From contig JAUIIU010000007.1 of the NCBI GenBank assembly GCA_030431695.1, positions 1 through 64,000 of the forward strand: a DNA stretch of 64,000 nucleotides, written 5' to 3'. The position numbers were made by a program, and so were the translations under genes. Shown one piece after another: positions 1 to 64,000 of this stretch (the stretch's first letter is position 1; each line of letters begins with the position of its first letter). This DNA is from Bacteroidia bacterium. GTDB taxonomy: Bacteria; Bacteroidota; Bacteroidia; Flavobacteriales; Flavobacteriaceae. The notes under the pieces are model-generated. The model did no database searches. It was not told the origin of the DNA and saw only the letters and a list, made by a program, of their open reading frames with translations.

Positions 1-2
1 CA

Positions 3-281
3 GGACAGGGTAAAGATCATCCGGGTCTGTACAGGCGCGGCCTTTTTGTAAAGGACGAGGAGATCCATTGGATTCGTGAGGATTTGGAACTGAAGATAGA
101 TGAACAATTGGAAGTAAAGGCGAGGATACGCTATCGGCAGGAACTTCAAAAAGCCTCTTTACACCGAACGGAAACCGGACTTTATGTTATCTTTGAGAAA
201 CCACAATCGGCCATCACCGAGGGGCAGTTCGTAGCCTGGTATGACGGTGAGGAATTGCTGGGTAGTGGTGTAATCTCTTAA
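3..281 (+). CDS. mnmA: tRNA-specific 2-thiouridylase MnmA, C-terminal part (truncated by window start)
   Basis: Frame is open from the window edge; [20 protein letters not shown]... and a C-terminal ...[16 protein letters not shown] segment typical of MnmA. Confidence 0.75.
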
Positions 282-290
282 TTGAAATCC

Positions 291-1910
291 ATGAAGAAAA
301 TTATACTTATTGTGATGATCCTGATTGCCTATTCAGTTCGTTCGCAAACCCAGGAAGCTCTTGTGTTTCTTGCGGACAAGGAAAATGTTGCAGCTTCGAT
401 TGCCGATCCCATAAGTATCTTAACACAGGATGCCATCGATCGTAAACAAATGCACGATGTTGCAATTGACGAACGTGATGTGCCAGTCACTGAAAGCTAT
501 ATCACTACCTTGAAATCACAACCGGGTATTACCGTTCACTCGAAAAGCAAGTGGATGAATGCAGCTTATGTCAGTGGTTCCCAGGCACAAATAGAGAACC
601 TGCTCAACCTGGCTTTCGTTACTGAGGTTGAATTTATGGATCCCGACCTGAATTTATTCCCGGAACCAATTCCTGTTCCCGATAAGTTTGAACTGGAGAA
701 CATGCAGGGCCGTGTCGTTTACGATTATGGTGCGGCTGCAAATCAGATCGAAATGTTGGCAGGTGATTTTCTCCACGAACAGGATTTCAGTGGAGAGGGT
801 ATGGTGATAGCGGTTTTGGACAGTGGTTTCCCCAATATTGGCGGAATCCCTGCGTTCGCCGACATGATATCGGAAAACAGGTTGTTAGGGACTTTTGATT
901 TTGTTCTGGACCAGACAACTATCGGAGGGAGCCACACTCACGGCACCAAAGTACTGAGCGATATGGCTGGATTTATGGAGGGTCAGTTTGTAGGAACAGC
1001 ACCTAAGGCTTCCTATTACCTCTTCAGGACTGAAGACGCAGGTTCGGAAAAGCCTGTTGAAGAAGCCTATTGGCTGGAAGCACTGGAACGCGCAGATAGC
1101 CTTGGTGTGGATGTTGTCAATACCTCCCTTGGTTACCAGGATTTCGACAATTCGAATTACGATCACAGTTATTCTGATCTAGACGGACAGACCACCCTTG
1201 GAGCAAGAGCGGCGAACCATGCTTTCGAAAAGGGAATGTTGTTGGTAACTTCCGCAGGAAACGACGGCGGAGGTTTCACCTTTGTGGCAACACCGGCAGA
1301 CGCGTTTGGGGTACTGACTGTTGGCGCGGTTGACAGCAGTGGGAATTATGCCAGTTTCAGTTCGATTGGCCCGACGGTCGATGGGCGAGTGAAGCCGGAT
1401 ATAATGGCTCAGGGCGCAAGTGCGGTTGTTGTGGATACCAATGGAAACATCACAACCAATAGCGGAACCTCCTTCAGTTCGCCTATCATGGCGGGTGCGG
1501 TAACCTGTTTGTGGCAAAGCAGGCCGGAAGCAAGGAACTACCAGGTAATGCAGATCGTCCGCGAATCGGCCAGTTTGTTCAATAATCCAACCGCCGAGAT
1601 GGGATACGGCATCCCGAATTTCGAAGATGCGTACAACGCCATACAAATTCTCGGGATACAGCAAGCCTTCCTCGATAGCAATTTTGCAATTTACCCGAAT
1701 CCGGTCATCGATACCTTCATTATTTCCTTTCCGAAGGAGGTCAATTCGGCCGAGATTTACATTTACAGCGTTTCCGGGAAATTGATACGAAAGACAGTTA
1801 TTCATAGAGAAGATAACATGATTGAACTTGCCGGTATCGCACCCGGACTCTACATGGTAACGGTTTGGGCAGGGGAAGCGACCAATACTTTTAAGATCAT
1901 AAAGCAATAG
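291..1910 (+). CDS. S8 (subtilisin-like) serine peptidase with T9SS type A C-terminal sorting domain
   Basis: Signal peptide; Asp motif VIAVLDSGF, His motif SHTHGTKV, Ser motif GTSFSSPIMAG; C-terminal FAIYPNPVIDTF...GLYMVTVWAG...FKIIKQ. ATG at 291 preferred over TTG at 282. Confidence 0.9.
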   Translation: MKKIILIVMILIAYSVRSQTQEALVFLADKENVAASIADPISILTQDAIDRKQMHDVAIDERDVPVTESYITTLKSQPGITVHSKSKWMNAAYVSGSQAQIENLLNLAFVTEVEFMDPDLNLFPEPIPVPDKFELENMQGRVVYDYGAAANQIEMLAGDFLHEQDFSGEGMVIAVLDSGFPNIGGIPAFADMISENRLLGTFDFVLDQTTIGGSHTHGTKVLSDMAGFMEGQFVGTAPKASYYLFRTEDAGSEKPVEEAYWLEALERADSLGVDVVNTSLGYQDFDNSNYDHSYSDLDGQTTLGARAANHAFEKGMLLVTSAGNDGGGFTFVATPADAFGVLTVGAVDSSGNYASFSSIGPTVDGRVKPDIMAQGASAVVVDTNGNITTNSGTSFSSPIMAGAVTCLWQSRPEARNYQVMQIVRESASLFNNPTAEMGYGIPNFEDAYNAIQILGIQQAFLDSNFAIYPNPVIDTFIISFPKEVNSAEIYIYSVSGKLIRKTVIHREDNMIELAGIAPGLYMVTVWAGEATNTFKIIKQ

Positions 1911-2851
1911 TGAAGAACAGCATCACCGAATTATTCAATATCAAATACCCCATCATCCAGGCCGGGATGATCTGGAATAGTGGTTGGCGCCTGGCGAGCG
2001 CTGTGAGCAATGCAGGAGGCCTGGGATTGCTCGGGGCAGGGTCCATGTACCCTAATGTGCTGCTTGAGCATATTCAGAAATGTAAAAAAGCAACAGACAA
2101 ACCCTTTGGTGTGAACGTCCCAATGCTTTACCCCAACCTGGAAGAGATCATCGAGATCATTATTTCCGAAGGTGTTAAGATCGTTTTTACCTCTGCCGGA
2201 AACCCTAAAACGTATACTTCAAGATTGAAGGATGCCGGTATTACAGTGGTTCACGTTGTTAGTAGCGTAAAATTTGCGCTCAAGGCGCAGGAAGCGGGTG
2301 TAGACGCTGTGGTGGCTGAAGGTTTTGAAGCTGGGGGACATAACGGTCGTGACGAAACAACCACCTTTACGCTTATCCCCATGGTTCGAGAACAGGTCTC
2401 CATTCCTTTGATCGCGGCAGGTGGCATTGCTACCGGGCGAGGTATGCTGGCAGCCATGGTGTTGGGTGCTGATGGGGTTCAGGTAGGAAGTCGTTTTGTT
2501 GCTTCGAAAGAATCCAGTTCACATATCGCATTCAAAAAAATGGTGGTTGAAGCCAAGGAAGGAGATACGCTTCTTACGCTTAAGGAACTGGCACCCGTCC
2601 GACTTCTGAAGAACAAGTTCTTCGAGGATGTGATGAAATTGTATGAAACCAATCCCACAAAGGAAGAACTGAAGGAACTACTGGGGCGTGCCAGAGCCAA
2701 AAGAGGTATGTTCGAAGGCGACCTGGTTGAGGGTGAACTTGAGATCGGGCAGATCGCCGGACTCATACACGATATCAAACCTGCTGCCCGAATCGTAGAG
2801 GAAATGGTTGCCGAATTCGAGGAGGCTAAAAGATCTGTTACTGAACTGTAA
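1910..2851 (+). CDS. NAD(P)H-dependent flavin oxidoreductase / nitronate monooxygenase family
   Basis: YPIIQAGMIWNSGWRLASAVSNAGGLGLLG, VVAEGFEAGGHNGRDE, AAGGIATGRGMLAAMVLGADGVQVGSRF; GTG start overlaps the preceding stop. Confidence 0.85.
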   Translation: MKNSITELFNIKYPIIQAGMIWNSGWRLASAVSNAGGLGLLGAGSMYPNVLLEHIQKCKKATDKPFGVNVPMLYPNLEEIIEIIISEGVKIVFTSAGNPKTYTSRLKDAGITVVHVVSSVKFALKAQEAGVDAVVAEGFEAGGHNGRDETTTFTLIPMVREQVSIPLIAAGGIATGRGMLAAMVLGADGVQVGSRFVASKESSSHIAFKKMVVEAKEGDTLLTLKELAPVRLLKNKFFEDVMKLYETNPTKEELKELLGRARAKRGMFEGDLVEGELEIGQIAGLIHDIKPAARIVEEMVAEFEEAKRSVTEL

Positions 2852-2854
2852 ATT

Positions 2855-5110
2855 TTATTTCAGTACAAAACTACCGCTCAACCCTTCCACCGAACTGCCT
2901 CCCACCATTACATCGAATTCCCCCGGCTCGACCACAAAGTCCCCGTCCGGCATATAAAAGCCAAGTTCGTTTTCGGTGAGACTGAACGTGATCTTCTTGC
3001 TTTCGTTTGGTTTCAAACTGAATTTTTCAAAGCCCTTGAGTTCTTTTACGGGTCGGACGTTACTCGCAACCTTATCCCGAATATATAACTGGGCAACTTC
3101 TTCACCCATCCTGTCACCTTTATTGGTCACAGTTACGGAAACCTTGACGTCCTTAGGGTTAGCAGCATCGATCTTAAGATCAGAATAACTGAATTCGGTA
3201 TAACTGAGACCATACCCGAACGGGTATAACGGTGCGTTATTTTCGTCAATATAGTGCGTCCAGAACACCAACTCGATAGGGCCCGGCCGCCCCGTATTGA
3301 AATGATTGTAATAAATGGGTACCTGCCCAACACTTCGCGGAAAGGTCATAGGCAATTTTCCACTCGGATTGTACTCCCCAAACAGTACCTGGGCTACGGC
3401 GTGCCCGGTCTGACTCCCAAGTTGCCAGGCTTCAAGGATGGCAGGAATATTCTCGGATGCCCATGGGAATGCCAGTGGCCTGCCATTATTGAGAACAAGG
3501 ATCACATTTTTATTAACACCATGAACGGCTTCGAGTAGTTCCTGCTGAAGGCCGGGAAGATCTAACTCGGCCCGACTCCTTCCTTCACCGCTTTGAAAAC
3601 CGTGCTCGCCCAGGACCATGATAACGACTTCCGAGTTTTTCGCAAGCTGTACCGCTTCCTGAAAGCCGGAACGGTCTGTTTCATTGATCCTGACCTCATT
3701 GATAAAGGTCGTTTCCCCAACCACAAGTTCCGGGCCCCTGGCATAGGTAATCTCGGAAGAGTACCGCTGAAGGCCTTCCAGCACTGAAACAGCGCTGTTA
3801 TCCTCGGATGCGAGTCGCCAGCTGCCCAAAGGACTATTCTTATCACTGGCAAGTGCCCCGATCACTGCAATTTTCTTCTGGTCTTTAGTCAGCGGCAGGA
3901 GATTGCCTTCGTTCTTCAGTAAAACTATAGATTTACGGGCCATATCCAGTGCTGCGGCGTGATGATCGGGATGATTCATCAGTTCCTGTTCCCGCACGGT
4001 GTCACAATACCTGTATGGATCATCGAAGAGACCCAGTTCAAACTTTACTCTTAAGATCCGACGTACTGCCTGGTCGATGACTTTCTCACTAACCGTCCCA
4101 CTTTCAACCAAATCTTTGAGGTGAGCGACATAAGCGTAGGACTCCATGTCCATATCGGAACCCGCGTTGGCCGCCAGTCGTGCGACCTCTTTCAGGTCTT
4201 TTGCGAAACCGTGATCGATCATTTCCTTCCCCGAACCCCAGTCGGAGATTATGAAGCCATCGAAGCCCCACATCTCCTTCAGCACATCTCTTTGCAGGAA
4301 TTTATTGCCTGTAGCAGGAATGCCGTTCAGGATGTTGAAAGAATTCATCACCGTCCGTACATTGTGATCAACGGCTGCTTTGAAAGGTGGAAAAACAATA
4401 TTGTAGAGGGTGGATGTACCAATATCAACCGTATTGTAATCCTTGCCCGATTCAGCAAAACCATAGGCTGCAAAATGTTTAGCGCAGGCGGCTATGGTAT
4501 TTGGTGCAGATAGGTCGTCACCCTGGAAGCCCTTGACCCTGGCGACCCCAATTTTCGCTCCCAGGTAGGGATCTTCACCACCACCTTCCATCACTCGGCC
4601 CCATCGGGCATCTCGTGAGATATCCATCATTGGGGCAAATGTCCAGTGAATACCTTCCGCGGCTGCTTCAGTTGCCGCTACGCGGGCCGACATTTCTATA
4701 GCCTTGAGATCCCAGCTGGCTGCCTCGGCAAGAGGAATTGGGGTAATGGTCTTCTGGCCGTGGATCACATCATAACCGAAAATTAGCGGGATACCCAGTC
4801 TAGTCTCGTTAACAACGATCTCCTGGATCTTTCTGGCGTTCTCTGCTCCGCGAACATTCAGCATTGAACCCACTAGCCCACTACGAAGGTGGTCATATTT
4901 TAATTTCGCGTTGCCTTCTTCTGGTGCTGGCCCTGTGAGATTCCAGAAGCCGTTGTACTGGTTCATCTGTCCCACTTTCTCTTCCAGGGTCATGAGGTTC
5001 ATAAGCGAATCTATCTTCTTCTCGATATCTTTGTTCTGGCTGTTCATTTGCGTATTGAATAGTGTGCAAACAATTGCGATGGAAAGTATTTTTACTAATG
5101 GTTTTTTCAT
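2855..5110 (-). CDS. bglX: Glycoside hydrolase family 3 beta-glucosidase (BglX-like), exported
   Basis: Signal peptide; GFIISDWGS nucleophile region; KHFAAYG motif; C-terminal fibronectin type III-like domain. Confidence 0.9.
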   Translation of the reverse strand: MKKPLVKILSIAIVCTLFNTQMNSQNKDIEKKIDSLMNLMTLEEKVGQMNQYNGFWNLTGPAPEEGNAKLKYDHLRSGLVGSMLNVRGAENARKIQEIVVNETRLGIPLIFGYDVIHGQKTITPIPLAEAASWDLKAIEMSARVAATEAAAEGIHWTFAPMMDISRDARWGRVMEGGGEDPYLGAKIGVARVKGFQGDDLSAPNTIAACAKHFAAYGFAESGKDYNTVDIGTSTLYNIVFPPFKAAVDHNVRTVMNSFNILNGIPATGNKFLQRDVLKEMWGFDGFIISDWGSGKEMIDHGFAKDLKEVARLAANAGSDMDMESYAYVAHLKDLVESGTVSEKVIDQAVRRILRVKFELGLFDDPYRYCDTVREQELMNHPDHHAAALDMARKSIVLLKNEGNLLPLTKDQKKIAVIGALASDKNSPLGSWRLASEDNSAVSVLEGLQRYSSEITYARGPELVVGETTFINEVRINETDRSGFQEAVQLAKNSEVVIMVLGEHGFQSGEGRSRAELDLPGLQQELLEAVHGVNKNVILVLNNGRPLAFPWASENIPAILEAWQLGSQTGHAVAQVLFGEYNPSGKLPMTFPRSVGQVPIYYNHFNTGRPGPIELVFWTHYIDENNAPLYPFGYGLSYTEFSYSDLKIDAANPKDVKVSVTVTNKGDRMGEEVAQLYIRDKVASNVRPVKELKGFEKFSLKPNESKKITFSLTENELGFYMPDGDFVVEPGEFDVMVGGSSVEGLSGSFVLK

Positions 5111-5141
5111 GAGCCGAAATTTAAATTGAAAAAGTAGATAT

Positions 5142-5579
5142 TCAGTCTTCTGTGTCCCGACCTTCCTGGTGGGTTACCATCCACTGGATCCCGAACTTAT
5201 CCTTGAGCATCCCGAAGTTATCGGTGATCGGGAATAGTACCTGTCCGCCTTCCGATAGTTTTGCGAACACCTCCGATTTCAACATCGAATCCTGGAAAAC
5301 AACATACAAAGACATATTGCTACCCTGGCTTACTGGGTGTGTTGGCAGGTCGTCCGACGCCTTTATGGTAAGTCCGCCTGCTTTCAGTTCGGAATTAAAG
5401 ATTCGGTCCTGTATCAATTCAGGCACATCCATAGGAGCTTCCGCAAAGGATTGCATGGCGGTAATGCGGCCATTCAGGATCTCGGCATAGAAGTGCATTG
5501 CTTCCCTGCAGGTTCCGGGAAAGGCGATATATGGAATGATACTGTTCATTTCAGCTTGTTTTTGATTTGTGTTTGTCAT
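5142..5579 (-). CDS. VOC family (PhnB-like glyoxalase/bleomycin resistance) protein
   Basis: IPYIAFPGTCREAMHFYAEILNG...; start placed at 5579 or 5549 because the longer ORF overlaps the upstream gene. Confidence 0.75.
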   Translation of the reverse strand: MTNTNQKQAEMNSIIPYIAFPGTCREAMHFYAEILNGRITAMQSFAEAPMDVPELIQDRIFNSELKAGGLTIKASDDLPTHPVSQGSNMSLYVVFQDSMLKSEVFAKLSEGGQVLFPITDNFGMLKDKFGIQWMVTHQEGRDTED

Positions 5580-6147
5580 CCAGGAACTCATCGGTAAAAT
5601 GAGCTTCATGTTTTGCTCGCGCGAACTTTTCAGCATTAAAACTTTTAGAATCACCCTTCGGGATGGACAGGCTTTTCCATTCCGTATCACGGATCATTCG
5701 GCCAACGTATACGATCTGTCCAATGTGATACGCATAGTGCGCCAGTTGCCTGTTGATCGCATCCGGGATGCTATGGCCCTGGTTCCTTATGAAGATTTGC
5801 GTGTTTGAATTCGTGGTATTTACCGTGTCAAGTGCATCGAACAGGCACTTCCAGCCTTCGTTCCACTTAAGCATCATTTGGTCCTTATCGCGGATGACAT
5901 CCTCGAATTCCATGTCCCTGTTACGCCAGTCCTTTTCGCCATCGGAAGTGAGAAAATCTGTCCATCGCGACATCATATTTCCCCATAGGTGATTCACCAT
6001 GACAGCGATCGAATTACTGGCTTCATTATATTGCCAGAAAAGGGATTTTTCATCCAACTGTTCGAAGGTGCGTTCACCGAGGAGTTTGTAATACTGGAAT
6101 TGTTTTCGAATTCCGACAAGGTAATTCGTATCGAAATCTTTCATCAC
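5551..6147 (-). CDS. DUF1572 / DinB-like family protein
   Basis: SIAVMVNHLWGNMMSRWTDFLTSDGEKDWRNRDMEFE...AHYAYHIGQIVYVGRM pattern. Confidence 0.75.
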   Translation of the reverse strand: MMKDFDTNYLVGIRKQFQYYKLLGERTFEQLDEKSLFWQYNEASNSIAVMVNHLWGNMMSRWTDFLTSDGEKDWRNRDMEFEDVIRDKDQMMLKWNEGWKCLFDALDTVNTTNSNTQIFIRNQGHSIPDAINRQLAHYAYHIGQIVYVGRMIRDTEWKSLSIPKGDSKSFNAEKFARAKHEAHFTDEFLDDKHKSKTS

Positions 6148-6178
6148 TTAAAGTTAGGGATTTCTTTTGGGATACCAT

Positions 6179-7384
6179 TCAGAATTCCAACACCTTCTGA
6201 TTTTTTGTAAGATCCTCAAATTTCTCCCTTTCACGAATGAGATGTGACTTGCCATTGTGCCACAGGACTTCCGCCGGACGATACCTGCTGTTATAGTTGC
6301 TCGACATGGTGAAACAGTATGCGCCGGCATTGTGAAAAGCCAGGATGTCTCCTTCGCGGATCTCCGAAATTCTGCGGTTATTGGCAAAGGTATCTGTTTC
6401 ACAAATATACCCTGTCACGGTATAGAACCGCTCTCTTCCCGATGGGTTACTGATGTTCGAAATATGGTGTTTGGCTCCATACAACATGGGGCGAATAAGG
6501 TGGTTGAATCCGCTGTCCACCTGTGCAAATACCGTCGATGTGGTTTGTTTTACCACGTTCACACTCACCAGGAACTTTCCGGATTCACTCACCAGGAATT
6601 TTCCGGGTTCGAAGGCCAGTGTGAGTTCTCTTCCGTAGGAACTACAGAAATCATTGAAACGCTCACTGAGCTTTTTGCCCAGTTCTTCAACATTGGTTTC
6701 GATGTCACCATCTTTGTACGGAACTTTAAAACCACTTCCGAAGTCAATGAATTCAAGAGAATCAAATTCTCCGGCAGCCTTGAACAAAATTTCCGAAGCG
6801 TACAGGAACACATCTATATCGAGGATGTCGCTACCCGTGTGCATATGAATTCCATTTATGTGCATTCCGGTGTTATCGACAATTCGCTTGATATGTGGCA
6901 GTTGGTGGATGGATATCCCAAATTTACTGTCGATATGACCAACAGAAATATTAGTATTACCTCCGGCCATTACATGGGGGTTAATACGTATACAAACCGG
7001 AATATCCGGATGTTGCGTCCCGAATTGTTCTAGTACGGAAAGGTTGTCGATATTGATGCGAACTCCCAAACTCGCAGCCTTCTCGATCTCTGCCATCGAT
7101 ACACCGTTTGGTGTATATATGATATGTCCCGCTGGTACGCCCGCCTCAAGTGCAAGACGAACTTCCTGAATAGAGACCGTGTCCATCCCGGCACCAAGGG
7201 AATGCAGGAATTTCAATGCTGAAATATTAGAAAGCGCCTTCACAGCATAGTGAATGCGGAGCTGTTTTACATCACGGAAAGCATTGATCAACCGTTTGTA
7301 CTGTCGTTCCATTACCGAGCTGTCATATACATACACCGGACTTCCATAGTCCTGAACTACCGAGAGAAGTTCCTTTTCAGTCAT
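6179..7384 (-). CDS. lysA: Diaminopimelate decarboxylase
   Basis: PLP lysine motif HYAVKALSN; EPGKFLVSESG; CETDTFANNRRI; start at internal ATG 7384 (MTEKELLSVVQDYGSPVYVYD). Confidence 0.9.
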   Translation of the reverse strand: MTEKELLSVVQDYGSPVYVYDSSVMERQYKRLINAFRDVKQLRIHYAVKALSNISALKFLHSLGAGMDTVSIQEVRLALEAGVPAGHIIYTPNGVSMAEIEKAASLGVRINIDNLSVLEQFGTQHPDIPVCIRINPHVMAGGNTNISVGHIDSKFGISIHQLPHIKRIVDNTGMHINGIHMHTGSDILDIDVFLYASEILFKAAGEFDSLEFIDFGSGFKVPYKDGDIETNVEELGKKLSERFNDFCSSYGRELTLAFEPGKFLVSESGKFLVSVNVVKQTTSTVFAQVDSGFNHLIRPMLYGAKHHISNISNPSGRERFYTVTGYICETDTFANNRRISEIREGDILAFHNAGAYCFTMSSNYNSRYRPAEVLWHNGKSHLIREREKFEDLTKNQKVLEF

Positions 7385-7484
7385 AATTACCGTGTTTTGA
7401 TCATCAGGCTTTAAAATTAAGAGTCTGGATGATTCTTTCATCATTTTTTCGTAAAAAATAAGTTAATAGGAAACTTTAAAAACA

Positions 7485-7516
7485 TTGGTTCAAAAGCCCT
7501 GCATTTACTATTTTTG
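7485..7516 (+). promoter_or_regulatory. Bacteroidetes-type promoter for sucC
   Basis: TTG at 7485-7487, 21 nt spacer, TATTTTTG (TAnnTTTG) at 7509-7516, 25 nt before the sucC ATG. Confidence 0.6.
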
Positions 7517-7541
7517 TCCTGCTCAGAAAAATTAACATCGC

Positions 7542-8732
7542 ATGAATTTACACGAATACCAGGGAAAAGAGATATTAAACAGTTTTGGTGTTGAAATACA
7601 GAGAGGGATCGTAGCGACTACTCCTTCGGAAGCGGTTGAAGCTGCCAGGAAATTGACTGAAGAAACCGGAACCGGTTGGCATGTGATCAAAGCACAAGTG
7701 CACGCCGGGGGCCGTGGAAAAGGAGGTGGAGTGAAGCTCGCTAAGAACCTGGGGGAAGTGGAAGAAATTGCCGGACAGATCATCGGGATGAACCTGGTAA
7801 CACCGCAAACCAGTGCCGAAGGAAAGAAAGTTCACCAGGTGTTGATTGCTGAAGATGTTTATTATCCCGGTGATAGTGAACCGGAGGAATACTATATGAG
7901 CGTATTACTCGATCGCGCTAAAGGTAAGAACATGATCATGTATTCAACCGAAGGTGGAATGGATATCGAAGCTGTTGCCGAAGAAACGCCACACCTCATC
8001 TTTACCGAAGAGATCGATCCCGCTGTTGGCTTGCTACCGTTCCAGGCTCGAAGAATAGCCTTTAACCTGGGCCTGAGCGGTATAGCGTTCAAGAAGATGA
8101 CTAAATTCGTAAGTGCGCTGTATACGGCATACATTAAATCCGACTCATCCCTTTTCGAGATCAATCCTGTTCTTAAGACCAGTGACGATAGAATCATAGC
8201 AGTAGATGCGAAGGTAACCCTGGATGATAACGCATTGTTCAGGCATAAGGATTACGCTGCGCTTCGTGATGAGCGGGAAGAGAACCCGATTGAGGTGGAA
8301 GCGAAAGCCGTTGGTTTGAATTACGTTGACCTTGATGGTAATGTAGGATGTATGGTAAACGGTGCCGGACTGGCAATGGCAACCATGGATCTGATCAAGC
8401 AGGCTGGAGGTGAACCGGCAAACTTTCTCGATGTTGGAGGAACTGCGGATGCAGAAAGGGTAGAAGCTGCCTTCAAGATTATACTTAGAGATCCGAGTGT
8501 TAAAGCGATCCTCGTGAATATTTTTGGTGGTATCGTAAGATGTGACCGCGTGGCACAAGGGATAGTTGACGCCTACAAGAACATGGGAAATATAAACGTA
8601 CCTATCATTGTCCGACTCCAGGGTACGAACGCCGACCTGGCCAAGGAGATCATTGATAACAGTGGTCTTGACGTTCAGAGTGCGATTGAATTCCAGGAGG
8701 CCGCAGACAAGGTCCAGGCGGTAATGTCCTAA
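7542..8732 (+). CDS. sucC: Succinyl-CoA synthetase (ADP-forming) beta subunit
   Basis: MNLHEYQGKEIL...VKAQVHAGGRGKGGGVKLAKN...VNIFGGIVRCDRVAQGI. Confidence 0.97.
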   Translation: MNLHEYQGKEILNSFGVEIQRGIVATTPSEAVEAARKLTEETGTGWHVIKAQVHAGGRGKGGGVKLAKNLGEVEEIAGQIIGMNLVTPQTSAEGKKVHQVLIAEDVYYPGDSEPEEYYMSVLLDRAKGKNMIMYSTEGGMDIEAVAEETPHLIFTEEIDPAVGLLPFQARRIAFNLGLSGIAFKKMTKFVSALYTAYIKSDSSLFEINPVLKTSDDRIIAVDAKVTLDDNALFRHKDYAALRDEREENPIEVEAKAVGLNYVDLDGNVGCMVNGAGLAMATMDLIKQAGGEPANFLDVGGTADAERVEAAFKIILRDPSVKAILVNIFGGIVRCDRVAQGIVDAYKNMGNINVPIIVRLQGTNADLAKEIIDNSGLDVQSAIEFQEAADKVQAVMS

Positions 8733-8753
8733 TAATCAAAACTTCATATGGAA

Positions 8754-8778
8754 GCCCCTCGTGAGAGGGGCTTTTTTT
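8754..8778 (+). terminator. Rho-independent terminator after sucC
   Basis: GCCCCTC-gtga-GAGGGGC followed by TTTTTTT. Confidence 0.9.
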
Positions 8779-8922
8779 ATTTCCTGGCAGTTTTAACGAG
8801 TGTTAACGAAGGTTAAGATAGCGTTAAAAGCTAAATATCTGCGTAACATATCTTTTTTAGAGGCGTCTATAGTATAAATCATTCAGTCAATCAATTATTC
8901 ATTAATCTTAAAACGAACAACT

Positions 8923-9258
8923 ATGAAACGATTCAAATTGTTTTTACTAGCTCTAGGGCTCGTAGCCAGTACGTCGGCATTTGCCACGAATCCCGCTCCT
9001 ATCAGTGAAGGAACTGAGACTTCCAAAGAACTTAAGAAATTGCTAAATGGTCCTGAATTCATCGTTGAGCATGATATGCACGCCGAAGTGCTATTCACCA
9101 TTACCGATGATAAAGAGATCAAAGTGCTCTCCGTGGCTTCAGACAACACAGAACTTGTGAACTATGTAAAGTCACGATTGAACAAGGAAACGCTTGATAG
9201 CGAACTGGAAACAGGAAAGCAATACCTGGTACCTTTCAAGATCAAGGCAGAGAAATAG
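8923..9258 (+). CDS. Small exported hypothetical protein
   Basis: Signal peptide MKRFKLFLLALGLVASTSAFA; own terminator. Confidence 0.7.
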   Translation: MKRFKLFLLALGLVASTSAFATNPAPISEGTETSKELKKLLNGPEFIVEHDMHAEVLFTITDDKEIKVLSVASDNTELVNYVKSRLNKETLDSELETGKQYLVPFKIKAEK

Positions 9259-9275
9259 AAAAATTTTTTCTGAAG

Positions 9276-9308
9276 AACCCCGGTCTAATCAACCGGGGTT
9301 TTTTATTT
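9276..9308 (+). terminator. Rho-independent terminator
   Basis: AACCCCGGT...ACCGGGGTT followed by a T-rich tract. Confidence 0.85.
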
Positions 9309-9315
9309 TCGTAGT

Positions 9316-9714
9316 ATGGATAAAGCTAAAAACCATGCCCTTATCAGCGACCTGATCATTCTCGCCAAAGCCGATGAGAAGATCATGGCCTCCGAATATG
9401 ATTTCATCCTTCGGATCGCGGAAAGGATGGACGTTTCCCAGGAGGAAGTGGATCAACTGATCAAGAATCCATTACCATCCTTACCACTGGTTTCAGAAAT
9501 AGAACGGATCACACACTTCCATAAACTGATCTTGCTGATGAACGTCGACTGGGAAGCTCATAAAAAGGAGGTAGAAGTTCTTCGGAATTTCGGACTCAAA
9601 CTCGGAATTCGGCCTGCTGCTATCGATAGGATCATGGCTCGCACCCAGGAATACGAGAACCGGGTGATCCCTTCCGAAGAATTGATCAAGATCTTTCAGA
9701 CCTACTACAACTAA
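9316..9714 (+). CDS. Hypothetical cytoplasmic protein, possibly TerB-like
   Basis: ALISDLIILAKADEKIMASEYDFILRIAERMDVSQEEVDQLI resembles a TerB-type helical repeat. Confidence 0.55.
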   Translation: MDKAKNHALISDLIILAKADEKIMASEYDFILRIAERMDVSQEEVDQLIKNPLPSLPLVSEIERITHFHKLILLMNVDWEAHKKEVEVLRNFGLKLGIRPAAIDRIMARTQEYENRVIPSEELIKIFQTYYN

Positions 9715-9739
9715 GATCTTCACCAGAATAGGACTAAAT

Positions 9740-9795
9740 GTCTCGAAAAGAGACAAAAAGACAGTTATAAAACAGTTTTATCGGTCATTTTGACC
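9740..9795. promoter_or_regulatory. Three adjacent perfect inverted repeats upstream of the Hsp20 gene
   Basis: GTCTC-N5-GAGAC (9740-9754), ATAAAA-N3-TTTTAT (9767-9781), GGTCA-N3-TGACC (9783-9795). Confidence 0.6.
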
Positions 9796-9862
9796 TGCGT
9801 TTGTATTTGGAATTTATTTTGCTGTAGAGTTAAAAAAGTTGAACTCATTAAAATAAATCGAT

Positions 9863-10291
9863 ATGAAAGTAGTTAAAAGAAATACAGGTTGGTTCCCATC
9901 CATTTTCGATGAACTTTTTACTGAAAACAGACTGGACGTGCCTAATTATGAAAACTTTAGCATACCGGCCGTAAATATTCAGGAAAATTTGACGAATTTT
10001 GTAATCGAACTGGCAGTGCCCGGTTTCAAGAAAGAAAATATTGCTATAGAAGTCGAAGAAAATGTACTGAAAGTATCCTCGGAAGTTACTTCCAAAACCG
10101 AAACTGAGGATGCTGATCGTAAATTCACACGAAAGGAATTTAACTTCAGAAACTTCTCGAGATCATTTACTCTCCCGGAAACGGTGGATGTTGAAAACAT
10201 TGTGGCTTCGTACGAGAACGGGATCCTCTCAGTGACGATTCCGAAGAAAGAAGAGGAGAAAGCCCTTAAGAGAATGGTTGAGATTTCATAA
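9863..10291 (+). CDS. Hsp20/alpha-crystallin family small heat shock protein
   Basis: PAVNIQENLTNFVIELAVPGFKKENIAIEVEENVLKVSSE...RSFTLPETVD...YENGILSVTIPKKE. Confidence 0.95.
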   Translation: MKVVKRNTGWFPSIFDELFTENRLDVPNYENFSIPAVNIQENLTNFVIELAVPGFKKENIAIEVEENVLKVSSEVTSKTETEDADRKFTRKEFNFRNFSRSFTLPETVDVENIVASYENGILSVTIPKKEEEKALKRMVEIS

Positions 10292-10324
10292 TTGAAATTT
10301 AATTTGGTTAGTTAGTTGAAAACG

Positions 10325-10361
10325 ACCGCGTGCTACTCAATCGGCACGCGGTTATTTTTTT
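10325..10361 (+). terminator. Rho-independent terminator after the Hsp20 gene
   Basis: ACCGCGTGC...GCACGCGGT then a T-rich tract. Confidence 0.85.
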
Positions 10362-10454
10362 ATATACTATTCAAAAGGATCAACATCTTCCTTCATGGCT
10401 TTAAAGAAACGATAAAGGAAACGACTTAAGAAATGTTGGAATTAATAAGTTGAG

Positions 10455-10506
10455 ATTCTTCGCTTCGCTCTGAATGACAATTGGAATTTAATTCAGAATG
10501 AAGAAT
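10455..10506. repeat. Imperfect intergenic inverted repeat
   Basis: ATTCTTCGCTTCGCTCTGAAT (10455-10475) against ATTCAGAATGAAGAAT (10491-10506). Confidence 0.5.
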
Positions 10507-10552
10507 ACCACAATCGATATATTACGATTTTCATAAATTCAAGGTAATAAAC

Positions 10553-11326
10553 CTAATTCTTCCTCCTCCGCCTACCACCGGTAGACTTCTCCCGCTCAGC
10601 CTGGGGGACATTGCTGGAATCTGAGACAGCATTTTGGAGACCTCGGACCTCTTCCGAAGTAAGATCCCGCCATTCTCCTGTCTTGAGTTTACCCAATTCA
10701 ATGTTCATAATCCGGGTGCGTTTTAAAGAAACTACCTCGTATTCCAAATATTCACACATCCTGCGGATCTGACGGTTAAGTCCTTGCACCAGAACGATCC
10801 TGAATACAAACCGACTCATTTGTTCGACCTCGCATTTCTTGGTTACTGTATCCAGTATTGGAATACCATTGCCCATTCGCTTGATGAACTCATCGGTTAT
10901 CGGCCGATTCACCCTAACCACGTACTCTTTTTCGTGCCTGTTACCTGCGCGCAGGATCTTGTTCACTATATCCCCGTCGTTTGTCATCAGCAGCAGGCCT
11001 TCGCTGGGCTTGTCCAGCCGACCAACGTGAAATATCCGCTCTTCGTGGTTGATGAAATCCACCACATTCCCGGGGATGCGCCGGTCTGTAGTACAGGTGA
11101 TCCCCACAGGTTTGTTCAATGCGATATAAACGAGGTTTTCTTTTTGCTGAATGGACTTTCCCTTAACTCTGATGTCATCTCCCGGCATAGCCCGATCACC
11201 GAGTGTGGCGACTTTACCGTTGATGGTAACCTGCCCGGCTTCAATAAGGTTGTCCGCCTTACGACGGGAGCAATAGCCACTGTCGCTAATTGCCTTATTG
11301 ATTCGGATGGAGTCGGGATGATTCAT
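10553..11326 (-). CDS. rluF: 23S rRNA pseudouridine synthase, RluF-like (S4 domain + RsuA family)
   Basis: S4 domain RINKAISDSGYCSRRKADNLIEAGQVTING; HVGRLDKPSEGLLLMTNDGD; GLNRQIRRMCEYLEYEVVSLKR. Confidence 0.85.
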   Translation of the reverse strand: MNHPDSIRINKAISDSGYCSRRKADNLIEAGQVTINGKVATLGDRAMPGDDIRVKGKSIQQKENLVYIALNKPVGITCTTDRRIPGNVVDFINHEERIFHVGRLDKPSEGLLLMTNDGDIVNKILRAGNRHEKEYVVRVNRPITDEFIKRMGNGIPILDTVTKKCEVEQMSRFVFRIVLVQGLNRQIRRMCEYLEYEVVSLKRTRIMNIELGKLKTGEWRDLTSEEVRGLQNAVSDSSNVPQAEREKSTGGRRRRKN

Positions 11327-11327
11327 A

Positions 11328-11738
11328 TCAAATTCCGTCTTTACAGATTTTTCCGTCTAAACGAATAGTTTCACTGTTCAGGGTTAATGACGACGTAAAC
11401 AGAAAACAGTTGTCCTGAATTTCCAGTAAGGAGACCTTAATTCCACCGGCGGCATCGATCTCTTTCTCAATTTCACCATAGTTTGAACTGCTTGGATCTC
11501 CAGTAAGTATATAGGAACAATCATCTGTCCATTCGATCATGACCTTGATCGGCTCCATATTCTCATAATATTCCTCCTGGAAATCCGGATAACGGACAAT
11601 GTCATATCTCAGCATCCTTCCATATACTTCTCCTTCAATAGTAAACGTCCCCAATTTGAAATCCTCACAAGTGAGTTCCTGGGCTGATGCTCCCATCGAG
11701 AACATCGTCAAAATAAATATTCCTATTAGGTTTCTCAT
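11328..11738 (-). CDS. Exported hypothetical protein
   Basis: Signal peptide MRNLIGIFILTMFSMGASAQ; ATGA overlap with the uvrB stop. Confidence 0.65.
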   Translation of the reverse strand: MRNLIGIFILTMFSMGASAQELTCEDFKLGTFTIEGEVYGRMLRYDIVRYPDFQEEYYENMEPIKVMIEWTDDCSYILTGDPSSSNYGEIEKEIDAAGGIKVSLLEIQDNCFLFTSSLTLNSETIRLDGKICKDGI

Positions 11739-13732
11739 ACTTCTTCCAATTGTTTCTGAAGCGATTTGATCTTATCCCTCAACTTTGCTGCCATCATAAA
11801 ATCGAGTTCTTTGGCCGCTTTTTCCATCTCCTTGCGCGTATCCCTGATCTTCTTTTCGATCTGGGGTTTGGTCAGGTACAGGTTCTCAGGTTCTGCCGCA
11901 AGCGCTTCGGCAGTGTCGAAGGTGAATCGCTCGGTCTTTTTCGACGTTAATGCGTTTTCAAGTGACTTTTTAATAGCCGATGGAGTGATATTGTTCTCCT
12001 GGTTGTAGGCGATCTGCTTTTCCCTACGGTAATTGGTTCCGTCAATGGTGGCCTGCATACTCCTCGTGATCTTATCGGCGTACATAATCGCCTTGCCGTT
12101 AATATGGCGGGCAGCCCGTCCAACGGTCTGTGTCAGGGAGCGGTGACTTCGTAGAAAACCTTCCTTATCCGCATCCAGGATAGCCACCAGGGACACTTCA
12201 GGAAGATCAAGACCTTCTCTCAGCAGGTTAACCCCAACGAGTACATCAAACAGCCCCAACCGGAGATCCTGCATGATCTCCACACGTTCCAGGGTATCTA
12301 CATCGCTGTGGATGTAGCGGGATCTCACCTGGATCCTCGCGAGATACTTTGTGAGTTCTTCAGCCATTCTCTTGGTGAGGGTTGTAACGAGTACGCGTTC
12401 ATCCTTTTCAACCCTTTGCTGAATTTCTTCCAGTAGGTCATCGATCTGGTTCAAACTTGGACGAACCTCGATCGGTGGGTCCAGTAATCCTGTTGGTCGA
12501 ATTATCTGTTCAACGTAAACTCCACCTGTCTTTTCCATTTCATAGTCAGCCGGCGTCGCACTAACATAGATCACCTGGTTCTGCAGGGCTTCAAATTCTT
12601 CGAATTTCAACGGGCGGTTGTCCATCGCGGCGGGCAGTCGGAAGCCATACTCCACCAGGTTTTCCTTCCTGGACCGGTCACCGCCATACATAGCACTCAC
12701 CTGTGGGATGGATACGTGACTTTCATCCACAACCATCAGGTAATCATCCGGAAAATAGTCAAGCAGGCAGAACGGCCTTGTACCGGGTTTTCGCTGATCC
12801 AGGTAGCGCGAATAATTTTCAATTCCGCTGCAATACCCAAGTTCCCGTATCATCTCCAGGTCGAAATTGGTACGTTCCTCCAGTCGTTTTGCCTCAAGGT
12901 GCTTGCCGATATCTTTGAAATAATCGATCTGCTTCACCAGGTCATCCTGAATCTCCCGGATAGCATTCTGAAGTATGTCCGGAGATGTCACGAACATATT
13001 GGCCGGGTAGATGTTTAGTCGGTCGTATTTCTCGATCACCTCGTTGGTTTGAGGGTTGAAGGCCTCGATCTCCTCGATCTCATCTCCAAAAAAATGTATC
13101 CTGAAGGCGTCGTCGGCATAACCGGGATAGACATCAAGCGTATCGCCTTTGATCCTGAACCGGCCATTGTGGAACTCTGCTTCGGTCCTTGAATACAAGG
13201 ACTGGACTAACATATGAAGTAATTTGGTCCGGGAAATGATCTGTCCCTGCTCAAGGTGTATGACATTTTTCTGAAATTCCACCGGGTTCCCGATACCGTA
13301 CAGGCAGGAAACCGAAGCCACCACGATTACATCACGACGTCCCGACAACAGGGATGAAGTTGTGCTCAAACGGAGTTTTTCGATCTCCTCATTGATCGAC
13401 AGGTCTTTTTCAATATAAGTTCCGCTGGTTGGAATATACGCCTCGGGCTGGTAGTAGTCGTAATACGACACGAAATACTCCACGGCGTTGTTCGGGAAGA
13501 ATTGTTTGAACTCGGAGTACAGCTGTGCTGCCAGGGTCTTATTGTGTGCGAGAACCAGGGTCGGTTTCTGAACCTGTTCCACAACATTAGCCACGGTAAA
13601 GGTTTTACCACTACCCGTAACTCCTAACAAGGTTTGATATTTTTCTCCCGAATCAATAGCCTCCACCAAAGCCTCTATGGCTTCCGGCTGGTCCCCCGTG
13701 GGGCTAAAATCTGAAACGATCTCGAATTTCAT
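11735..13732 (-). CDS. uvrB: Excinuclease ABC subunit B
   Basis: LLGVTGSGKTFTVANV, VYYDYYQPEAY-type region, QTVGRAARHINGKAIMYADKIT, C-terminal UVR domain. Confidence 0.97.
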   Translation of the reverse strand: MKFEIVSDFSPTGDQPEAIEALVEAIDSGEKYQTLLGVTGSGKTFTVANVVEQVQKPTLVLAHNKTLAAQLYSEFKQFFPNNAVEYFVSYYDYYQPEAYIPTSGTYIEKDLSINEEIEKLRLSTTSSLLSGRRDVIVVASVSCLYGIGNPVEFQKNVIHLEQGQIISRTKLLHMLVQSLYSRTEAEFHNGRFRIKGDTLDVYPGYADDAFRIHFFGDEIEEIEAFNPQTNEVIEKYDRLNIYPANMFVTSPDILQNAIREIQDDLVKQIDYFKDIGKHLEAKRLEERTNFDLEMIRELGYCSGIENYSRYLDQRKPGTRPFCLLDYFPDDYLMVVDESHVSIPQVSAMYGGDRSRKENLVEYGFRLPAAMDNRPLKFEEFEALQNQVIYVSATPADYEMEKTGGVYVEQIIRPTGLLDPPIEVRPSLNQIDDLLEEIQQRVEKDERVLVTTLTKRMAEELTKYLARIQVRSRYIHSDVDTLERVEIMQDLRLGLFDVLVGVNLLREGLDLPEVSLVAILDADKEGFLRSHRSLTQTVGRAARHINGKAIMYADKITRSMQATIDGTNYRREKQIAYNQENNITPSAIKKSLENALTSKKTERFTFDTAEALAAEPENLYLTKPQIEKKIRDTRKEMEKAAKELDFMMAAKLRDKIKSLQKQLEEV

Positions 13733-13791
13733 TATAGCTGGGTCGTAAGCGGCAAAAATACGCAATTTTCAACCGCTTGACAACGTACAGC

Positions 13792-14655
13792 CTAACCGTT
13801 TCTCGGTTTCATTTCCATATTGATCTTGATCTCATCATCCACGATCATACGAATGAAATAGGACTTGTCCGTGTACACTTCAGCATCAAACTTGAACTCA
13901 AATTCATGCTCTCCTGCCGTTACGGACGGGTCGTTGTAAAGTTCCCTCACTATCCGGTCCTCATCATCGAACATCGCAATGGTCACCCTGGCGCCACTTA
14001 AAGAACGAAATTTGAACCTGCTGGTAATAGCCCGTTGGATCAGGCCGTCATCGTGATAGTTGGTAAGATAATCATCCGGGTCGTATTCAGGAACGGGAAC
14101 CTCAAGGAGATCAGCTACGAAGGTCTTCAGCTCTGTTGCCGCCACCATGTCGAATCCACTGATGGTGTTCAGATGTTGTTCGTCGGTAAGCGTCCAGATA
14201 GCATACTGTCCCAGCGTGTTGTACATTTGGGCTCTTTCAATTTCAGCAGTGAGACTGGCGAGGTCACCGGTAGCCACTTCTCCCACTGTGAATTTGGAAT
14301 TACTGTTGGAGGCAGACAGAATTTGTTGTGTACACATGGCATAGGCCTCATGCCTTTTCTTTTCGTTTGGGGCAAGGGCGATCATTTCCTCCTTGGTTAC
14401 GATCACATCCTGTACATCCGGGCTGTGCAATTGCAAACCGTTTGGAATCCTGATCGAGACGGGTTCCGATCTAAGGTTTCGAAGTTCAATAACAACAGGC
14501 TTTAAATAATGGGAGCTTTCAGGATTTCCTGTAATGGCTACATCTACGTACCCTTTTTCAAGGGCAGCGTTCAGGTCGAAGGTTGGTTCAACTGAAGGTT
14601 TCCTGGTTGCCGCTATCGAAAGCACGGCAAGAACCAGGATGATGGTGTTTTTCAA
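13792..14655 (-). CDS. Exported hypothetical protein
   Basis: Long ORF with N-terminal hydrophobic segment; C-terminal VTAGEHEFEFKFDAEVYTDKSYFIRMIVDDE region; no confident family. Confidence 0.6.
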   Translation of the reverse strand: MKNTIILVLAVLSIAATRKPSVEPTFDLNAALEKGYVDVAITGNPESSHYLKPVVIELRNLRSEPVSIRIPNGLQLHSPDVQDVIVTKEEMIALAPNEKKRHEAYAMCTQQILSASNSNSKFTVGEVATGDLASLTAEIERAQMYNTLGQYAIWTLTDEQHLNTISGFDMVAATELKTFVADLLEVPVPEYDPDDYLTNYHDDGLIQRAITSRFKFRSLSGARVTIAMFDDEDRIVRELYNDPSVTAGEHEFEFKFDAEVYTDKSYFIRMIVDDEIKINMEMKPRNG

Positions 14656-14750
14656 ATTTTCAAATATTAGTTATATGAAAAACGGAAAAATCAGTAAAAT
14701 AGTGTAATTAGGGTATGGAAGGGCTATTCAGAATTACATAAAAGCGCTCC

Positions 14751-15293
14751 TTAATTTTTATTACTCCACTGGTGGGTAAGCAGTTGTAACGCTTCCTGCA
14801 CCCCGTCGAAGTATTCCTTCTTCTTAAACCTAGGGATCATTACAGAATCGATCATCCTTTCGCAGAACTCATCACTTATTACCTTTTCTGTTCCCAGGCC
14901 GGTAGCAATGGCCGTTCTTCCAAGGGAATCGGAGATTGCTATAAAAAGTCCGTTATCCTTTTTGTTTTTCCCCACACCCCAATGATTGGCGAGATCGGTC
15001 GCGTAGATCATCATATTGTTATAAGGCCGGATGTCCTTTATGGTGAGAATTGCTATTTCGTTAGAGGTTTGAAACTCGAACTCTTCAATAAAGGATTCCA
15101 ACTGGTTTTCTTCAACCTCACTAAAAAGATCCTCCATATCCGTTACGTAGCCAAATGGTTCCGGGAAATCGGTGCTGCCTGTTTTTGTATCTGCACATCC
15201 CATCACCACCACTACGGTCAGTATCCATAAACTGAACTTCAAGGCCTTCTTTTTAAGAGTTTTAGAACAGGTCATTTTAATTTGTCGGTTCAT
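14751..15293 (-). CDS. TPM domain (Psb32-like) lipoprotein
   Basis: Lipobox VVVVMGCAD; YVTDMEDLFSEVEENQLESFIEEFEFQTSNEIAILTIKDI...KKDNGLFIAIS...GLGTEKVISD. Confidence 0.8.
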   Translation of the reverse strand: MNRQIKMTCSKTLKKKALKFSLWILTVVVVMGCADTKTGSTDFPEPFGYVTDMEDLFSEVEENQLESFIEEFEFQTSNEIAILTIKDIRPYNNMMIYATDLANHWGVGKNKKDNGLFIAISDSLGRTAIATGLGTEKVISDEFCERMIDSVMIPRFKKKEYFDGVQEALQLLTHQWSNKN

Positions 15294-15879
15294 ATTTCGC
15301 GACCAGTACTCTCACTCGGTCCATCTCGAATCCATACTGATTTCTCAGTTTTCCCAGCTTTGTTTCTGCTGAAGTGGTCTCGGGGAGCCCCAATTCAGCT
15401 AAAATATAGGATACGGGTACTCCTGTTTTGTCCCGGAGCTCACTGAGGGTCATGGATCCGTCTATATCACTTTCAGCTTCCGATGTGTGCATTTGATGAT
15501 TTTCCTCTGTCCTGTTTCCTTCGGAATTCTCAATCGGGGATAACAATGGAGAAACGGCCAGGGCAGCAATTGCCAGCACCGCAACAAAACCCAAAAGGGC
15601 TCTTCTTCCGGATGCGATCTTTTTTCTTCCCTTGATGAGATTTACGATCCAATTCCAGTGAAGAAATAGGTGGATGACCAGAATACCTAGGAACCCTATG
15701 GCAATATAGAAATGAATATCGCCCCAGTCGTGCCGACCCAGTCCCCAGATCGTACTGGAATGCCCGCTTCCGGGTGGTAGAAGATAGTGAAGGAGCACCC
15801 CTGTGGTTACCAGGAACAGGAATAATACGAATGCCAGGCTGTCGGTAATGAAATTTTTCCTTGATCTTTTCATATTCAA
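15277..15879 (-). CDS. DUF4405-like membrane protein with C-terminal soluble extension
   Basis: DSLAFVLFLFLVTTGVLLHYLLPPGSGH...WGLGRHDWGDIHFYIAIGFLGILVIHLFLHWNWI. Confidence 0.7.
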   Translation of the reverse strand: MNMKRSRKNFITDSLAFVLFLFLVTTGVLLHYLLPPGSGHSSTIWGLGRHDWGDIHFYIAIGFLGILVIHLFLHWNWIVNLIKGRKKIASGRRALLGFVAVLAIAALAVSPLLSPIENSEGNRTEENHQMHTSEAESDIDGSMTLSELRDKTGVPVSYILAELGLPETTSAETKLGKLRNQYGFEMDRVRVLVAKYEPTN

Positions 15880-16000
15880 TGAATTAGATGCCTCAATATC
15901 TTGAAGCTCAAAAAGATAAAGGTACTGCCGAACGTGATCTTAATTCATGACCGAGGTCATTGCCGGTGGTATTATTTGGAAATTTCTCGAGGATAGGAAG

Positions 16001-16582
16001 TCACCAGCGACGTGAGGGCCCTTCGCCTGACCATGAAAAGTCGTTTATCATTCCTCCACTAAACCTCACATCAACGTTCATTTCCTGTTTACCATGGTAA
16101 ACTTGCCCTAATTCGATATTCATGTCGTAGTTGATGTTATACAATTCAAGGACCGAATCGATTTTTTCTTTCTTGTGTTTTGCTTCATCAAGGTCCTTCC
16201 TAAACTTGTTCCTGGTACCATTGGCCATGGCCATTACTGCAAAACCGACACCTCCAATGATAAAGGGAATTACAGAGATAACACCGGTAGTTTCTGTAAG
16301 GTTGTAGAGATAATAGGTAAACCATGCAGCCCCGAGTATTACGGCTATCCCGATGATCATAAAAACCATGAAATAGGCCGAAACCCATGATTTTCTACCA
16401 AATATTTGCTTGTAATGCACATTGGCATCCAATAATTTACCCTGAAACTTCTCATTAAGTGTGATTTTCAGACATGTTCGATTGAATTCCGGTTTACGTT
16501 CCGTGAGTCCACAAATACTACCATCTTTGAGAGTCACTTGTTGGTGGTCGCATAATTCACAATGCCTGGCTGGTTGTATCAT
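16001..16582 (-). CDS. Hypothetical membrane protein with N-terminal Cys motifs
   Basis: N-terminal HCELCDHQQ...SICGL...RTCLKI and two hydrophobic segments. Confidence 0.6.
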   Translation of the reverse strand: MIQPARHCELCDHQQVTLKDGSICGLTERKPEFNRTCLKITLNEKFQGKLLDANVHYKQIFGRKSWVSAYFMVFMIIGIAVILGAAWFTYYLYNLTETTGVISVIPFIIGGVGFAVMAMANGTRNKFRKDLDEAKHKKEKIDSVLELYNINYDMNIELGQVYHGKQEMNVDVRFSGGMINDFSWSGEGPSRRW

Positions 16583-16624
16583 ATTTTAAAACCTAATTGA
16601 CGTTACTGAAATCCAATGAGGAGC

Positions 16625-19066
16625 TTAATAATTTATGTAAACGAATCCTAAGAAGGCCTCCGGAAACTCGGGGTCGTTTAGCTGAAGGACGTAATAATAT
16701 GTTCCCGTAGGCACGATCTCCTCGCGATATAGCAGCCCTGTATTCGGAATTCCGTTCCAGAATCCGTCGTCATTTCCTCCTTCGTAGATCAAATTACCTT
16801 CACGGCTGTAGATCTTCAGATTGAAATCCTCGAAAACATTCAACAATCCACTTATCTCGAAAACGTCATTAATAGTGTCTCCGTTCGGGGAGAATCCCTG
16901 TGGAATAAATGGCGGACAATTCTCAGTTGTGATATTGAAAAACCCTACGGTAAAACAAACAATATTGTCCAGCCGCACATAAATACGTTGCGGGTCCACA
17001 CTGTTCACGTAATTCTCCGGGTCCTGAATGGCATTGATACCCGCTATTGCATCTTCCTCGTTGGTATAATACGTGATCACATCATCCGGATCATTGCTGA
17101 TGTTCTCATCCTGTTGGGTGAGGTCGAAAGTTGCCATATTGAATCCTTCGTCACAGGCCGTGAGATCAGGAAGTTCACCAAGCGGCGGAATACTGCCGAA
17201 GGCGGTGAGCGATTCATTATCGTTGTTGAATTCATTCAACTCCTGGACGATTCCTGTTCCATTTCCGATATCATCAACCATGGCGAAAAGCAGGAACTCA
17301 TCCGGAATGGAAGGATCCAGCGGCACACTAACCGAGCCATCCTCACTACCACCGATGGGGATGACGTTTTGAGTAGCCGACTGGGCGATCAGCAGATTAC
17401 CGATATAAAAAGCGATGGGTGTCCCCGCAGGTAACGGACCAGTCGATTCCAGGTTGAATACTGTATAATTTATGGTGAAATCCCTGCCACGGCAGGCGTA
17501 CAACGGCTCAAGGATATCAATCGTGGCATCCGGCAACGGGCAATCGATCACTTCGATCTCAAAACTGTCCACCAGCCAACAATCCGGATTTGACACCCGT
17601 ATCCAGATAGTTTCCGGATTAGTGACATTCTGATAGGCGGTTGGCTCAGCAATTGGGTTTACATCATTCAACGCATCCTCCTCCGAGTTGTGATAGGTGA
17701 TCGTATTGTCAGGGTCGATCTGGCTTGTTGCTTCCGTCAGGTCAAACAATTCAGTACCCACCACATCACACATTTCCAGGTCTTCCAAACCAACAATTTC
17801 AGGATAAACAAGCAGGTGAAAATCCAGGATGAAGCCGTTATTGTCTTCGTTCAGTTCCTGAACGATCCCTTGTCCGCTTCCGTCATCGTCAACAAAAGCT
17901 TTCAGTTCAAAATCACCCGGTATCCCGGGGGGGATCGTGAGATCTATAGAACCGCTTTCTGATCCGCCAATAGGTAATTCATTAACTGTAGCCGATTGCC
18001 CGACCAGGGTCGTATTGGCATAGAATGCTATTGGAGTATTGGCGGGCAGAACGTCGGTACTGTTTACATTGTAAACCGTATACTCCACGGTAATTTCGCG
18101 ATCACCACATTCGTCTGCTCCAAAGGCATTGTCGATCTCTATCGTCGCATCGGGTAGTTCGGTATTCAGCACTGTGATCACGTTGTTGATCAGGACCAGG
18201 TCCTGGCTGGAGGTAAGTGTAATGGTTGCCGATGTGTCCCCCGGCTGAATATTGTTCTCAATATCGTAAAAATCCAGGTCCATATTGTACAGCTCCGAAC
18301 TTCCCGTAAAACTGTTCGTGCTGTTGAATTGATTATCCGGTGGATTAAGTGGTAGATTACTGATTATATTCCCGTTGATCTGCAGGGTTTCGTTGTTAGC
18401 CAGCGACGCATCCCCTTCCCAGGCCGTAAACCCGATCTTGGCACCTTCATTGTCCAGTACCAGCAGGTTATCGATCACAATCGTAAGTTCACTACTGGCT
18501 GCCGAGACTCCCTGGAGCCCATCAAAAACATTTACCTGGTTCAGGGGCAAGGAGGGATCCTCGTAGATCACATTTATCGCCCAACCGGCGAAATTCGTCG
18601 TATTCGGACAATAGGCCGGGATAAGTTTGGTGAGATCGAGTTCGGATAGCGTATAGGTGCCAGGTCCGGTTTGTATCACAAGGTCCGTAACATCCGCATA
18701 GGCGGCAAAATAAGCAAAAGGAGGGTTCAGTTCGTAATTGAAAACGCGTTCCGCGGTAATTGGTGTTCCGTTCAATTCGACTTCAAGATCACCTTCACCA
18801 ACACCTGCCCAATACAGAAGTGCGGCCACAGGCGTTTGTCCGGGTCCAAGAGTGTATTCCGCGCTGCTCTCAGTAAGTATTTCGCAAACAACAGGAGGGT
18901 TCTGACCTGTATTTTCAACGGTGTTCATGGTATTCCCGAAGGCCAGGTAATCATTTCGTCCATTGAACTGGGCAAACAGGCTTACTTCAACTTGTGCACA
19001 CAACGAAAAAGGGGAGAGGATCAGTCCCCAAAGAACGATCTGCCTTAAAACCCACAGTTGCTTCAT
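16625..19066 (-). CDS. Large secreted protein with duplicated CARDB-like module and gliding-motility C-terminal (T9SS type B) domain
   Basis: C-terminal FIPQGFSPNGDTINDVFEISGLLNVFEDFNLKIYSREGNLIYEGGNDDGFWNG...PTGTYYYVLQL...GFVYI. Confidence 0.9.
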   Translation of the reverse strand: MKQLWVLRQIVLWGLILSPFSLCAQVEVSLFAQFNGRNDYLAFGNTMNTVENTGQNPPVVCEILTESSAEYTLGPGQTPVAALLYWAGVGEGDLEVELNGTPITAERVFNYELNPPFAYFAAYADVTDLVIQTGPGTYTLSELDLTKLIPAYCPNTTNFAGWAINVIYEDPSLPLNQVNVFDGLQGVSAASSELTIVIDNLLVLDNEGAKIGFTAWEGDASLANNETLQINGNIISNLPLNPPDNQFNSTNSFTGSSELYNMDLDFYDIENNIQPGDTSATITLTSSQDLVLINNVITVLNTELPDATIEIDNAFGADECGDREITVEYTVYNVNSTDVLPANTPIAFYANTTLVGQSATVNELPIGGSESGSIDLTIPPGIPGDFELKAFVDDDGSGQGIVQELNEDNNGFILDFHLLVYPEIVGLEDLEMCDVVGTELFDLTEATSQIDPDNTITYHNSEEDALNDVNPIAEPTAYQNVTNPETIWIRVSNPDCWLVDSFEIEVIDCPLPDATIDILEPLYACRGRDFTINYTVFNLESTGPLPAGTPIAFYIGNLLIAQSATQNVIPIGGSEDGSVSVPLDPSIPDEFLLFAMVDDIGNGTGIVQELNEFNNDNESLTAFGSIPPLGELPDLTACDEGFNMATFDLTQQDENISNDPDDVITYYTNEEDAIAGINAIQDPENYVNSVDPQRIYVRLDNIVCFTVGFFNITTENCPPFIPQGFSPNGDTINDVFEISGLLNVFEDFNLKIYSREGNLIYEGGNDDGFWNGIPNTGLLYREEIVPTGTYYYVLQLNDPEFPEAFLGFVYINY

Positions 19067-19101
19067 ACCATTTAAAGATACTGATTTAATTGCAGGAAGT
19101 C

Positions 19102-19116
19102 ACGAGCGAAGCTCGT
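19102..19116. repeat. Short perfect hairpin in an intergenic region
   Basis: ACGAGC-gaa-GCTCGT. Confidence 0.5.
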
Positions 19117-19129
19117 AATGGGTCGGGAT

Positions 19130-19975
19130 TTATAAATCGCGTCTTTTCAGCAGCAGATACGACCAGTAAATGAACAGGCAGGTCCAGCCAATAACGATCA
19201 GAACCGAATACCAGGGTACATCGTAACTCTTATCGAAGTTCTCTCCCAGCTGATTCGCCGCAGATTGTACAGCCCCGAAACGTGTGAAAGGTTCAACGAT
19301 AAGGTCGGACATAGCGTCCAGCGGCAAGAAATTGTACACGCTGTCGAATAGATTCACTTCCCCATCCGTCTTCACCTTGATATACTGGAACAGGATCGCA
19401 ATAATTCCTTCGATAACCTGCCACAGAACCAGGAATCCCAACGCGAAGGCCGATCGTTTTACCAGTATCGCAAGGAACATGCAAAAGGTAAAGAAGGCGA
19501 TCAACTTAAGCAGGTAAGCACCTATATACTGCAGGTCACTGAAAATGATCCCGATCTCGTTGTAGTCGGAAAAGATCAAACCAAGGATCAGGGATACTAC
19601 AAAAAGGAAGATCGTAGAGACCACGCTGAACAATACCACTGTGAGAAACTTGGATGCGATGAATTCCCTTTTACTGAGCCCGTCGATCAGGTTTTGTTTT
19701 AAGGTACGATAACTGTATTCGTTGGCAACGATGGAAACGATCACGATGGCGAAGAATATCTTCAGCCAGGCGACGATATGCGAATTGAAGTGCCAGATAA
19801 AGGGAAAGTTGAATATTCCCTGGTCAGCCACCCTGAATTTCACGCCACCGAAGTTGAATTCGATAGAAACAAAAAGTGCGACGCAGCAAATAAGTGCGAA
19901 ATAGACGATGGAAATTACCTTTACCGTCTTGTTATATTTTAGTTTGTGGAGTTCTATATTGAGTAATCGTAGCAT
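19130..19975 (-). CDS. ABC transporter permease (ABC-2 type)
   Basis: Six hydrophobic segments; adjacent to ATPase; EYSYRTLKQNLIDGLSKREFIASK. Confidence 0.85.
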   Translation of the reverse strand: MLRLLNIELHKLKYNKTVKVISIVYFALICCVALFVSIEFNFGGVKFRVADQGIFNFPFIWHFNSHIVAWLKIFFAIVIVSIVANEYSYRTLKQNLIDGLSKREFIASKFLTVVLFSVVSTIFLFVVSLILGLIFSDYNEIGIIFSDLQYIGAYLLKLIAFFTFCMFLAILVKRSAFALGFLVLWQVIEGIIAILFQYIKVKTDGEVNLFDSVYNFLPLDAMSDLIVEPFTRFGAVQSAANQLGENFDKSYDVPWYSVLIVIGWTCLFIYWSYLLLKRRDL

Positions 19976-19977
19976 GC

Positions 19978-20877
19978 CTAGTTAGGATTTTGAGTGATTT
20001 CAAGGAATTGTTCTTCTAAACTTTCCTTCCGTTTTACCAAATGCGACAAGCTTATCCCTTTCGCATGCATTTCCCTGTTGAATGCCGAAGCATCCATGGG
20101 TTCGTTGAGGTAGGCGATAAATGATTCCCCTTCCCGTTTTATATTGCTGAAAGCGTCATTATTTTTCAATTCCGCTTCAAGAGCGTTCATATTCTCTGCC
20201 TGCAGAACGAAGAATCCATTACTCGCGATCATGTTGTCCACACTTCCCGAATACAGGCTTTTTCCTTTCCGAAGGATCACAACGTGAGTACATACTTTTT
20301 CCACTTCATCCAGTAGGTGAGAGGCAAGTAGAATTGTGGTTCCTTCGGAAGCGATCCTGGTGATGATCTCTCGGATCTGGTGGATCCCCTGGGGATCAAG
20401 TCCGTTTGTCGGTTCGTCGAGTATAAGGATCTCGGGGTCATTCAACAAGGCCGAAGCGATTGCGAGGCGTTGTTTCATACCCAGCGAAAAGGTCCTGAAC
20501 TTGCTGTGTTTACGGGACGAAAGTCCGACGATCTCTAGTTTTTCATCGATCTTATCTTCAGAAACACCTTTGATCTTACACACCAGTGCCAGGTTCTGAA
20601 CCGCCGACATATAGGGGTAAAAATTTGGTCTTTCGATGATGGCCCCAACTTTCTTAAGGGCGTTGTGGGTACTCTCGTTTCCGTTGAACCAGCTGAAATT
20701 TCCACTGGTCTTGTTCACTACGTTGAGGACGATGCCAAGTGTGGTCGATTTACCACTACCGTTCGGGCCAAGGATACCGTACACATTTCCTTTCTCTATA
20801 CTGAATGAAAGGTCGTCCACGGCGGTTAGCGGGCCAAACTTCTTGGTAATATTGTTAAGGGTGAGAATTGTATTCAC
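19978..20877 (-). CDS. ABC transporter ATP-binding protein
   Basis: Walker A GPNGSGKST, signature FSLGMKQRLAIA, Walker B LILDEPTNGLDPQG. Confidence 0.95.
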   Translation of the reverse strand: MNTILTLNNITKKFGPLTAVDDLSFSIEKGNVYGILGPNGSGKSTTLGIVLNVVNKTSGNFSWFNGNESTHNALKKVGAIIERPNFYPYMSAVQNLALVCKIKGVSEDKIDEKLEIVGLSSRKHSKFRTFSLGMKQRLAIASALLNDPEILILDEPTNGLDPQGIHQIREIITRIASEGTTILLASHLLDEVEKVCTHVVILRKGKSLYSGSVDNMIASNGFFVLQAENMNALEAELKNNDAFSNIKREGESFIAYLNEPMDASAFNREMHAKGISLSHLVKRKESLEEQFLEITQNPN

Positions 20878-20971
20878 TGAAGCTATTTTGGTTGATAGTT
20901 ATGAGTAAGACGAGTCCCTCCAAATTTTGTTACAATTTGAAAGCGAGCCTTAAAATACAAAAATTCAACCG

Positions 20972-22030
20972 TTAGCTTTTCTGTTCCTGGTTGAAGTACA
21001 CCAGGTAATAGTACATCTGCTTTTCATCGTCCCAGCCTTTTTCCACGAATCGCTGTGCACTTTCAGGGTTAATGAAATCCATCTTGATCTGGATATTGGT
21101 ATCAAGGTTGATCACGTTCTTGATCTTTTTCCTGGCAGCCGTTACCGCGGTATTCGCGATTGGAAAGGTGGTGAGGTCCTCGATGCTGTATTTCGGGGCA
21201 CGTTCGGTTTTATAATGTCTGAATTCGGGGATGAGCTCGGGGTTCTCGATCACTTCATTCATAAACGCTGTCTCCTCGAACTGGTCGTTGCTGGCAAAAT
21301 GGTTCACGGCCCTGTTCATGAACATTACTTCCTCCTTCTTGTCTTCGGCCGGAAGTACCACGTCTTTTGCAAAATCCTGGCAGAATTTAAGGTAGCGTTT
21401 GGTAAAGAAATTCTCATCGGCGAATGCGTCCACGCCCAGGAAGCTCTCCAGCCAGTAGCGGGTGTCGTATCGATTGCTGTCCACCGAAAGCACCTTGTAT
21501 CCCTGTTCCTTTTCAACATTGAAGATGATCGCTCCCTTGTCGAGTTTGTTCAGGTTGATACCTTGCTCCAGCTTTGCCTGTAATTGGTTTTCTCCTTCGG
21601 CGAACTGGAGGAAGTCGTACTTTAATTCCGATTTGAATATACCGATACCATTTACCTTTTCATTGTCGATCTGAAGGCCTTCTAAGAAAGCGACAAACAC
21701 TTCTCCATTCTTGATATGAGGGTGCATGGACTGATCGAAGAGGTGCTTTGCGATCTTCTTGCTCGCCTCATGGACCGTTTCAGGTTCGTTGAGTACAGAG
21801 GTGATCAATTGATACAAATCGTGGAATTCCAGGTCGGCCTCGTGGCTGAAATGAAAATAATTCTCCTCTTTATCCCGAAATGGTTTCAGGAAGAATTCCT
21901 TCAGCAAAGGCATGAGTTCATCATCGATTTCATGAGGTATTTCTGAAAGGAATATGCCTTCGTTTCGGCTTTTGTTTCCTACACGATGAATGGACAGCGA
22001 TTCGATATGTGTATTGTATAGGTTGATCAT
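20972..22030 (-). CDS. Nucleoid-associated protein NdpA (YejK) family
   Basis: MINLYNTHIESLSIHRVGNKSRNEGI...VIENPELIPEFRHYK pattern. Confidence 0.75.
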   Translation of the reverse strand: MINLYNTHIESLSIHRVGNKSRNEGIFLSEIPHEIDDELMPLLKEFFLKPFRDKEENYFHFSHEADLEFHDLYQLITSVLNEPETVHEASKKIAKHLFDQSMHPHIKNGEVFVAFLEGLQIDNEKVNGIGIFKSELKYDFLQFAEGENQLQAKLEQGINLNKLDKGAIIFNVEKEQGYKVLSVDSNRYDTRYWLESFLGVDAFADENFFTKRYLKFCQDFAKDVVLPAEDKKEEVMFMNRAVNHFASNDQFEETAFMNEVIENPELIPEFRHYKTERAPKYSIEDLTTFPIANTAVTAARKKIKNVINLDTNIQIKMDFINPESAQRFVEKGWDDEKQMYYYLVYFNQEQKS

Positions 22031-22066
22031 TGGGAGGTAATTATTTTTATTCTGAAAGGTGTAAAA

Positions 22067-22576
22067 TTAGTTCCAGTTCGCATCGAAGTCGAGATTATCG
22101 AAGTCTTCCGGGTTGAAGCCAAGGTCGTCGTCTTCGTCACTATCCTGTTCTTCGGCTATGAATTCCTTATCCGGGGCATTTTCGGGGATCTGACCGTGGG
22201 CGAACATGAGGTTAGGGTAGGAGCGGCCTTCTTCAATCTCTGCGATCTCTGCCAGTTCGACGAGAAATGTCCACATACTGAGGAAATCGTAAACGTAGAT
22301 GAGCCTTGTCTGGTCCTCGTTTAGCATTGAATCCAGGCTCGTCTCTTCCATCACAAGCACATCTCCCGGTTTTTCACCCATATCGAACAAGGCGATCTCT
22401 TCCCCTTGTTCCCAAAGTTCATTGCTGAGGTAGAAAGAGGCCATTTCCTGCCCTCCGAAACCGAAGGATTGGGTGATGGTATTGTGAAAATCTTCGAAAG
22501 TGCTTGACGCTTCAATCTCGATATCCCTGAAGACATCTTCATGGGTGTCTAGGATCACTCTGAAACGGTAGATCAT
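22067..22576 (-). CDS. pRiA4b ORF-3-like (IS1096 passenger-related) domain protein
   Basis: MIYRFRVILDTHEDVFRDIEIEASSTFEDFHNTITQSFGFGGQEMASFYLSNELWEQGEEI. Confidence 0.75.
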   Translation of the reverse strand: MIYRFRVILDTHEDVFRDIEIEASSTFEDFHNTITQSFGFGGQEMASFYLSNELWEQGEEIALFDMGEKPGDVLVMEETSLDSMLNEDQTRLIYVYDFLSMWTFLVELAEIAEIEEGRSYPNLMFAHGQIPENAPDKEFIAEEQDSDEDDDLGFNPEDFDNLDFDANWN

Positions 22577-22616
22577 GTTTGTTCGGCTTTAAACCGCAAA
22601 GATACTTCTTTCCAAG

Positions 22617-23630
22617 TTATTTTGAGAACCTGTGAAGGGTGAATGTCATGGCCGCTAAAAGGAAAAATGCAACTACCTGGTGCAATACGCCTAACCACAC
22701 CGGAACCTGCAGCAGCAGGGTGAAAACACCAAGGGCGAACTGAACGAAAACTAGCATTACCAGCCAATTCACACCTTTTCTCTGCGAGCCAGTCAAAGGC
22801 CGTTTTCGCGCTTTGAACCATGCAGCCATAATAAGCCCAACAACCACATATGCCAGGTATCGGTGAACGAACTGTACCCCGCTTTTCCCCTCGACGAAAT
22901 TCTTCCATACAGGTGACTGTTCGATGGTCACGGTCTCGTGGATGAGCTTCCCGTCGCTCATCATAGGCCAGCTATTGTGTATCCAGCCGGCATCGAGTCC
23001 GGCAACGAATGCGCCCCAGATGATCTGCAGCAACAGTACCCCCAGGGACAGCCGGAGAAAGTTCCTGAAGGCCTTATCCACTTCTTTTTTGGTTGGGTAG
23101 ATAAGGTCCAGAGCTACCCACAAGGTGTAGGCGAATGTTATGAAAGCGGTTGTCAGGTGCATTGCAAGTCGGTAATGACTAACATCCGGGCGATCTACCA
23201 GTCCACTTTTTACCATATACCAGCCCAGGAACCCCTGGAAACCGCCCAGGAACAACAGAACTAGTGATTTTCTAATGGTTGGTCGCGAGAGTTGTTTCCG
23301 AAGAAGAAAATACAGGAAGGGGATAATGAATACAATTCCAATAAGCCTGCCGATCACCCTGTGTATCCACTCCCAGAAGTAGATGTCCTTGAATTCTTCA
23401 AGGGTCATGTTGTAGTTCAGTTTCTGGTATTCGGGGTATTGTTTGTATAGGTCGAAAGCTTCCTCCCATTCAGCGATATTCATCGGTGGCACTGTACCCG
23501 AGATCAGCTTATAATTCGAGATCGATAACCCGGAATGCGTCAGGCGTGTGATCCCGCCAACTACTACCATTACAAAGATCAGAGTACATCCTATCAGCAG
23601 CCAGGTGATTACTTTTTTGTTATCTTTCAT
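22617..23630 (-). CDS. ctaA: Heme A synthase (COX15/CtaA)
   Basis: VVVGGITRLTHSGLSISNYKLISGTVPPMN...EFKDIYFWEWIHRVIGRLIG...HRYLAYVVV. Confidence 0.95.
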   Translation of the reverse strand: MKDNKKVITWLLIGCTLIFVMVVVGGITRLTHSGLSISNYKLISGTVPPMNIAEWEEAFDLYKQYPEYQKLNYNMTLEEFKDIYFWEWIHRVIGRLIGIVFIIPFLYFLLRKQLSRPTIRKSLVLLFLGGFQGFLGWYMVKSGLVDRPDVSHYRLAMHLTTAFITFAYTLWVALDLIYPTKKEVDKAFRNFLRLSLGVLLLQIIWGAFVAGLDAGWIHNSWPMMSDGKLIHETVTIEQSPVWKNFVEGKSGVQFVHRYLAYVVVGLIMAAWFKARKRPLTGSQRKGVNWLVMLVFVQFALGVFTLLLQVPVWLGVLHQVVAFFLLAAMTFTLHRFSK

Positions 23631-23647
23631 AGTAGTATTATCGTGGG

Positions 23648-23778
23648 TTCGATTGTTGGATTTTTAGATTATTGGATTTTCGGATTTTTAGATTGATGGT
23701 ATTTAAGATTGATCAACTTAACACTTAACACTTAACACTTAACACCAAACAATGAACAATGAACAATGAACAATGAAC
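23648..23778 (+). repeat. Two-part tandem repeat locus 1: six 8-bp units then 4 + 4 7-bp units
   Basis: Octamers TTCGATTG TTGGATTT TTAGATTA TTGGATTT TCGGATTT TTAGATTG (23648-23695); (CTTAACA)x4 (23717-23744); (AATGAAC)x4 (23751-23778). Confidence 0.9.
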
Positions 23779-23785
23779 ACCAAGA

Positions 23786-25210
23786 CTAAACACCCTTCAC
23801 CTTTAATCCTATTTCTTTTCCTTTTTTCAGCATATATTCCCTCGCGGCTTCATATTCATTCGGGATCTGCCCTTCCAGTATCGCTTCCTTGATTGCATCT
23901 TTTATGATCCCGATCTCTCTCGAGGGTTTGATTCCGAAGGTCTCCATGATCTCTTCACCACTAACCGGAGGCTGAAAGTTTCGGATATGATCTCGTTCTT
24001 CAACTTCGACAATTTTTTCACGCACCCGCTGAAAATTCTGGTGGTATCGCTTGAATCGCTTTGGGTTCTTCGTTGTGATATCAGCTTCACACAAGGTCAT
24101 CAGGTCGTCGACATAATCACCCGCGTCGAATACCAGTCGCCTTATGGCACTGTCGGTTACTTCGGAAGCGAGTACTATTGGCCTGGAACTCATCAGTACC
24201 ATCTTCTGAACGAATTTCATATGCTCGTTCAACGGCATTTTCAATCGTTTGAAGAGTTTATAGACCATTTTTGAACCGACGAACTCATGACCGTGGAATG
24301 TCCATCCCAGATTTTGATCGAAGCGCTTGGTGGGTGCTTTTCCAATGTCGTGCAGCAAGGCAGCCCAGCGTAACCATAGGTTGTCTGTGGTTTTCGAAAT
24401 ATTGTCCACCACCTCCAGGGTGTGCCAGAAATTATCCTTATGACGCTGTCCCTCAACTTCCTCAATACCTTCCAAAGCTACCAGTTCGGGCAGGATGTAC
24501 TTCAGTAAACCCGTTTTGCGCAACAATGAGAAACCCTTCGACGGCTTCGGGGCCAATAGAATCTTGTTGAGCTCATCGACGATGCGTTCTTTGGAAATGA
24601 TCTCGATCCTGGTGGCATTGCGGGAGATCGCCTCCAGGGACTCCTTCTCAATACGGAAATCCAGCTGGGTGGCGAATCGGATTGCTCTTAGCATCCGAAG
24701 CGGGTCATCGCTGTAGGTCACATCCGGATCCAGGGGTGTTCGGATAAGCTTGTCATCCAGGTCCTTCAATCCATTGAAAGGGTCGAGCAATTTTCCAAAA
24801 TCGTCTTCTCCTAAACTCAGGGCCAGGGCGTTGATGGTAAAATCCCGCCGATTCTGGTCGTCTTCCAGCGTTCCGTGGGAAACTGCCGGATTTCGACTGT
24901 CCTCACTGTAACTTTCCTTGCGTGCGCCAACGAATTCGAGTTCGATCCCGGAAGTTTTCAGCATGGCTGTACCGTAGGTCTTGAAGATCGAAACTTTGGG
25001 CTTACCCGGGAGTAAGTTCGAAACTGCATTAGCAAGGTCGATCCCGCTGCCCACAGCAACAATGTCTATGTCCTTGGCATCACCCCGACCGAGTATATGG
25101 TCGCGCACAAATCCACCGATCACATAGGATTCAAGCCCTAGACTGGCGGCCGCCTTGGAGATGACCCTGAAAACAGGATCTTTTAACGCGTTTGGATACG
25201 ATCCGGACAT
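23786..25210 (-). CDS. cca: CCA tRNA nucleotidyltransferase / poly(A) polymerase family with HD domain
   Basis: YVIGGFVRDHILGRGDAKDIDIVAVG; RRDFTINALA; RMLRAIRFATQL; HD motif LLHDIGKAPTKR. Confidence 0.93.
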   Translation of the reverse strand: MSGSYPNALKDPVFRVISKAAASLGLESYVIGGFVRDHILGRGDAKDIDIVAVGSGIDLANAVSNLLPGKPKVSIFKTYGTAMLKTSGIELEFVGARKESYSEDSRNPAVSHGTLEDDQNRRDFTINALALSLGEDDFGKLLDPFNGLKDLDDKLIRTPLDPDVTYSDDPLRMLRAIRFATQLDFRIEKESLEAISRNATRIEIISKERIVDELNKILLAPKPSKGFSLLRKTGLLKYILPELVALEGIEEVEGQRHKDNFWHTLEVVDNISKTTDNLWLRWAALLHDIGKAPTKRFDQNLGWTFHGHEFVGSKMVYKLFKRLKMPLNEHMKFVQKMVLMSSRPIVLASEVTDSAIRRLVFDAGDYVDDLMTLCEADITTKNPKRFKRYHQNFQRVREKIVEVEERDHIRNFQPPVSGEEIMETFGIKPSREIGIIKDAIKEAILEGQIPNEYEAAREYMLKKGKEIGLKVKGV

Positions 25211-25270
25211 ACTTGAAAAATTCACGCAAAGGTACGAACTAGAGCCTGCTGTTCCAAGGGTATGACTTCC

Positions 25271-25831
25271 TTATTCCCTTATAATGCTTACCGTTCCGTC
25301 GTTGGCTAAACGAATCACTGCGGAAGGCGATCCACCCTTTTTGTTTCGGTCCCAATCCACGATATGATCCACTCCCGCTCTGATCTCTTCAGAGACCTCA
25401 TTAAATGTGGAAGGGGTTGGTGCATTGCTGATATTGGCCGAGGTTGAGACTATAGGCCTGCGAAACTTCCGGATCAGTTCAGAGCAAAACCTGTGTTTTG
25501 TGACCCGTATCGCCAATGTATTATTTTCGTGTACCAGGTTTTCGGCAACCCGAATGGGTTTGTCATAAACGATGGTCGTAGGTTTGACCGCATATTTCAG
25601 GATGTCGTAGGCTACTTCCGGAACATCTTCCACGAACTGATTCAGCATTTTAAAATCCGATACCAGGCAGATGAGCGCTTTACTCTCATGGCGTTGCTTG
25701 AGGGCATAGACCTTTTCTATGGCCTCCGGGTTCGTTGCGTCGCAACCGATCCCCCAAACCGTATCGGTAGGATAGAGGATGAGTCCGCCTTTCTTGAGGA
25801 CTGCCAGGGATTTTTCGATCTCAGTTTTCAA
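25271..25831 (-). CDS. L-threonylcarbamoyladenylate synthase (Sua5/YciO/YrdC)
   Basis: GGLILYPTDTVWGIGCDATN...KQRHESKALICLVSD...STSANISNAPTP. Confidence 0.92.
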   Translation of the reverse strand: MKTEIEKSLAVLKKGGLILYPTDTVWGIGCDATNPEAIEKVYALKQRHESKALICLVSDFKMLNQFVEDVPEVAYDILKYAVKPTTIVYDKPIRVAENLVHENNTLAIRVTKHRFCSELIRKFRRPIVSTSANISNAPTPSTFNEVSEEIRAGVDHIVDWDRNKKGGSPSAVIRLANDGTVSIIRE

Positions 25832-26892
25832 AACAATGATTTGTACACCTTTATATATTCTTTCGCGGCGTCGTTCCAGTTGAACCTGGCGGCCTGCTTT
25901 TTTAATTCCGACCGGTATAATTCTAAATTCGATCCGTAGGTTTTCATACCTTGTTTGAATACTTCCACCATGTTTTCGGGTTCGAAATCGTCGAAATAGA
26001 AGGCGTATTCTCCTCCGATCTCGGGCAGAGAAGTGGTGGGTGCGAGAAACACCGGTTTTCCGAAGGACATAGCTTCAATTGGAGGCAGTCCGAAACCTTC
26101 TCTTAGTGAAGGGAAAAGCAGCGCCTCACAATTTTCGAAGTAATACTGTTTCCCAACATTGTCTACCCTGCCGGCAAAGATCACCCTGTCCTGCACCCCA
26201 AATTTCTCCACGGCTGCCCGCACTGTTTCGGCATAGTCGCGTGTATCGTTTCCGGCAATGACCAATTGATAATCCTTAAGGTGCGGCATCATCTCGACGA
26301 GCAGGTGAAAATTCTTCCGTTCCCTGAAATCCCCAATACTGAACAGAAATTTCTCCTTTAGTTTTTCGGGAGGTTTGAACCCGCTGGTATCGATAAATTC
26401 GTCGATGGGGTTACCATTGTAGATCACGTATTCGGGAACGTCGGGAATGTCGAAGAACTCGTGGGTGGAGCTTTTGGCGAATTCAGAAATATAAGTGATC
26501 GCATCTGCCCTGCGAAGTTTTTCAACAAACAACATATTCCGAGGGTGATTAGGATCGTTAGAGATCTCTTCCACAAAGTTTATATCATGAATGGTGAGAA
26601 CATAGGGCATACTGTTCCTTGGCTCGATCTTGGTATTCTGGTTAAGCGAGTGCCAGCAATCGTAATTCTTTCGTATTTGGGCGAAATCGTAGCGTCTCAG
26701 GCCCAGATAATATTTATACCTGAAGAAATTCCCGAACTGTTTCTTCAGGAACCTCGTCTTAGGTGTGTGAACAATGAACTGAATATCCGGGTCCTTACAA
26801 TTGTAAAAACCCTTCAGCAGGTGAAGGTTGAACTGCCCGAAACCCGTGTAGGGATTATTTATGTTATGTGATTCGAGGAATACGGTTTTCAT
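25828..26892 (-). CDS. Glycosyltransferase family 4-like (GT-B)
   Basis: FLFSIGDFRERKNFHLLVEMM...VIFAGRVDNVGKQYYFENCEALLFPSLREGFGLPPIEAMSFGKPV. Confidence 0.9.
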   Translation of the reverse strand: MKTVFLESHNINNPYTGFGQFNLHLLKGFYNCKDPDIQFIVHTPKTRFLKKQFGNFFRYKYYLGLRRYDFAQIRKNYDCWHSLNQNTKIEPRNSMPYVLTIHDINFVEEISNDPNHPRNMLFVEKLRRADAITYISEFAKSSTHEFFDIPDVPEYVIYNGNPIDEFIDTSGFKPPEKLKEKFLFSIGDFRERKNFHLLVEMMPHLKDYQLVIAGNDTRDYAETVRAAVEKFGVQDRVIFAGRVDNVGKQYYFENCEALLFPSLREGFGLPPIEAMSFGKPVFLAPTTSLPEIGGEYAFYFDDFEPENMVEVFKQGMKTYGSNLELYRSELKKQAARFNWNDAAKEYIKVYKSLF

Positions 26893-28121
26893 TGATCAGA
26901 ATTTGTCGCTGTGGCCGAAGAGTTCGGTTTCAGAATAAAAGATAGTGCGAATATCGCAATACCTGCAACCAGATACAAACCACAACCGATCTTCAGGCCG
27001 GGAGCATACCCAAAATCCATATGAGGAAGAACCAGTCCGGATAACCACATCAGGAAACGACCCGGCAGGAAGACCACGGAAAAAATAATGGCCAGGTACC
27101 TGGGATTGGCGTATCGGGCTACCATGGCTAATACCGTTGGTCCCACAAAAACTTCGGCAAGACACATGAACAGGGTGGCAACGAGTAGTATAACCAAACC
27201 AAGGCTACTGGCCTCGGGAGAGACCAGCAGGTATAGTACAAAAGCAACACCACCAAATACAAAACCCAGGGCCATTTTCAAAAACCTGTTCATGTGGAAG
27301 AACATCCAAGCCAGCGCAAATACGATCAACAGGAAAATTGTCACATAGGCTGTGATGGAATACATGCGATAATAGGTAAAAAAGCCTGTTTTTCGGTCGT
27401 TCAATAGTTCGTACTGCACCATGTTCACATCCATTCCTCCTGCGTCGTACAGGGTCCAGAAAATAGCCGAGATCAATGCGGCGGCCAATATAAAAAGTGC
27501 TCGATTCAAGAAGGGTTTATTGCCAGTTTTCTCTTCGGAATCGTTCAATTTAGGAGAGAGGAGCATAAATGCAGCCGAGAGCAATATGAACACACCCGCC
27601 GTGGCAAACCCGATCCTGAAGTTTAAATCGCCCAAATAAGCGACTAGCAGGGCGCCGATAGCAGCGCCAATATTAATTGCCAGGTATAGCAGCGTATAAC
27701 CGCTGTCCAGCTGATCTTGTTTTCGCAGGTAATTCTTTCCAAAAAGGCTGAGCAGGTTTGGTGAGTATAGTCCGCTTCCCAGCCCGATGAATCCTATGGC
27801 TGTGTACAACATAATTTCCGAAGGAAGACACAATATAAATGCACCAAACGCCTGCAGGCAGGCCCCGATGATCGCCGTTAGTCGGTTTCCAAGAACCAGG
27901 TCACCCATTACACCACCGAGAATTTCGGTAACGATGAGTATACTCGCGATCCAACCATAGATATTCAATGCTTCGCCGGAATCGAAGGCGAACAACCCAC
28001 TTGTCATGTAAAGAACGATCAGCCCTCGAATGCCGTAGTACCCGGCCCTGTCGAAGGCCCTTGAGGCCATATGTATAAAGGTTGTGCCATTGTGTGCTGC
28101 GGATCGGGTCGCTGATTCCAT
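26889..28121 (-). CDS. MFS transporter (POT/PTR-like)
   Basis: ASRAFDRAGYYGIRGLIVLYM...GGVMGDLVLGNRLTAIIGACLQAFGAF...LYLAINIGAAIGALLVAYLGD; about 12 hydrophobic segments. Confidence 0.8.
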   Translation of the reverse strand: MESATRSAAHNGTTFIHMASRAFDRAGYYGIRGLIVLYMTSGLFAFDSGEALNIYGWIASILIVTEILGGVMGDLVLGNRLTAIIGACLQAFGAFILCLPSEIMLYTAIGFIGLGSGLYSPNLLSLFGKNYLRKQDQLDSGYTLLYLAINIGAAIGALLVAYLGDLNFRIGFATAGVFILLSAAFMLLSPKLNDSEEKTGNKPFLNRALFILAAALISAIFWTLYDAGGMDVNMVQYELLNDRKTGFFTYYRMYSITAYVTIFLLIVFALAWMFFHMNRFLKMALGFVFGGVAFVLYLLVSPEASSLGLVILLVATLFMCLAEVFVGPTVLAMVARYANPRYLAIIFSVVFLPGRFLMWLSGLVLPHMDFGYAPGLKIGCGLYLVAGIAIFALSFILKPNSSATATNSDQ

Positions 28122-28132
28122 AATTTTACTTT

Positions 28133-28894
28133 TTAGTTGATCTTCCTGTACAATAACCAAAGGTTGACATACCGCTTAAAGACTGAAAACCCGTTGATAT
28201 AGGCAAGAACAAATCCTTCTTTGCCGTCCAGGATTCCCAGGCGGATCAAATACTGGTGCCAGAAGCGGTATAAAGGTCGAAAGAAGAAATGCATCAAGGT
28301 GGGGCGTTTGCCTTTCTCGTATAACATTTTGGCCTGCAGGGCACTGTACCTGTGCAATTTCGCGGTATAATTGTCGATGCCCTGGTATGTATGATGAGGG
28401 ACACGGCCTTTTAAGCGTGCGGTTTTACCATCGGTGCGGATGGTTTCATGAACCAGGCTGCCGTCGTAAGAACAATGGTCCTTGTGAAAAAGGCGGATCA
28501 CCCAGTCGGTCTGAAATCCACTGTACTTAATACGTTTCCCCATAAAATGAAATTGCCGCTTCACAAAATAGGCGATGGCTTTGGGGTTGCGAACGGTTTC
28601 CTGTATCTCCTGGCCTAATTCCCTGGAGATCTCCTCGTCCGGATCGAAGAACACCACCCAGTTGTGTTTTGCCCGGGAGATGGCAAAATTCTTCTGACTC
28701 GAAAAATTGTCAAACTTTCGCTGGTGAACCGTCACATTGGGGTGGGCTTGCGCACGTTTAACTGTCTCGTCTGTGCTGAAAGAATCCACGATCACGATCT
28801 CATCTGCGAACCACAGGCTTTTGATGAATCCATCGATATTATCCTCCTCGTTCAGGGTGATGGCGAGAGCCGAAATGGGAATATGGTCTTTCAA
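28133..28894 (-). CDS. Glycosyltransferase family 2 (WaaE/KdtX-like)
   Basis: ISALAITLNEEDNIDGFIKSLWFADEIVIVDSFSTDETV...FFDPDEEIS. Confidence 0.9.
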   Translation of the reverse strand: MKDHIPISALAITLNEEDNIDGFIKSLWFADEIVIVDSFSTDETVKRAQAHPNVTVHQRKFDNFSSQKNFAISRAKHNWVVFFDPDEEISRELGQEIQETVRNPKAIAYFVKRQFHFMGKRIKYSGFQTDWVIRLFHKDHCSYDGSLVHETIRTDGKTARLKGRVPHHTYQGIDNYTAKLHRYSALQAKMLYEKGKRPTLMHFFFRPLYRFWHQYLIRLGILDGKEGFVLAYINGFSVFKRYVNLWLLYRKIN

Positions 28895-28951
28895 GTGGCC
28901 GCTAGTTTAGGTAAAAGTAATAATTTTACAAGGATTGAGTAGCGTTCGAGA

Positions 28952-29656
28952 ATGGCCAAACTTCCAATTTTAATGTACCATCATATCTCCCCTGAGACCA
29001 GTTCCGGTCTCACTATGGGAAGTTCCAGGCTGGAAGAACAATTTTCGTGGATCCTTGAACAGGGTTACAGTACCTGGCATTTCGGAGAGTTGGAGCGGCT
29101 TAACCGGCTTCCGAAAGGAAAACACCTGGTCATCACCTTCGATGATGCCTACGTGAGTTTTGCTGAATTTGCCTATCCATTACTTCAGAAATACAACTTG
29201 AAAGCAACGCTTTTCGTACCGCTTGGATTTATTGGAAAGACCGATGAGTGGAATAGTGGTGAATTACCCCTGCTCTCGGCAGAGCAACTCGCGGATTTAG
29301 ATCCGAAACTGGTCGAGTTGGGTTATCATTCGTTCGCGCATCCGAAATATCACGAGATCTCTATTACTGAAGTTTCGGCCGATATGGACAAATGTTATGA
29401 ATCCGTCTCACAATCGGGGCTGAAATTCTCTGATGTGCTGGCCTATCCCTATGGTAAGTTTCCCCGTGAAAAGAGCGCCAATGAGGAATTTGTAGCTATG
29501 CTTGGGAAACGCGGACTCAAATTCGGAGCGAGGATCGGCAACCGGGTTAACACCTTTCCGTTTCCCAAACCATTTGAAGTACAACGTTTGGATATCAAGG
29601 GAGAATACAGCCTGGCAAAATTCAGAAGAAAAGTAAAGTACGGCAAGCTCCTTTAA
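28952..29656 (+). CDS. Polysaccharide deacetylase (NodB homology domain)
   Basis: LPILMYHHISPETSSG; LVITFDDAYVSFAEFAYPLLQKYNLKATLFV; YHSFAHPKYHEI. Confidence 0.85.
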   Translation: MAKLPILMYHHISPETSSGLTMGSSRLEEQFSWILEQGYSTWHFGELERLNRLPKGKHLVITFDDAYVSFAEFAYPLLQKYNLKATLFVPLGFIGKTDEWNSGELPLLSAEQLADLDPKLVELGYHSFAHPKYHEISITEVSADMDKCYESVSQSGLKFSDVLAYPYGKFPREKSANEEFVAMLGKRGLKFGARIGNRVNTFPFPKPFEVQRLDIKGEYSLAKFRRKVKYGKLL

Positions 29657-30396
29657 CGCATTCCTTTGTGCAACAGTTGGAGTTTTACATAGCGCTGAAA
29701 GACCCCGTAAGCATTTACCATGGCCACGCTAAGTCCCGGTATACCATCCCGAAACCCACCTTTCAAGATGTACGACCTGAAAAACCTATAGGACGGTTTG
29801 ATCCAGAGGTGATACCAGGTCGCTTTTTTGCCTTTATCATATAGTTGCTCCGCCTGGTACCAGGCATAGGATTCCTTTTTCTGAATATAAGGCTCCAGCC
29901 CTTTATACGTGAAGTGCAGCATATGATTTTTCAAGATCCCGATACTTCCTTCGCAATGCAACTTTTCGTGTACTGTCCCGGTAAAATGGGCCCCGGCTCG
30001 TTTCACCAGCCTAAGGACATTGTCGCTATGGTGGTAGAGGAACCGGTTCATATAAAAATGCGGGAAATTGATCTTGTAGCCACCGTGCTTCGGATGGGAA
30101 ATGGTCTGTTTGATCTCGTCTTCCAGGGAGTGGGTTACGCGCTCATCTGCGTCGAGGAATAGTACCCAGTCGCCGGTGACGTGTTTCAGCGCATAATTCT
30201 TCTGGGCGGAGAAATTATCAAATTCCCTTTGCAGAACTTTGGTAACATGATGTTCCGCGATCTCGAGTGTCCTGTCTGTGCTGAAGGAATCGATAAGGAC
30301 GATCTCATCGGCGAAAGCCACCGATTTCAGGGCATCTTCAATATAGTCCTCTTCGTTATAGGTAGGAATGATCACCGAAAGCTTGTGCATGCACAA
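29653..30396 (-). CDS. Glycosyltransferase family 2 (WaaE/KdtX-like)
   Basis: LSVIIPTYNEEDYIEDALKSVAFADEIVLIDSFSTDRT...VLFLDADERV. Confidence 0.9.
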   Translation of the reverse strand: MCMHKLSVIIPTYNEEDYIEDALKSVAFADEIVLIDSFSTDRTLEIAEHHVTKVLQREFDNFSAQKNYALKHVTGDWVLFLDADERVTHSLEDEIKQTISHPKHGGYKINFPHFYMNRFLYHHSDNVLRLVKRAGAHFTGTVHEKLHCEGSIGILKNHMLHFTYKGLEPYIQKKESYAWYQAEQLYDKGKKATWYHLWIKPSYRFFRSYILKGGFRDGIPGLSVAMVNAYGVFQRYVKLQLLHKGMR

Positions 30397-30412
30397 ACTT
30401 ACTAAATAACTT

Positions 30413-30420
30413 TATCTTTG
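30413..30420 (+). promoter_or_regulatory. -7 element TATCTTTG, 5 nt upstream of ATG
   Basis: Exact TAnnTTTG match next to start codon at 30426. Confidence 0.5.
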
Positions 30421-30425
30421 CAGCA

Positions 30426-31244
30426 ATGAAAGCGACCGACACTTCCATAATAATCAGCACTTACAATTCACCAGTATGGTTGGAAAAAGTGCTCTTCGGA
30501 TACAACAACCAGACCTACAGGAATTTTGAGATCGTTATTGCCGATGATGGCTCCGGGGAAGAGACAAGGAACCTTATAAAAAGGATATCGGAGGAAGTGT
30601 TCTACCCGATCGTACACGTATGGCATGAGGATGACGGCTTTCAGAAATCGAGGATACTGAATAAGGCTATTAAGCAATGCCGTTCTCCATACATCATCAT
30701 GAGTGACGGAGATTGTATTCCACGAAAGGATTTTGTGGAACAGCATGTAAAGTTCAGGGAGGAAGGATATTTTCTTTCCGGCGGTTACTTTATGTTGCCG
30801 ATGGATATATCGGAGCATATCAGCAGGAATAATATCTATGCGGAAGACTGTTTCGATATCGCCTGGTTGAAGAAGCACGGGCTCAGATCTTCCTTTAAGA
30901 ACAACAAATTGAGCGCAGGGCCCACCCTGGCATCTCTTTTAAATGCTGTAACACCAACAAATGCAAGTTGGAACGGTCATAATGCCAGTGGCTGGAAGGA
31001 AGATATTGTCGCAGTTAATGGTTTCGACGAACGTATGCAGTATGGCGGACAAGATCGTGAACTGGGCGAACGCCTGGTAAATTATGGGCTGAAAAGCAAG
31101 CAGATCCGCTACAACGCTGTCGTGATCCACCTGGATCACCCAAGAGGTTATAAAAACCAGGAATCCATCGATAAGAATCGCGCCATCCGGAAAGAGACGC
31201 GTGATGAGAAGAAAAAATGGACCGATTACGGCATTGAACAGTGA
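30426..31244 (+). CDS. Glycosyltransferase family 2 with C-terminal galactosyltransferase-like region
   Basis: TSIIISTYNSPVWLEKVLFGYNNQTYRNFEIVIADDGSGEET...IMSDGDCIPRKDFV...GFDERMQYGGQDRELGERL. Confidence 0.9.
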   Translation: MKATDTSIIISTYNSPVWLEKVLFGYNNQTYRNFEIVIADDGSGEETRNLIKRISEEVFYPIVHVWHEDDGFQKSRILNKAIKQCRSPYIIMSDGDCIPRKDFVEQHVKFREEGYFLSGGYFMLPMDISEHISRNNIYAEDCFDIAWLKKHGLRSSFKNNKLSAGPTLASLLNAVTPTNASWNGHNASGWKEDIVAVNGFDERMQYGGQDRELGERLVNYGLKSKQIRYNAVVIHLDHPRGYKNQESIDKNRAIRKETRDEKKKWTDYGIEQ

Positions 31245-31823
31245 TCAGGTTTTCCGGTAGGCCGCTACTTTCCAATAGCGCAGTTCCTCGTCTGTCCGTA
31301 CAGTTTCAAACTCAAGTTCCTCGAGTTTCGGATTTTCCCTGAAATACTCCCAGCACCCGATACCTTCCCGGTAAATGGAAACAACGAGTACCCCGTTGTC
31401 GTTGAGTGCATTCAATAAACGATCCATGACATTGATCTTTTCGGAATCGTGGATATAATAGAACACCTCATTCAGGACTATAGCATCGAAGTTGCGTTCC
31501 GGTTTGAATTTTATGGCGTCCGCTGCTAAGAATTCTGAATTCACCAGGTTTCGGGCTTTGGCCTTTTCAACAGAAACACTTGAGAAATCCACCCCGAGAA
31601 AATAACTGTAGCCTCCCTGCATCCGAAGGGTCAGCACACCATCACCACAACCAACATCCAGAACTGAGGGATTTGCAGGGGCATAGTTTGAAATACAGCT
31701 GATGATCTTTTCGTAGCGTTTCGCTTCCTTGTCACTTTCAAGACTGTCCCAGCGACCGCTCTTGTATTGTTTGTTCCAGCGTAGTTTCCTGCGCCAGTGG
31801 TGAAATTTATCGATGAGGTTCAT
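31245..31823 (-). CDS. Class I SAM-dependent methyltransferase
   Basis: PSVLDVGCGDGVLTLRMQGGYSYFLGVDFSSVSVEKAK. Confidence 0.88.
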   Translation of the reverse strand: MNLIDKFHHWRRKLRWNKQYKSGRWDSLESDKEAKRYEKIISCISNYAPANPSVLDVGCGDGVLTLRMQGGYSYFLGVDFSSVSVEKAKARNLVNSEFLAADAIKFKPERNFDAIVLNEVFYYIHDSEKINVMDRLLNALNDNGVLVVSIYREGIGCWEYFRENPKLEELEFETVRTDEELRYWKVAAYRKT

Positions 31824-32904
31824 AGGATTTCCTGGCGTTTTTCAGATGGTGTTCCAAAAATGGTTTCATTTTCCGAAGGATCATCTCCGGGGTTAGTTGT
31901 TCGTACAATTCCTGAGGATTCTCTTCAATGCGCCGGCGTTCCTCCAGCGTAAAACTCTCGAACAGGTCTGGTTTTTCCTCCAGGAGATGTATGGAATCGT
32001 GGGTGACCCCATCCTCGAAACTCGACCAGTGTTCTTTGTTCACATATGGTGAATAGATCGTGAAGGTAGGTTTGTAAAGCGCTTTGGTGATGTGAACACT
32101 GCCGCCTTCATTGGCTACCAAAAGGTCGCATTGGTTCATCAATTTGATGAATCCGCGAATGGAGTCTTCGTAAATATCGAGCTTGATCTGTTCCTTATCC
32201 CGGCATAGATGATAGATCTTGTATGCGTCGTCCTTCTGATGCGGCGCATAGTTAAAGAGGATGGTAGCGTTGTATGTTTCAGTTATATGATTGATCAAAC
32301 GAGCCACATATTCGTATGGCATGGATTTTTGAGGCGTGCTGCCCAGCACCCCCAGCATGATCACGGGTTTTTGTACATCTTTCAGTACACCGTATTTCTT
32401 TTCTTCTGAACTAAGGAAGATCTTCGGCTCGAAATCGGGGTTTTCGATAGGAAAAACCGAATTTACAAGGTTGATACGGTCTTCGATGGCCTTACCACAA
32501 TTCCTCGAACGCTTTTCAAGTAAATTCACCGGGTGGGTGTAGAAAGGAAGATTCAGTTTTTTGTGAGCCCTTTTGAAACCTATGCGGTAGGTTGCCCTGC
32601 TGGACAGGCACATCATCCGACTCTGGAACTTGGAATACGGGTCGAAGATGATGTCGTACTTTGATTTCCGAACCTTTTTCAGGGTTTTGAGCAGATTGGG
32701 GATCTTCTTGAGCTTTTTCTCCTTGACATGGATGATCTGGTCGATATTGGGGTTATTGACCAGGACCCCGGCTGTATAATCGTACACAAAATAGGTTATA
32801 TGGCTTTTAGGGAACAGCTTTTTGATATTATTCGCAATTACTGAGCTGATCAGCACGTCGCCAATTCTTTTATTCTGTATTACGAGTATTTTCTTTGGTT
32901 GCAT
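31807..32904 (-). CDS. Glycosyltransferase family 9 (ADP-heptose:LPS heptosyltransferase-like)
   Basis: MQPKKILVIQNKRIGDVLISSVIANNIKKLFPKSHITYFVYD...LVANEGGSVHITKAL; start set at 32904. Confidence 0.88.
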   Translation of the reverse strand: MQPKKILVIQNKRIGDVLISSVIANNIKKLFPKSHITYFVYDYTAGVLVNNPNIDQIIHVKEKKLKKIPNLLKTLKKVRKSKYDIIFDPYSKFQSRMMCLSSRATYRIGFKRAHKKLNLPFYTHPVNLLEKRSRNCGKAIEDRINLVNSVFPIENPDFEPKIFLSSEEKKYGVLKDVQKPVIMLGVLGSTPQKSMPYEYVARLINHITETYNATILFNYAPHQKDDAYKIYHLCRDKEQIKLDIYEDSIRGFIKLMNQCDLLVANEGGSVHITKALYKPTFTIYSPYVNKEHWSSFEDGVTHDSIHLLEEKPDLFESFTLEERRRIEENPQELYEQLTPEMILRKMKPFLEHHLKNARKSYEPHR

Positions 32905-32949
32905 TACCTTCGCAAAGTATCTCTTTTTTCGAAGGTAATAAAATTTAGT

Positions 32950-33717
32950 ATGTCCGTGTCTTTTGTGGTACATCCCGATTTTGAGCATATAAAACCGAAG
33001 CTGCAGAAAGCGATCTCGCGTTTTGCGGAGAATGAGGATTATATTGTTCGGGAGGGAAGGAATACGATCAAGAAACTTGAGATCGACGGCGAGCATTTCA
33101 CGATAAAAAAGTTTAAAACTCCCGGACTTTTCCAGGGGCTGGTGTATCGTTTTCTTCGGAAAAGTAAAGCGAGGCGCTCTTTCGAATACGCCAACCGTCT
33201 ACTGGACCTTGGGATCAACACGCCTTTCCCGGTCTGTTATTCCGAAGCCTATTCAGCAGGACTGAAAGAGAGCTATTACATTAGCCGCTATGTGAATTAC
33301 GACTTCGACTTCCGCGTTCTCAATCACAACCCAAAATGGCCGGATCGGGATGAAATACTCCGGCAGGTAGCCGAGTTCACCTTCAGGTTGCATGAGAACA
33401 ATGTGAATTTCCTGGATCATTCCCCGGGCAATACACTAATTGTCGATAAGGGGGATGGTCGATTTGAGTTTTACCTTATAGACCTGAATCGTATGCGATT
33501 CGAGCCTATGTCCTTCGAAAAGCGCATGCGGAACTTTCGACGCCTGTGGCTTTCCAAGCATATGATCAACGTCATGGCCGAAATCTACGCCAACTTATCG
33601 AACAATACCTACGAGCTTACGCATTCACTCATGACAAAATACAGCAGGGCGTTTCAGAAGAAAGTAAATGCTAAAAAGGTGAGGAAGAGACGAAGGAATC
33701 GTGGAAATTCCAAATAA
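32950..33717 (+). CDS. LPS (Kdo/WaaP/InaA-like) kinase family protein
   Basis: HFTIKKFKTP; FRLHENNVNFLDHSPGNTLI catalytic loop; YLIDLNRM metal-binding motif. Confidence 0.8.
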   Translation: MSVSFVVHPDFEHIKPKLQKAISRFAENEDYIVREGRNTIKKLEIDGEHFTIKKFKTPGLFQGLVYRFLRKSKARRSFEYANRLLDLGINTPFPVCYSEAYSAGLKESYYISRYVNYDFDFRVLNHNPKWPDRDEILRQVAEFTFRLHENNVNFLDHSPGNTLIVDKGDGRFEFYLIDLNRMRFEPMSFEKRMRNFRRLWLSKHMINVMAEIYANLSNNTYELTHSLMTKYSRAFQKKVNAKKVRKRRRNRGNSK

Positions 33718-33810
33718 CAATAATCATATTACAAATAAATATCAGGAACCAAATATCAGATTTGAGTGTTGGTATTTATGTTTTGGAACTTATTTGATTT
33801 TTGGAAATTG
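33706..33810. repeat. Imperfect AT-rich inverted repeat between convergent genes
   Basis: AATTCCAAATAACAATAA at left against TTATTTGATTTTTGGAAATT at right. Confidence 0.4.
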
Positions 33811-33824
33811 CAATTTGGGTTTTC

Positions 33825-34640
33825 CTAAACTGCAACATTATACTCCCTCAAAGCATCATTTAGAGAGGTCTTCTTGTTAGTGCTTTCCTTGCGTTTCCCA
33901 ATGATCAGGGCACAGGGTACGTTGAATTCTCCGGCCGGGAATTTTTTGGAATAGCTCCCCGGTATAACAACAGATCTTGCAGGCACCCTTCCTTTCGTTT
34001 CTACAGCAGTATCCCCGGTAACATCTATGATCTTGGTAGAGGCAGTGAGAACCACATTTGCGCCAAGCACAGCTTCTTTTTCCACACGAACACCTTCTAC
34101 AACGATACATCGTGAACCGATAAAGCAGTTGTCCTCGATGATCACAGGTGCTGCCTGCAATGGCTCCAAAACGCCACCGATTCCCACACCGCCACTAAGG
34201 TGTACATTCTTCCCGATCTGGGCACAACTCCCAACCGTAGCCCAGGTATCGACCATGGTTCCTTCGTCCACGTATGCCCCGATATTCACATAACTTGGCA
34301 TCATGATCACGCCTCTTGAAATGTACGCACCATGACGCGCTACGGCATGCGGAACCACACGAATTCCCTTTGATTCGTAGCCTTTTTTGAGCGGGATCTT
34401 GTCGTGGTATTCGAAGATGCCGGCCTCCATGGTTTCCATTTTCTGAATGGGAAAGTAAAGCACCACCGCCTTTTTCACCCATTCGTTCACCTGCCAGCCA
34501 TCGTCGGTTGGTTCGGCACAACGGAGTTCGCCTTCATCACAGAGGCGGACGACTTCTCGTATAGCATTAATGGTTTCCTGATCGGTTAACAGGGAGCGGT
34601 CGTCCCAGGCCTTTTCAATGATATTCTGGAGGTTGGTCAT
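33825..34640 (-). CDS. dapD: 2,3,4,5-tetrahydropyridine-2,6-dicarboxylate N-succinyltransferase
   Basis: VVPHAVARHGAYISRGVIMMPSYVNIGAYVDEGTMVDTWATVGSCAQIGKNVHLSGGVGIGGVLEP. Confidence 0.95.
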   Translation of the reverse strand: MTNLQNIIEKAWDDRSLLTDQETINAIREVVRLCDEGELRCAEPTDDGWQVNEWVKKAVVLYFPIQKMETMEAGIFEYHDKIPLKKGYESKGIRVVPHAVARHGAYISRGVIMMPSYVNIGAYVDEGTMVDTWATVGSCAQIGKNVHLSGGVGIGGVLEPLQAAPVIIEDNCFIGSRCIVVEGVRVEKEAVLGANVVLTASTKIIDVTGDTAVETKGRVPARSVVIPGSYSKKFPAGEFNVPCALIIGKRKESTNKKTSLNDALREYNVAV

Positions 34641-34718
34641 GGAATTTTTCAGTTTTAACAAAGATACAGCCAGATATTAAATCCGTTGTAAATTTTAGCA
34701 TACTATTTAACAAATCGG

Positions 34719-34726
34719 TATTTTTG
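34719..34726 (+). promoter_or_regulatory. -7 element TATTTTTG, 8 nt upstream of ruvX ATG
   Basis: Exact TAnnTTTG match. Confidence 0.5.
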
Positions 34727-34734
34727 CGCCAGCA

Positions 34735-35148
34735 ATGGGTCGTATACTGGCATTAGACTACGGAACCAGGCGCACGGGGATAGCGGTGACGGACGAACTT
34801 CAGATCATCGCCTCCGGACTCACCACGGTTTCAACAGACGAGCTTCTGTCTTATCTCGCAAATTATTTTTCCGAAGAGACCGTAGAACTGCTGCTTGTTG
34901 GCGAACCAAAGCAGAAAGACGGTACGCACAGTGCCGTGGAAGAAGAAATACAAAAATTCCTGGAGGAGTTCGGCAAGCAATTTCCCGATATGGAGGTGAA
35001 GCGTGTGGATGAGCGGTTCAGCAGTAAGATGGCGTTTCAGACGATGATAGACGGCGGACTCAAAAAGAAGAAGCGAAAGGACAAAGGATTGATTGACGAG
35101 ATCAGTGCGACTATCTTGCTTCGGGATTTTTTGAATTATAGAACATAG
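34735..35148 (+). CDS. ruvX: Putative Holliday junction resolvase / pre-16S rRNA nuclease (YqgF/RuvX)
   Basis: MGRILALDYGTRRTGIAVTDELQIIASGL...VKRVDERFSSKMA. Confidence 0.93.
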   Translation: MGRILALDYGTRRTGIAVTDELQIIASGLTTVSTDELLSYLANYFSEETVELLLVGEPKQKDGTHSAVEEEIQKFLEEFGKQFPDMEVKRVDERFSSKMAFQTMIDGGLKKKKRKDKGLIDEISATILLRDFLNYRT

Positions 35149-35152
35149 ATTT

Positions 35153-35281
35153 TTAGATGGTTAGATATTTGGATTGTTGGATTTTTGGATTTTTAGATTG
35201 TTGGATTTTTGGATTGGTGGAATATGAGGGAGGTAGGTTCAGCTGATTTTTACCACAACCCACAACCCACAACCGACAACC
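35153..35281 (+). repeat. Two-part tandem repeat locus 2: eight 8-bp units then four 7-bp units
   Basis: TTAGATGG TTAGATAT TTGGATTG TTGGATTT TTGGATTT TTAGATTG TTGGATTT TTGGATTG (35153-35216); CACAACC x3 + GACAACC (35254-35281). Confidence 0.9.
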
Positions 35282-35318
35282 TACATCTAACCACAAACCC
35301 TTAACGATAGTAACTTAA

Positions 35319-35909
35319 ATGATATTACCAATTGTTGCATATGGAGATCCGGTACTTCGCCAAAAAGCAAATGAAATAGGAAAGGATTATCCGAAATTCG
35401 ATGAATTGCTCGAGAATATGTTCGAGACCATGTATGGTGCCAGGGGAATTGGCCTTGCGGCTCCGCAGGTTGGCTTGCCGATTCGTCTTTTTATAGTAGA
35501 TGCAACACCTTTCGAGGATGATGATGATCTTTCTGAAGAGGAACGTGAATTCTGTTCCACCTTCAGGCAGGTATTCATCAATGCGAAGATAATTGAAGAA
35601 GAAGGTGATGAGTGGGCATTTAACGAAGGCTGCCTGAGTATCCCAGATATCAACGAAGATGTGTTTCGCCAGCCGCAGATCACCCTGGAATACCTAGATG
35701 AGAACTTCGAGAAACATACAAAGACTTTCGACGGGATCGTTGCCAGGATCATTCAGCATGAATACGATCACATCGAAGGAATCCTCTTTACCGATAAACT
35801 ATCTCCCCTGAAAAAACGTTTGATCAAAGGAAAGCTTGCAAATATCTCGAAAGGCAAGATCGACGTTTCCTATCGCATGCGATTTCCCAATGCAAAAAAG
35901 AAACGTTAA
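35319..35909 (+). CDS. def: Peptide deformylase
   Basis: GIGLAAPQVGLPIRLFIVD; EGCLSIP; QHEYDHIEGILF. Confidence 0.97.
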   Translation: MILPIVAYGDPVLRQKANEIGKDYPKFDELLENMFETMYGARGIGLAAPQVGLPIRLFIVDATPFEDDDDLSEEEREFCSTFRQVFINAKIIEEEGDEWAFNEGCLSIPDINEDVFRQPQITLEYLDENFEKHTKTFDGIVARIIQHEYDHIEGILFTDKLSPLKKRLIKGKLANISKGKIDVSYRMRFPNAKKKR

Positions 35910-35969
35910 GGGCCTTGCATAACTAAAAGTTTGAGTAGATATTTGCGGCCGTAAATTGGAATCAAAACG

Positions 35970-36380
35970 ATGAGCTTAGAAAAAATCCTCTCTATTTCCG
36001 GTAAACCGGGTCTTTATGAACTCAAGGCACAAACCCGTGGTGGTTTCCTGGCCGAATCCCTTATCGACGGTAAAAAGATCAGTGTTAGCGGTCGCCATAA
36101 TGTAAGCTTACTTTCCGAGATCGCCATCTACACACTTACCGAAGAGGTTCCCCTTGGAAAGGTTTTTTCCAAGATTTCCGAAAAGGAAAACGGCGGTCCC
36201 GCCATCAACCACAAATCTTCAAAAGATCAACTGGAAGAGTACTTTTTCGAAGTATTACCAGACTATGATGAAGATCGCGTCTATGCCAGCGACATCAAGA
36301 AAGTGGTGCAGTGGTATAACCTGCTTCAGAAGAACGGGGTTACTGAATTCACTCCTGAAGATAATTCAGAGGAGGAATAG
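35970..36380 (+). CDS. DUF5606 family protein
   Basis: MSLEKILSISGKPGLYELKAQTRGGFLAESLIDGKKISVSGRHNVSLLSEIAIYT; position after def. Confidence 0.85.
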   Translation: MSLEKILSISGKPGLYELKAQTRGGFLAESLIDGKKISVSGRHNVSLLSEIAIYTLTEEVPLGKVFSKISEKENGGPAINHKSSKDQLEEYFFEVLPDYDEDRVYASDIKKVVQWYNLLQKNGVTEFTPEDNSEEE

Positions 36381-37838
36381 TTAGTGAACTAGAATCCTTT
36401 TAACAACTTCTGAATTTCCAAATTGTAATTTCAATAGATAAACCCCTGAGTCTAAACTCACATCCCATTTTACAGACTGTGTATTGTCAAAGTTATCAGA
36501 TTTCAACATTCGACCTTGAACATCATAAAGACTTATATCTAAATCCAGAACCACATAACCAAGGTCAATAGTTATTTGATTATTGACTGGAATTGGATAG
36601 ATTGATATCTCATTATTAGGTATAGCAGTATATCCGAGCACATTGTCATTGCCGTAGACTCTTATTTGCCCACCGTTAAATCCTCCATCATCATTATTTG
36701 GTGACCCAATGGCAATGATACTGCCGTTGTTGCTCATCGAAACTGTATTGCCGGAAATGTCGTCAATATCCTCCCCAATAATAGAATCCCCAACCTGAAC
36801 CCAGTTGTTGTTAAAAAATCTGTAGACATTAGCATAACCCTTACCTGAAATATTTCCTGTCCCAGGCACAACCTGACGCGCACCAACGACCATAAACTCT
36901 CCATTGTCGCTAAAATCAACTGCTGAACCAAAATTATCATACTCTTCTGGACCGATAAGTGTCTGACCTATTTGTGTCCAAGAGTCTCCAATATATTCGA
37001 AAGTCTCAACGATCCCGTCATTAAGTAAATTCCAATTGTAGCCCGGTGAACCTACAGCAACAATGTTTCCTTCGGAATTCATCGCCAATCCAACACCTTT
37101 ATTACCGTTCGGGGCGGAATCACCAAGTAAATCCTGCCCTTTTTGAATCCAACTATTGGATTGAAGCTCATAGATCCTTGTAAGCCCAATATTTTCCCCA
37201 TTTGGGCTTTGGTACCCGATGGACTGAACTGCTATACTCGATCCAGAATCGTTAATGGCTACTCTAAAGCCAAGTTGATCCTGGTTTTCACCAATTATTG
37301 ATTGACCAAGTTGAATCCAGTCACTTCCATTGAATTCATAAACTTCGACTAGACCAGTTTCAAAAATAGGGGGGCTATCATACCCGGTTGATGAGCCTAC
37401 TATCCTGTTCCCAGAAGCATTTAATGCAACAGAATGACCAAACTCACTAATGGCTATACCCGTGATATTGCCACCAAGTTGATTCCAGCTCGTCCCATCG
37501 TACTCGTACACTCTTAATGAGTTTTCATCGAGAACTCCGATTCCAATTATGTCTCCGATTTCATTCAAACTTATTGAAAAACCCAAACCCAAATTCAATC
37601 CACCGGAGTCTATGGTATTACCGAGTTGTTGCCAATCAGTTCCATCGTATTCGTAAATACTCACTTCATTTACAATAGAACTACCTACAGCCATAATTGT
37701 ACCATCTCCATTTAAATCGAGAGTTCTTCCATATCGCCTATTAATATCACCTTCTACATCGTTGCCAAGTTGCTCCCATTGCCCGTAAGTTGCTGCAAAT
37801 GAAAATATTGTAAATAAAAAAAGAAAGGTATTTTTCAT
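36381..37838 (-). CDS. Secreted seven-repeat (predicted beta-propeller) protein with T9SS type A sorting domain
   Basis: Signal peptide; seven W-x-Q-x-G...YEYDG-type repeats; C-terminal ISIYPIPVNNQITIDL...GVYLLKLQFGNSEVVKRILVH. Confidence 0.88.
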   Translation of the reverse strand: MKNTFLFLFTIFSFAATYGQWEQLGNDVEGDINRRYGRTLDLNGDGTIMAVGSSIVNEVSIYEYDGTDWQQLGNTIDSGGLNLGLGFSISLNEIGDIIGIGVLDENSLRVYEYDGTSWNQLGGNITGIAISEFGHSVALNASGNRIVGSSTGYDSPPIFETGLVEVYEFNGSDWIQLGQSIIGENQDQLGFRVAINDSGSSIAVQSIGYQSPNGENIGLTRIYELQSNSWIQKGQDLLGDSAPNGNKGVGLAMNSEGNIVAVGSPGYNWNLLNDGIVETFEYIGDSWTQIGQTLIGPEEYDNFGSAVDFSDNGEFMVVGARQVVPGTGNISGKGYANVYRFFNNNWVQVGDSIIGEDIDDISGNTVSMSNNGSIIAIGSPNNDDGGFNGGQIRVYGNDNVLGYTAIPNNEISIYPIPVNNQITIDLGYVVLDLDISLYDVQGRMLKSDNFDNTQSVKWDVSLDSGVYLLKLQFGNSEVVKRILVH

Positions 37839-37937
37839 AGGATTGCCTGTTGGAGATTTGGTTAAATATAGTATTAAAAATTGAGGAATTGTTAATCAAT
37901 TTTAATAACTCTTTTTACTTCTGAAATGCTTTTGATT

Positions 37938-37945
37938 TAGCTTTG
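37938..37945 (+). promoter_or_regulatory. -7 element TAGCTTTG, 4 nt upstream of mazG ATG
   Basis: Exact TAnnTTTG match. Confidence 0.5.
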
Positions 37946-37949
37946 TTCC

Positions 37950-38723
37950 ATGAACTCCAGAGAACAACAGCTGCAGGCATTCGACCGTTTGCTCACCATC
38001 ATGGATGAGCTGCGTGAACAATGTCCCTGGGACAAGAAACAGACCATGGAATCCCTGCGTCATCTCACCATCGAAGAGACCTACGAACTGGGAGACGCCA
38101 TCCTGGATAACGACCTTTCCGAAGTAAAAAAAGAACTTGGAGACCTCTTGCTGCATATTGTTTTCTATGCGCGCATCGGCAGTGAGACTAACGACTTCGA
38201 CATAGCCGATGTTGCTAACGACATCTGTGAGAAACTCATTGCCAGACATCCGCATATCTACGGAGATATTTCTGTTGCTGATGAGGAGGAAGTAAAACAG
38301 AATTGGGAAAACCTGAAACTAAAGGAAGGTAAAAAAAGCGTTTTGGAAGGTGTTCCCGGATCACTTCCGGCCCTCGTAAAGGCCAATCGGATACAAGACA
38401 AGGTGGCTGGGGTGGGTTTCGATTGGGAGGAGCCTCAGCAAGTTTTCGAAAAGCTGAAGGAAGAACTGGAAGAATTACAGCACGAAGTGGGTGAGGGGAA
38501 TAAACAACGCATCGAATCCGAGTTCGGGGACGTGCTGTTCTCGATGATCAACTATGCCCGGTTCCTGAAAGTAGACCCGGAGAATGCCCTTGAGAGAACC
38601 AACAAGAAGTTCATTCGCCGTTTTCAGTATCTAGAAGCTAAATCCAAGGAGCTCGGGAAACCCCTTAAAGAGATGACCCTCGCCGAGATGGACGTCTACT
38701 GGGAAGAGGCAAAGAAGGTGTAG
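37950..38723 (+). CDS. mazG: Nucleoside triphosphate pyrophosphohydrolase MazG
   Basis: REQCPWDKKQTMESLRHLTIEETYELGDAI...ELGDLLLHIVFYARI. Confidence 0.95.
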   Translation: MNSREQQLQAFDRLLTIMDELREQCPWDKKQTMESLRHLTIEETYELGDAILDNDLSEVKKELGDLLLHIVFYARIGSETNDFDIADVANDICEKLIARHPHIYGDISVADEEEVKQNWENLKLKEGKKSVLEGVPGSLPALVKANRIQDKVAGVGFDWEEPQQVFEKLKEELEELQHEVGEGNKQRIESEFGDVLFSMINYARFLKVDPENALERTNKKFIRRFQYLEAKSKELGKPLKEMTLAEMDVYWEEAKKV

Positions 38724-38724
38724 G

Positions 38725-39354
38725 TTAAACACTGAAAATCACCAGTCGGTTGTTTGTCTCTACCTTCGAAAACCCAATATTCTCTACTATCCACTTCAGG
38801 TTATTTGCATTGTAGAAGATCACATGGGAAGGATCGTTCTTGTAGTACCAGTCTTCGAAATCATTTTCGGTTAGCAGATCCGTCATACAGAAGAGTTTAC
38901 CACCCGGTTTGAGTAATTTTTTCAGTAGAGAGAATTCCTTTTCGGGTTGAAAAAAATGCTCTATCACTTCGCAGCAAACGATGAAATCATAATTAGCTTC
39001 AAGCACGGAGACATCCGGGTGAAAGAACGGATCGTAGAGTTCTACGGTATATCCTTGCTCTTTCAGGACTTCAGCAATCACGGGTCCGGTACCCGCGCCG
39101 AAGTCTAAACCCATACAAAATTTACCGTAGTTTGCCACTACGGCCTCAGTTATCGGACTAACAAATTCCCGGTAACCTGTATCGCTTACATCGTTATTGT
39201 GGGTAAGGTATCTCTCCTTTTCTTCTGAGGGTGAAAGGAAGGTCTTGGGGTCGCGAAAAACGGTATCACATTCACTACAATGGAAAAAGCGATGATTTTC
39301 GTTCTCGAAATAAAGAGCCGTACTTTCACATTTGCAAAGCAGGCAGTTGATCAT
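38725..39354 (-). CDS. Class I SAM-dependent methyltransferase with N-terminal zinc-ribbon-like motif
   Basis: MINCLLCKCESTALYFENENHRFFHCSECDTVFRDP; MGLDFGAGTGPVIAEVL. Confidence 0.85.
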   Translation of the reverse strand: MINCLLCKCESTALYFENENHRFFHCSECDTVFRDPKTFLSPSEEKERYLTHNNDVSDTGYREFVSPITEAVVANYGKFCMGLDFGAGTGPVIAEVLKEQGYTVELYDPFFHPDVSVLEANYDFIVCCEVIEHFFQPEKEFSLLKKLLKPGGKLFCMTDLLTENDFEDWYYKNDPSHVIFYNANNLKWIVENIGFSKVETNNRLVIFSV

Positions 39355-39356
39355 GA

Positions 39357-41393
39357 TCAGGAGTTTCGCACTTTTTTGATCTTCTTGAGTTTGGCTTTCC
39401 AAACTTCAAGCTGCTCTTTATGGCGTGCAATGTTTTTATGGACTTCCTGTACCAGGGGATTCGAATCGTCAACATGCTGGAAGAATCCTAAATTGTTCTC
39501 CAATTGGTTGATCTCGTGCTTGGTTTCGTCTATCTTTTTCGATATGAAGAAATGTTCATTCTTGAGCTTACGCTCGTTTTCCTGTGAAACCAATGTGTTA
39601 AGCTTGTTCTCGAACCTTATCATTTCGGCCTCTTTCTTGTTAAGATCAAGTTTTGCGAAGACCTCGTCCAGGGCTTTGTTGAACTGCTGCTCGATCGACT
39701 TCTTTTTGAAGGGTACCCGCCCTACAGCTTTCCACTCGCTTATCTTTTCCTTCACCATGCTGAGGTCGTCTTCCTTCTTCCCACTGAGTTCGATCTGCTT
39801 CATTTGTTCGAGCAATTTCGTCTTGGTCTCCAGGTGAGCCTCCTCTTCTTTGTTGGCGGCATTCTTCAAACTGTGCAGCCTGTCGAAATAATGGTTGCAG
39901 GCATTTTTGAATTCCTTCCAGATCTTGTCACTCTCCTTTCTGGGAACATGACCGATCTTCTTCCAGTCGGACTGGATCTTCTTCATCAATGGCGTCACAA
40001 CATCGAAGTCCTCACTGTCTTTGTTCTCCTCGGCGATCCTGATAAGTTCCCGTTTCTTCTCAAGATTGGTGTACTGCTCTTTCTTCTGGTTCTTGTAGAA
40101 GGTGTTCTTTTCCTTGTTAAAGCCACGTGTGGCATCCTTAAAACTGTTCCAGATCTCCTTATTGGAGGTTCTCGGAACTTTTCCGACCTCAAAATAAGCG
40201 TCGCGCAGTTGCTGTACCTTCTTGATCGCCTGCTGCCAGCTTTGGTGACTGGGCTTGGTGTTTGAGGTGATCGAATTGATCTCATCCACAAGTTTTTGCT
40301 TGGCGAGCAGGTTATCCTCAAAAGCCGATTCCATCTCTTTCATAAATTCGGCACGGCGATCGTGGATGACCTTTGTGGCCTCACTGAACTTATCCCAGAC
40401 ATCCTCGCGGTATTCCTTGGCAACCGGACCAATGTCTTCTTTCCACATCTTATGGAGCATCTGCAACTCCCTGAAAGCCTTTCCTATGTCCTCTTCCTGC
40501 TGCAACTCCTCGGCCCTGGTGATCAGTTTGAGTTTTTGTTCCAGGTTATGTTTGAAATCCAGGTCCCTGAACTCCCGGTTCAGGTGAAGGAAATCGTAGA
40601 AATTCTCAACGTGATGATGGTAGGTGTTCCAGATCAGGTTGTATTTATCCCTTGGAATAGGCCCGGCGGTATGCCAGCGTTCCTGTATATCCTTGAAATG
40701 CTTGTAGGTAGTGTTGATATTCTCCTCCGCATTGAGCAGGCTTTTCAACTCTTCGATCAATTCCTGCCTTTTCTCAAGGTTGGCATGAAGGTCTTTCTTC
40801 AGATTTTTGAAGTAGGCGTTTCGCTTTTCCTTGTAGTCGAAGTAAAGTGAATTGAACGACTTCTTGAGCGGCGTGGTATAGTGGAAATCAATTATGTTTC
40901 CTCCTCCCCCCAGGAATTCTTCTTTCTGGTGTTCCAGTTCTTCGTTGAATTTGGCATTGAATTCGGAGCGGATCTCCTCAACGTCGTTTCGTATCTGCTG
41001 CACCGGCTTGGCTGCCAGCAGATCTTTCAGGGCTGTTACCAGTTGTTGCTTGGACAGAGAGTGGTAGTCAACGACATTTTCGTCTTCATCATCATCGTGC
41101 TTCTCTTCGTCATCCGATGAGGATACTTCTTCCTCATCCTCTTCCTCCCCGGAGGATTCTTCGGAATCTGCCTCGGCGGAATCGCTACCTTCAGTGACGA
41201 CCTCAGACGTTTCTTCGGGTTCCGTTTTGTTCTCCTCGGTCGGTTCCGAAGGATTCTCTTCCGCGACTTCGGTTATTTCTTTTTCCTTTTCATCCGAAAT
41301 TTGTTCTGCCTCTGGTTGAACCGTATTCTTTTCTGCTGAATTTGTTTCGGGATTGTTTTCTTCTTGCAATTTTTTGTCGGACATCTTTTTCAA
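39357..41393 (-). CDS. DUF349 repeat protein with acidic N-terminus
   Basis: Repeated F...R.AYFKN...W...G.VPR...IW..F motifs; N-terminal ~110 aa Glu/Asp/Ser rich. Confidence 0.85.
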   Translation of the reverse strand: MKKMSDKKLQEENNPETNSAEKNTVQPEAEQISDEKEKEITEVAEENPSEPTEENKTEPEETSEVVTEGSDSAEADSEESSGEEEDEEEVSSSDDEEKHDDDEDENVVDYHSLSKQQLVTALKDLLAAKPVQQIRNDVEEIRSEFNAKFNEELEHQKEEFLGGGGNIIDFHYTTPLKKSFNSLYFDYKEKRNAYFKNLKKDLHANLEKRQELIEELKSLLNAEENINTTYKHFKDIQERWHTAGPIPRDKYNLIWNTYHHHVENFYDFLHLNREFRDLDFKHNLEQKLKLITRAEELQQEEDIGKAFRELQMLHKMWKEDIGPVAKEYREDVWDKFSEATKVIHDRRAEFMKEMESAFEDNLLAKQKLVDEINSITSNTKPSHQSWQQAIKKVQQLRDAYFEVGKVPRTSNKEIWNSFKDATRGFNKEKNTFYKNQKKEQYTNLEKKRELIRIAEENKDSEDFDVVTPLMKKIQSDWKKIGHVPRKESDKIWKEFKNACNHYFDRLHSLKNAANKEEEAHLETKTKLLEQMKQIELSGKKEDDLSMVKEKISEWKAVGRVPFKKKSIEQQFNKALDEVFAKLDLNKKEAEMIRFENKLNTLVSQENERKLKNEHFFISKKIDETKHEINQLENNLGFFQHVDDSNPLVQEVHKNIARHKEQLEVWKAKLKKIKKVRNS

Positions 41394-41481
41394 TGTTAGC
41401 GTTCAAATACGGAATGTAAGATAGTAACTACTATGCAAACGGCAAAGGAGGGACTCTTATTTTGAATTGTTCAATGGAAAA

Positions 41482-42213
41482 TCAGGATTTCCAGATGCTC
41501 CACGCCTTTTTAGCCTGGTATTCGAGCATTTTTAGTCCATTGCAAACTTTGGCACCCTTAACAAATCCCCGTTTCATGAATTCCGTTTCCCTGGGGTTGT
41601 AGACCAGGTCGAATAGCCGGTGATTCGGGCCTATATACTGGTAGGGGATTGGCGGACATTCTTCTGTCCTGGGAGCTGTTCCCAGGGGTGTACAATTCAC
41701 AATGAGCAGATGTTCTTCCATCATATCCCGATTGAGGGAATCGTAGTCGATATTATCTTCGGAAGATTCCCTGGATACCATTTCGTAATCAAAGTCCATG
41801 GCGTCCAGAACATAGCGAACTGCCTTGGAGGCACCTCCGGTGCCAAGGACCAGTGCGGTTTTTTCTTTTACCGGGAGCAGATCCGCCAGGGCTTTGGCAA
41901 ATCCGTAGTGATCTGTGTTGTAGCCAATTAATTTTCCGTCCTTCCGGAATTTAATCGTATTGACGGCCCCGATCCTGGCGGCTTCGTAATCCAGTTTGTC
42001 AAGAAATGGGATGATCTGTTCTTTGTATGGGATGGTAACGTTAAGGCCTTTGAGACCCTCTGTATTTTCGATGAGTTCGGGAAATTTTTCAAGGCAACTG
42101 AGTTCAAAATTGTGATAACTGTCCCTTCGTTTTTCCTTTTCAAATTTATGGGTGAAGAAGGTCCTGGAAAATGAATGACTCAAGTCCCTACCGATCAATC
42201 CGTACTTAGCCAT
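41482..42213 (-). CDS. aroE: Shikimate dehydrogenase
   Basis: MAKYGLIGRDLSHSFSRTFFTHKF; LNVTIPYKEQIIPFLD; AVNTIKF; VLGTGGASKAV. Confidence 0.93.
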   Translation of the reverse strand: MAKYGLIGRDLSHSFSRTFFTHKFEKEKRRDSYHNFELSCLEKFPELIENTEGLKGLNVTIPYKEQIIPFLDKLDYEAARIGAVNTIKFRKDGKLIGYNTDHYGFAKALADLLPVKEKTALVLGTGGASKAVRYVLDAMDFDYEMVSRESSEDNIDYDSLNRDMMEEHLLIVNCTPLGTAPRTEECPPIPYQYIGPNHRLFDLVYNPRETEFMKRGFVKGAKVCNGLKMLEYQAKKAWSIWKS

Positions 42214-43228
42214 GTTTAGGTTTTCTGTGTTTTTGATACCAATCCAAACTCAATACGATTAAAATACCTACAATGATAAATAAAATTGCCCAAAGGTTTT
42301 CGAGCGAAAATTCTGATGGCCAGTATCGTTCATAGTCCTTTATAATTGCCGCACCGTTGGCGTCGTAAACTATATTTCCAAGGGCGTCGTATTCGAATTT
42401 CTTGGTCTTCCATGGCCAGACCACTCCCAAGGAACCGGCAATGAAACCCATGATCACGGCGTAGGTTGCCTGGTGAAATCTTTTCAGTACGTAGGCAAGC
42501 AAATGCGACAGGGAAACCAGGCCGGTAAGCGATCCAAGTGAAAAGACAACCAATACTTTCAGCAACTGGATTCTGACGGGGTCGGTCCAAAAACTCGTAT
42601 CTCCCTGGAAGAGTTCGGCCAGGGTATCGAATAAGGCATTTACCGAATCCACAAGCAGGAGTACATAGTTGCCTAACAGGATCAGGATGAACGACCCCGA
42701 AAGTCCCGGTAATGTCATCCCCGAGACGCCTATGATTCCGCAGAAAAACACGAAAACCAGGTTGTCATTCTGAGTGGCGGGCTCCAGGAAACTAATGCTT
42801 ACCCCCGCGAGTATTCCCAGCAGCAGGTAGCCCAGGTACTTCCGGTTCCATTCACCAAAATCTTTGGCGATATAGTATATGGAGCCGATGATCATTCCGA
42901 AGAATGCACTCCATACAAATAATTCGTAGCGTACAATGAGATAGTCGAGCAGCTTGGAAACACTGAAATAGCTTATAACCATTCCCAGGATAAGCAAGCC
43001 CAGGAAACGACCGTTGATATATTGAAAAAAGCTACGGAAACGCCCAAAAATAAGCAGTTTAAACGCTTTTCTGTTTATTTTCTGAAGCGAGTAGATGAAC
43101 TCATCGTAAAACCCCGCAACAAATGCAACAACGCCTCCCGAAACACCGGGGACCTTGTTGGCAGCGCCCATGGCAAGTCCTTTCATGACCAGCCAGAATC
43201 GATCCCAGAACGAGCGCTTTTCGTACAT
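42206..43228 (-). CDS. DUF368 family membrane protein (copy 2)
   Basis: LAMGAANKVPGVSGGVVAFVAGFYDEFIYSL; GLSGSFILILLGNY; DUF368 signature. Confidence 0.9.
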   Translation of the reverse strand: MYEKRSFWDRFWLVMKGLAMGAANKVPGVSGGVVAFVAGFYDEFIYSLQKINRKAFKLLIFGRFRSFFQYINGRFLGLLILGMVISYFSVSKLLDYLIVRYELFVWSAFFGMIIGSIYYIAKDFGEWNRKYLGYLLLGILAGVSISFLEPATQNDNLVFVFFCGIIGVSGMTLPGLSGSFILILLGNYVLLLVDSVNALFDTLAELFQGDTSFWTDPVRIQLLKVLVVFSLGSLTGLVSLSHLLAYVLKRFHQATYAVIMGFIAGSLGVVWPWKTKKFEYDALGNIVYDANGAAIIKDYERYWPSEFSLENLWAILFIIVGILIVLSLDWYQKHRKPKHG

Positions 43229-43229
43229 A

Positions 43230-44201
43230 TCAACTGTCTTTTTTATTCACGGAAATCCGCTCCAGGACGAAGATTGTTAGAAATCCGATTACACAAAAAA
43301 GCAAGGCCCATATCAATTGCGGATCTCCATCGTAGGTAGTAGGTAGTACACTTTTCTCAATGAATGGTACCTGCTCACCATTGTGATTTGTCCTGTATTG
43401 CAATACTTCCTTCCACGGCCAAATCTTGTTCAGCGCGCCTATCATGAAGCCCGTCAAGACCGCCAGCGTAATATTCTTATAATGCTTGAACATCCAGTTC
43501 AGGGTACGGGAGAATACTTTGAGCCCTGTAATGGCTCCCAGGGCGAAGACGCCTATGCGCAGTAATGCTTTTCCGGCCATGCTCCAGTTTCCACTTCCAA
43601 TACCGTCGCTCAGTTGGGCCAGCGTTTCCATAACCGGGGCATAAGCACCCAGGAGCAGTAGTATGAAAGCACCACTGATGCCGGGCAGTATCATCGCGAT
43701 AATAGCAATAAATCCTGCAATGAATAAAAACCAGATGCTGTCCGGAGACCCAACAGGCTTTGCCAGCGTGATAAAGAGAGCAAAGGCGGCGGCCAATACG
43801 ATTGCAACGATGGTGTTGAGATTCCATTTGGCGATCTGTTTACCAACAAATACTATACTGGCCAAAACCAATCCGAAAAAGAATGCCCACACCAGTACAG
43901 GATGGTTTTTCAATAACCAGCCGATGAGCTTTGCAAGGGATAATATGCTAATGATCACTCCTGAAAAAAGTGCCAGCAGGAATGACAAATTGTAGGCCCC
44001 CCAGGCATTCCGAAACCCGCCTTTTCGCCACAAGCGGAAGAATCCCAGGTCCAGCTTGTGGATGGTTTCGATCAGTTCCTCATAGATACCGGAAATAAAA
44101 GCGATGGTCCCGCCCGAAACACCGGGAACGACGTCGGCAGCCCCCATAGCCACTCCTTTTGCGGAGATCAGGAGGTATTGCAGAAAATTACGTGAAGGCA
44201 T
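43230..44201 (-). CDS. DUF368 family membrane protein (copy 1)
   Basis: VAMGAADVVPGVSGGTIAFISGIYEELIETI; PGISGAFILLLLGAY. Confidence 0.92.
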   Translation of the reverse strand: MPSRNFLQYLLISAKGVAMGAADVVPGVSGGTIAFISGIYEELIETIHKLDLGFFRLWRKGGFRNAWGAYNLSFLLALFSGVIISILSLAKLIGWLLKNHPVLVWAFFFGLVLASIVFVGKQIAKWNLNTIVAIVLAAAFALFITLAKPVGSPDSIWFLFIAGFIAIIAMILPGISGAFILLLLGAYAPVMETLAQLSDGIGSGNWSMAGKALLRIGVFALGAITGLKVFSRTLNWMFKHYKNITLAVLTGFMIGALNKIWPWKEVLQYRTNHNGEQVPFIEKSVLPTTYDGDPQLIWALLFCVIGFLTIFVLERISVNKKDS

Positions 44202-44233
44202 AGCAGAGGTTTATTCCGCCAAAATTACGCAAT

Positions 44234-45634
44234 TTAAAGTGAAGGATTTTGCTGATTTTTAATTAATTCTCTCACCGACTTACGATCGTAAATGGAAGGG
44301 AAAATCTCTTCGATGATCATGGCGAATTCGGGTTCGAAACGAAGCGCATTCTTAAGGTGGTACTCACCCTTGTTATCCTCGTTCAGCATATAGTGCACTC
44401 CCGCGAGTCGGTATTCGATCTCAGGAGATTCAGCATAAAACTCTGCCGCCTGGTGTAAATTGTTGATGGCAGCTTCGAACTCACCTAATTGCAGTAAGAT
44501 ATCCGCCCGTGCTATCCAGGTATCGAGTTCGTAATTGCCCAGTTCGATACTTCTTCGGAAACCGTGCTCCGCTTCCTCGAACAAATTCAATTTGTTGTTG
44601 ATCTTCGCATAACGTTTCCAGTACAGCACGTTCTCACTGTCGATGTTGATAGCCTTATCGATATAGTAGAGGGCTTTCTGGTAATTCTTGCGTTTGTAAT
44701 AGAAGTCGGTAATGGCTATCCATCCCTTGTCCAGCAATGCATCTTCCTCAACACATTTGTTGTAGAACTGCAGCGCCATTTCACTGTTAGCAAGCTTTTC
44801 GTAGCATTTCCCGATCCTCAGTAGTGCAAAGGATGTGGGGTCGTCCAACCCAAGGGTGATGGTATAGCTCTCGATGGCCTCTTCATATCTTCCCATTTTT
44901 TCAAGTACCTTTCCTTTTTCAAGATAGGCACCAATGAAGCTGTCATCGCTGATGATAGCAAAATCGAAGGCGGCCAGGGCCTTTTTAAACTCTTCAAGAT
45001 TGGTATACTGCTTCCCAACCTGGTGCCAGGCTACCTCGCAATAAGGGTTCTTGTTCAGGAAGTCGTTCAGATAATCGATGGCGGCTTCGTGTTGCTCGAG
45101 ATAATCGAAGCAATAAATTATGTTGTAAAGTGCAGAGTAATCCTCTTCGTCCTGCTCGAGGCATTTCATGAAGTTGTACTTCGCATTCTCAAAATCTTCA
45201 ATGAAGAGGTATTCCATCCCTATCAAAGAAAGGACATCGGCCTCATCTGCGGTGATCTCCAGTGCCTTTTCAAGTAATTGAATGGCTTCTTTGTGCTTGT
45301 CCCTGCGAGATAGAATATTAGCTTTTTGGATGTAAATTTCTTCGTTAGACTGTTCGAGAGGTTCCAAGGTATCCAGCATTTCCTCTGCAGTATCCAGTTC
45401 ATTCTCAAAAATATACATTTCAACCTGGAATAATTTAAGGTTGGTGGAAGTAGGGTGTTGTTCAAGGCCGAGTTTCACAGCCTTTTTTGCAAGGGCTATC
45501 TTTCCGTTCTCAAGGTAATGCTGAATGATCTCCTCGAACTCAGCAGAGTCGAAGAAAAGGACATTATTTGTTTTCAGCATGGATTCGAAACGGGCGAGAG
45601 AGAAATTGTTATACTCATCAGGGCTTGAGTGCAT
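44234..45634 (-). CDS. Tetratricopeptide repeat protein
   Basis: Multiple TPR units, e.g. AWHQVGKQYTNLEEFKKALAAFDFAIISDDS, ALLRIGKCYEKLANSEMALQFYNKCVEED. Confidence 0.92.
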   Translation of the reverse strand: MHSSPDEYNNFSLARFESMLKTNNVLFFDSAEFEEIIQHYLENGKIALAKKAVKLGLEQHPTSTNLKLFQVEMYIFENELDTAEEMLDTLEPLEQSNEEIYIQKANILSRRDKHKEAIQLLEKALEITADEADVLSLIGMEYLFIEDFENAKYNFMKCLEQDEEDYSALYNIIYCFDYLEQHEAAIDYLNDFLNKNPYCEVAWHQVGKQYTNLEEFKKALAAFDFAIISDDSFIGAYLEKGKVLEKMGRYEEAIESYTITLGLDDPTSFALLRIGKCYEKLANSEMALQFYNKCVEEDALLDKGWIAITDFYYKRKNYQKALYYIDKAINIDSENVLYWKRYAKINNKLNLFEEAEHGFRRSIELGNYELDTWIARADILLQLGEFEAAINNLHQAAEFYAESPEIEYRLAGVHYMLNEDNKGEYHLKNALRFEPEFAMIIEEIFPSIYDRKSVRELIKNQQNPSL

Positions 45635-45761
45635 ACGCGACTGTTTAACGGTTTCTTCTATTTAAAGATAGTAATGTAAGGAGCAGTTCAATAGTTGTGC
45701 CGTGTTTATTGTTAACAAGCTTATTAACAGAATTTTTAGAAATTAAAACACTGAAAAACAG

Positions 45762-46961
45762 TTAGTTATGCTTATTCTTTTTTTGCGCTACGAAGTCCAT
45801 CACTTCTGCTATAATGGCACATCCCTTACGTATTTCCTCTTCGCTAATCGTAAGGGGTGGTGTTATTCGTATCGCCCTGGGTTCGAAGAGTAGCCAAAAA
45901 AGAAGGAGTCCGCGACCCTGGCATTCCAGGATGATCTCGGTGGCTATTAGGGCCGATTCCGTCATGATGGCGAGCATTAATCCTTTACCTCGGATTTCAC
46001 CGATCAGTTCATGCTGAAGTAGTTCCCTGAACAGTTTTTCTTTCTGAAGGGTTTGTGGGATCAGGTCGCCTTCTGTGATCTCCTTCAGAGTTGCGAGCGC
46101 AGCAGCGGCAATTACCGGATTCCCTCCGAAGGTGGTGATATGGCCAAGCTTCGGGTTATCGCTCAGGAGTAGCATCCGTTCTCTCGAGCTTGTAAAGGCC
46201 CCAACAGGCATGCCACCTCCCATGCCTTTGCCCATGACCAGTATGTCCGGGACCACATCGAAATGTTGGAAGCCGAATAGGGTTCCTGTTCGACCAAAAC
46301 CTGGCTGTATCTCATCCATAATAAGAAGTGCGCCAACGGCTTCACAATGCGATTTAACCTTTTCCAAGTAGTTGCTCTCCGGAAGGATGAATCCCGCACC
46401 ACCTTGGATGGTCTCCAGGATCACTGCGGCAGTCTTGTTTGTTATGCGATCGAGGTCCTTTTCAGAATTAAAACGAATCGCATGACAATCGGGCAGGAGC
46501 GGTCCGAACGGGGTTTTACGTTCCTCGTGGCCCATCACGCTCAGGGCTCCGTAGGTGTTTCCGTGGTAGGCGTTCTCAGCATATAGAATCTCCGATCTCC
46601 CTGTGGCTCTCCTGGCAAGTTTGATGGCGCCATCGATAGCTTCGGCACCACTGTTGACCAGGTAAGTGGTCTCCAGTGGATCCGGGAGTTTTTCTGAAAG
46701 TAATTTTGTGAATTGCAGGGCTGGTTCCTGGATGTATTCTCCGTACACCATCACATGCAGGTATTTGTCCAGCTGTTCCTTTACAGCAGAAACTACTGCC
46801 GGATGCCGATGTCCCAGGCTGCAGGCCGATACACCTGCGATAAAATCCAGATGAGCTTTGCCGGAGGTATCATAGATATAGCTTCCTTCGGCATGAGACA
46901 CCTCCATTCCCAGTGGGTGGGGGGTCGTTTGTGCCTGGTATTTTAAGAAATCATCCTTCAT
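45762..46961 (-). CDS. Class III (acetylornithine-type) aminotransferase
   Basis: YLVNSGAEAIDGAIKLARRATGRSEILYAENAYHGNTYGALSVMG; LLIMDEIQPGFGRTGTLFGFQHFDVVPDILVMGKGMGGGMPVGA; start set at 46961. Confidence 0.92.
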   Translation of the reverse strand: MKDDFLKYQAQTTPHPLGMEVSHAEGSYIYDTSGKAHLDFIAGVSACSLGHRHPAVVSAVKEQLDKYLHVMVYGEYIQEPALQFTKLLSEKLPDPLETTYLVNSGAEAIDGAIKLARRATGRSEILYAENAYHGNTYGALSVMGHEERKTPFGPLLPDCHAIRFNSEKDLDRITNKTAAVILETIQGGAGFILPESNYLEKVKSHCEAVGALLIMDEIQPGFGRTGTLFGFQHFDVVPDILVMGKGMGGGMPVGAFTSSRERMLLLSDNPKLGHITTFGGNPVIAAAALATLKEITEGDLIPQTLQKEKLFRELLQHELIGEIRGKGLMLAIMTESALIATEIILECQGRGLLLFWLLFEPRAIRITPPLTISEEEIRKGCAIIAEVMDFVAQKKNKHN

Positions 46962-48690
46962 CTTTGCCGCCCTTATCGCCTTCATCCTGCTCTTCCCTGG
47001 TCTCCGCCTTTGGATCATCTTCCCTGTTCCTGAGGTCTTTGGCCTTCAGTTTGGAAGCTTCAGGCAGTTCGATCTCATCCTCCGGTACATCTTCAAAGAA
47101 TTCTCCTTCGTCCTCGGGGAGCGGAATACCTTTTATCTTCGGAAGAACTGGAGCTGGTTTACCCTTGAACAGATCCTGGACCTTTAACAAACGCTCGTCA
47201 CCCCGCCAGATAAAACCCGGGAGTTTTCGTGCATTCTCCGGAAACTGGGAAGGTGGGTATACTTTTCCCTTGGCTTGTTTGATGAATTTAATGCCCGTGA
47301 TCTGTTGAGCTTCCAGGTACATCTGTATGGAACTCGATACGGTATTGTTGATCCCCACAAGCTCCTGTTTGTCATTTCGCGAAAAATAGATCACTTCGGT
47401 ATTCTTGATGATATTGACGGTGTCCAGTTCATTATTGGTGAACAGACCGATCAGGCGTTCACCTTTTACCTGGTTGTAGCCGGCACTGTCCCTCTGAACC
47501 AGGAAGGCATTGTTGAAAACCTTAAGCGTATCCAGTTTTTCAGTTTCCTTGTTGGACAGGATATGTATGGTGTCACCGGTCATCTGGTTGGCACCGCTCC
47601 ACAAAACGGGGTTCCGAAGTAACTTGGTGATGCCCTGTTTTTGGTTTACGTAGATAGAGTCGCATTTACCACTGGTGGGTTCCTCCCCGGGCTGTCCGGG
47701 TTTGAACATTCTTGCCCTGTAGAACCCACTGATGATACGGTTTTCGGGTTTTCCTGTAACACGTAAGGTGTCGGCGTGAACATAGATAGAATCGTTATCG
47801 CGCAGTGTGACGGCAACGGCTCTTTTAGTAATAAACACCGAGTCCTTCTCACGGAAAACTTCCGCATAATGCCCTCGGATCACACTCCGATTCACGGTAT
47901 CCAGTACCTTAATGTTGTTCGTTGCTGAAGCAAAACTCTTGTTCCTGTCGAAATAGATACTGTCGCCATATAGTATCCTGTTATTGTAATCCACCCTGGA
48001 GTTCTTGACAAAATACCCCTTATCTGTACGGGTGTTGTAATACCCTCGTTCGCAATACACCGTGCTGGTTTCGGAGACTATGGTCGATTTCCCGTACAGA
48101 TATGCTCCTCCGGTTTCAGAATAAAAATCCAGCTGTTCACTGTGAACGGTGTATTTGGGATTGACGATCTTAACATCAGACAGGAACTGGTATTTCTTAG
48201 AATTCGCGAAATATCTTCCGATCCGGCTGGTAAGAGTACTGGCGGTGTCACGTACGGTTCCCCCGCTGCGGTAAAAGGCCTGTTGTTTTATACGGTCGAA
48301 GTAGAGGGTATCTGTGCGCAGCGTCGTTTTTGGTTCCTGGAGAACCACATCACCACTCGCGAAAGCGAATTGGGTATTCCCGTTGTATTCGGCGTATTTA
48401 CTTCGCATGGACACGGTATCTCCCTGTTCAATACGAACTTTACCATAGGCCTTCACAAAGTTGTCCTTGAGATAGACATAAGCCTGGTCACACCACATCT
48501 CGACTCCTTCGTGCACGATGTAAACCTGTCCCGAATTGTCTTTGGTATAAATGATAGCGTCCGGTAACTCTGGTTTTACTTCGAGGTAGCCGGACTGCAC
48601 AGACACTTTTGTCTTATCCTGCTGATCCTGGGCATGGATGAAAGGTGCCAGGAGGATTAATAATAGAAGTATGTAGTTTGATATCTTCAA
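46951..48690 (-). CDS. OstA/LptA-like periplasmic LPS-transport protein
   Basis: Signal peptide; repeated beta-taco-like units VYLKDNFVKAYGKVRIEQGDTVSMRSKYAEYNGNTQFAFASGDVVLQEPKTTLRTDTLYFDR. Confidence 0.85.
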   Translation of the reverse strand: MKISNYILLLLILLAPFIHAQDQQDKTKVSVQSGYLEVKPELPDAIIYTKDNSGQVYIVHEGVEMWCDQAYVYLKDNFVKAYGKVRIEQGDTVSMRSKYAEYNGNTQFAFASGDVVLQEPKTTLRTDTLYFDRIKQQAFYRSGGTVRDTASTLTSRIGRYFANSKKYQFLSDVKIVNPKYTVHSEQLDFYSETGGAYLYGKSTIVSETSTVYCERGYYNTRTDKGYFVKNSRVDYNNRILYGDSIYFDRNKSFASATNNIKVLDTVNRSVIRGHYAEVFREKDSVFITKRAVAVTLRDNDSIYVHADTLRVTGKPENRIISGFYRARMFKPGQPGEEPTSGKCDSIYVNQKQGITKLLRNPVLWSGANQMTGDTIHILSNKETEKLDTLKVFNNAFLVQRDSAGYNQVKGERLIGLFTNNELDTVNIIKNTEVIYFSRNDKQELVGINNTVSSSIQMYLEAQQITGIKFIKQAKGKVYPPSQFPENARKLPGFIWRGDERLLKVQDLFKGKPAPVLPKIKGIPLPEDEGEFFEDVPEDEIELPEASKLKAKDLRNREDDPKAETREEQDEGDKGGKDEG

Positions 48691-48735
48691 TCAAAGTCCT
48701 TTAATGCTAAAACGAAAATACCAACAAATATTGAG

Positions 48736-50007
48736 TTATCGATGGATCGTTTGAGTTCGGTCCGGTCCTACGGAAACGATTTTGATAGGCACTTCAAGTT
48801 CTTTTTCGAGGAAATCGATATAATCGTTAAGGGCCGCAGGGAATTCGGAAGGATCTCTAAGCTTTGTAAGATCTTCATCCCAGCCTTTCATTTCAGTGTA
48901 TATTGGTTTTACATTCTCCGCTTCGATATTGTAGGGAAGGTGCGAGATCCGCTCTCCTTTGTATTCGTAAGCAGTACAGACCTTGAGTTTGTCGAACCCA
49001 CTGAGCACGTCACCTTTCATCATCATCAGCTGGGTAACCCCGTTCACACGAACGGCATATTTAAGTGCTACCAGGTCCAGCCAGCCGCATCGTCTAGGCC
49101 GTCCGGTGGTCGCCCCGAACTCGTTTCCAACCCGACCCATGGTCTCACCATAGCTATCGAATAACTCGGTAGGGAAGGGGCCGCTACCAACGCGGGTGGT
49201 ATACGCTTTAAAAATTCCGAAGACCTCTTTGATCTTAGAGGGAGCCACTCCCAGTCCGGTGCAGGCACCGGCAGCGGTTGTATTGGATGAAGTTACATAG
49301 GGATAGGTTCCGAAATCGATATCCAGCAACGATCCCTGTGCTCCTTCTGCCAGGATGGACTTGCCTTCTGCCTGTGCACGGAACAGATATTCTTCACTGT
49401 CGATGAAGGTAAGTTCTTTAAGTACTTTGATCGCCGCGAAGAATTCGGTTTCCATTTCGGCAAGGTTGTACTGGATATCCGCCTTGTAGAAATCGATCAT
49501 CGCTTCATGCTTGTTCGCAAGCGCGCGGTATTTTTCTTTCCAATTATCCATTTCAAGGTCTCCTACACGTATACCATTCCTTCCGGTCTTATCCATATAG
49601 GTAGGCCCAATTCCTTTCAGGGTAGAACCAATCTTTGCCTTACCCTTGGAAGCCTCACTGGCGGCATCCAGCAGGCGATGAGTAGGCAGGATAAGGTGTG
49701 CCTTTCGGGAGATGAGCATTTTGCTCTTATAGTCGATATTGAATTTGGACAGGTTGTCGAGTTCCCTTCTGAAGATAACCGGATCGATCACCACACCATT
49801 TCCAACCAGGTTGATGGCGCTGTCGTGGAAAATACCGCTCGGGATGGTGTGCAACACGTGCTTAATTCCGTCGAATTCCAGTGTGTGACCCGCATTCGGA
49901 CCACCCTGAAAACGGGCGATCACATCGTAATTTTTTGTTAGTACGTCGACGATCTTTCCTTTACCCTCGTCTCCCCATTGTAATCCTAGTAGTAGATCTA
50001 CTGCCAT
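48736..50007 (-). CDS. purA: Adenylosuccinate synthetase
   Basis: VDLLLGLQWGDEGKGKIVDVL; GPNAGHTL; TTRVGSGPFPTEL; GRPRRCGWLDLVALKYA. Confidence 0.97.
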   Translation of the reverse strand: MAVDLLLGLQWGDEGKGKIVDVLTKNYDVIARFQGGPNAGHTLEFDGIKHVLHTIPSGIFHDSAINLVGNGVVIDPVIFRRELDNLSKFNIDYKSKMLISRKAHLILPTHRLLDAASEASKGKAKIGSTLKGIGPTYMDKTGRNGIRVGDLEMDNWKEKYRALANKHEAMIDFYKADIQYNLAEMETEFFAAIKVLKELTFIDSEEYLFRAQAEGKSILAEGAQGSLLDIDFGTYPYVTSSNTTAAGACTGLGVAPSKIKEVFGIFKAYTTRVGSGPFPTELFDSYGETMGRVGNEFGATTGRPRRCGWLDLVALKYAVRVNGVTQLMMMKGDVLSGFDKLKVCTAYEYKGERISHLPYNIEAENVKPIYTEMKGWDEDLTKLRDPSEFPAALNDYIDFLEKELEVPIKIVSVGPDRTQTIHR

Positions 50008-50012
50008 AAGTA

Positions 50013-50492
50013 TTAAGCATTTTCCCGACCGGAATAGCTTTTTGAGTCGGAATTTTTTCTATTTCCGTAGAAATAAAGTGAATGGTTGGTTATTTCTATA
50101 TCGAACACTTCTTCGATGGTCTTTTTGATACTTTGTATCCGAGGGTCGCAAAACTCGATCACCTCTCCACTGGAAAGGATGACGTGATCGTGTTGTTTGT
50201 CGAAATAGGATTTTTCGTAATGCGCCTGGTTCTGCCCGAATTGATGCTTTCTTACCAGGCCGCATTCCAATAACAATTCAATAGTATTGTAAAGAGTAGC
50301 ACGGCTTACCCGGTAATTCTTGTTCTTCATATTGATGTAGAGCGACTCGATATCAAAATGTTCGTCACTGTCGTATATCTCCTGAAGAATAGCGAAGCGT
50401 TCGGGAGTTTTACGGTGCCCTTTTTCCTCAAGAAATGCAGTAAATACATTCTTGACGATCGCCTGATTATTTTGATCCGTTCTTGCAGTCAT
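50013..50492 (-). CDS. Fur family transcriptional regulator
   Basis: [71 protein letters not shown]. Confidence 0.93.
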
Positions 50493-50502
50493 ATCAAAGG
50501 AG

Positions 50503-50510
50503 CAAAGGTA
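50503..50510 (-). promoter_or_regulatory. -7 element TACCTTTG, 10 nt upstream of the fur-family ATG
   Basis: Exact TAnnTTTG match. Confidence 0.5.
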
Positions 50511-50516
50511 GGTATT

Positions 50517-52721
50517 TTATGCTCTAGTCACTTTATCAATACCATTGATATTTTTAATTTTTTCAACCAGGTTATTAAGAATATTCTTGTTTTTGACGAT
50601 CACTATGATGGTACCCGTGAAAATTCCGTCGTCACTATCAAAATGAACACTCTTCATGTTGATGTTCAGGTTGTTTGAAATAACTTTGGTCACATCATTC
50701 ACCAGTCCGATGGTATCAATCCCCGAGATCTTCAGTTCAACCTTAAAATCACTCTGGGTGGAATCGATCCATTTAGCCTGCATGATGCGATAGCCGTAGT
50801 TGCTTTGCAACTGGAGTGCATTCGGGCAATTCTGCTTGTGTACCTTGATCCCCTCATTCACCGTGAGGAAACCGAAGACATCATCTCCGGGTATGGGGTT
50901 ACAGCAATTGGCGATCTTATAATCCAGTTTTTCCTCTTCTTTTCCAAACACCAGCTGGTCGTATTTTACCGTGATCTCATCCTTGTCGACTTCCTCCTGA
51001 TTCCCCGGTTTGCGGATCCTGTTCTTGAAGAAGGAAACGAAGGCATTGGACCTGGATGCGGCGTAATCCTTCAATTTCTTATTATCAATGATCCCCGCAC
51101 CAACACGATAGAACAGATCCAGACTTGTACTTAACCTGAAATAGGCCACCAACTGGTTGATGGTCTTTTCGTCCATGGTGATCTTCAATGATTTCAGCTT
51201 TCGCGCCAGTACCACCTTACCTTCTTCGGCGATCTGTTTCTTTTCATCCTTCAGGGATGATTTGATCTTCGATCTGGCCCGGCCCGTCGTGGCATAATTA
51301 AGCCAGTTGGCCGTGGGCTTCGACTTCTCGGAGGTCATGATCTCCACCTGGTCACCACTTTTCAGCACATGACTCAGCGGTACAAGCTTTCCATTGACCT
51401 TTGCACCTCTTGTGTGAAGGCCAACTTCGGTGTGAATATGAAATGCAAAATCCAGGGCTGTAGCTCCCTTCGCAAGGGAATAGAGGTCACCTTTCGGACT
51501 AAAAACAAATATTTCCTTGGAATAGAGGTTGAGTTTGAAATCTTCCACAAAATCCACCGCGCTCACCTCGGAACTTTCCAGGGTTTCCTGCAATTTATTC
51601 AGCCAGCCCTCCAGGCCGATATCTTCCTTCTCGTCGTTTTTGTATTTGTAATGGGCGGCATAACCTTTTTCTGCGATCTCGTTCATTCGTTCCGAGCGGA
51701 TCTGAACTTCAACCCATCTGCCCTGCGGACCCATAACCGTAATGTGAAGGGCCTCGTAGCCAGTAGATTTCGGACTCGAGATCCAGTCTCTCAACCGGGT
51801 GGGATTCGGGCGGAAGTGATCCGTTACTATCGAATAGATCTTCCAGGCGATGAACTTCTCGTTATCTGCATCACTTTTATAGATGATACGAACTGCGAAC
51901 TTATCGTAGACCTCGTCAAAGGAAACATTTTGGGCCAGCATTTTTCTGCGGATGGAGAAGATGGATTTCGGTCTTCCTTTGATCTCGTAATTCAGCTTTT
52001 CCGCATCCAGGGAATCCTTGATCACTTTTGTAAAATCTTGAATATAGGCATCCTGCTGCTCCTTACTTTCCTTGATCTTGCCAAGGATATCGTTGTACAC
52101 ATTTGGTTCGGTATACTTAAGGCCAAGATCCTCCAATTCGGTTTTAATGTTGTACAAACCGATACGATGAGCCAATGGTGCATAAATGTACAAGGTTTCC
52201 GAGGCGATCTTCACCTGTTTGTGCTCCGGCATCGATTCCATGGTCTGCATATTGTGGAGTCGGTCCGCGATCTTGATAATGATCACACGGATATCCTCGT
52301 TCAGGGTAAGAAGCATCTTCCTGAAATTCTCTGCCTGCAGCGAAGCATCTTTATCGTAAGGCATCTGAGAGATCTTGGTTAGTCCGTCAACGATCCGCGC
52401 TACGGTCTCCCCAAAAAGCTGCTCGATATCCGCTAATGTGTACTCCGTGTCCTCTACCACATCGTGTAGCAGGGCAGCGGCAATAGATGTTGCGTCCAGT
52501 CCAATTTCACTAGCTACTATTTTAGCTACTGCCAATGGATGGAATATATAAGCTTCACCCGATTTACGCCTTTGGTCCTTGTGTGCATCAACGGCAACAT
52601 CGAAGGCCGAACGGATCAGCCGCTTGTCTGCCGGAGTCAGGGTCCGGTAGCTGATCTTCAGCAGTTCTTTGTATTGTTTGGTAAGCTCCTTCTTCTCCGC
52701 TTCCAGTACTTCCTCGGTCAT
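50517..52721 (-). CDS. RelA/SpoT family (p)ppGpp synthetase/hydrolase
   Basis: HD: AAALLHDVVEDTEYTL; synthetase region; TGS domain KGDLYSLAKGATALDFAFHIHTEVG; C-terminal ACT. Confidence 0.96.
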   Translation of the reverse strand: MTEEVLEAEKKELTKQYKELLKISYRTLTPADKRLIRSAFDVAVDAHKDQRRKSGEAYIFHPLAVAKIVASEIGLDATSIAAALLHDVVEDTEYTLADIEQLFGETVARIVDGLTKISQMPYDKDASLQAENFRKMLLTLNEDIRVIIIKIADRLHNMQTMESMPEHKQVKIASETLYIYAPLAHRIGLYNIKTELEDLGLKYTEPNVYNDILGKIKESKEQQDAYIQDFTKVIKDSLDAEKLNYEIKGRPKSIFSIRRKMLAQNVSFDEVYDKFAVRIIYKSDADNEKFIAWKIYSIVTDHFRPNPTRLRDWISSPKSTGYEALHITVMGPQGRWVEVQIRSERMNEIAEKGYAAHYKYKNDEKEDIGLEGWLNKLQETLESSEVSAVDFVEDFKLNLYSKEIFVFSPKGDLYSLAKGATALDFAFHIHTEVGLHTRGAKVNGKLVPLSHVLKSGDQVEIMTSEKSKPTANWLNYATTGRARSKIKSSLKDEKKQIAEEGKVVLARKLKSLKITMDEKTINQLVAYFRLSTSLDLFYRVGAGIIDNKKLKDYAASRSNAFVSFFKNRIRKPGNQEEVDKDEITVKYDQLVFGKEEEKLDYKIANCCNPIPGDDVFGFLTVNEGIKVHKQNCPNALQLQSNYGYRIMQAKWIDSTQSDFKVELKISGIDTIGLVNDVTKVISNNLNINMKSVHFDSDDGIFTGTIIVIVKNKNILNNLVEKIKNINGIDKVTRA

Positions 52722-52792
52722 AAAATAAATGTACGATAATGGTACGTAAGTACCAACAAATTTTGTGCCTTGACGGAATTTCGGACTAACTA

Positions 52793-54028
52793 TTAACGGC
52801 CTTTGAGGTTCCTGAAACGCTGCAACAGAGTTGGATGCGAATAATGCGCGAAAACGTAGGCAGGATGTGGTGTGAGGTTGCTCAGGCTATTCTTCGACAA
52901 TTTCTTCAAAGCCGAAATCAAAGGTTCACCTGAGTATGTCTTTTTGGCATAATTATCCGCCTGGTACTCGAATTTTCGTGACAGGAAGTTCATGAGTAAG
53001 CCTGTGAGCTCCGAAATTGGAGTGAAAAGTATTCCGAAGGCGATCAGCCCGATATGAAAGGAAGCTTGTGTCACACCCAATGCTTCGGAAAGTTCTGGGT
53101 TACCTACAAGAAGTGATAGTATCCACAATGTAAAACCGGTGGTTATTACTGAAGCAATCAAGTTGATCACAATATGTTTCTTTTTATAATGACCTACCTC
53201 ATGAGCCAGTACGGCCACGATCTCCTCATCATCCAGGTCGTTGATCAGGGTGTCGTAAAGTGTTACCCGTTTTTCACTTCCGAAGCCCGAAAAATAGGCA
53301 TTGGCCTTGGTACTGCGCTTAGAGCCGTCGATCACAAAGATCTTTTCCAGTGTGAAACCAACTTTCCCGGCATAGGTTTCGATCTTGGATCGCAATTCAC
53401 CTGTTTCCAGTGGGGTCTGTTTGTTGAACAAAGGAACTATGAGACGGGCATAGAACATATTCAGCAGGATTGAGAAAACAGTGATCACAGCCCATGCGTA
53501 CAGCCAGAAGTTCGATCCGGCGAATTCGTAGAACCAAATGATAAGTGCAAGCAACGGACCTCCAATGAGAGCCGTCATAAGCATTCCCTTTACTTTGTCC
53601 ATCACAAATGTTCCCATTGTGGTTTTATTGAAGCCGTATTTTTCTTCAATCACAAAGGTGCTGTAGTAGGAGAACGGCAGACTCAGGATACTGGCTGCTG
53701 CGGCAATGATTCCGAAGAAAACCAGGGCGATCACTATGCTGTTTTCTGAAATACTTCGGGCCAGGGCATCGACATATGCAAATCCATCCAGGAAAAAGAA
53801 CAGCAGTGTGGCCACAAGGGAGAGCGTAGAGGTGAAAATGCCGAATTTGAACCGTTCCTTTTTATACGACTGGGATTTTCGGTAGGCTTCCTGGTCGTAA
53901 ACATCGGCAATCTCCGAAGGTAACGGATCATCGAAATGCCGCGCATTGAGGAAATCGAGAACCTTGTCTATCAGGAAATTGATAACAATTATACCTATCA
54001 GTATGTAAAAGAGTAAACGAGGTTCCAA
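52793..54028 (-). CDS. M48 family (Ste24/CAAX-type) metallopeptidase
   Basis: VAVLAHEVGHYKKKHIVINL; SLPFSYYSTFVIEEKYGFNKTT; ADNYA. Confidence 0.93.
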   Translation of the reverse strand: MEPRLLFYILIGIIVINFLIDKVLDFLNARHFDDPLPSEIADVYDQEAYRKSQSYKKERFKFGIFTSTLSLVATLLFFFLDGFAYVDALARSISENSIVIALVFFGIIAAAASILSLPFSYYSTFVIEEKYGFNKTTMGTFVMDKVKGMLMTALIGGPLLALIIWFYEFAGSNFWLYAWAVITVFSILLNMFYARLIVPLFNKQTPLETGELRSKIETYAGKVGFTLEKIFVIDGSKRSTKANAYFSGFGSEKRVTLYDTLINDLDDEEIVAVLAHEVGHYKKKHIVINLIASVITTGFTLWILSLLVGNPELSEALGVTQASFHIGLIAFGILFTPISELTGLLMNFLSRKFEYQADNYAKKTYSGEPLISALKKLSKNSLSNLTPHPAYVFAHYSHPTLLQRFRNLKGR

Positions 54029-54044
54029 TTAGTACGTTGGTATT

Positions 54045-54183
54045 TTAGATTGTTAGATTACTAGATTACTAGATTATTAGAAAGTTAGTATGTTAGATTG
54101 CTTATTTTTTTCTGAACACTGAACACTGAACACTGAACACTGAACACCGAACACCGAACGCTGAACACCGAACACTGAACACC
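54045..54183 (+). repeat. Two-part tandem repeat locus 3: seven 8-bp units then ten 7-bp units
   Basis: TTAGATTG TTAGATTA CTAGATTA CTAGATTA TTAGAAAG TTAGTATG TTAGATTG (54045-54100); ten GAACACT-type units (54114-54183). Confidence 0.92.
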
Positions 54184-54187
54184 GAAC

Positions 54188-54973
54188 CTACCCAAACCCC
54201 CTCTGTCTTTTGGCCTCAAAGATAAGGATTCCTGCCGCTACCGAAACATTCATGCTGTCGATCTCTCCCTGCATCGGAATTATGATGTTTTGGTCACTGT
54301 TTTCGAGCCATTCCGCTGAAAGTCCGTCGGCTTCTGTCCCGACCACAATAGCCGAACCCCCGGTATAATCACAACCGTGATATGGCTTCGATGCCTGAAG
54401 GGCTGCACAGAAAATACTGATGTTCTTTGTTTTCAGGAAGGAGATGATCTCATCAGTGCTTCCCGTGGCAATTCGATTGGTGAAGACACAGCCCACACTA
54501 CTGCGAATGATATTCGGATTGTAGAGGTCGGTCCTTGGGCTCGCGATGATCACTGCATCCAGGTTGGCAGCATCCGCCGTTCTCAATAATGCGCCGATAT
54601 TCCCCGGTTTTTCAGGCGCTTCAGCAACAAGGACAAGAGGGTTTTCTCCTAGACCAAGAGCCTCTAACTCGAGATCTTTAGCTTCAACGATCGCTAAAAT
54701 TCCTTCGGTCGTTTTGCGGTAGGCGAGTTTCTGGTATACTTCCGAGCTTATCCGTATAACTTCCGCAAAAAATTCTTCCGAAGAAATCTCTCCATAAATT
54801 TCCGGGCAAATTAACACGGTATTGATCGAATAACCTCCTTTTCGGGCCAGATCGATCTCGCGCTTTCCCTCTGCAACAAAAAGTCCGGACTTCCTGCGTT
54901 CCCGTGATTTCTCAAGCAGTTGAACGACCTGTTTAACCAGGGGGTTCTGAAGGCTACTAATCGTTTTGATCAT
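54188..54973 (-). CDS. TrmH/SpoU family RNA 2'-O-methyltransferase
   Basis: LVLVAEAPEKPGNIGALLRTADAANLDAVIIASP...IVVGTEADGLS...IPMQGEIDSMNVSVAAGILIFEA. Confidence 0.93.
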   Translation of the reverse strand: MIKTISSLQNPLVKQVVQLLEKSRERRKSGLFVAEGKREIDLARKGGYSINTVLICPEIYGEISSEEFFAEVIRISSEVYQKLAYRKTTEGILAIVEAKDLELEALGLGENPLVLVAEAPEKPGNIGALLRTADAANLDAVIIASPRTDLYNPNIIRSSVGCVFTNRIATGSTDEIISFLKTKNISIFCAALQASKPYHGCDYTGGSAIVVGTEADGLSAEWLENSDQNIIIPMQGEIDSMNVSVAAGILIFEAKRQRGFG

Positions 54974-55099
54974 AGTGTAAAGGTAAGGAGTATTTCAATC
55001 TTGAGAGGGAAACAACTTATTCAGCTTTGGTATTTCATAAAGGTTTCCAAAATATTTTCGACAAACCTGCCGCTTTAGTATCTTTAACTCACAAACCTA

Positions 55100-55921
55100 A
55101 TGAGACTAATGAAGTTCGTTTACCTGTCGATCGCGGCTTTATGCCTGCTCTATTCCTGTAAAAATGAGAACAAAGACCCCGGGCGGGTCGATGTGGATAC
55201 AATTCCTGTTACTGATGCGGAGGAGACTTCCATGAACTACCCTGTGCCCCTGGAGGAAGTACTGAGAGTACACGGTGGGATGGATCGATGGACAGATATG
55301 AAACAACTGAGTTTCGAATTTGATACACGTACCGGGACGGAAACTCACACCATCTCTCTGCCCGACAGGCGCACCAGGATCGAAACCGAAAACTGGGACA
55401 TAGGATTCGATGGGCGGGATGTTTGGAAAGCGGAGCGTAGCGAAGGTGCCTACAAGGGTGATCCGATCTTTTATTACAACCTGATGTTCTATTTTTATGC
55501 CATGCCATTTGTGCTGGGGGATGCTGGAATTCAGTATGAAGAAATGAAAGCCACCGAACTAAATGGCAAGGTGTATGAAGCGATCAAGATCAGCTACGAC
55601 GCAGGTGTGGGAAATTCACCAAAAGACAATTATATTCTCTACTACGACCTGGGTACTCACCGAATGACCTGGTTGGCTTATACCGTGACCTATGAAGATG
55701 ATCAGCCTAATGAGAATTGGCGATTCATCGAATACAGTGAGTGGCAGGATGTGAACGGATTTCAGCTACCAAAAAAGCTCACATGGTATACGGTTCAGGA
55801 TGGAAAACCTGTCCAGGCAAGGAATTTCAGGATTTTTGAGAACGCAAGTATTTCGGTGATAAAGGCGGATGACGGGCTGTTTACTATCCCGGAGAATGCA
55901 GAAGTAGTTTCCGGAAATTAG
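55100..55921 (+). CDS. Lipoprotein of unknown function (possibly DUF6503-like)
   Basis: Lipobox LCLLYSCKN; LEEVLRVHGGMDRWTDMKQLSFEFDT. Confidence 0.7.
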   Translation: MRLMKFVYLSIAALCLLYSCKNENKDPGRVDVDTIPVTDAEETSMNYPVPLEEVLRVHGGMDRWTDMKQLSFEFDTRTGTETHTISLPDRRTRIETENWDIGFDGRDVWKAERSEGAYKGDPIFYYNLMFYFYAMPFVLGDAGIQYEEMKATELNGKVYEAIKISYDAGVGNSPKDNYILYYDLGTHRMTWLAYTVTYEDDQPNENWRFIEYSEWQDVNGFQLPKKLTWYTVQDGKPVQARNFRIFENASISVIKADDGLFTIPENAEVVSGN

Positions 55922-56775
55922 TTAGCTTTATCCAAATGGATCTCCTTAAGGAAATTCACAAAGGAACGTTGCCAGCATTGCCAGTCGTGGCCCCCATTCG
56001 TGACCCTAAGTTCATTCGGGATCTTATTCTCCAGGAATAACTGCTGAAGACTACTCACCACAGGTACAATATTATAGGCGTCGTCATCTCCAACCGACAT
56101 ATAGATCTTAGGCTTCTTCTCCGATGCTAAGAATGACGCGACACGCTTTTTGTATGAATACGAACTCCAGACAGAATCATTGAAGGTTCCATCCTTCGCA
56201 AAAGCCGCCACTTTCCGGGAAGAGGAGATCGCAGGGGGCAGGGGTTCATAGGATGCCGGACTAAGCAGGATAACAGCCTCGAAAAGTTCCGGCCGGGACA
56301 GGGCGAAACGTAAACTTCCATAACCGCCGGCCGAATTCCCGGCGATGTATCGTTGATTTTCCGATGAAAAACCAAAGGCATTTTCCACATAGGGCATGAA
56401 TTCCTCCAGGTAAAAACGTTCCATCTCTTCAACACTGTCCACATACCAAGAATTACCGGCATTGACACTTACCGCGGCTAATGGTGGAATTGCGTTCACA
56501 GAAATGAGGGAGTCCAGGAGATGTCCTGCATTGCCTTCTTCCGGCTGGAACCAGTCTTCGTGATCTCCCCCGTGCCCGTGCAGCAGGTAGATGAGGTCCG
56601 GGCCTTCATTTTCAGAAAGAACTTCAGTTGGCCTGTAGGTAGTGAATTCCACATCTCTCTTCAAAATTTCGGAATACAGGGAAAGTGTTTTTACTTCACC
56701 CTTAACTTTTACGGGACTTTCCTTGCAAGCGCATAGTAATGTGAAACAAATCAGAACGACAAGTTTGTTCAGCAT
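55918..56775 (-). CDS. Lipoprotein alpha/beta hydrolase (esterase D/feruloyl esterase-like)
   Basis: Lipobox TLLCACKE; DLIYLLHGHGGDHEDWF; nucleophile motif GNSAGGYGSLRFAL; GGHDWQCWQRSF. Confidence 0.85.
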   Translation of the reverse strand: MLNKLVVLICFTLLCACKESPVKVKGEVKTLSLYSEILKRDVEFTTYRPTEVLSENEGPDLIYLLHGHGGDHEDWFQPEEGNAGHLLDSLISVNAIPPLAAVSVNAGNSWYVDSVEEMERFYLEEFMPYVENAFGFSSENQRYIAGNSAGGYGSLRFALSRPELFEAVILLSPASYEPLPPAISSSRKVAAFAKDGTFNDSVWSSYSYKKRVASFLASEKKPKIYMSVGDDDAYNIVPVVSSLQQLFLENKIPNELRVTNGGHDWQCWQRSFVNFLKEIHLDKAN

Positions 56776-56779
56776 GATT

Positions 56780-59182
56780 CTATTTTTTGTACAAAAGTTC
56801 GACACTCTTCCCGGTTGATCTTACAATATAAATCCCGGATTCTGTATCTTCCGTGATCTCTGTGTTTTCTGAATCGGATGACAGTTGTGAGTCTTCGGAC
56901 AGCGGTAATCGAAGCTCAATAAGCCAATCTTTTTTTAACTGAGTGACCTTTATTTGCTGCGCACTGCTTCCTTCGGAAAAGTACACGGAAACCTCGTTAT
57001 CTGCAATAGCTACATTTTTGAGAGATGCTTCCCCCCATGTTGAAGGCATCCGTGGTTCAATGGTTATTTTCTTTTCAGCTGCATCAGGGCGAATCCCGAA
57101 AAACTGCTCCACTACTGGCACGGCATAGCCGTAGATATTCCAGGCCTGGGTCATCATTCCATAGTCCGGGGATACCTCATACAAGCTACCCGGAAGCGCA
57201 TACCCGAACGAACGTGTCATCCGTTTCAGGTAATTTAGGGCCTTGTCTGGTCTTCCGTAGTTGTTTTCAGCAACGATCTGAACCCCGGTTGGAAGGGTCA
57301 TCACCGCTCCCGTATACGAAAAAATCTTACTTCCCTTGAAGGAACCATCATCCGATCCCGCCGATTCATCTCTGTCGATCCCGGTTACGAACATCCCGAA
57401 GGGATTGACATATCTTTCTGCCGTTTCCAGGGCGATAAGTGCCTGGTCTTCTGTTGCCAGGCCAACCTCCATAGGGGTATTGACCACCCAATTGTGATGT
57501 AGTACAAAAGGCCTCGGATTAGGGGAGGGATTGTTTTTTATGGTTTCCCGTGTCTGCTTCAATTCTTCCACGGCCCAGGGTTTGTCGAGCGTATCTGCCC
57601 GCACGATGGCGTCTTCGATAAGGTGAAGGGCTTGTTCGTCCGTACCGATGAAGTCGGCATAAGAGCCGAATTCAGCACTCCAGAACTTCTCGTTTATTCG
57701 TTTCTGAAGTTGTTCCGATTTTTCAAAATATTGCTGGGCAAGCGAATAGTCGCCCAGTGCATCGGCAATAAAAGACGCATCCCTGAACGCTTTCTGGGTG
57801 TAGGCAGCCACGTCTATCATCTCGCTGTCCAGGCCGTGGATCTCCATCATTCCGAAGCCATCCGGGAACATATTCCCATCGGCGTCCTTTTCGGTCATCA
57901 GCCAGTTCAATCCTTTTTTTACGGTAGGAAAGTATTTCCGAAGGAATTCCTTATCACCATTCCATTGGTAGATCTTCCGGATCAGGGTAGCGAATTGTGG
58001 GGTCTCGTTGATATTCCCAGGATTAAAAACAGCGCCATTTGTGCTCATTTCATGAATGATCCGCCCGTTCCCATTCACCGCTTCAGAAACGCTGTCCAGT
58101 AATTTTATGGTGTTGTAAACCGCTTCTCTTTGTCCGATCGCCATATAGCCCTGTAAGGCGTATTCACTATCTACACCAAACCACCATGGATAATCGGGGA
58201 TACCGGCACCGATACCAGTACCGATCTCCGGAACGCTTCGCACCAGCCAGTCGCAGTTGTATTTTACCCATTCGAAGGCCTGCTCGATTTCTTTATCGGG
58301 TACGGTAAGTTTACTCTGAAAAGCCAGTTTTTTGTATCGTTCTTTCTTTTGCTGAAGCATCCCGACAGAATTCTCCTTTATAGCCCGGTAGGTTTTGTTG
58401 AGGTTTACTTCGGAAGTATACGAACCCGCGATATAGAAATGTATCTGGCTGGTTTCATTTGCTCCCAGCTCAAGTTGATAATTGAGGAAACCGCCCTGTC
58501 CTTTTCCCTTGTATTTCGAAGCCATGAATCCTTCGGAAGACACTTCAAGGTCGGAGCCGAACCTGACGAACCAGGGATTCCCTGCATCTTTGAAGGTCAT
58601 ACTTCCTTCGATCGTGTTAAATGTCCCCGAATCGGCCTCGTCTATCATATTGGTCCGCTCACCCAGCCAGGTAGGCCTGAGGTCGGCATACCCCCGAAAC
58701 CCCAGGTTTAATTTCTTTGCAATGGATTCGGTATTCGTGAAGGTGAATTGTACAACTATCCCTTCAATACCATCAGGGACGAATTGAGTTCGTTTGGCAG
58801 TTAATCCCAGGGATGACAATTCGAACTCATGTCGATTGGCATACGGAAAGTTCCTGAACTCACTTGCCTGGTTTAATGAAATTACGGTATCATCGACCCC
58901 GATCTCCAATTCGAAACCGTCCATCAGCTTTATGGGGTGATCCCAAATACCGCTCATCTCGCCGGTGATATGCCATCCCAGTTCGGTAAAGGATCCGTCC
59001 TGGTTGCCTACCATATAGACCCTGTCTCCGGCTGTGACATAAGGTGAGTCCAGGTATTCTGCTTTTCCCGTTAACGACGGGCTGTCTTCCAGGATCTCCT
59101 CAAACGACGATCCTTCTAACTGTTTACTACAGCCAGAAAAGAGCAGGAGGATCGAACCGGAAAGGAAGAGGAAATTTCGCAT
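56780..59182 (-). CDS. Lipoprotein six-hairpin (alpha/alpha)6 glycosidase, glycogen-debranching/GH15-like
   Basis: Lipobox LLLFSGCSK; IPDYPWWFGVDSEYALQGYMAIGQREAVYNTIKLL; MFPDGFGMMEIHGLDSEMIDVAAYTQKAF. Confidence 0.75.
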   Translation of the reverse strand: MRNFLFLSGSILLLFSGCSKQLEGSSFEEILEDSPSLTGKAEYLDSPYVTAGDRVYMVGNQDGSFTELGWHITGEMSGIWDHPIKLMDGFELEIGVDDTVISLNQASEFRNFPYANRHEFELSSLGLTAKRTQFVPDGIEGIVVQFTFTNTESIAKKLNLGFRGYADLRPTWLGERTNMIDEADSGTFNTIEGSMTFKDAGNPWFVRFGSDLEVSSEGFMASKYKGKGQGGFLNYQLELGANETSQIHFYIAGSYTSEVNLNKTYRAIKENSVGMLQQKKERYKKLAFQSKLTVPDKEIEQAFEWVKYNCDWLVRSVPEIGTGIGAGIPDYPWWFGVDSEYALQGYMAIGQREAVYNTIKLLDSVSEAVNGNGRIIHEMSTNGAVFNPGNINETPQFATLIRKIYQWNGDKEFLRKYFPTVKKGLNWLMTEKDADGNMFPDGFGMMEIHGLDSEMIDVAAYTQKAFRDASFIADALGDYSLAQQYFEKSEQLQKRINEKFWSAEFGSYADFIGTDEQALHLIEDAIVRADTLDKPWAVEELKQTRETIKNNPSPNPRPFVLHHNWVVNTPMEVGLATEDQALIALETAERYVNPFGMFVTGIDRDESAGSDDGSFKGSKIFSYTGAVMTLPTGVQIVAENNYGRPDKALNYLKRMTRSFGYALPGSLYEVSPDYGMMTQAWNIYGYAVPVVEQFFGIRPDAAEKKITIEPRMPSTWGEASLKNVAIADNEVSVYFSEGSSAQQIKVTQLKKDWLIELRLPLSEDSQLSSDSENTEITEDTESGIYIVRSTGKSVELLYKK

Positions 59183-59195
59183 AGGGTAGAAGTGG

Positions 59196-59648
59196 TTATT
59201 CCAGGCTCATATTGCCCTGGGTGTATTTCAGGTTGTACTTCAGGTAGTTGATGCGCCAACCCAGTGATGTATAAGTTAGTTTTATGTTGTAAGTGCCCAC
59301 GAATTCCCTGGTGGTTCCATTCTTTGCCTTTTCCCTGAAATGGGTTGCTGTAGCATATGCAAAGACTTCTGCGGTAGATTCATTCACGATCCTGACCAAA
59401 TAATTACCGGCGAGATGATTCACGGCATCGAGTTCCCTGAATCCTTCTTCCCAGTTATCACAAATTTGAAAGGCAGTTACTTCGGAAGCCATTCCACCAA
59501 GGGAGGTCATATCCAGGAATACCTGATCTGTGAACACTTCGGATCTCAAGCCCGGCCAGTTCTGTTCATCTGTATAAATAAAAAGCCTGTTGATCGTTTC
59601 CGTGATCTGTTCTCGTTCGGTCATGCTGAAAATTTCAAACTCAAACAT
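59196..59648 (-). CDS. SnoaL/NTF2-like domain protein
   Basis: ETINRLFIYTDEQNWPGLRSEVFTDQVFLDMTSLGG...HLAGNYLVRI...WRINYLKYNLKY. Confidence 0.75.
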   Translation of the reverse strand: MFEFEIFSMTEREQITETINRLFIYTDEQNWPGLRSEVFTDQVFLDMTSLGGMASEVTAFQICDNWEEGFRELDAVNHLAGNYLVRIVNESTAEVFAYATATHFREKAKNGTTREFVGTYNIKLTYTSLGWRINYLKYNLKYTQGNMSLE

Positions 59649-59693
59649 TAAAGATAACTACTTTGGATCACTTCTGAAAAACAATAGATCATC

Positions 59694-59721
59694 AAAAAGG
59701 CGGCCCGAAGACCGCCTTTTT
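59694..59721. terminator. Bidirectional-type hairpin terminator downstream of 59733-61025
   Basis: AAAAAGGCGG-cccgaaga-CCGCCTTTTT. Confidence 0.85.
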
Positions 59722-59732
59722 GAAACACTATG

Positions 59733-61025
59733 TTATTTCCTGGAGTACTTTTCCATATAGCGCCGCCATAGCTCGGTCTGATGCGTTTCCAGTGAGACTT
59801 CCCTACCATCGATAAAGGCATGTGTCAACACATTGGTTCGCATGTCCAACGCGTCCCCTTCGCTAATGAAAAGCGTAGCACTTTTTCCTGTTTCGAGGGT
59901 TCCGTGAGTACTGTCAATATCCAGGATCCTCGCGGTATTACCGGTAATTAACTGCAAAGCCGTTTCCTTGTCCATACCCTGTCCAACCAACTGACCCGCA
60001 TAAAAGGGAAGGTTCCTGGTTTGGAAATTGGACATACTGGCATTCTGGAGTCCAACAAGTAGTCCGCCATCAACAAGCATCTTCGGCATTTTGTATGGAA
60101 GATCATAATCGTCGTCATCCCGAAATGGCACAGAATGAGTCTGTCGAACCAGCACCGGAACATTGTTCTGCTTCAGGAAGGGAATGATCTTGTACGCTTC
60201 GTATCCACCTACAATGACCACGTCTGTTACCCCGACACTCCTGGAAAACGTAACGGCATCGATCATCTCTTTCTCGCCTTCGGCGTAGATATAAAGTTTC
60301 TTACTCCCGTTGTACAACCCCTGCATGGCCTTAAACCCTTCATTGTTTGGCTGGCCGCTGCCATTTCCATATGCTTTGGCATTCGTAAAGTATTCACGGA
60401 TTTCACCCAGAAGTTTCGGATAGTCTTTGTTGGGCTTCCATCCCCTTGGCTCACCCAGCCACCAGCGACCGCGTGAGAAGCTGTTTGGCCAGTTCATATG
60501 AATACCGTCGTCCACCTTAATTGCGGCATCTTCCCAATTCCAGGCGTCGAATTGGACAATGGATGAAGTCCCTGAAATTCGTCCACCCTGTGGGGTAGCC
60601 TGCCCGATCAGTACGCCGTTAGGCCGCATACTTTCCACCACGCGGCTTTCGGCATTATAGGCGATCAGTGATCTGATGTTCGGAATAAAATCACCGATCT
60701 CATCCTGGTCGTTACTGGCGCGAACTGCGTTCACTTCAATAAGTCCGAGCGATTTTGCCGGTGCTATGAAGCCGGGGTAAACGTGCTTTCCACTGGCATT
60801 GATCACCCTTCCCTTGGTTGCAGTTCCCGAATTGCCGATTGCGGTTATTTTTCCATCTTCGAATACGATAACACTATTCTCAATCACATCACCGTTTCCG
60901 ATATGTGCCGTCGCGCCACTGATTGTAATTGCCCCGGATTGTTCAGGTGCGGGTGTCTGTTGTGCGAATGCCTGTAATCCAACACTCACAATAAAGGCTA
61001 CTAGTATATTTTTCATTGTCTTCAT
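59733..61025 (-). CDS. Exported amidohydrolase-like protein lacking the canonical HxH motif
   Basis: GKHVYPGFIAPAKSLGLIEVNAVRAS; C-terminal ILDIDSTHGTLETGKSATLFISEG; signal peptide. Confidence 0.85.
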   Translation of the reverse strand: MKTMKNILVAFIVSVGLQAFAQQTPAPEQSGAITISGATAHIGNGDVIENSVIVFEDGKITAIGNSGTATKGRVINASGKHVYPGFIAPAKSLGLIEVNAVRASNDQDEIGDFIPNIRSLIAYNAESRVVESMRPNGVLIGQATPQGGRISGTSSIVQFDAWNWEDAAIKVDDGIHMNWPNSFSRGRWWLGEPRGWKPNKDYPKLLGEIREYFTNAKAYGNGSGQPNNEGFKAMQGLYNGSKKLYIYAEGEKEMIDAVTFSRSVGVTDVVIVGGYEAYKIIPFLKQNNVPVLVRQTHSVPFRDDDDYDLPYKMPKMLVDGGLLVGLQNASMSNFQTRNLPFYAGQLVGQGMDKETALQLITGNTARILDIDSTHGTLETGKSATLFISEGDALDMRTNVLTHAFIDGREVSLETHQTELWRRYMEKYSRK

Positions 61026-61032
61026 GGTTGAA

Positions 61033-63993
61033 TTAGTTTAAGGTGTCACAATGGAAATGAATCTTATCTTTTCCTCTCGGGGGCCTGGTTTTGGCTCCGC
61101 CGTTCTTTTCGGTTAGCATCATATTGATGAGTTTGGTACGCTCGGCCTGTATGGCTTGTCGCTTTGCTTTGTCCTGTTCCAGGTCAAAGTAGACCGTTCC
61201 GTCGATGATGGTTTTTTCGGCTTTCGCATAGACCGACAGCGGATGATCGCTCCACAAGACCAGGTCGGCGTCCTTACCTTCCTTGATACTACCGGTACGA
61301 TCGTCTATATGCAACAGCTTAGCCGGGTTGATGGTGACCATTTTCCAGGCTTCTTCCTCAGTCATTCCTCCATATTTCACTCCTTTGGCGGCTTCCTGGT
61401 TCAAACGACGAGACATTTCACCGTCATCGCTGTTGATCGCTACGGTAACGCCCTGGCTTGCCATTATCGCTGCGTTGTACGGTATGGCATCGTTCACTTC
61501 GTATTTATAGGCCCACCAGTCACTGAAGGTAGAACCTCCCACACCGTGAGCGGCCATTTTATCGGCTAATTTATATCCCTCAAGTATGTGTGTGAATGTA
61601 TTGATCCGGAAGTTAAAGCGCTCTGCTACCTTCATCAGCATATTGATCTCACTCTGAACATAAGAGTGACAACTGATAAATCGGTCACCGTTCAGGATCT
61701 CGACAAGGACTTCCATCTCTTCGTCGTGGCGATAAGGTTTGCCGCTATTCTTCGCCGCTTCGTATTCTAGAGCTCGGCTGAAGTAATTCACGTAAAGCTG
61801 TTCCACACCCATACGAGTTTGGGGGAACCTGCTGTAGCTCTCCCAGTTAGATTGCTTTACGTTCTCACCCAAAGCGAATTTGATGAACTTCGGACTATTA
61901 TCATAAAGCAGTTCATCGGCATCTTCACCCCATTTCAGTTTGAGGATGGCCGAACGTCCCCCAATTGGGTTGGCCGATCCGTGAAGGATCTGGATGGAGG
62001 TAACCCCACCCGCCAGGTTCCTGTATATGCTGATATCTTCCGGGTTCACAACATCTTCGATGGAGACTTCAGCAGAAGAATTATGACCCGCTTCGTTGAT
62101 GGAAAGTGCAGCGATGTGAGAGTGTTCATCGATCACCCCGGCGGTAAGGTGTTTTCCGGAAGCATCGATCACCACAGCGCCTGAAGCACTCAGGTTCTTA
62201 CCGATCTTGTCGATCTTTCCGTTCTTTACAAGCACGTCGGTATTGCTCAAAACACCAGAATTCTCACTCGTCCAAACCGTAGCATTCCTGAAGAGCATAT
62301 TCTGTGCTTTCGGTTTTGTACTGAAACCATAGCCCACATTTGGGTAGGTGATTGGAACAATTTCGGGCGCGGCCTTGTCTTCTTTCTTTTTGTCTTCTTC
62401 TGAAGCGTCCATTTCCCCGGTACGGCTTGCCGTAAAGCGTGTCTCAACTCCTGACGGTAATACCATTTTACCCGCAAATGTGGTTCCTTCCGAAGGAATC
62501 AAAGCCCTGGATCGGTAAGATTCACCACTTTCATCATCCTTAAAGGAAAGTATGAGCCAGTCTGCTTCGTACTCCAGTTTGGAGGTAAACTTCTTCTCCC
62601 CGAGTTTGACTTCTGCCTTGGGTTTAGAAACCTCACCTGAAAGTTTCAGCTCATAACTCTTACCACTGGCATTGAGGTTGTAAGTACCTCGAATATCCTT
62701 TTGATTCATGTCATTGATCACATGCTTGCGTCCCTGTACCCAGTTTTCGTAAATGGTGGTTTCCTTATCGAAAATTGCACCGGATGTGACCAGGAAGTTT
62801 GCGTATTTACCGGCCTCCAGGGTTCCGAGTACATCACTCTTACCCAGCAGAGCTGCTGGCACGGTGGTAAGCGATTCGAGCGCTTTAGACTCATCATACC
62901 CGTATTCGAATGCTTTCGAAAGTTTCCCGCTAAATGCGGAAGGTGATTTCAGATCGTGGGTGGTTAGTGCAAAGGTAACTCCGTTATCAGCAAGAGCCTT
63001 GAGGTTACCGGGTGCCTGGTTCCAGTTACGCATGTCTTCCAGGGAGAGATATTTAGTTGCAAAGGGATCACTCACATCGTAGGCGTCCGGGAAGTTGATC
63101 GGTATGATATATCTCGCGTTGGACGCTTTGATCTCGGCTATGGATTCATATTCGTCACCTCCGCCCACAATAATAAAGTTGAGGTTGAACTGATCACTGA
63201 TCTTATCGGCGCGAAGATCATTTCCTTTGTCTCCTGCCTCGATGATCGCAGGCAGGCCTTTATTGGCTATAAGCGCTTCCAGGGACCTGTCGCGGGTCGA
63301 GGCAAGGCCTTTTTCGTACCAATCCATGTCGTAGTGTAATTGTCGCAGCAATGCAAGGGAACCCATCAGCGACGTAGGATAGGATTGTCTGGAGGCAACG
63401 CTCTTACTGAACGAGAAGAACTGAGCCGCCGAATCATCGAGTATTCGAGTGGACGCATCGTCTTCATCGTTTAAGGTTACCAGAACACCGGTACCCCTCG
63501 CTATTCCGTCCATGATATGTGTTCCCAATACTCCGAAACCAGCCTTACGGAATTCTTCGGCCTTTTTCTTGTCGTACTTGAATTTTGAGATCGCCCGGTT
63601 CTCCGGCATGATGTGATCGTTCCAGTAGAATCCTTCACGAGAGGCTTCGTATTGAGGCGAACGCCCGCGTCCTTCAGCTCGCTTAGGCTTTTCCACCCCG
63701 AAGTCGGTATAGATATCGATAAAAGACGGGTAGATATGTTTGCCATTCAGATCGATAACCACTGTATTTTTCGGGATGTTTACAGATCTGCCGGAAGCGA
63801 CTACTTTTCCTTCCCTGATCAGTAATGTTCCATTCTCAACAACCTGGGCAGGCCCGACGTGGATAGTGGCATTCGTAAATGCGGTGTAGTTGGTATTCTT
63901 TTCTTTAACACCATCGTTCTTAGGATAGTATTCCTGCGCATAGGTGATGGTTAAAGTGAAGAACACCATTAGGAGTAAATAGTGTTTTTTCAT
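61033..63993 (-). CDS. Exported double-module amidohydrolase family protein
   Basis: N-terminal module GKHIYPSFIDIYTDFG...LGTLEAGKYANFLVTSG; C-terminal module GKHLTAGVIDEHSHIAAL...INSDDGEMSRR...GSIKEGKDADLVLWSDHPL. Confidence 0.9.
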   Translation of the reverse strand: MKKHYLLLMVFFTLTITYAQEYYPKNDGVKEKNTNYTAFTNATIHVGPAQVVENGTLLIREGKVVASGRSVNIPKNTVVIDLNGKHIYPSFIDIYTDFGVEKPKRAEGRGRSPQYEASREGFYWNDHIMPENRAISKFKYDKKKAEEFRKAGFGVLGTHIMDGIARGTGVLVTLNDEDDASTRILDDSAAQFFSFSKSVASRQSYPTSLMGSLALLRQLHYDMDWYEKGLASTRDRSLEALIANKGLPAIIEAGDKGNDLRADKISDQFNLNFIIVGGGDEYESIAEIKASNARYIIPINFPDAYDVSDPFATKYLSLEDMRNWNQAPGNLKALADNGVTFALTTHDLKSPSAFSGKLSKAFEYGYDESKALESLTTVPAALLGKSDVLGTLEAGKYANFLVTSGAIFDKETTIYENWVQGRKHVINDMNQKDIRGTYNLNASGKSYELKLSGEVSKPKAEVKLGEKKFTSKLEYEADWLILSFKDDESGESYRSRALIPSEGTTFAGKMVLPSGVETRFTASRTGEMDASEEDKKKEDKAAPEIVPITYPNVGYGFSTKPKAQNMLFRNATVWTSENSGVLSNTDVLVKNGKIDKIGKNLSASGAVVIDASGKHLTAGVIDEHSHIAALSINEAGHNSSAEVSIEDVVNPEDISIYRNLAGGVTSIQILHGSANPIGGRSAILKLKWGEDADELLYDNSPKFIKFALGENVKQSNWESYSRFPQTRMGVEQLYVNYFSRALEYEAAKNSGKPYRHDEEMEVLVEILNGDRFISCHSYVQSEINMLMKVAERFNFRINTFTHILEGYKLADKMAAHGVGGSTFSDWWAYKYEVNDAIPYNAAIMASQGVTVAINSDDGEMSRRLNQEAAKGVKYGGMTEEEAWKMVTINPAKLLHIDDRTGSIKEGKDADLVLWSDHPLSVYAKAEKTIIDGTVYFDLEQDKAKRQAIQAERTKLINMMLTEKNGGAKTRPPRGKDKIHFHCDTLN

Positions 63994-64000
63994 CTTGGTT

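Follow-up and report, generated by a model that had tools for sequence, protein, structure and literature searches.

This study provides evidence that the two-part repeat between ruvX and def, in the 64,000-nucleotide stretch of DNA analysed here (the window), is a real and non-random arrangement of short tandem-repeat arrays. We consider, with moderate confidence, that it belongs to a class of 7- and 8-bp arrays at gene edges, representing in Bacteroidota a variant of the heptamer repeats known from Xanthomonas and Nostoc, in which units would turn over by slippage and orientation would be set by the position at the gene edge.

Direct reading and Tandem Repeats Finder both placed the ruvX-def element where the preliminary description had put it. 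A T/G-rich octamer array of about nine TTRGATTN units occupies 35146..35221 on the + strand, and its first unit overlaps the TAG stop codon (35146-35148) of ruvX, the gene for the Holliday junction resolvase RuvX (34735..35148, +). A non-repetitive middle segment to which no strand is assigned (35222..35252, by direct reading) separates it from an A/C-rich heptamer array (CACAACC three times, then GACAACC; 35253..35285, +) lying upstream of def, the peptide deformylase gene (35319..35909, +). When only in-phase units are read, eight octamers at 35153-35216 are followed by a 37-bp gap and by the four heptamers at 35254-35281.

The same layout recurs, as had been described, at two further loci in the window, and both methods recovered these arrays as well. 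In the 23-kb locus, the T/G-rich octamer array (23647..23694, +) lies beside the start of a heme A synthase-like gene (22617-23630, -), and the A/C-rich heptamer array (23716..23779, +) ends 6 bp from the TAG stop (23786-23788) of a CCA tRNA nucleotidyltransferase gene. Since this heptamer block consists of two words, ACTTAAC and then AACAATG, a locus can contain more than one heptamer word, contrary to what had been proposed. In the 54-kb locus, the T/G-rich octamer array (54045..54096, +) adjoins an HtpX-like metalloprotease gene (52793-54028, -) at its start, and the A/C-rich heptamer array of CTGAACA/CCGAACA units (54112..54187, +) directly adjoins the TAG stop (54188-54190) of a TrmH/RlmB-type RNA methyltransferase gene (54188-54973, -). 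The genes adjoining the window arrays are unrelated housekeeping genes.

The unit length is narrowly restricted. A strict scan of 0.80 Mb of this genome identified 15 period-7 and 21 period-8 intergenic arrays, plus multiples of these periods, which answers in the negative the earlier question of whether only the three window loci exist. No intergenic array of period 4, 5, 6 or 9-12 was found in the same 0.80 Mb, and Markov-shuffled sequence yielded zero arrays at any period under the same strict threshold. In two sister genomes (1.9 Mb), the intergenic tandem arrays were nearly all of period 7, 8 or their multiples, and G005, the closest congener compared, showed the same restriction as this genome. 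Among 80 public loci, with the searched octamer set aside, the intergenic arrays were again most numerous at periods 7 and 8, with counts of 32 and 20 against 12 at period 9 and three at each of periods 10-12. The scan covered 27% of this genome and approximately one third of G005. Because an octamer search guided part of the sampling of this genome, array densities are inflated and should be read as upper estimates. The orientation statistics are unaffected by this selection; contigs sampled without octamer choice contained 8 arrays in 334 kb.

The order of the two parts is also non-random. In spacers with several arrays, the T/G-rich array came first and the A/C-rich array last in 15 cases, and the reverse order was found in one. 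Likewise, an A/C array lay within 110 bp on the 3' side of 15 of the 38 T/G-oriented octamer arrays, and on the 5' side of two of the 38. The suggestion of a defined element class is thus borne out as regards a recurrent, ordered two-part layout, and the arrays that share a spacer are not randomly oriented to each other. However, 7-7 pairs, 8-8 pairs and single arrays are also present; therefore, the octamer-plus-heptamer combination is a frequent composite and not an obligatory one.

With respect to genes, 52 arrays were located no more than 60 bp from one, and their T/G strand was directed away from the gene in 45 and toward it in 7 (p=7e-8); the bias was present both at stop ends (27:2) and at start ends (18:5). 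General base composition at gene ends was rejected as the cause, since array-free spacers have approximately 50% T+G beside genes. Arrays were present in 11 of the 87 gaps between convergent genes, in 29 of the 445 between co-directional genes and in 3 of the 190 between divergent genes, and convergent and divergent gaps differed significantly (p=3e-4). Some T/G-then-A/C modules lie within long spacers, at a distance of more than 100 bp from the nearest gene, and modules such as GTTGATTC octamers followed by GACTTCC-type heptamers recur in such settings. On contig C118 (3801-4042, L036), an octamer-plus-heptamer module approximately 135 bp long shows a partial tandem duplication.

The preliminary description had taken the shared order in the window to mean that polarity follows the chromosome, for example the replichore. 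This was rejected: the T/G octamer strand varies by locus, coincides with the G-rich strand in only 15/41 cases and shows no link to GC skew or to the majority gene strand. An element with its T/G block first and its A/C block second reads identically on either strand, and therefore the order shared by the window loci requires no chromosomal direction.

TAG stops were found in 19 of the 26 array-touching genes, compared with 25% of genes (p=4e-7), and in the G005 ruvX gene the final codons are themselves array units. The arrays appear to extend into gene ends until coding stops them. The TAG excess includes genes whose adjacent array word has no TAG.

Comparison with G005 revealed that the same spacers keep arrays while the words change, and thus that positions are more stable than words. 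The ruvX-def spacer of G005 contains seven to eight GTTAGAA units followed by CACCCAA/CACTGAA heptamers, and its 23-kb spacer contains mostly TTRGTATN octamers followed by five CCCACAA units, so that at both spacers the first array is partly and the second wholly rewritten relative to the window. In the 54-kb spacer of G005, a GTGAGCA/GTTAGCA heptamer array was found at the contig end, so that only this part of the spacer is visible. Further orthologous spacers agree, including one convergent spacer in which TTRGTATN has taken the place of TTRGATTN in concert. At the spacers that carry arrays in the two species, the genes have kept their order. In five other congeners (G001-G004 and G006), the window spacers are array-free and mostly shorter. 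G006 has few arrays, mostly at 2.51-2.53 Mb, where a 16-kb stretch (2.513-2.530 Mb) carries heptamer words of the TTATTTG and TTGTGAT type, mostly unseen in G000 or G005. Interspersed repeats of the GTCATTCAGAGCGAAGCGAAGAATCT type share spacers with arrays in both sister genomes (contig C28 near 12440-12600, L031, and G005 stretches), and a narrow form of this pattern was absent from the G006 sample.

Beyond the genus, octamer arrays are patchy across Bacteroidota. The exact triple octamer was found in at least 120 stretches of a species-genome collection, the 80 matches listed being mostly from Flavobacteriaceae, Fluviicola and Bacteroidales, and in 18 of 398 genomes of an even sample of the phylum. 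At the 80 fetched loci, nearly all from Bacteroidota, the T/G octamer strand again pointed away from the nearest gene, i.e., the gene abutted on the 5' side, in a ratio of 50:11. A few words, namely TTRGATTN, TTRGTATN and GTTKATTY, are shared by loci with no relation to one another and turn up also in distant members of Bacteroidota. In several Bacteroidota (L248, L267, L271, L274 and L279), and on contigs C23 and C61 of this genome (L040 and L041), hairpin-like short inserts resembling CGCTTCGCTC or GCGAAGCG break up the octamer arrays.

According to the reading that we favour, each array would adjoin a gene boundary and have its T/G-rich strand directed outward, whatever the gene direction, and arrays at both edges of a spacer would produce the two-part T/G-then-A/C element. 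Because each gene edge would evolve separately, arrays of differing period can meet in one spacer. Local duplication by replication slippage would multiply and replace the units. At lag 1 and also at lag 2, units resembled each other more than shuffled units did, which is expected under local duplication; the lag-1 similarity is partly built into the detection. The few words that recur at unrelated loci suggest that, in addition to slippage, arrays are probably copied between loci with common words; if units are duplicated and replaced locally and copied in this way, positions would outlast sequences. In each transcript, the arrangement would place G/U-rich sequence downstream of the stop codon and weakly structured A/C-rich sequence ahead of the following start codon, and tolerance or a mild benefit of this arrangement may fix the orientation. 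Slippage alone does not readily account for the absence of 9-12-bp units from the strict scan or for the few words shared by unrelated loci and by distant Bacteroidota, and the modules more than 100 bp from genes count against gene-edge selection, which should be weak there.

Those interior modules, together with the fixed unit lengths, are predicted by a different origin, in which a spacer suffers a double-strand break, each of the two 3' ends receives T/G-rich repeats copied from a 7- or 8-nt template, in the manner of telomerase, and the ends are then joined. The product would be a T/G array, a junction and an A/C array with independent words and periods, which would also explain an invariant order of T/G before A/C, arms whose words are unrelated and a non-repetitive middle. 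A bacterial enzyme that makes short tandem-repeat DNA from a non-coding RNA template is in fact known, namely DRT10, with a 9-nt unit (PMC12632851). Nevertheless, the RVT_1 profile had no match in any of seven genomes of the genus, and a reverse-transcriptase generator within the genus was rejected on this result, which a very divergent reverse transcriptase could escape. Moreover, adjacent units are more alike than distant ones, unlike the product of repeated copying of one template, and the same spacers carry arrays in two species with gene order intact. Scars of break healing are therefore quite unlikely, and their specific form, a putative template-copying polymerase adding 7- or 8-nt T/G repeats to both 3' ends before joining, is still less probable; if true, the healed breaks would represent a telomere-like treatment of ends in bacteria with circular chromosomes.

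The facing arrangement also raises the question of whether the two arrays, T/G and A/C, pair with each other in an RNA or DNA hairpin, as a terminator-like or processing stem acting in both directions. In favour of such stems, 15 of 71 public octamer loci had a pair of reverse-complement octamers at most 160 bp downstream and none had one upstream, the duplex z score was below -3 in 14 downstream versus 0 upstream, and arrays are enriched between convergent genes. On the + strand, however, the three window elements folded no better than shuffles (z 0.07, 0.70 and 1.40; one - strand gave -2.69), so that a hairpin was rejected for them and they do not show the imperfect-palindrome hairpin of REP/BIME elements; Rfam models gave no match in the window and thus no known structured RNA family. 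Octamer arms and heptamer arms lack in-register complementarity. At loci where both arms are octamers, these paired only slightly better with each other than with arms of other loci (-22.8 versus -21.8 kcal/mol), which led us to reject the coevolution of the arms as partners. A hairpin is thus an unlikely general explanation. Quadruplex formation, proposed for the GGGNATC arrays, would fit placement rules equal to those of that class. Among the 52 gene-adjacent arrays, however, four GGG tracts occur in 2 and four GG tracts in 14 more; the remaining 36 have fewer than four GG tracts and are still directed outward (30:6, p=7e-5), and the sampled DNA contains zero GGGNATC or GGGGAYT tandems. As most array words cannot form G-quadruplexes, these cannot be the general cause, and we regard this reading as highly improbable. 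It is also very doubtful that the arrays bind a protein with a 7-8-nt single-stranded footprint (of the cold-shock, S1 or RRM type) that regulates the neighbouring genes. The fixed unit length and the base pattern of 114 octamer units (an invariant G at position 4, A/G at position 3 and any base at position 8) would suit such a protein, and proteins of this kind were put forward for the TAACTGA repeats (MacGregor 2015, PMC4679880), but at a given place the sister species carry different words, and the genes beside the window arrays are housekeeping genes unrelated to one another.

Several findings in the literature link the arrays with known repeats, and the statement that no named element has this structure holds only in part. 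The GGGNATC/GGGGA(C/T)T heptamers of Xanthomonas and Nostoc are intergenic and lie nearer to the ORF on their 5' side, irrespective of the direction of that ORF, with the G-rich strand in sense near stops and antisense near starts (Rehm et al. 2015, PMC4692102). They overlap stop codons, are rare between divergent ORFs, show no ori/ter preference, form facing inverted pairs (70 in Xcc) and are kept in the same spacers of related species with variable sequence (PMC4692102). The present arrays resemble them in the outward strand (45:7 here, 50:11 at public octamer loci), in their scarcity between divergent genes (3/190 versus 11/87 between convergent genes) and in their facing pairs (15 TG..AC versus 1 AC..TG). 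They differ in having units of 7 or 8 bp and many words, mostly without G tracts, in pairs that often differ in period and word, and in words that are replaced between sister species; tandem copies of GGGNATC or GGGGAYT were absent from 2.3 Mb of three genomes.

Cyanobacterial STRR heptanucleotides are degenerate heptamers with a fixed core. TAACTGA heptamer repeats are intergenic and patchy in Beggiatoaceae, Cyanobacteria and some Bacteroidetes, and other heptamer arrays were described in Gramella, Aequorivita and Elizabethkingia, with close relatives having shorter, repeat-free spacers (MacGregor 2015, PMC4679880). The present arrays are likewise intergenic and patchy, with array-free close relatives, but the portions consulted of that work give no octamers and no paired architecture, and TAACTGA tandem copies were absent from the sampled 2.3 Mb of three genomes. 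In the P6b stem of the Nostoc trnL intron, a structured setting, one of the repeat classes TDNGATT and NNTGAGT was repeatedly replaced by another (PMC4476775). TDNGATT resembles the TTRGATTN of our octamers, whereas no structure was found in the window elements and TDNGATT arrays are absent from the sampled DNA of the genus. DRT10 shares the making of bacterial short tandem-repeat DNA; it differs in that its best-studied system has a 9-nt unit and serves defence, and the present genus gave no reverse-transcriptase match. A literature search by repeat letters gave unrelated matches only.

Based on their 7- and 8-bp units, many mostly non-quadruplex words and pairing across periods, in Bacteroidota, the present arrays are distinct from the published heptamer arrays despite sharing the geometry of the GGGNATC class. 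The gene-edge orientation rule of G-quadruplex heptamers thus extends to T/G-rich 7- and 8-mers mostly unable to form quadruplexes, which points to a general, quadruplex-independent cause of gene-edge arrays in distant phyla. Sister genomes that carry other words in the same spacers, together with array-free congeners, offer a way to test in cultured relatives how such arrays arise, turn over and become oriented.
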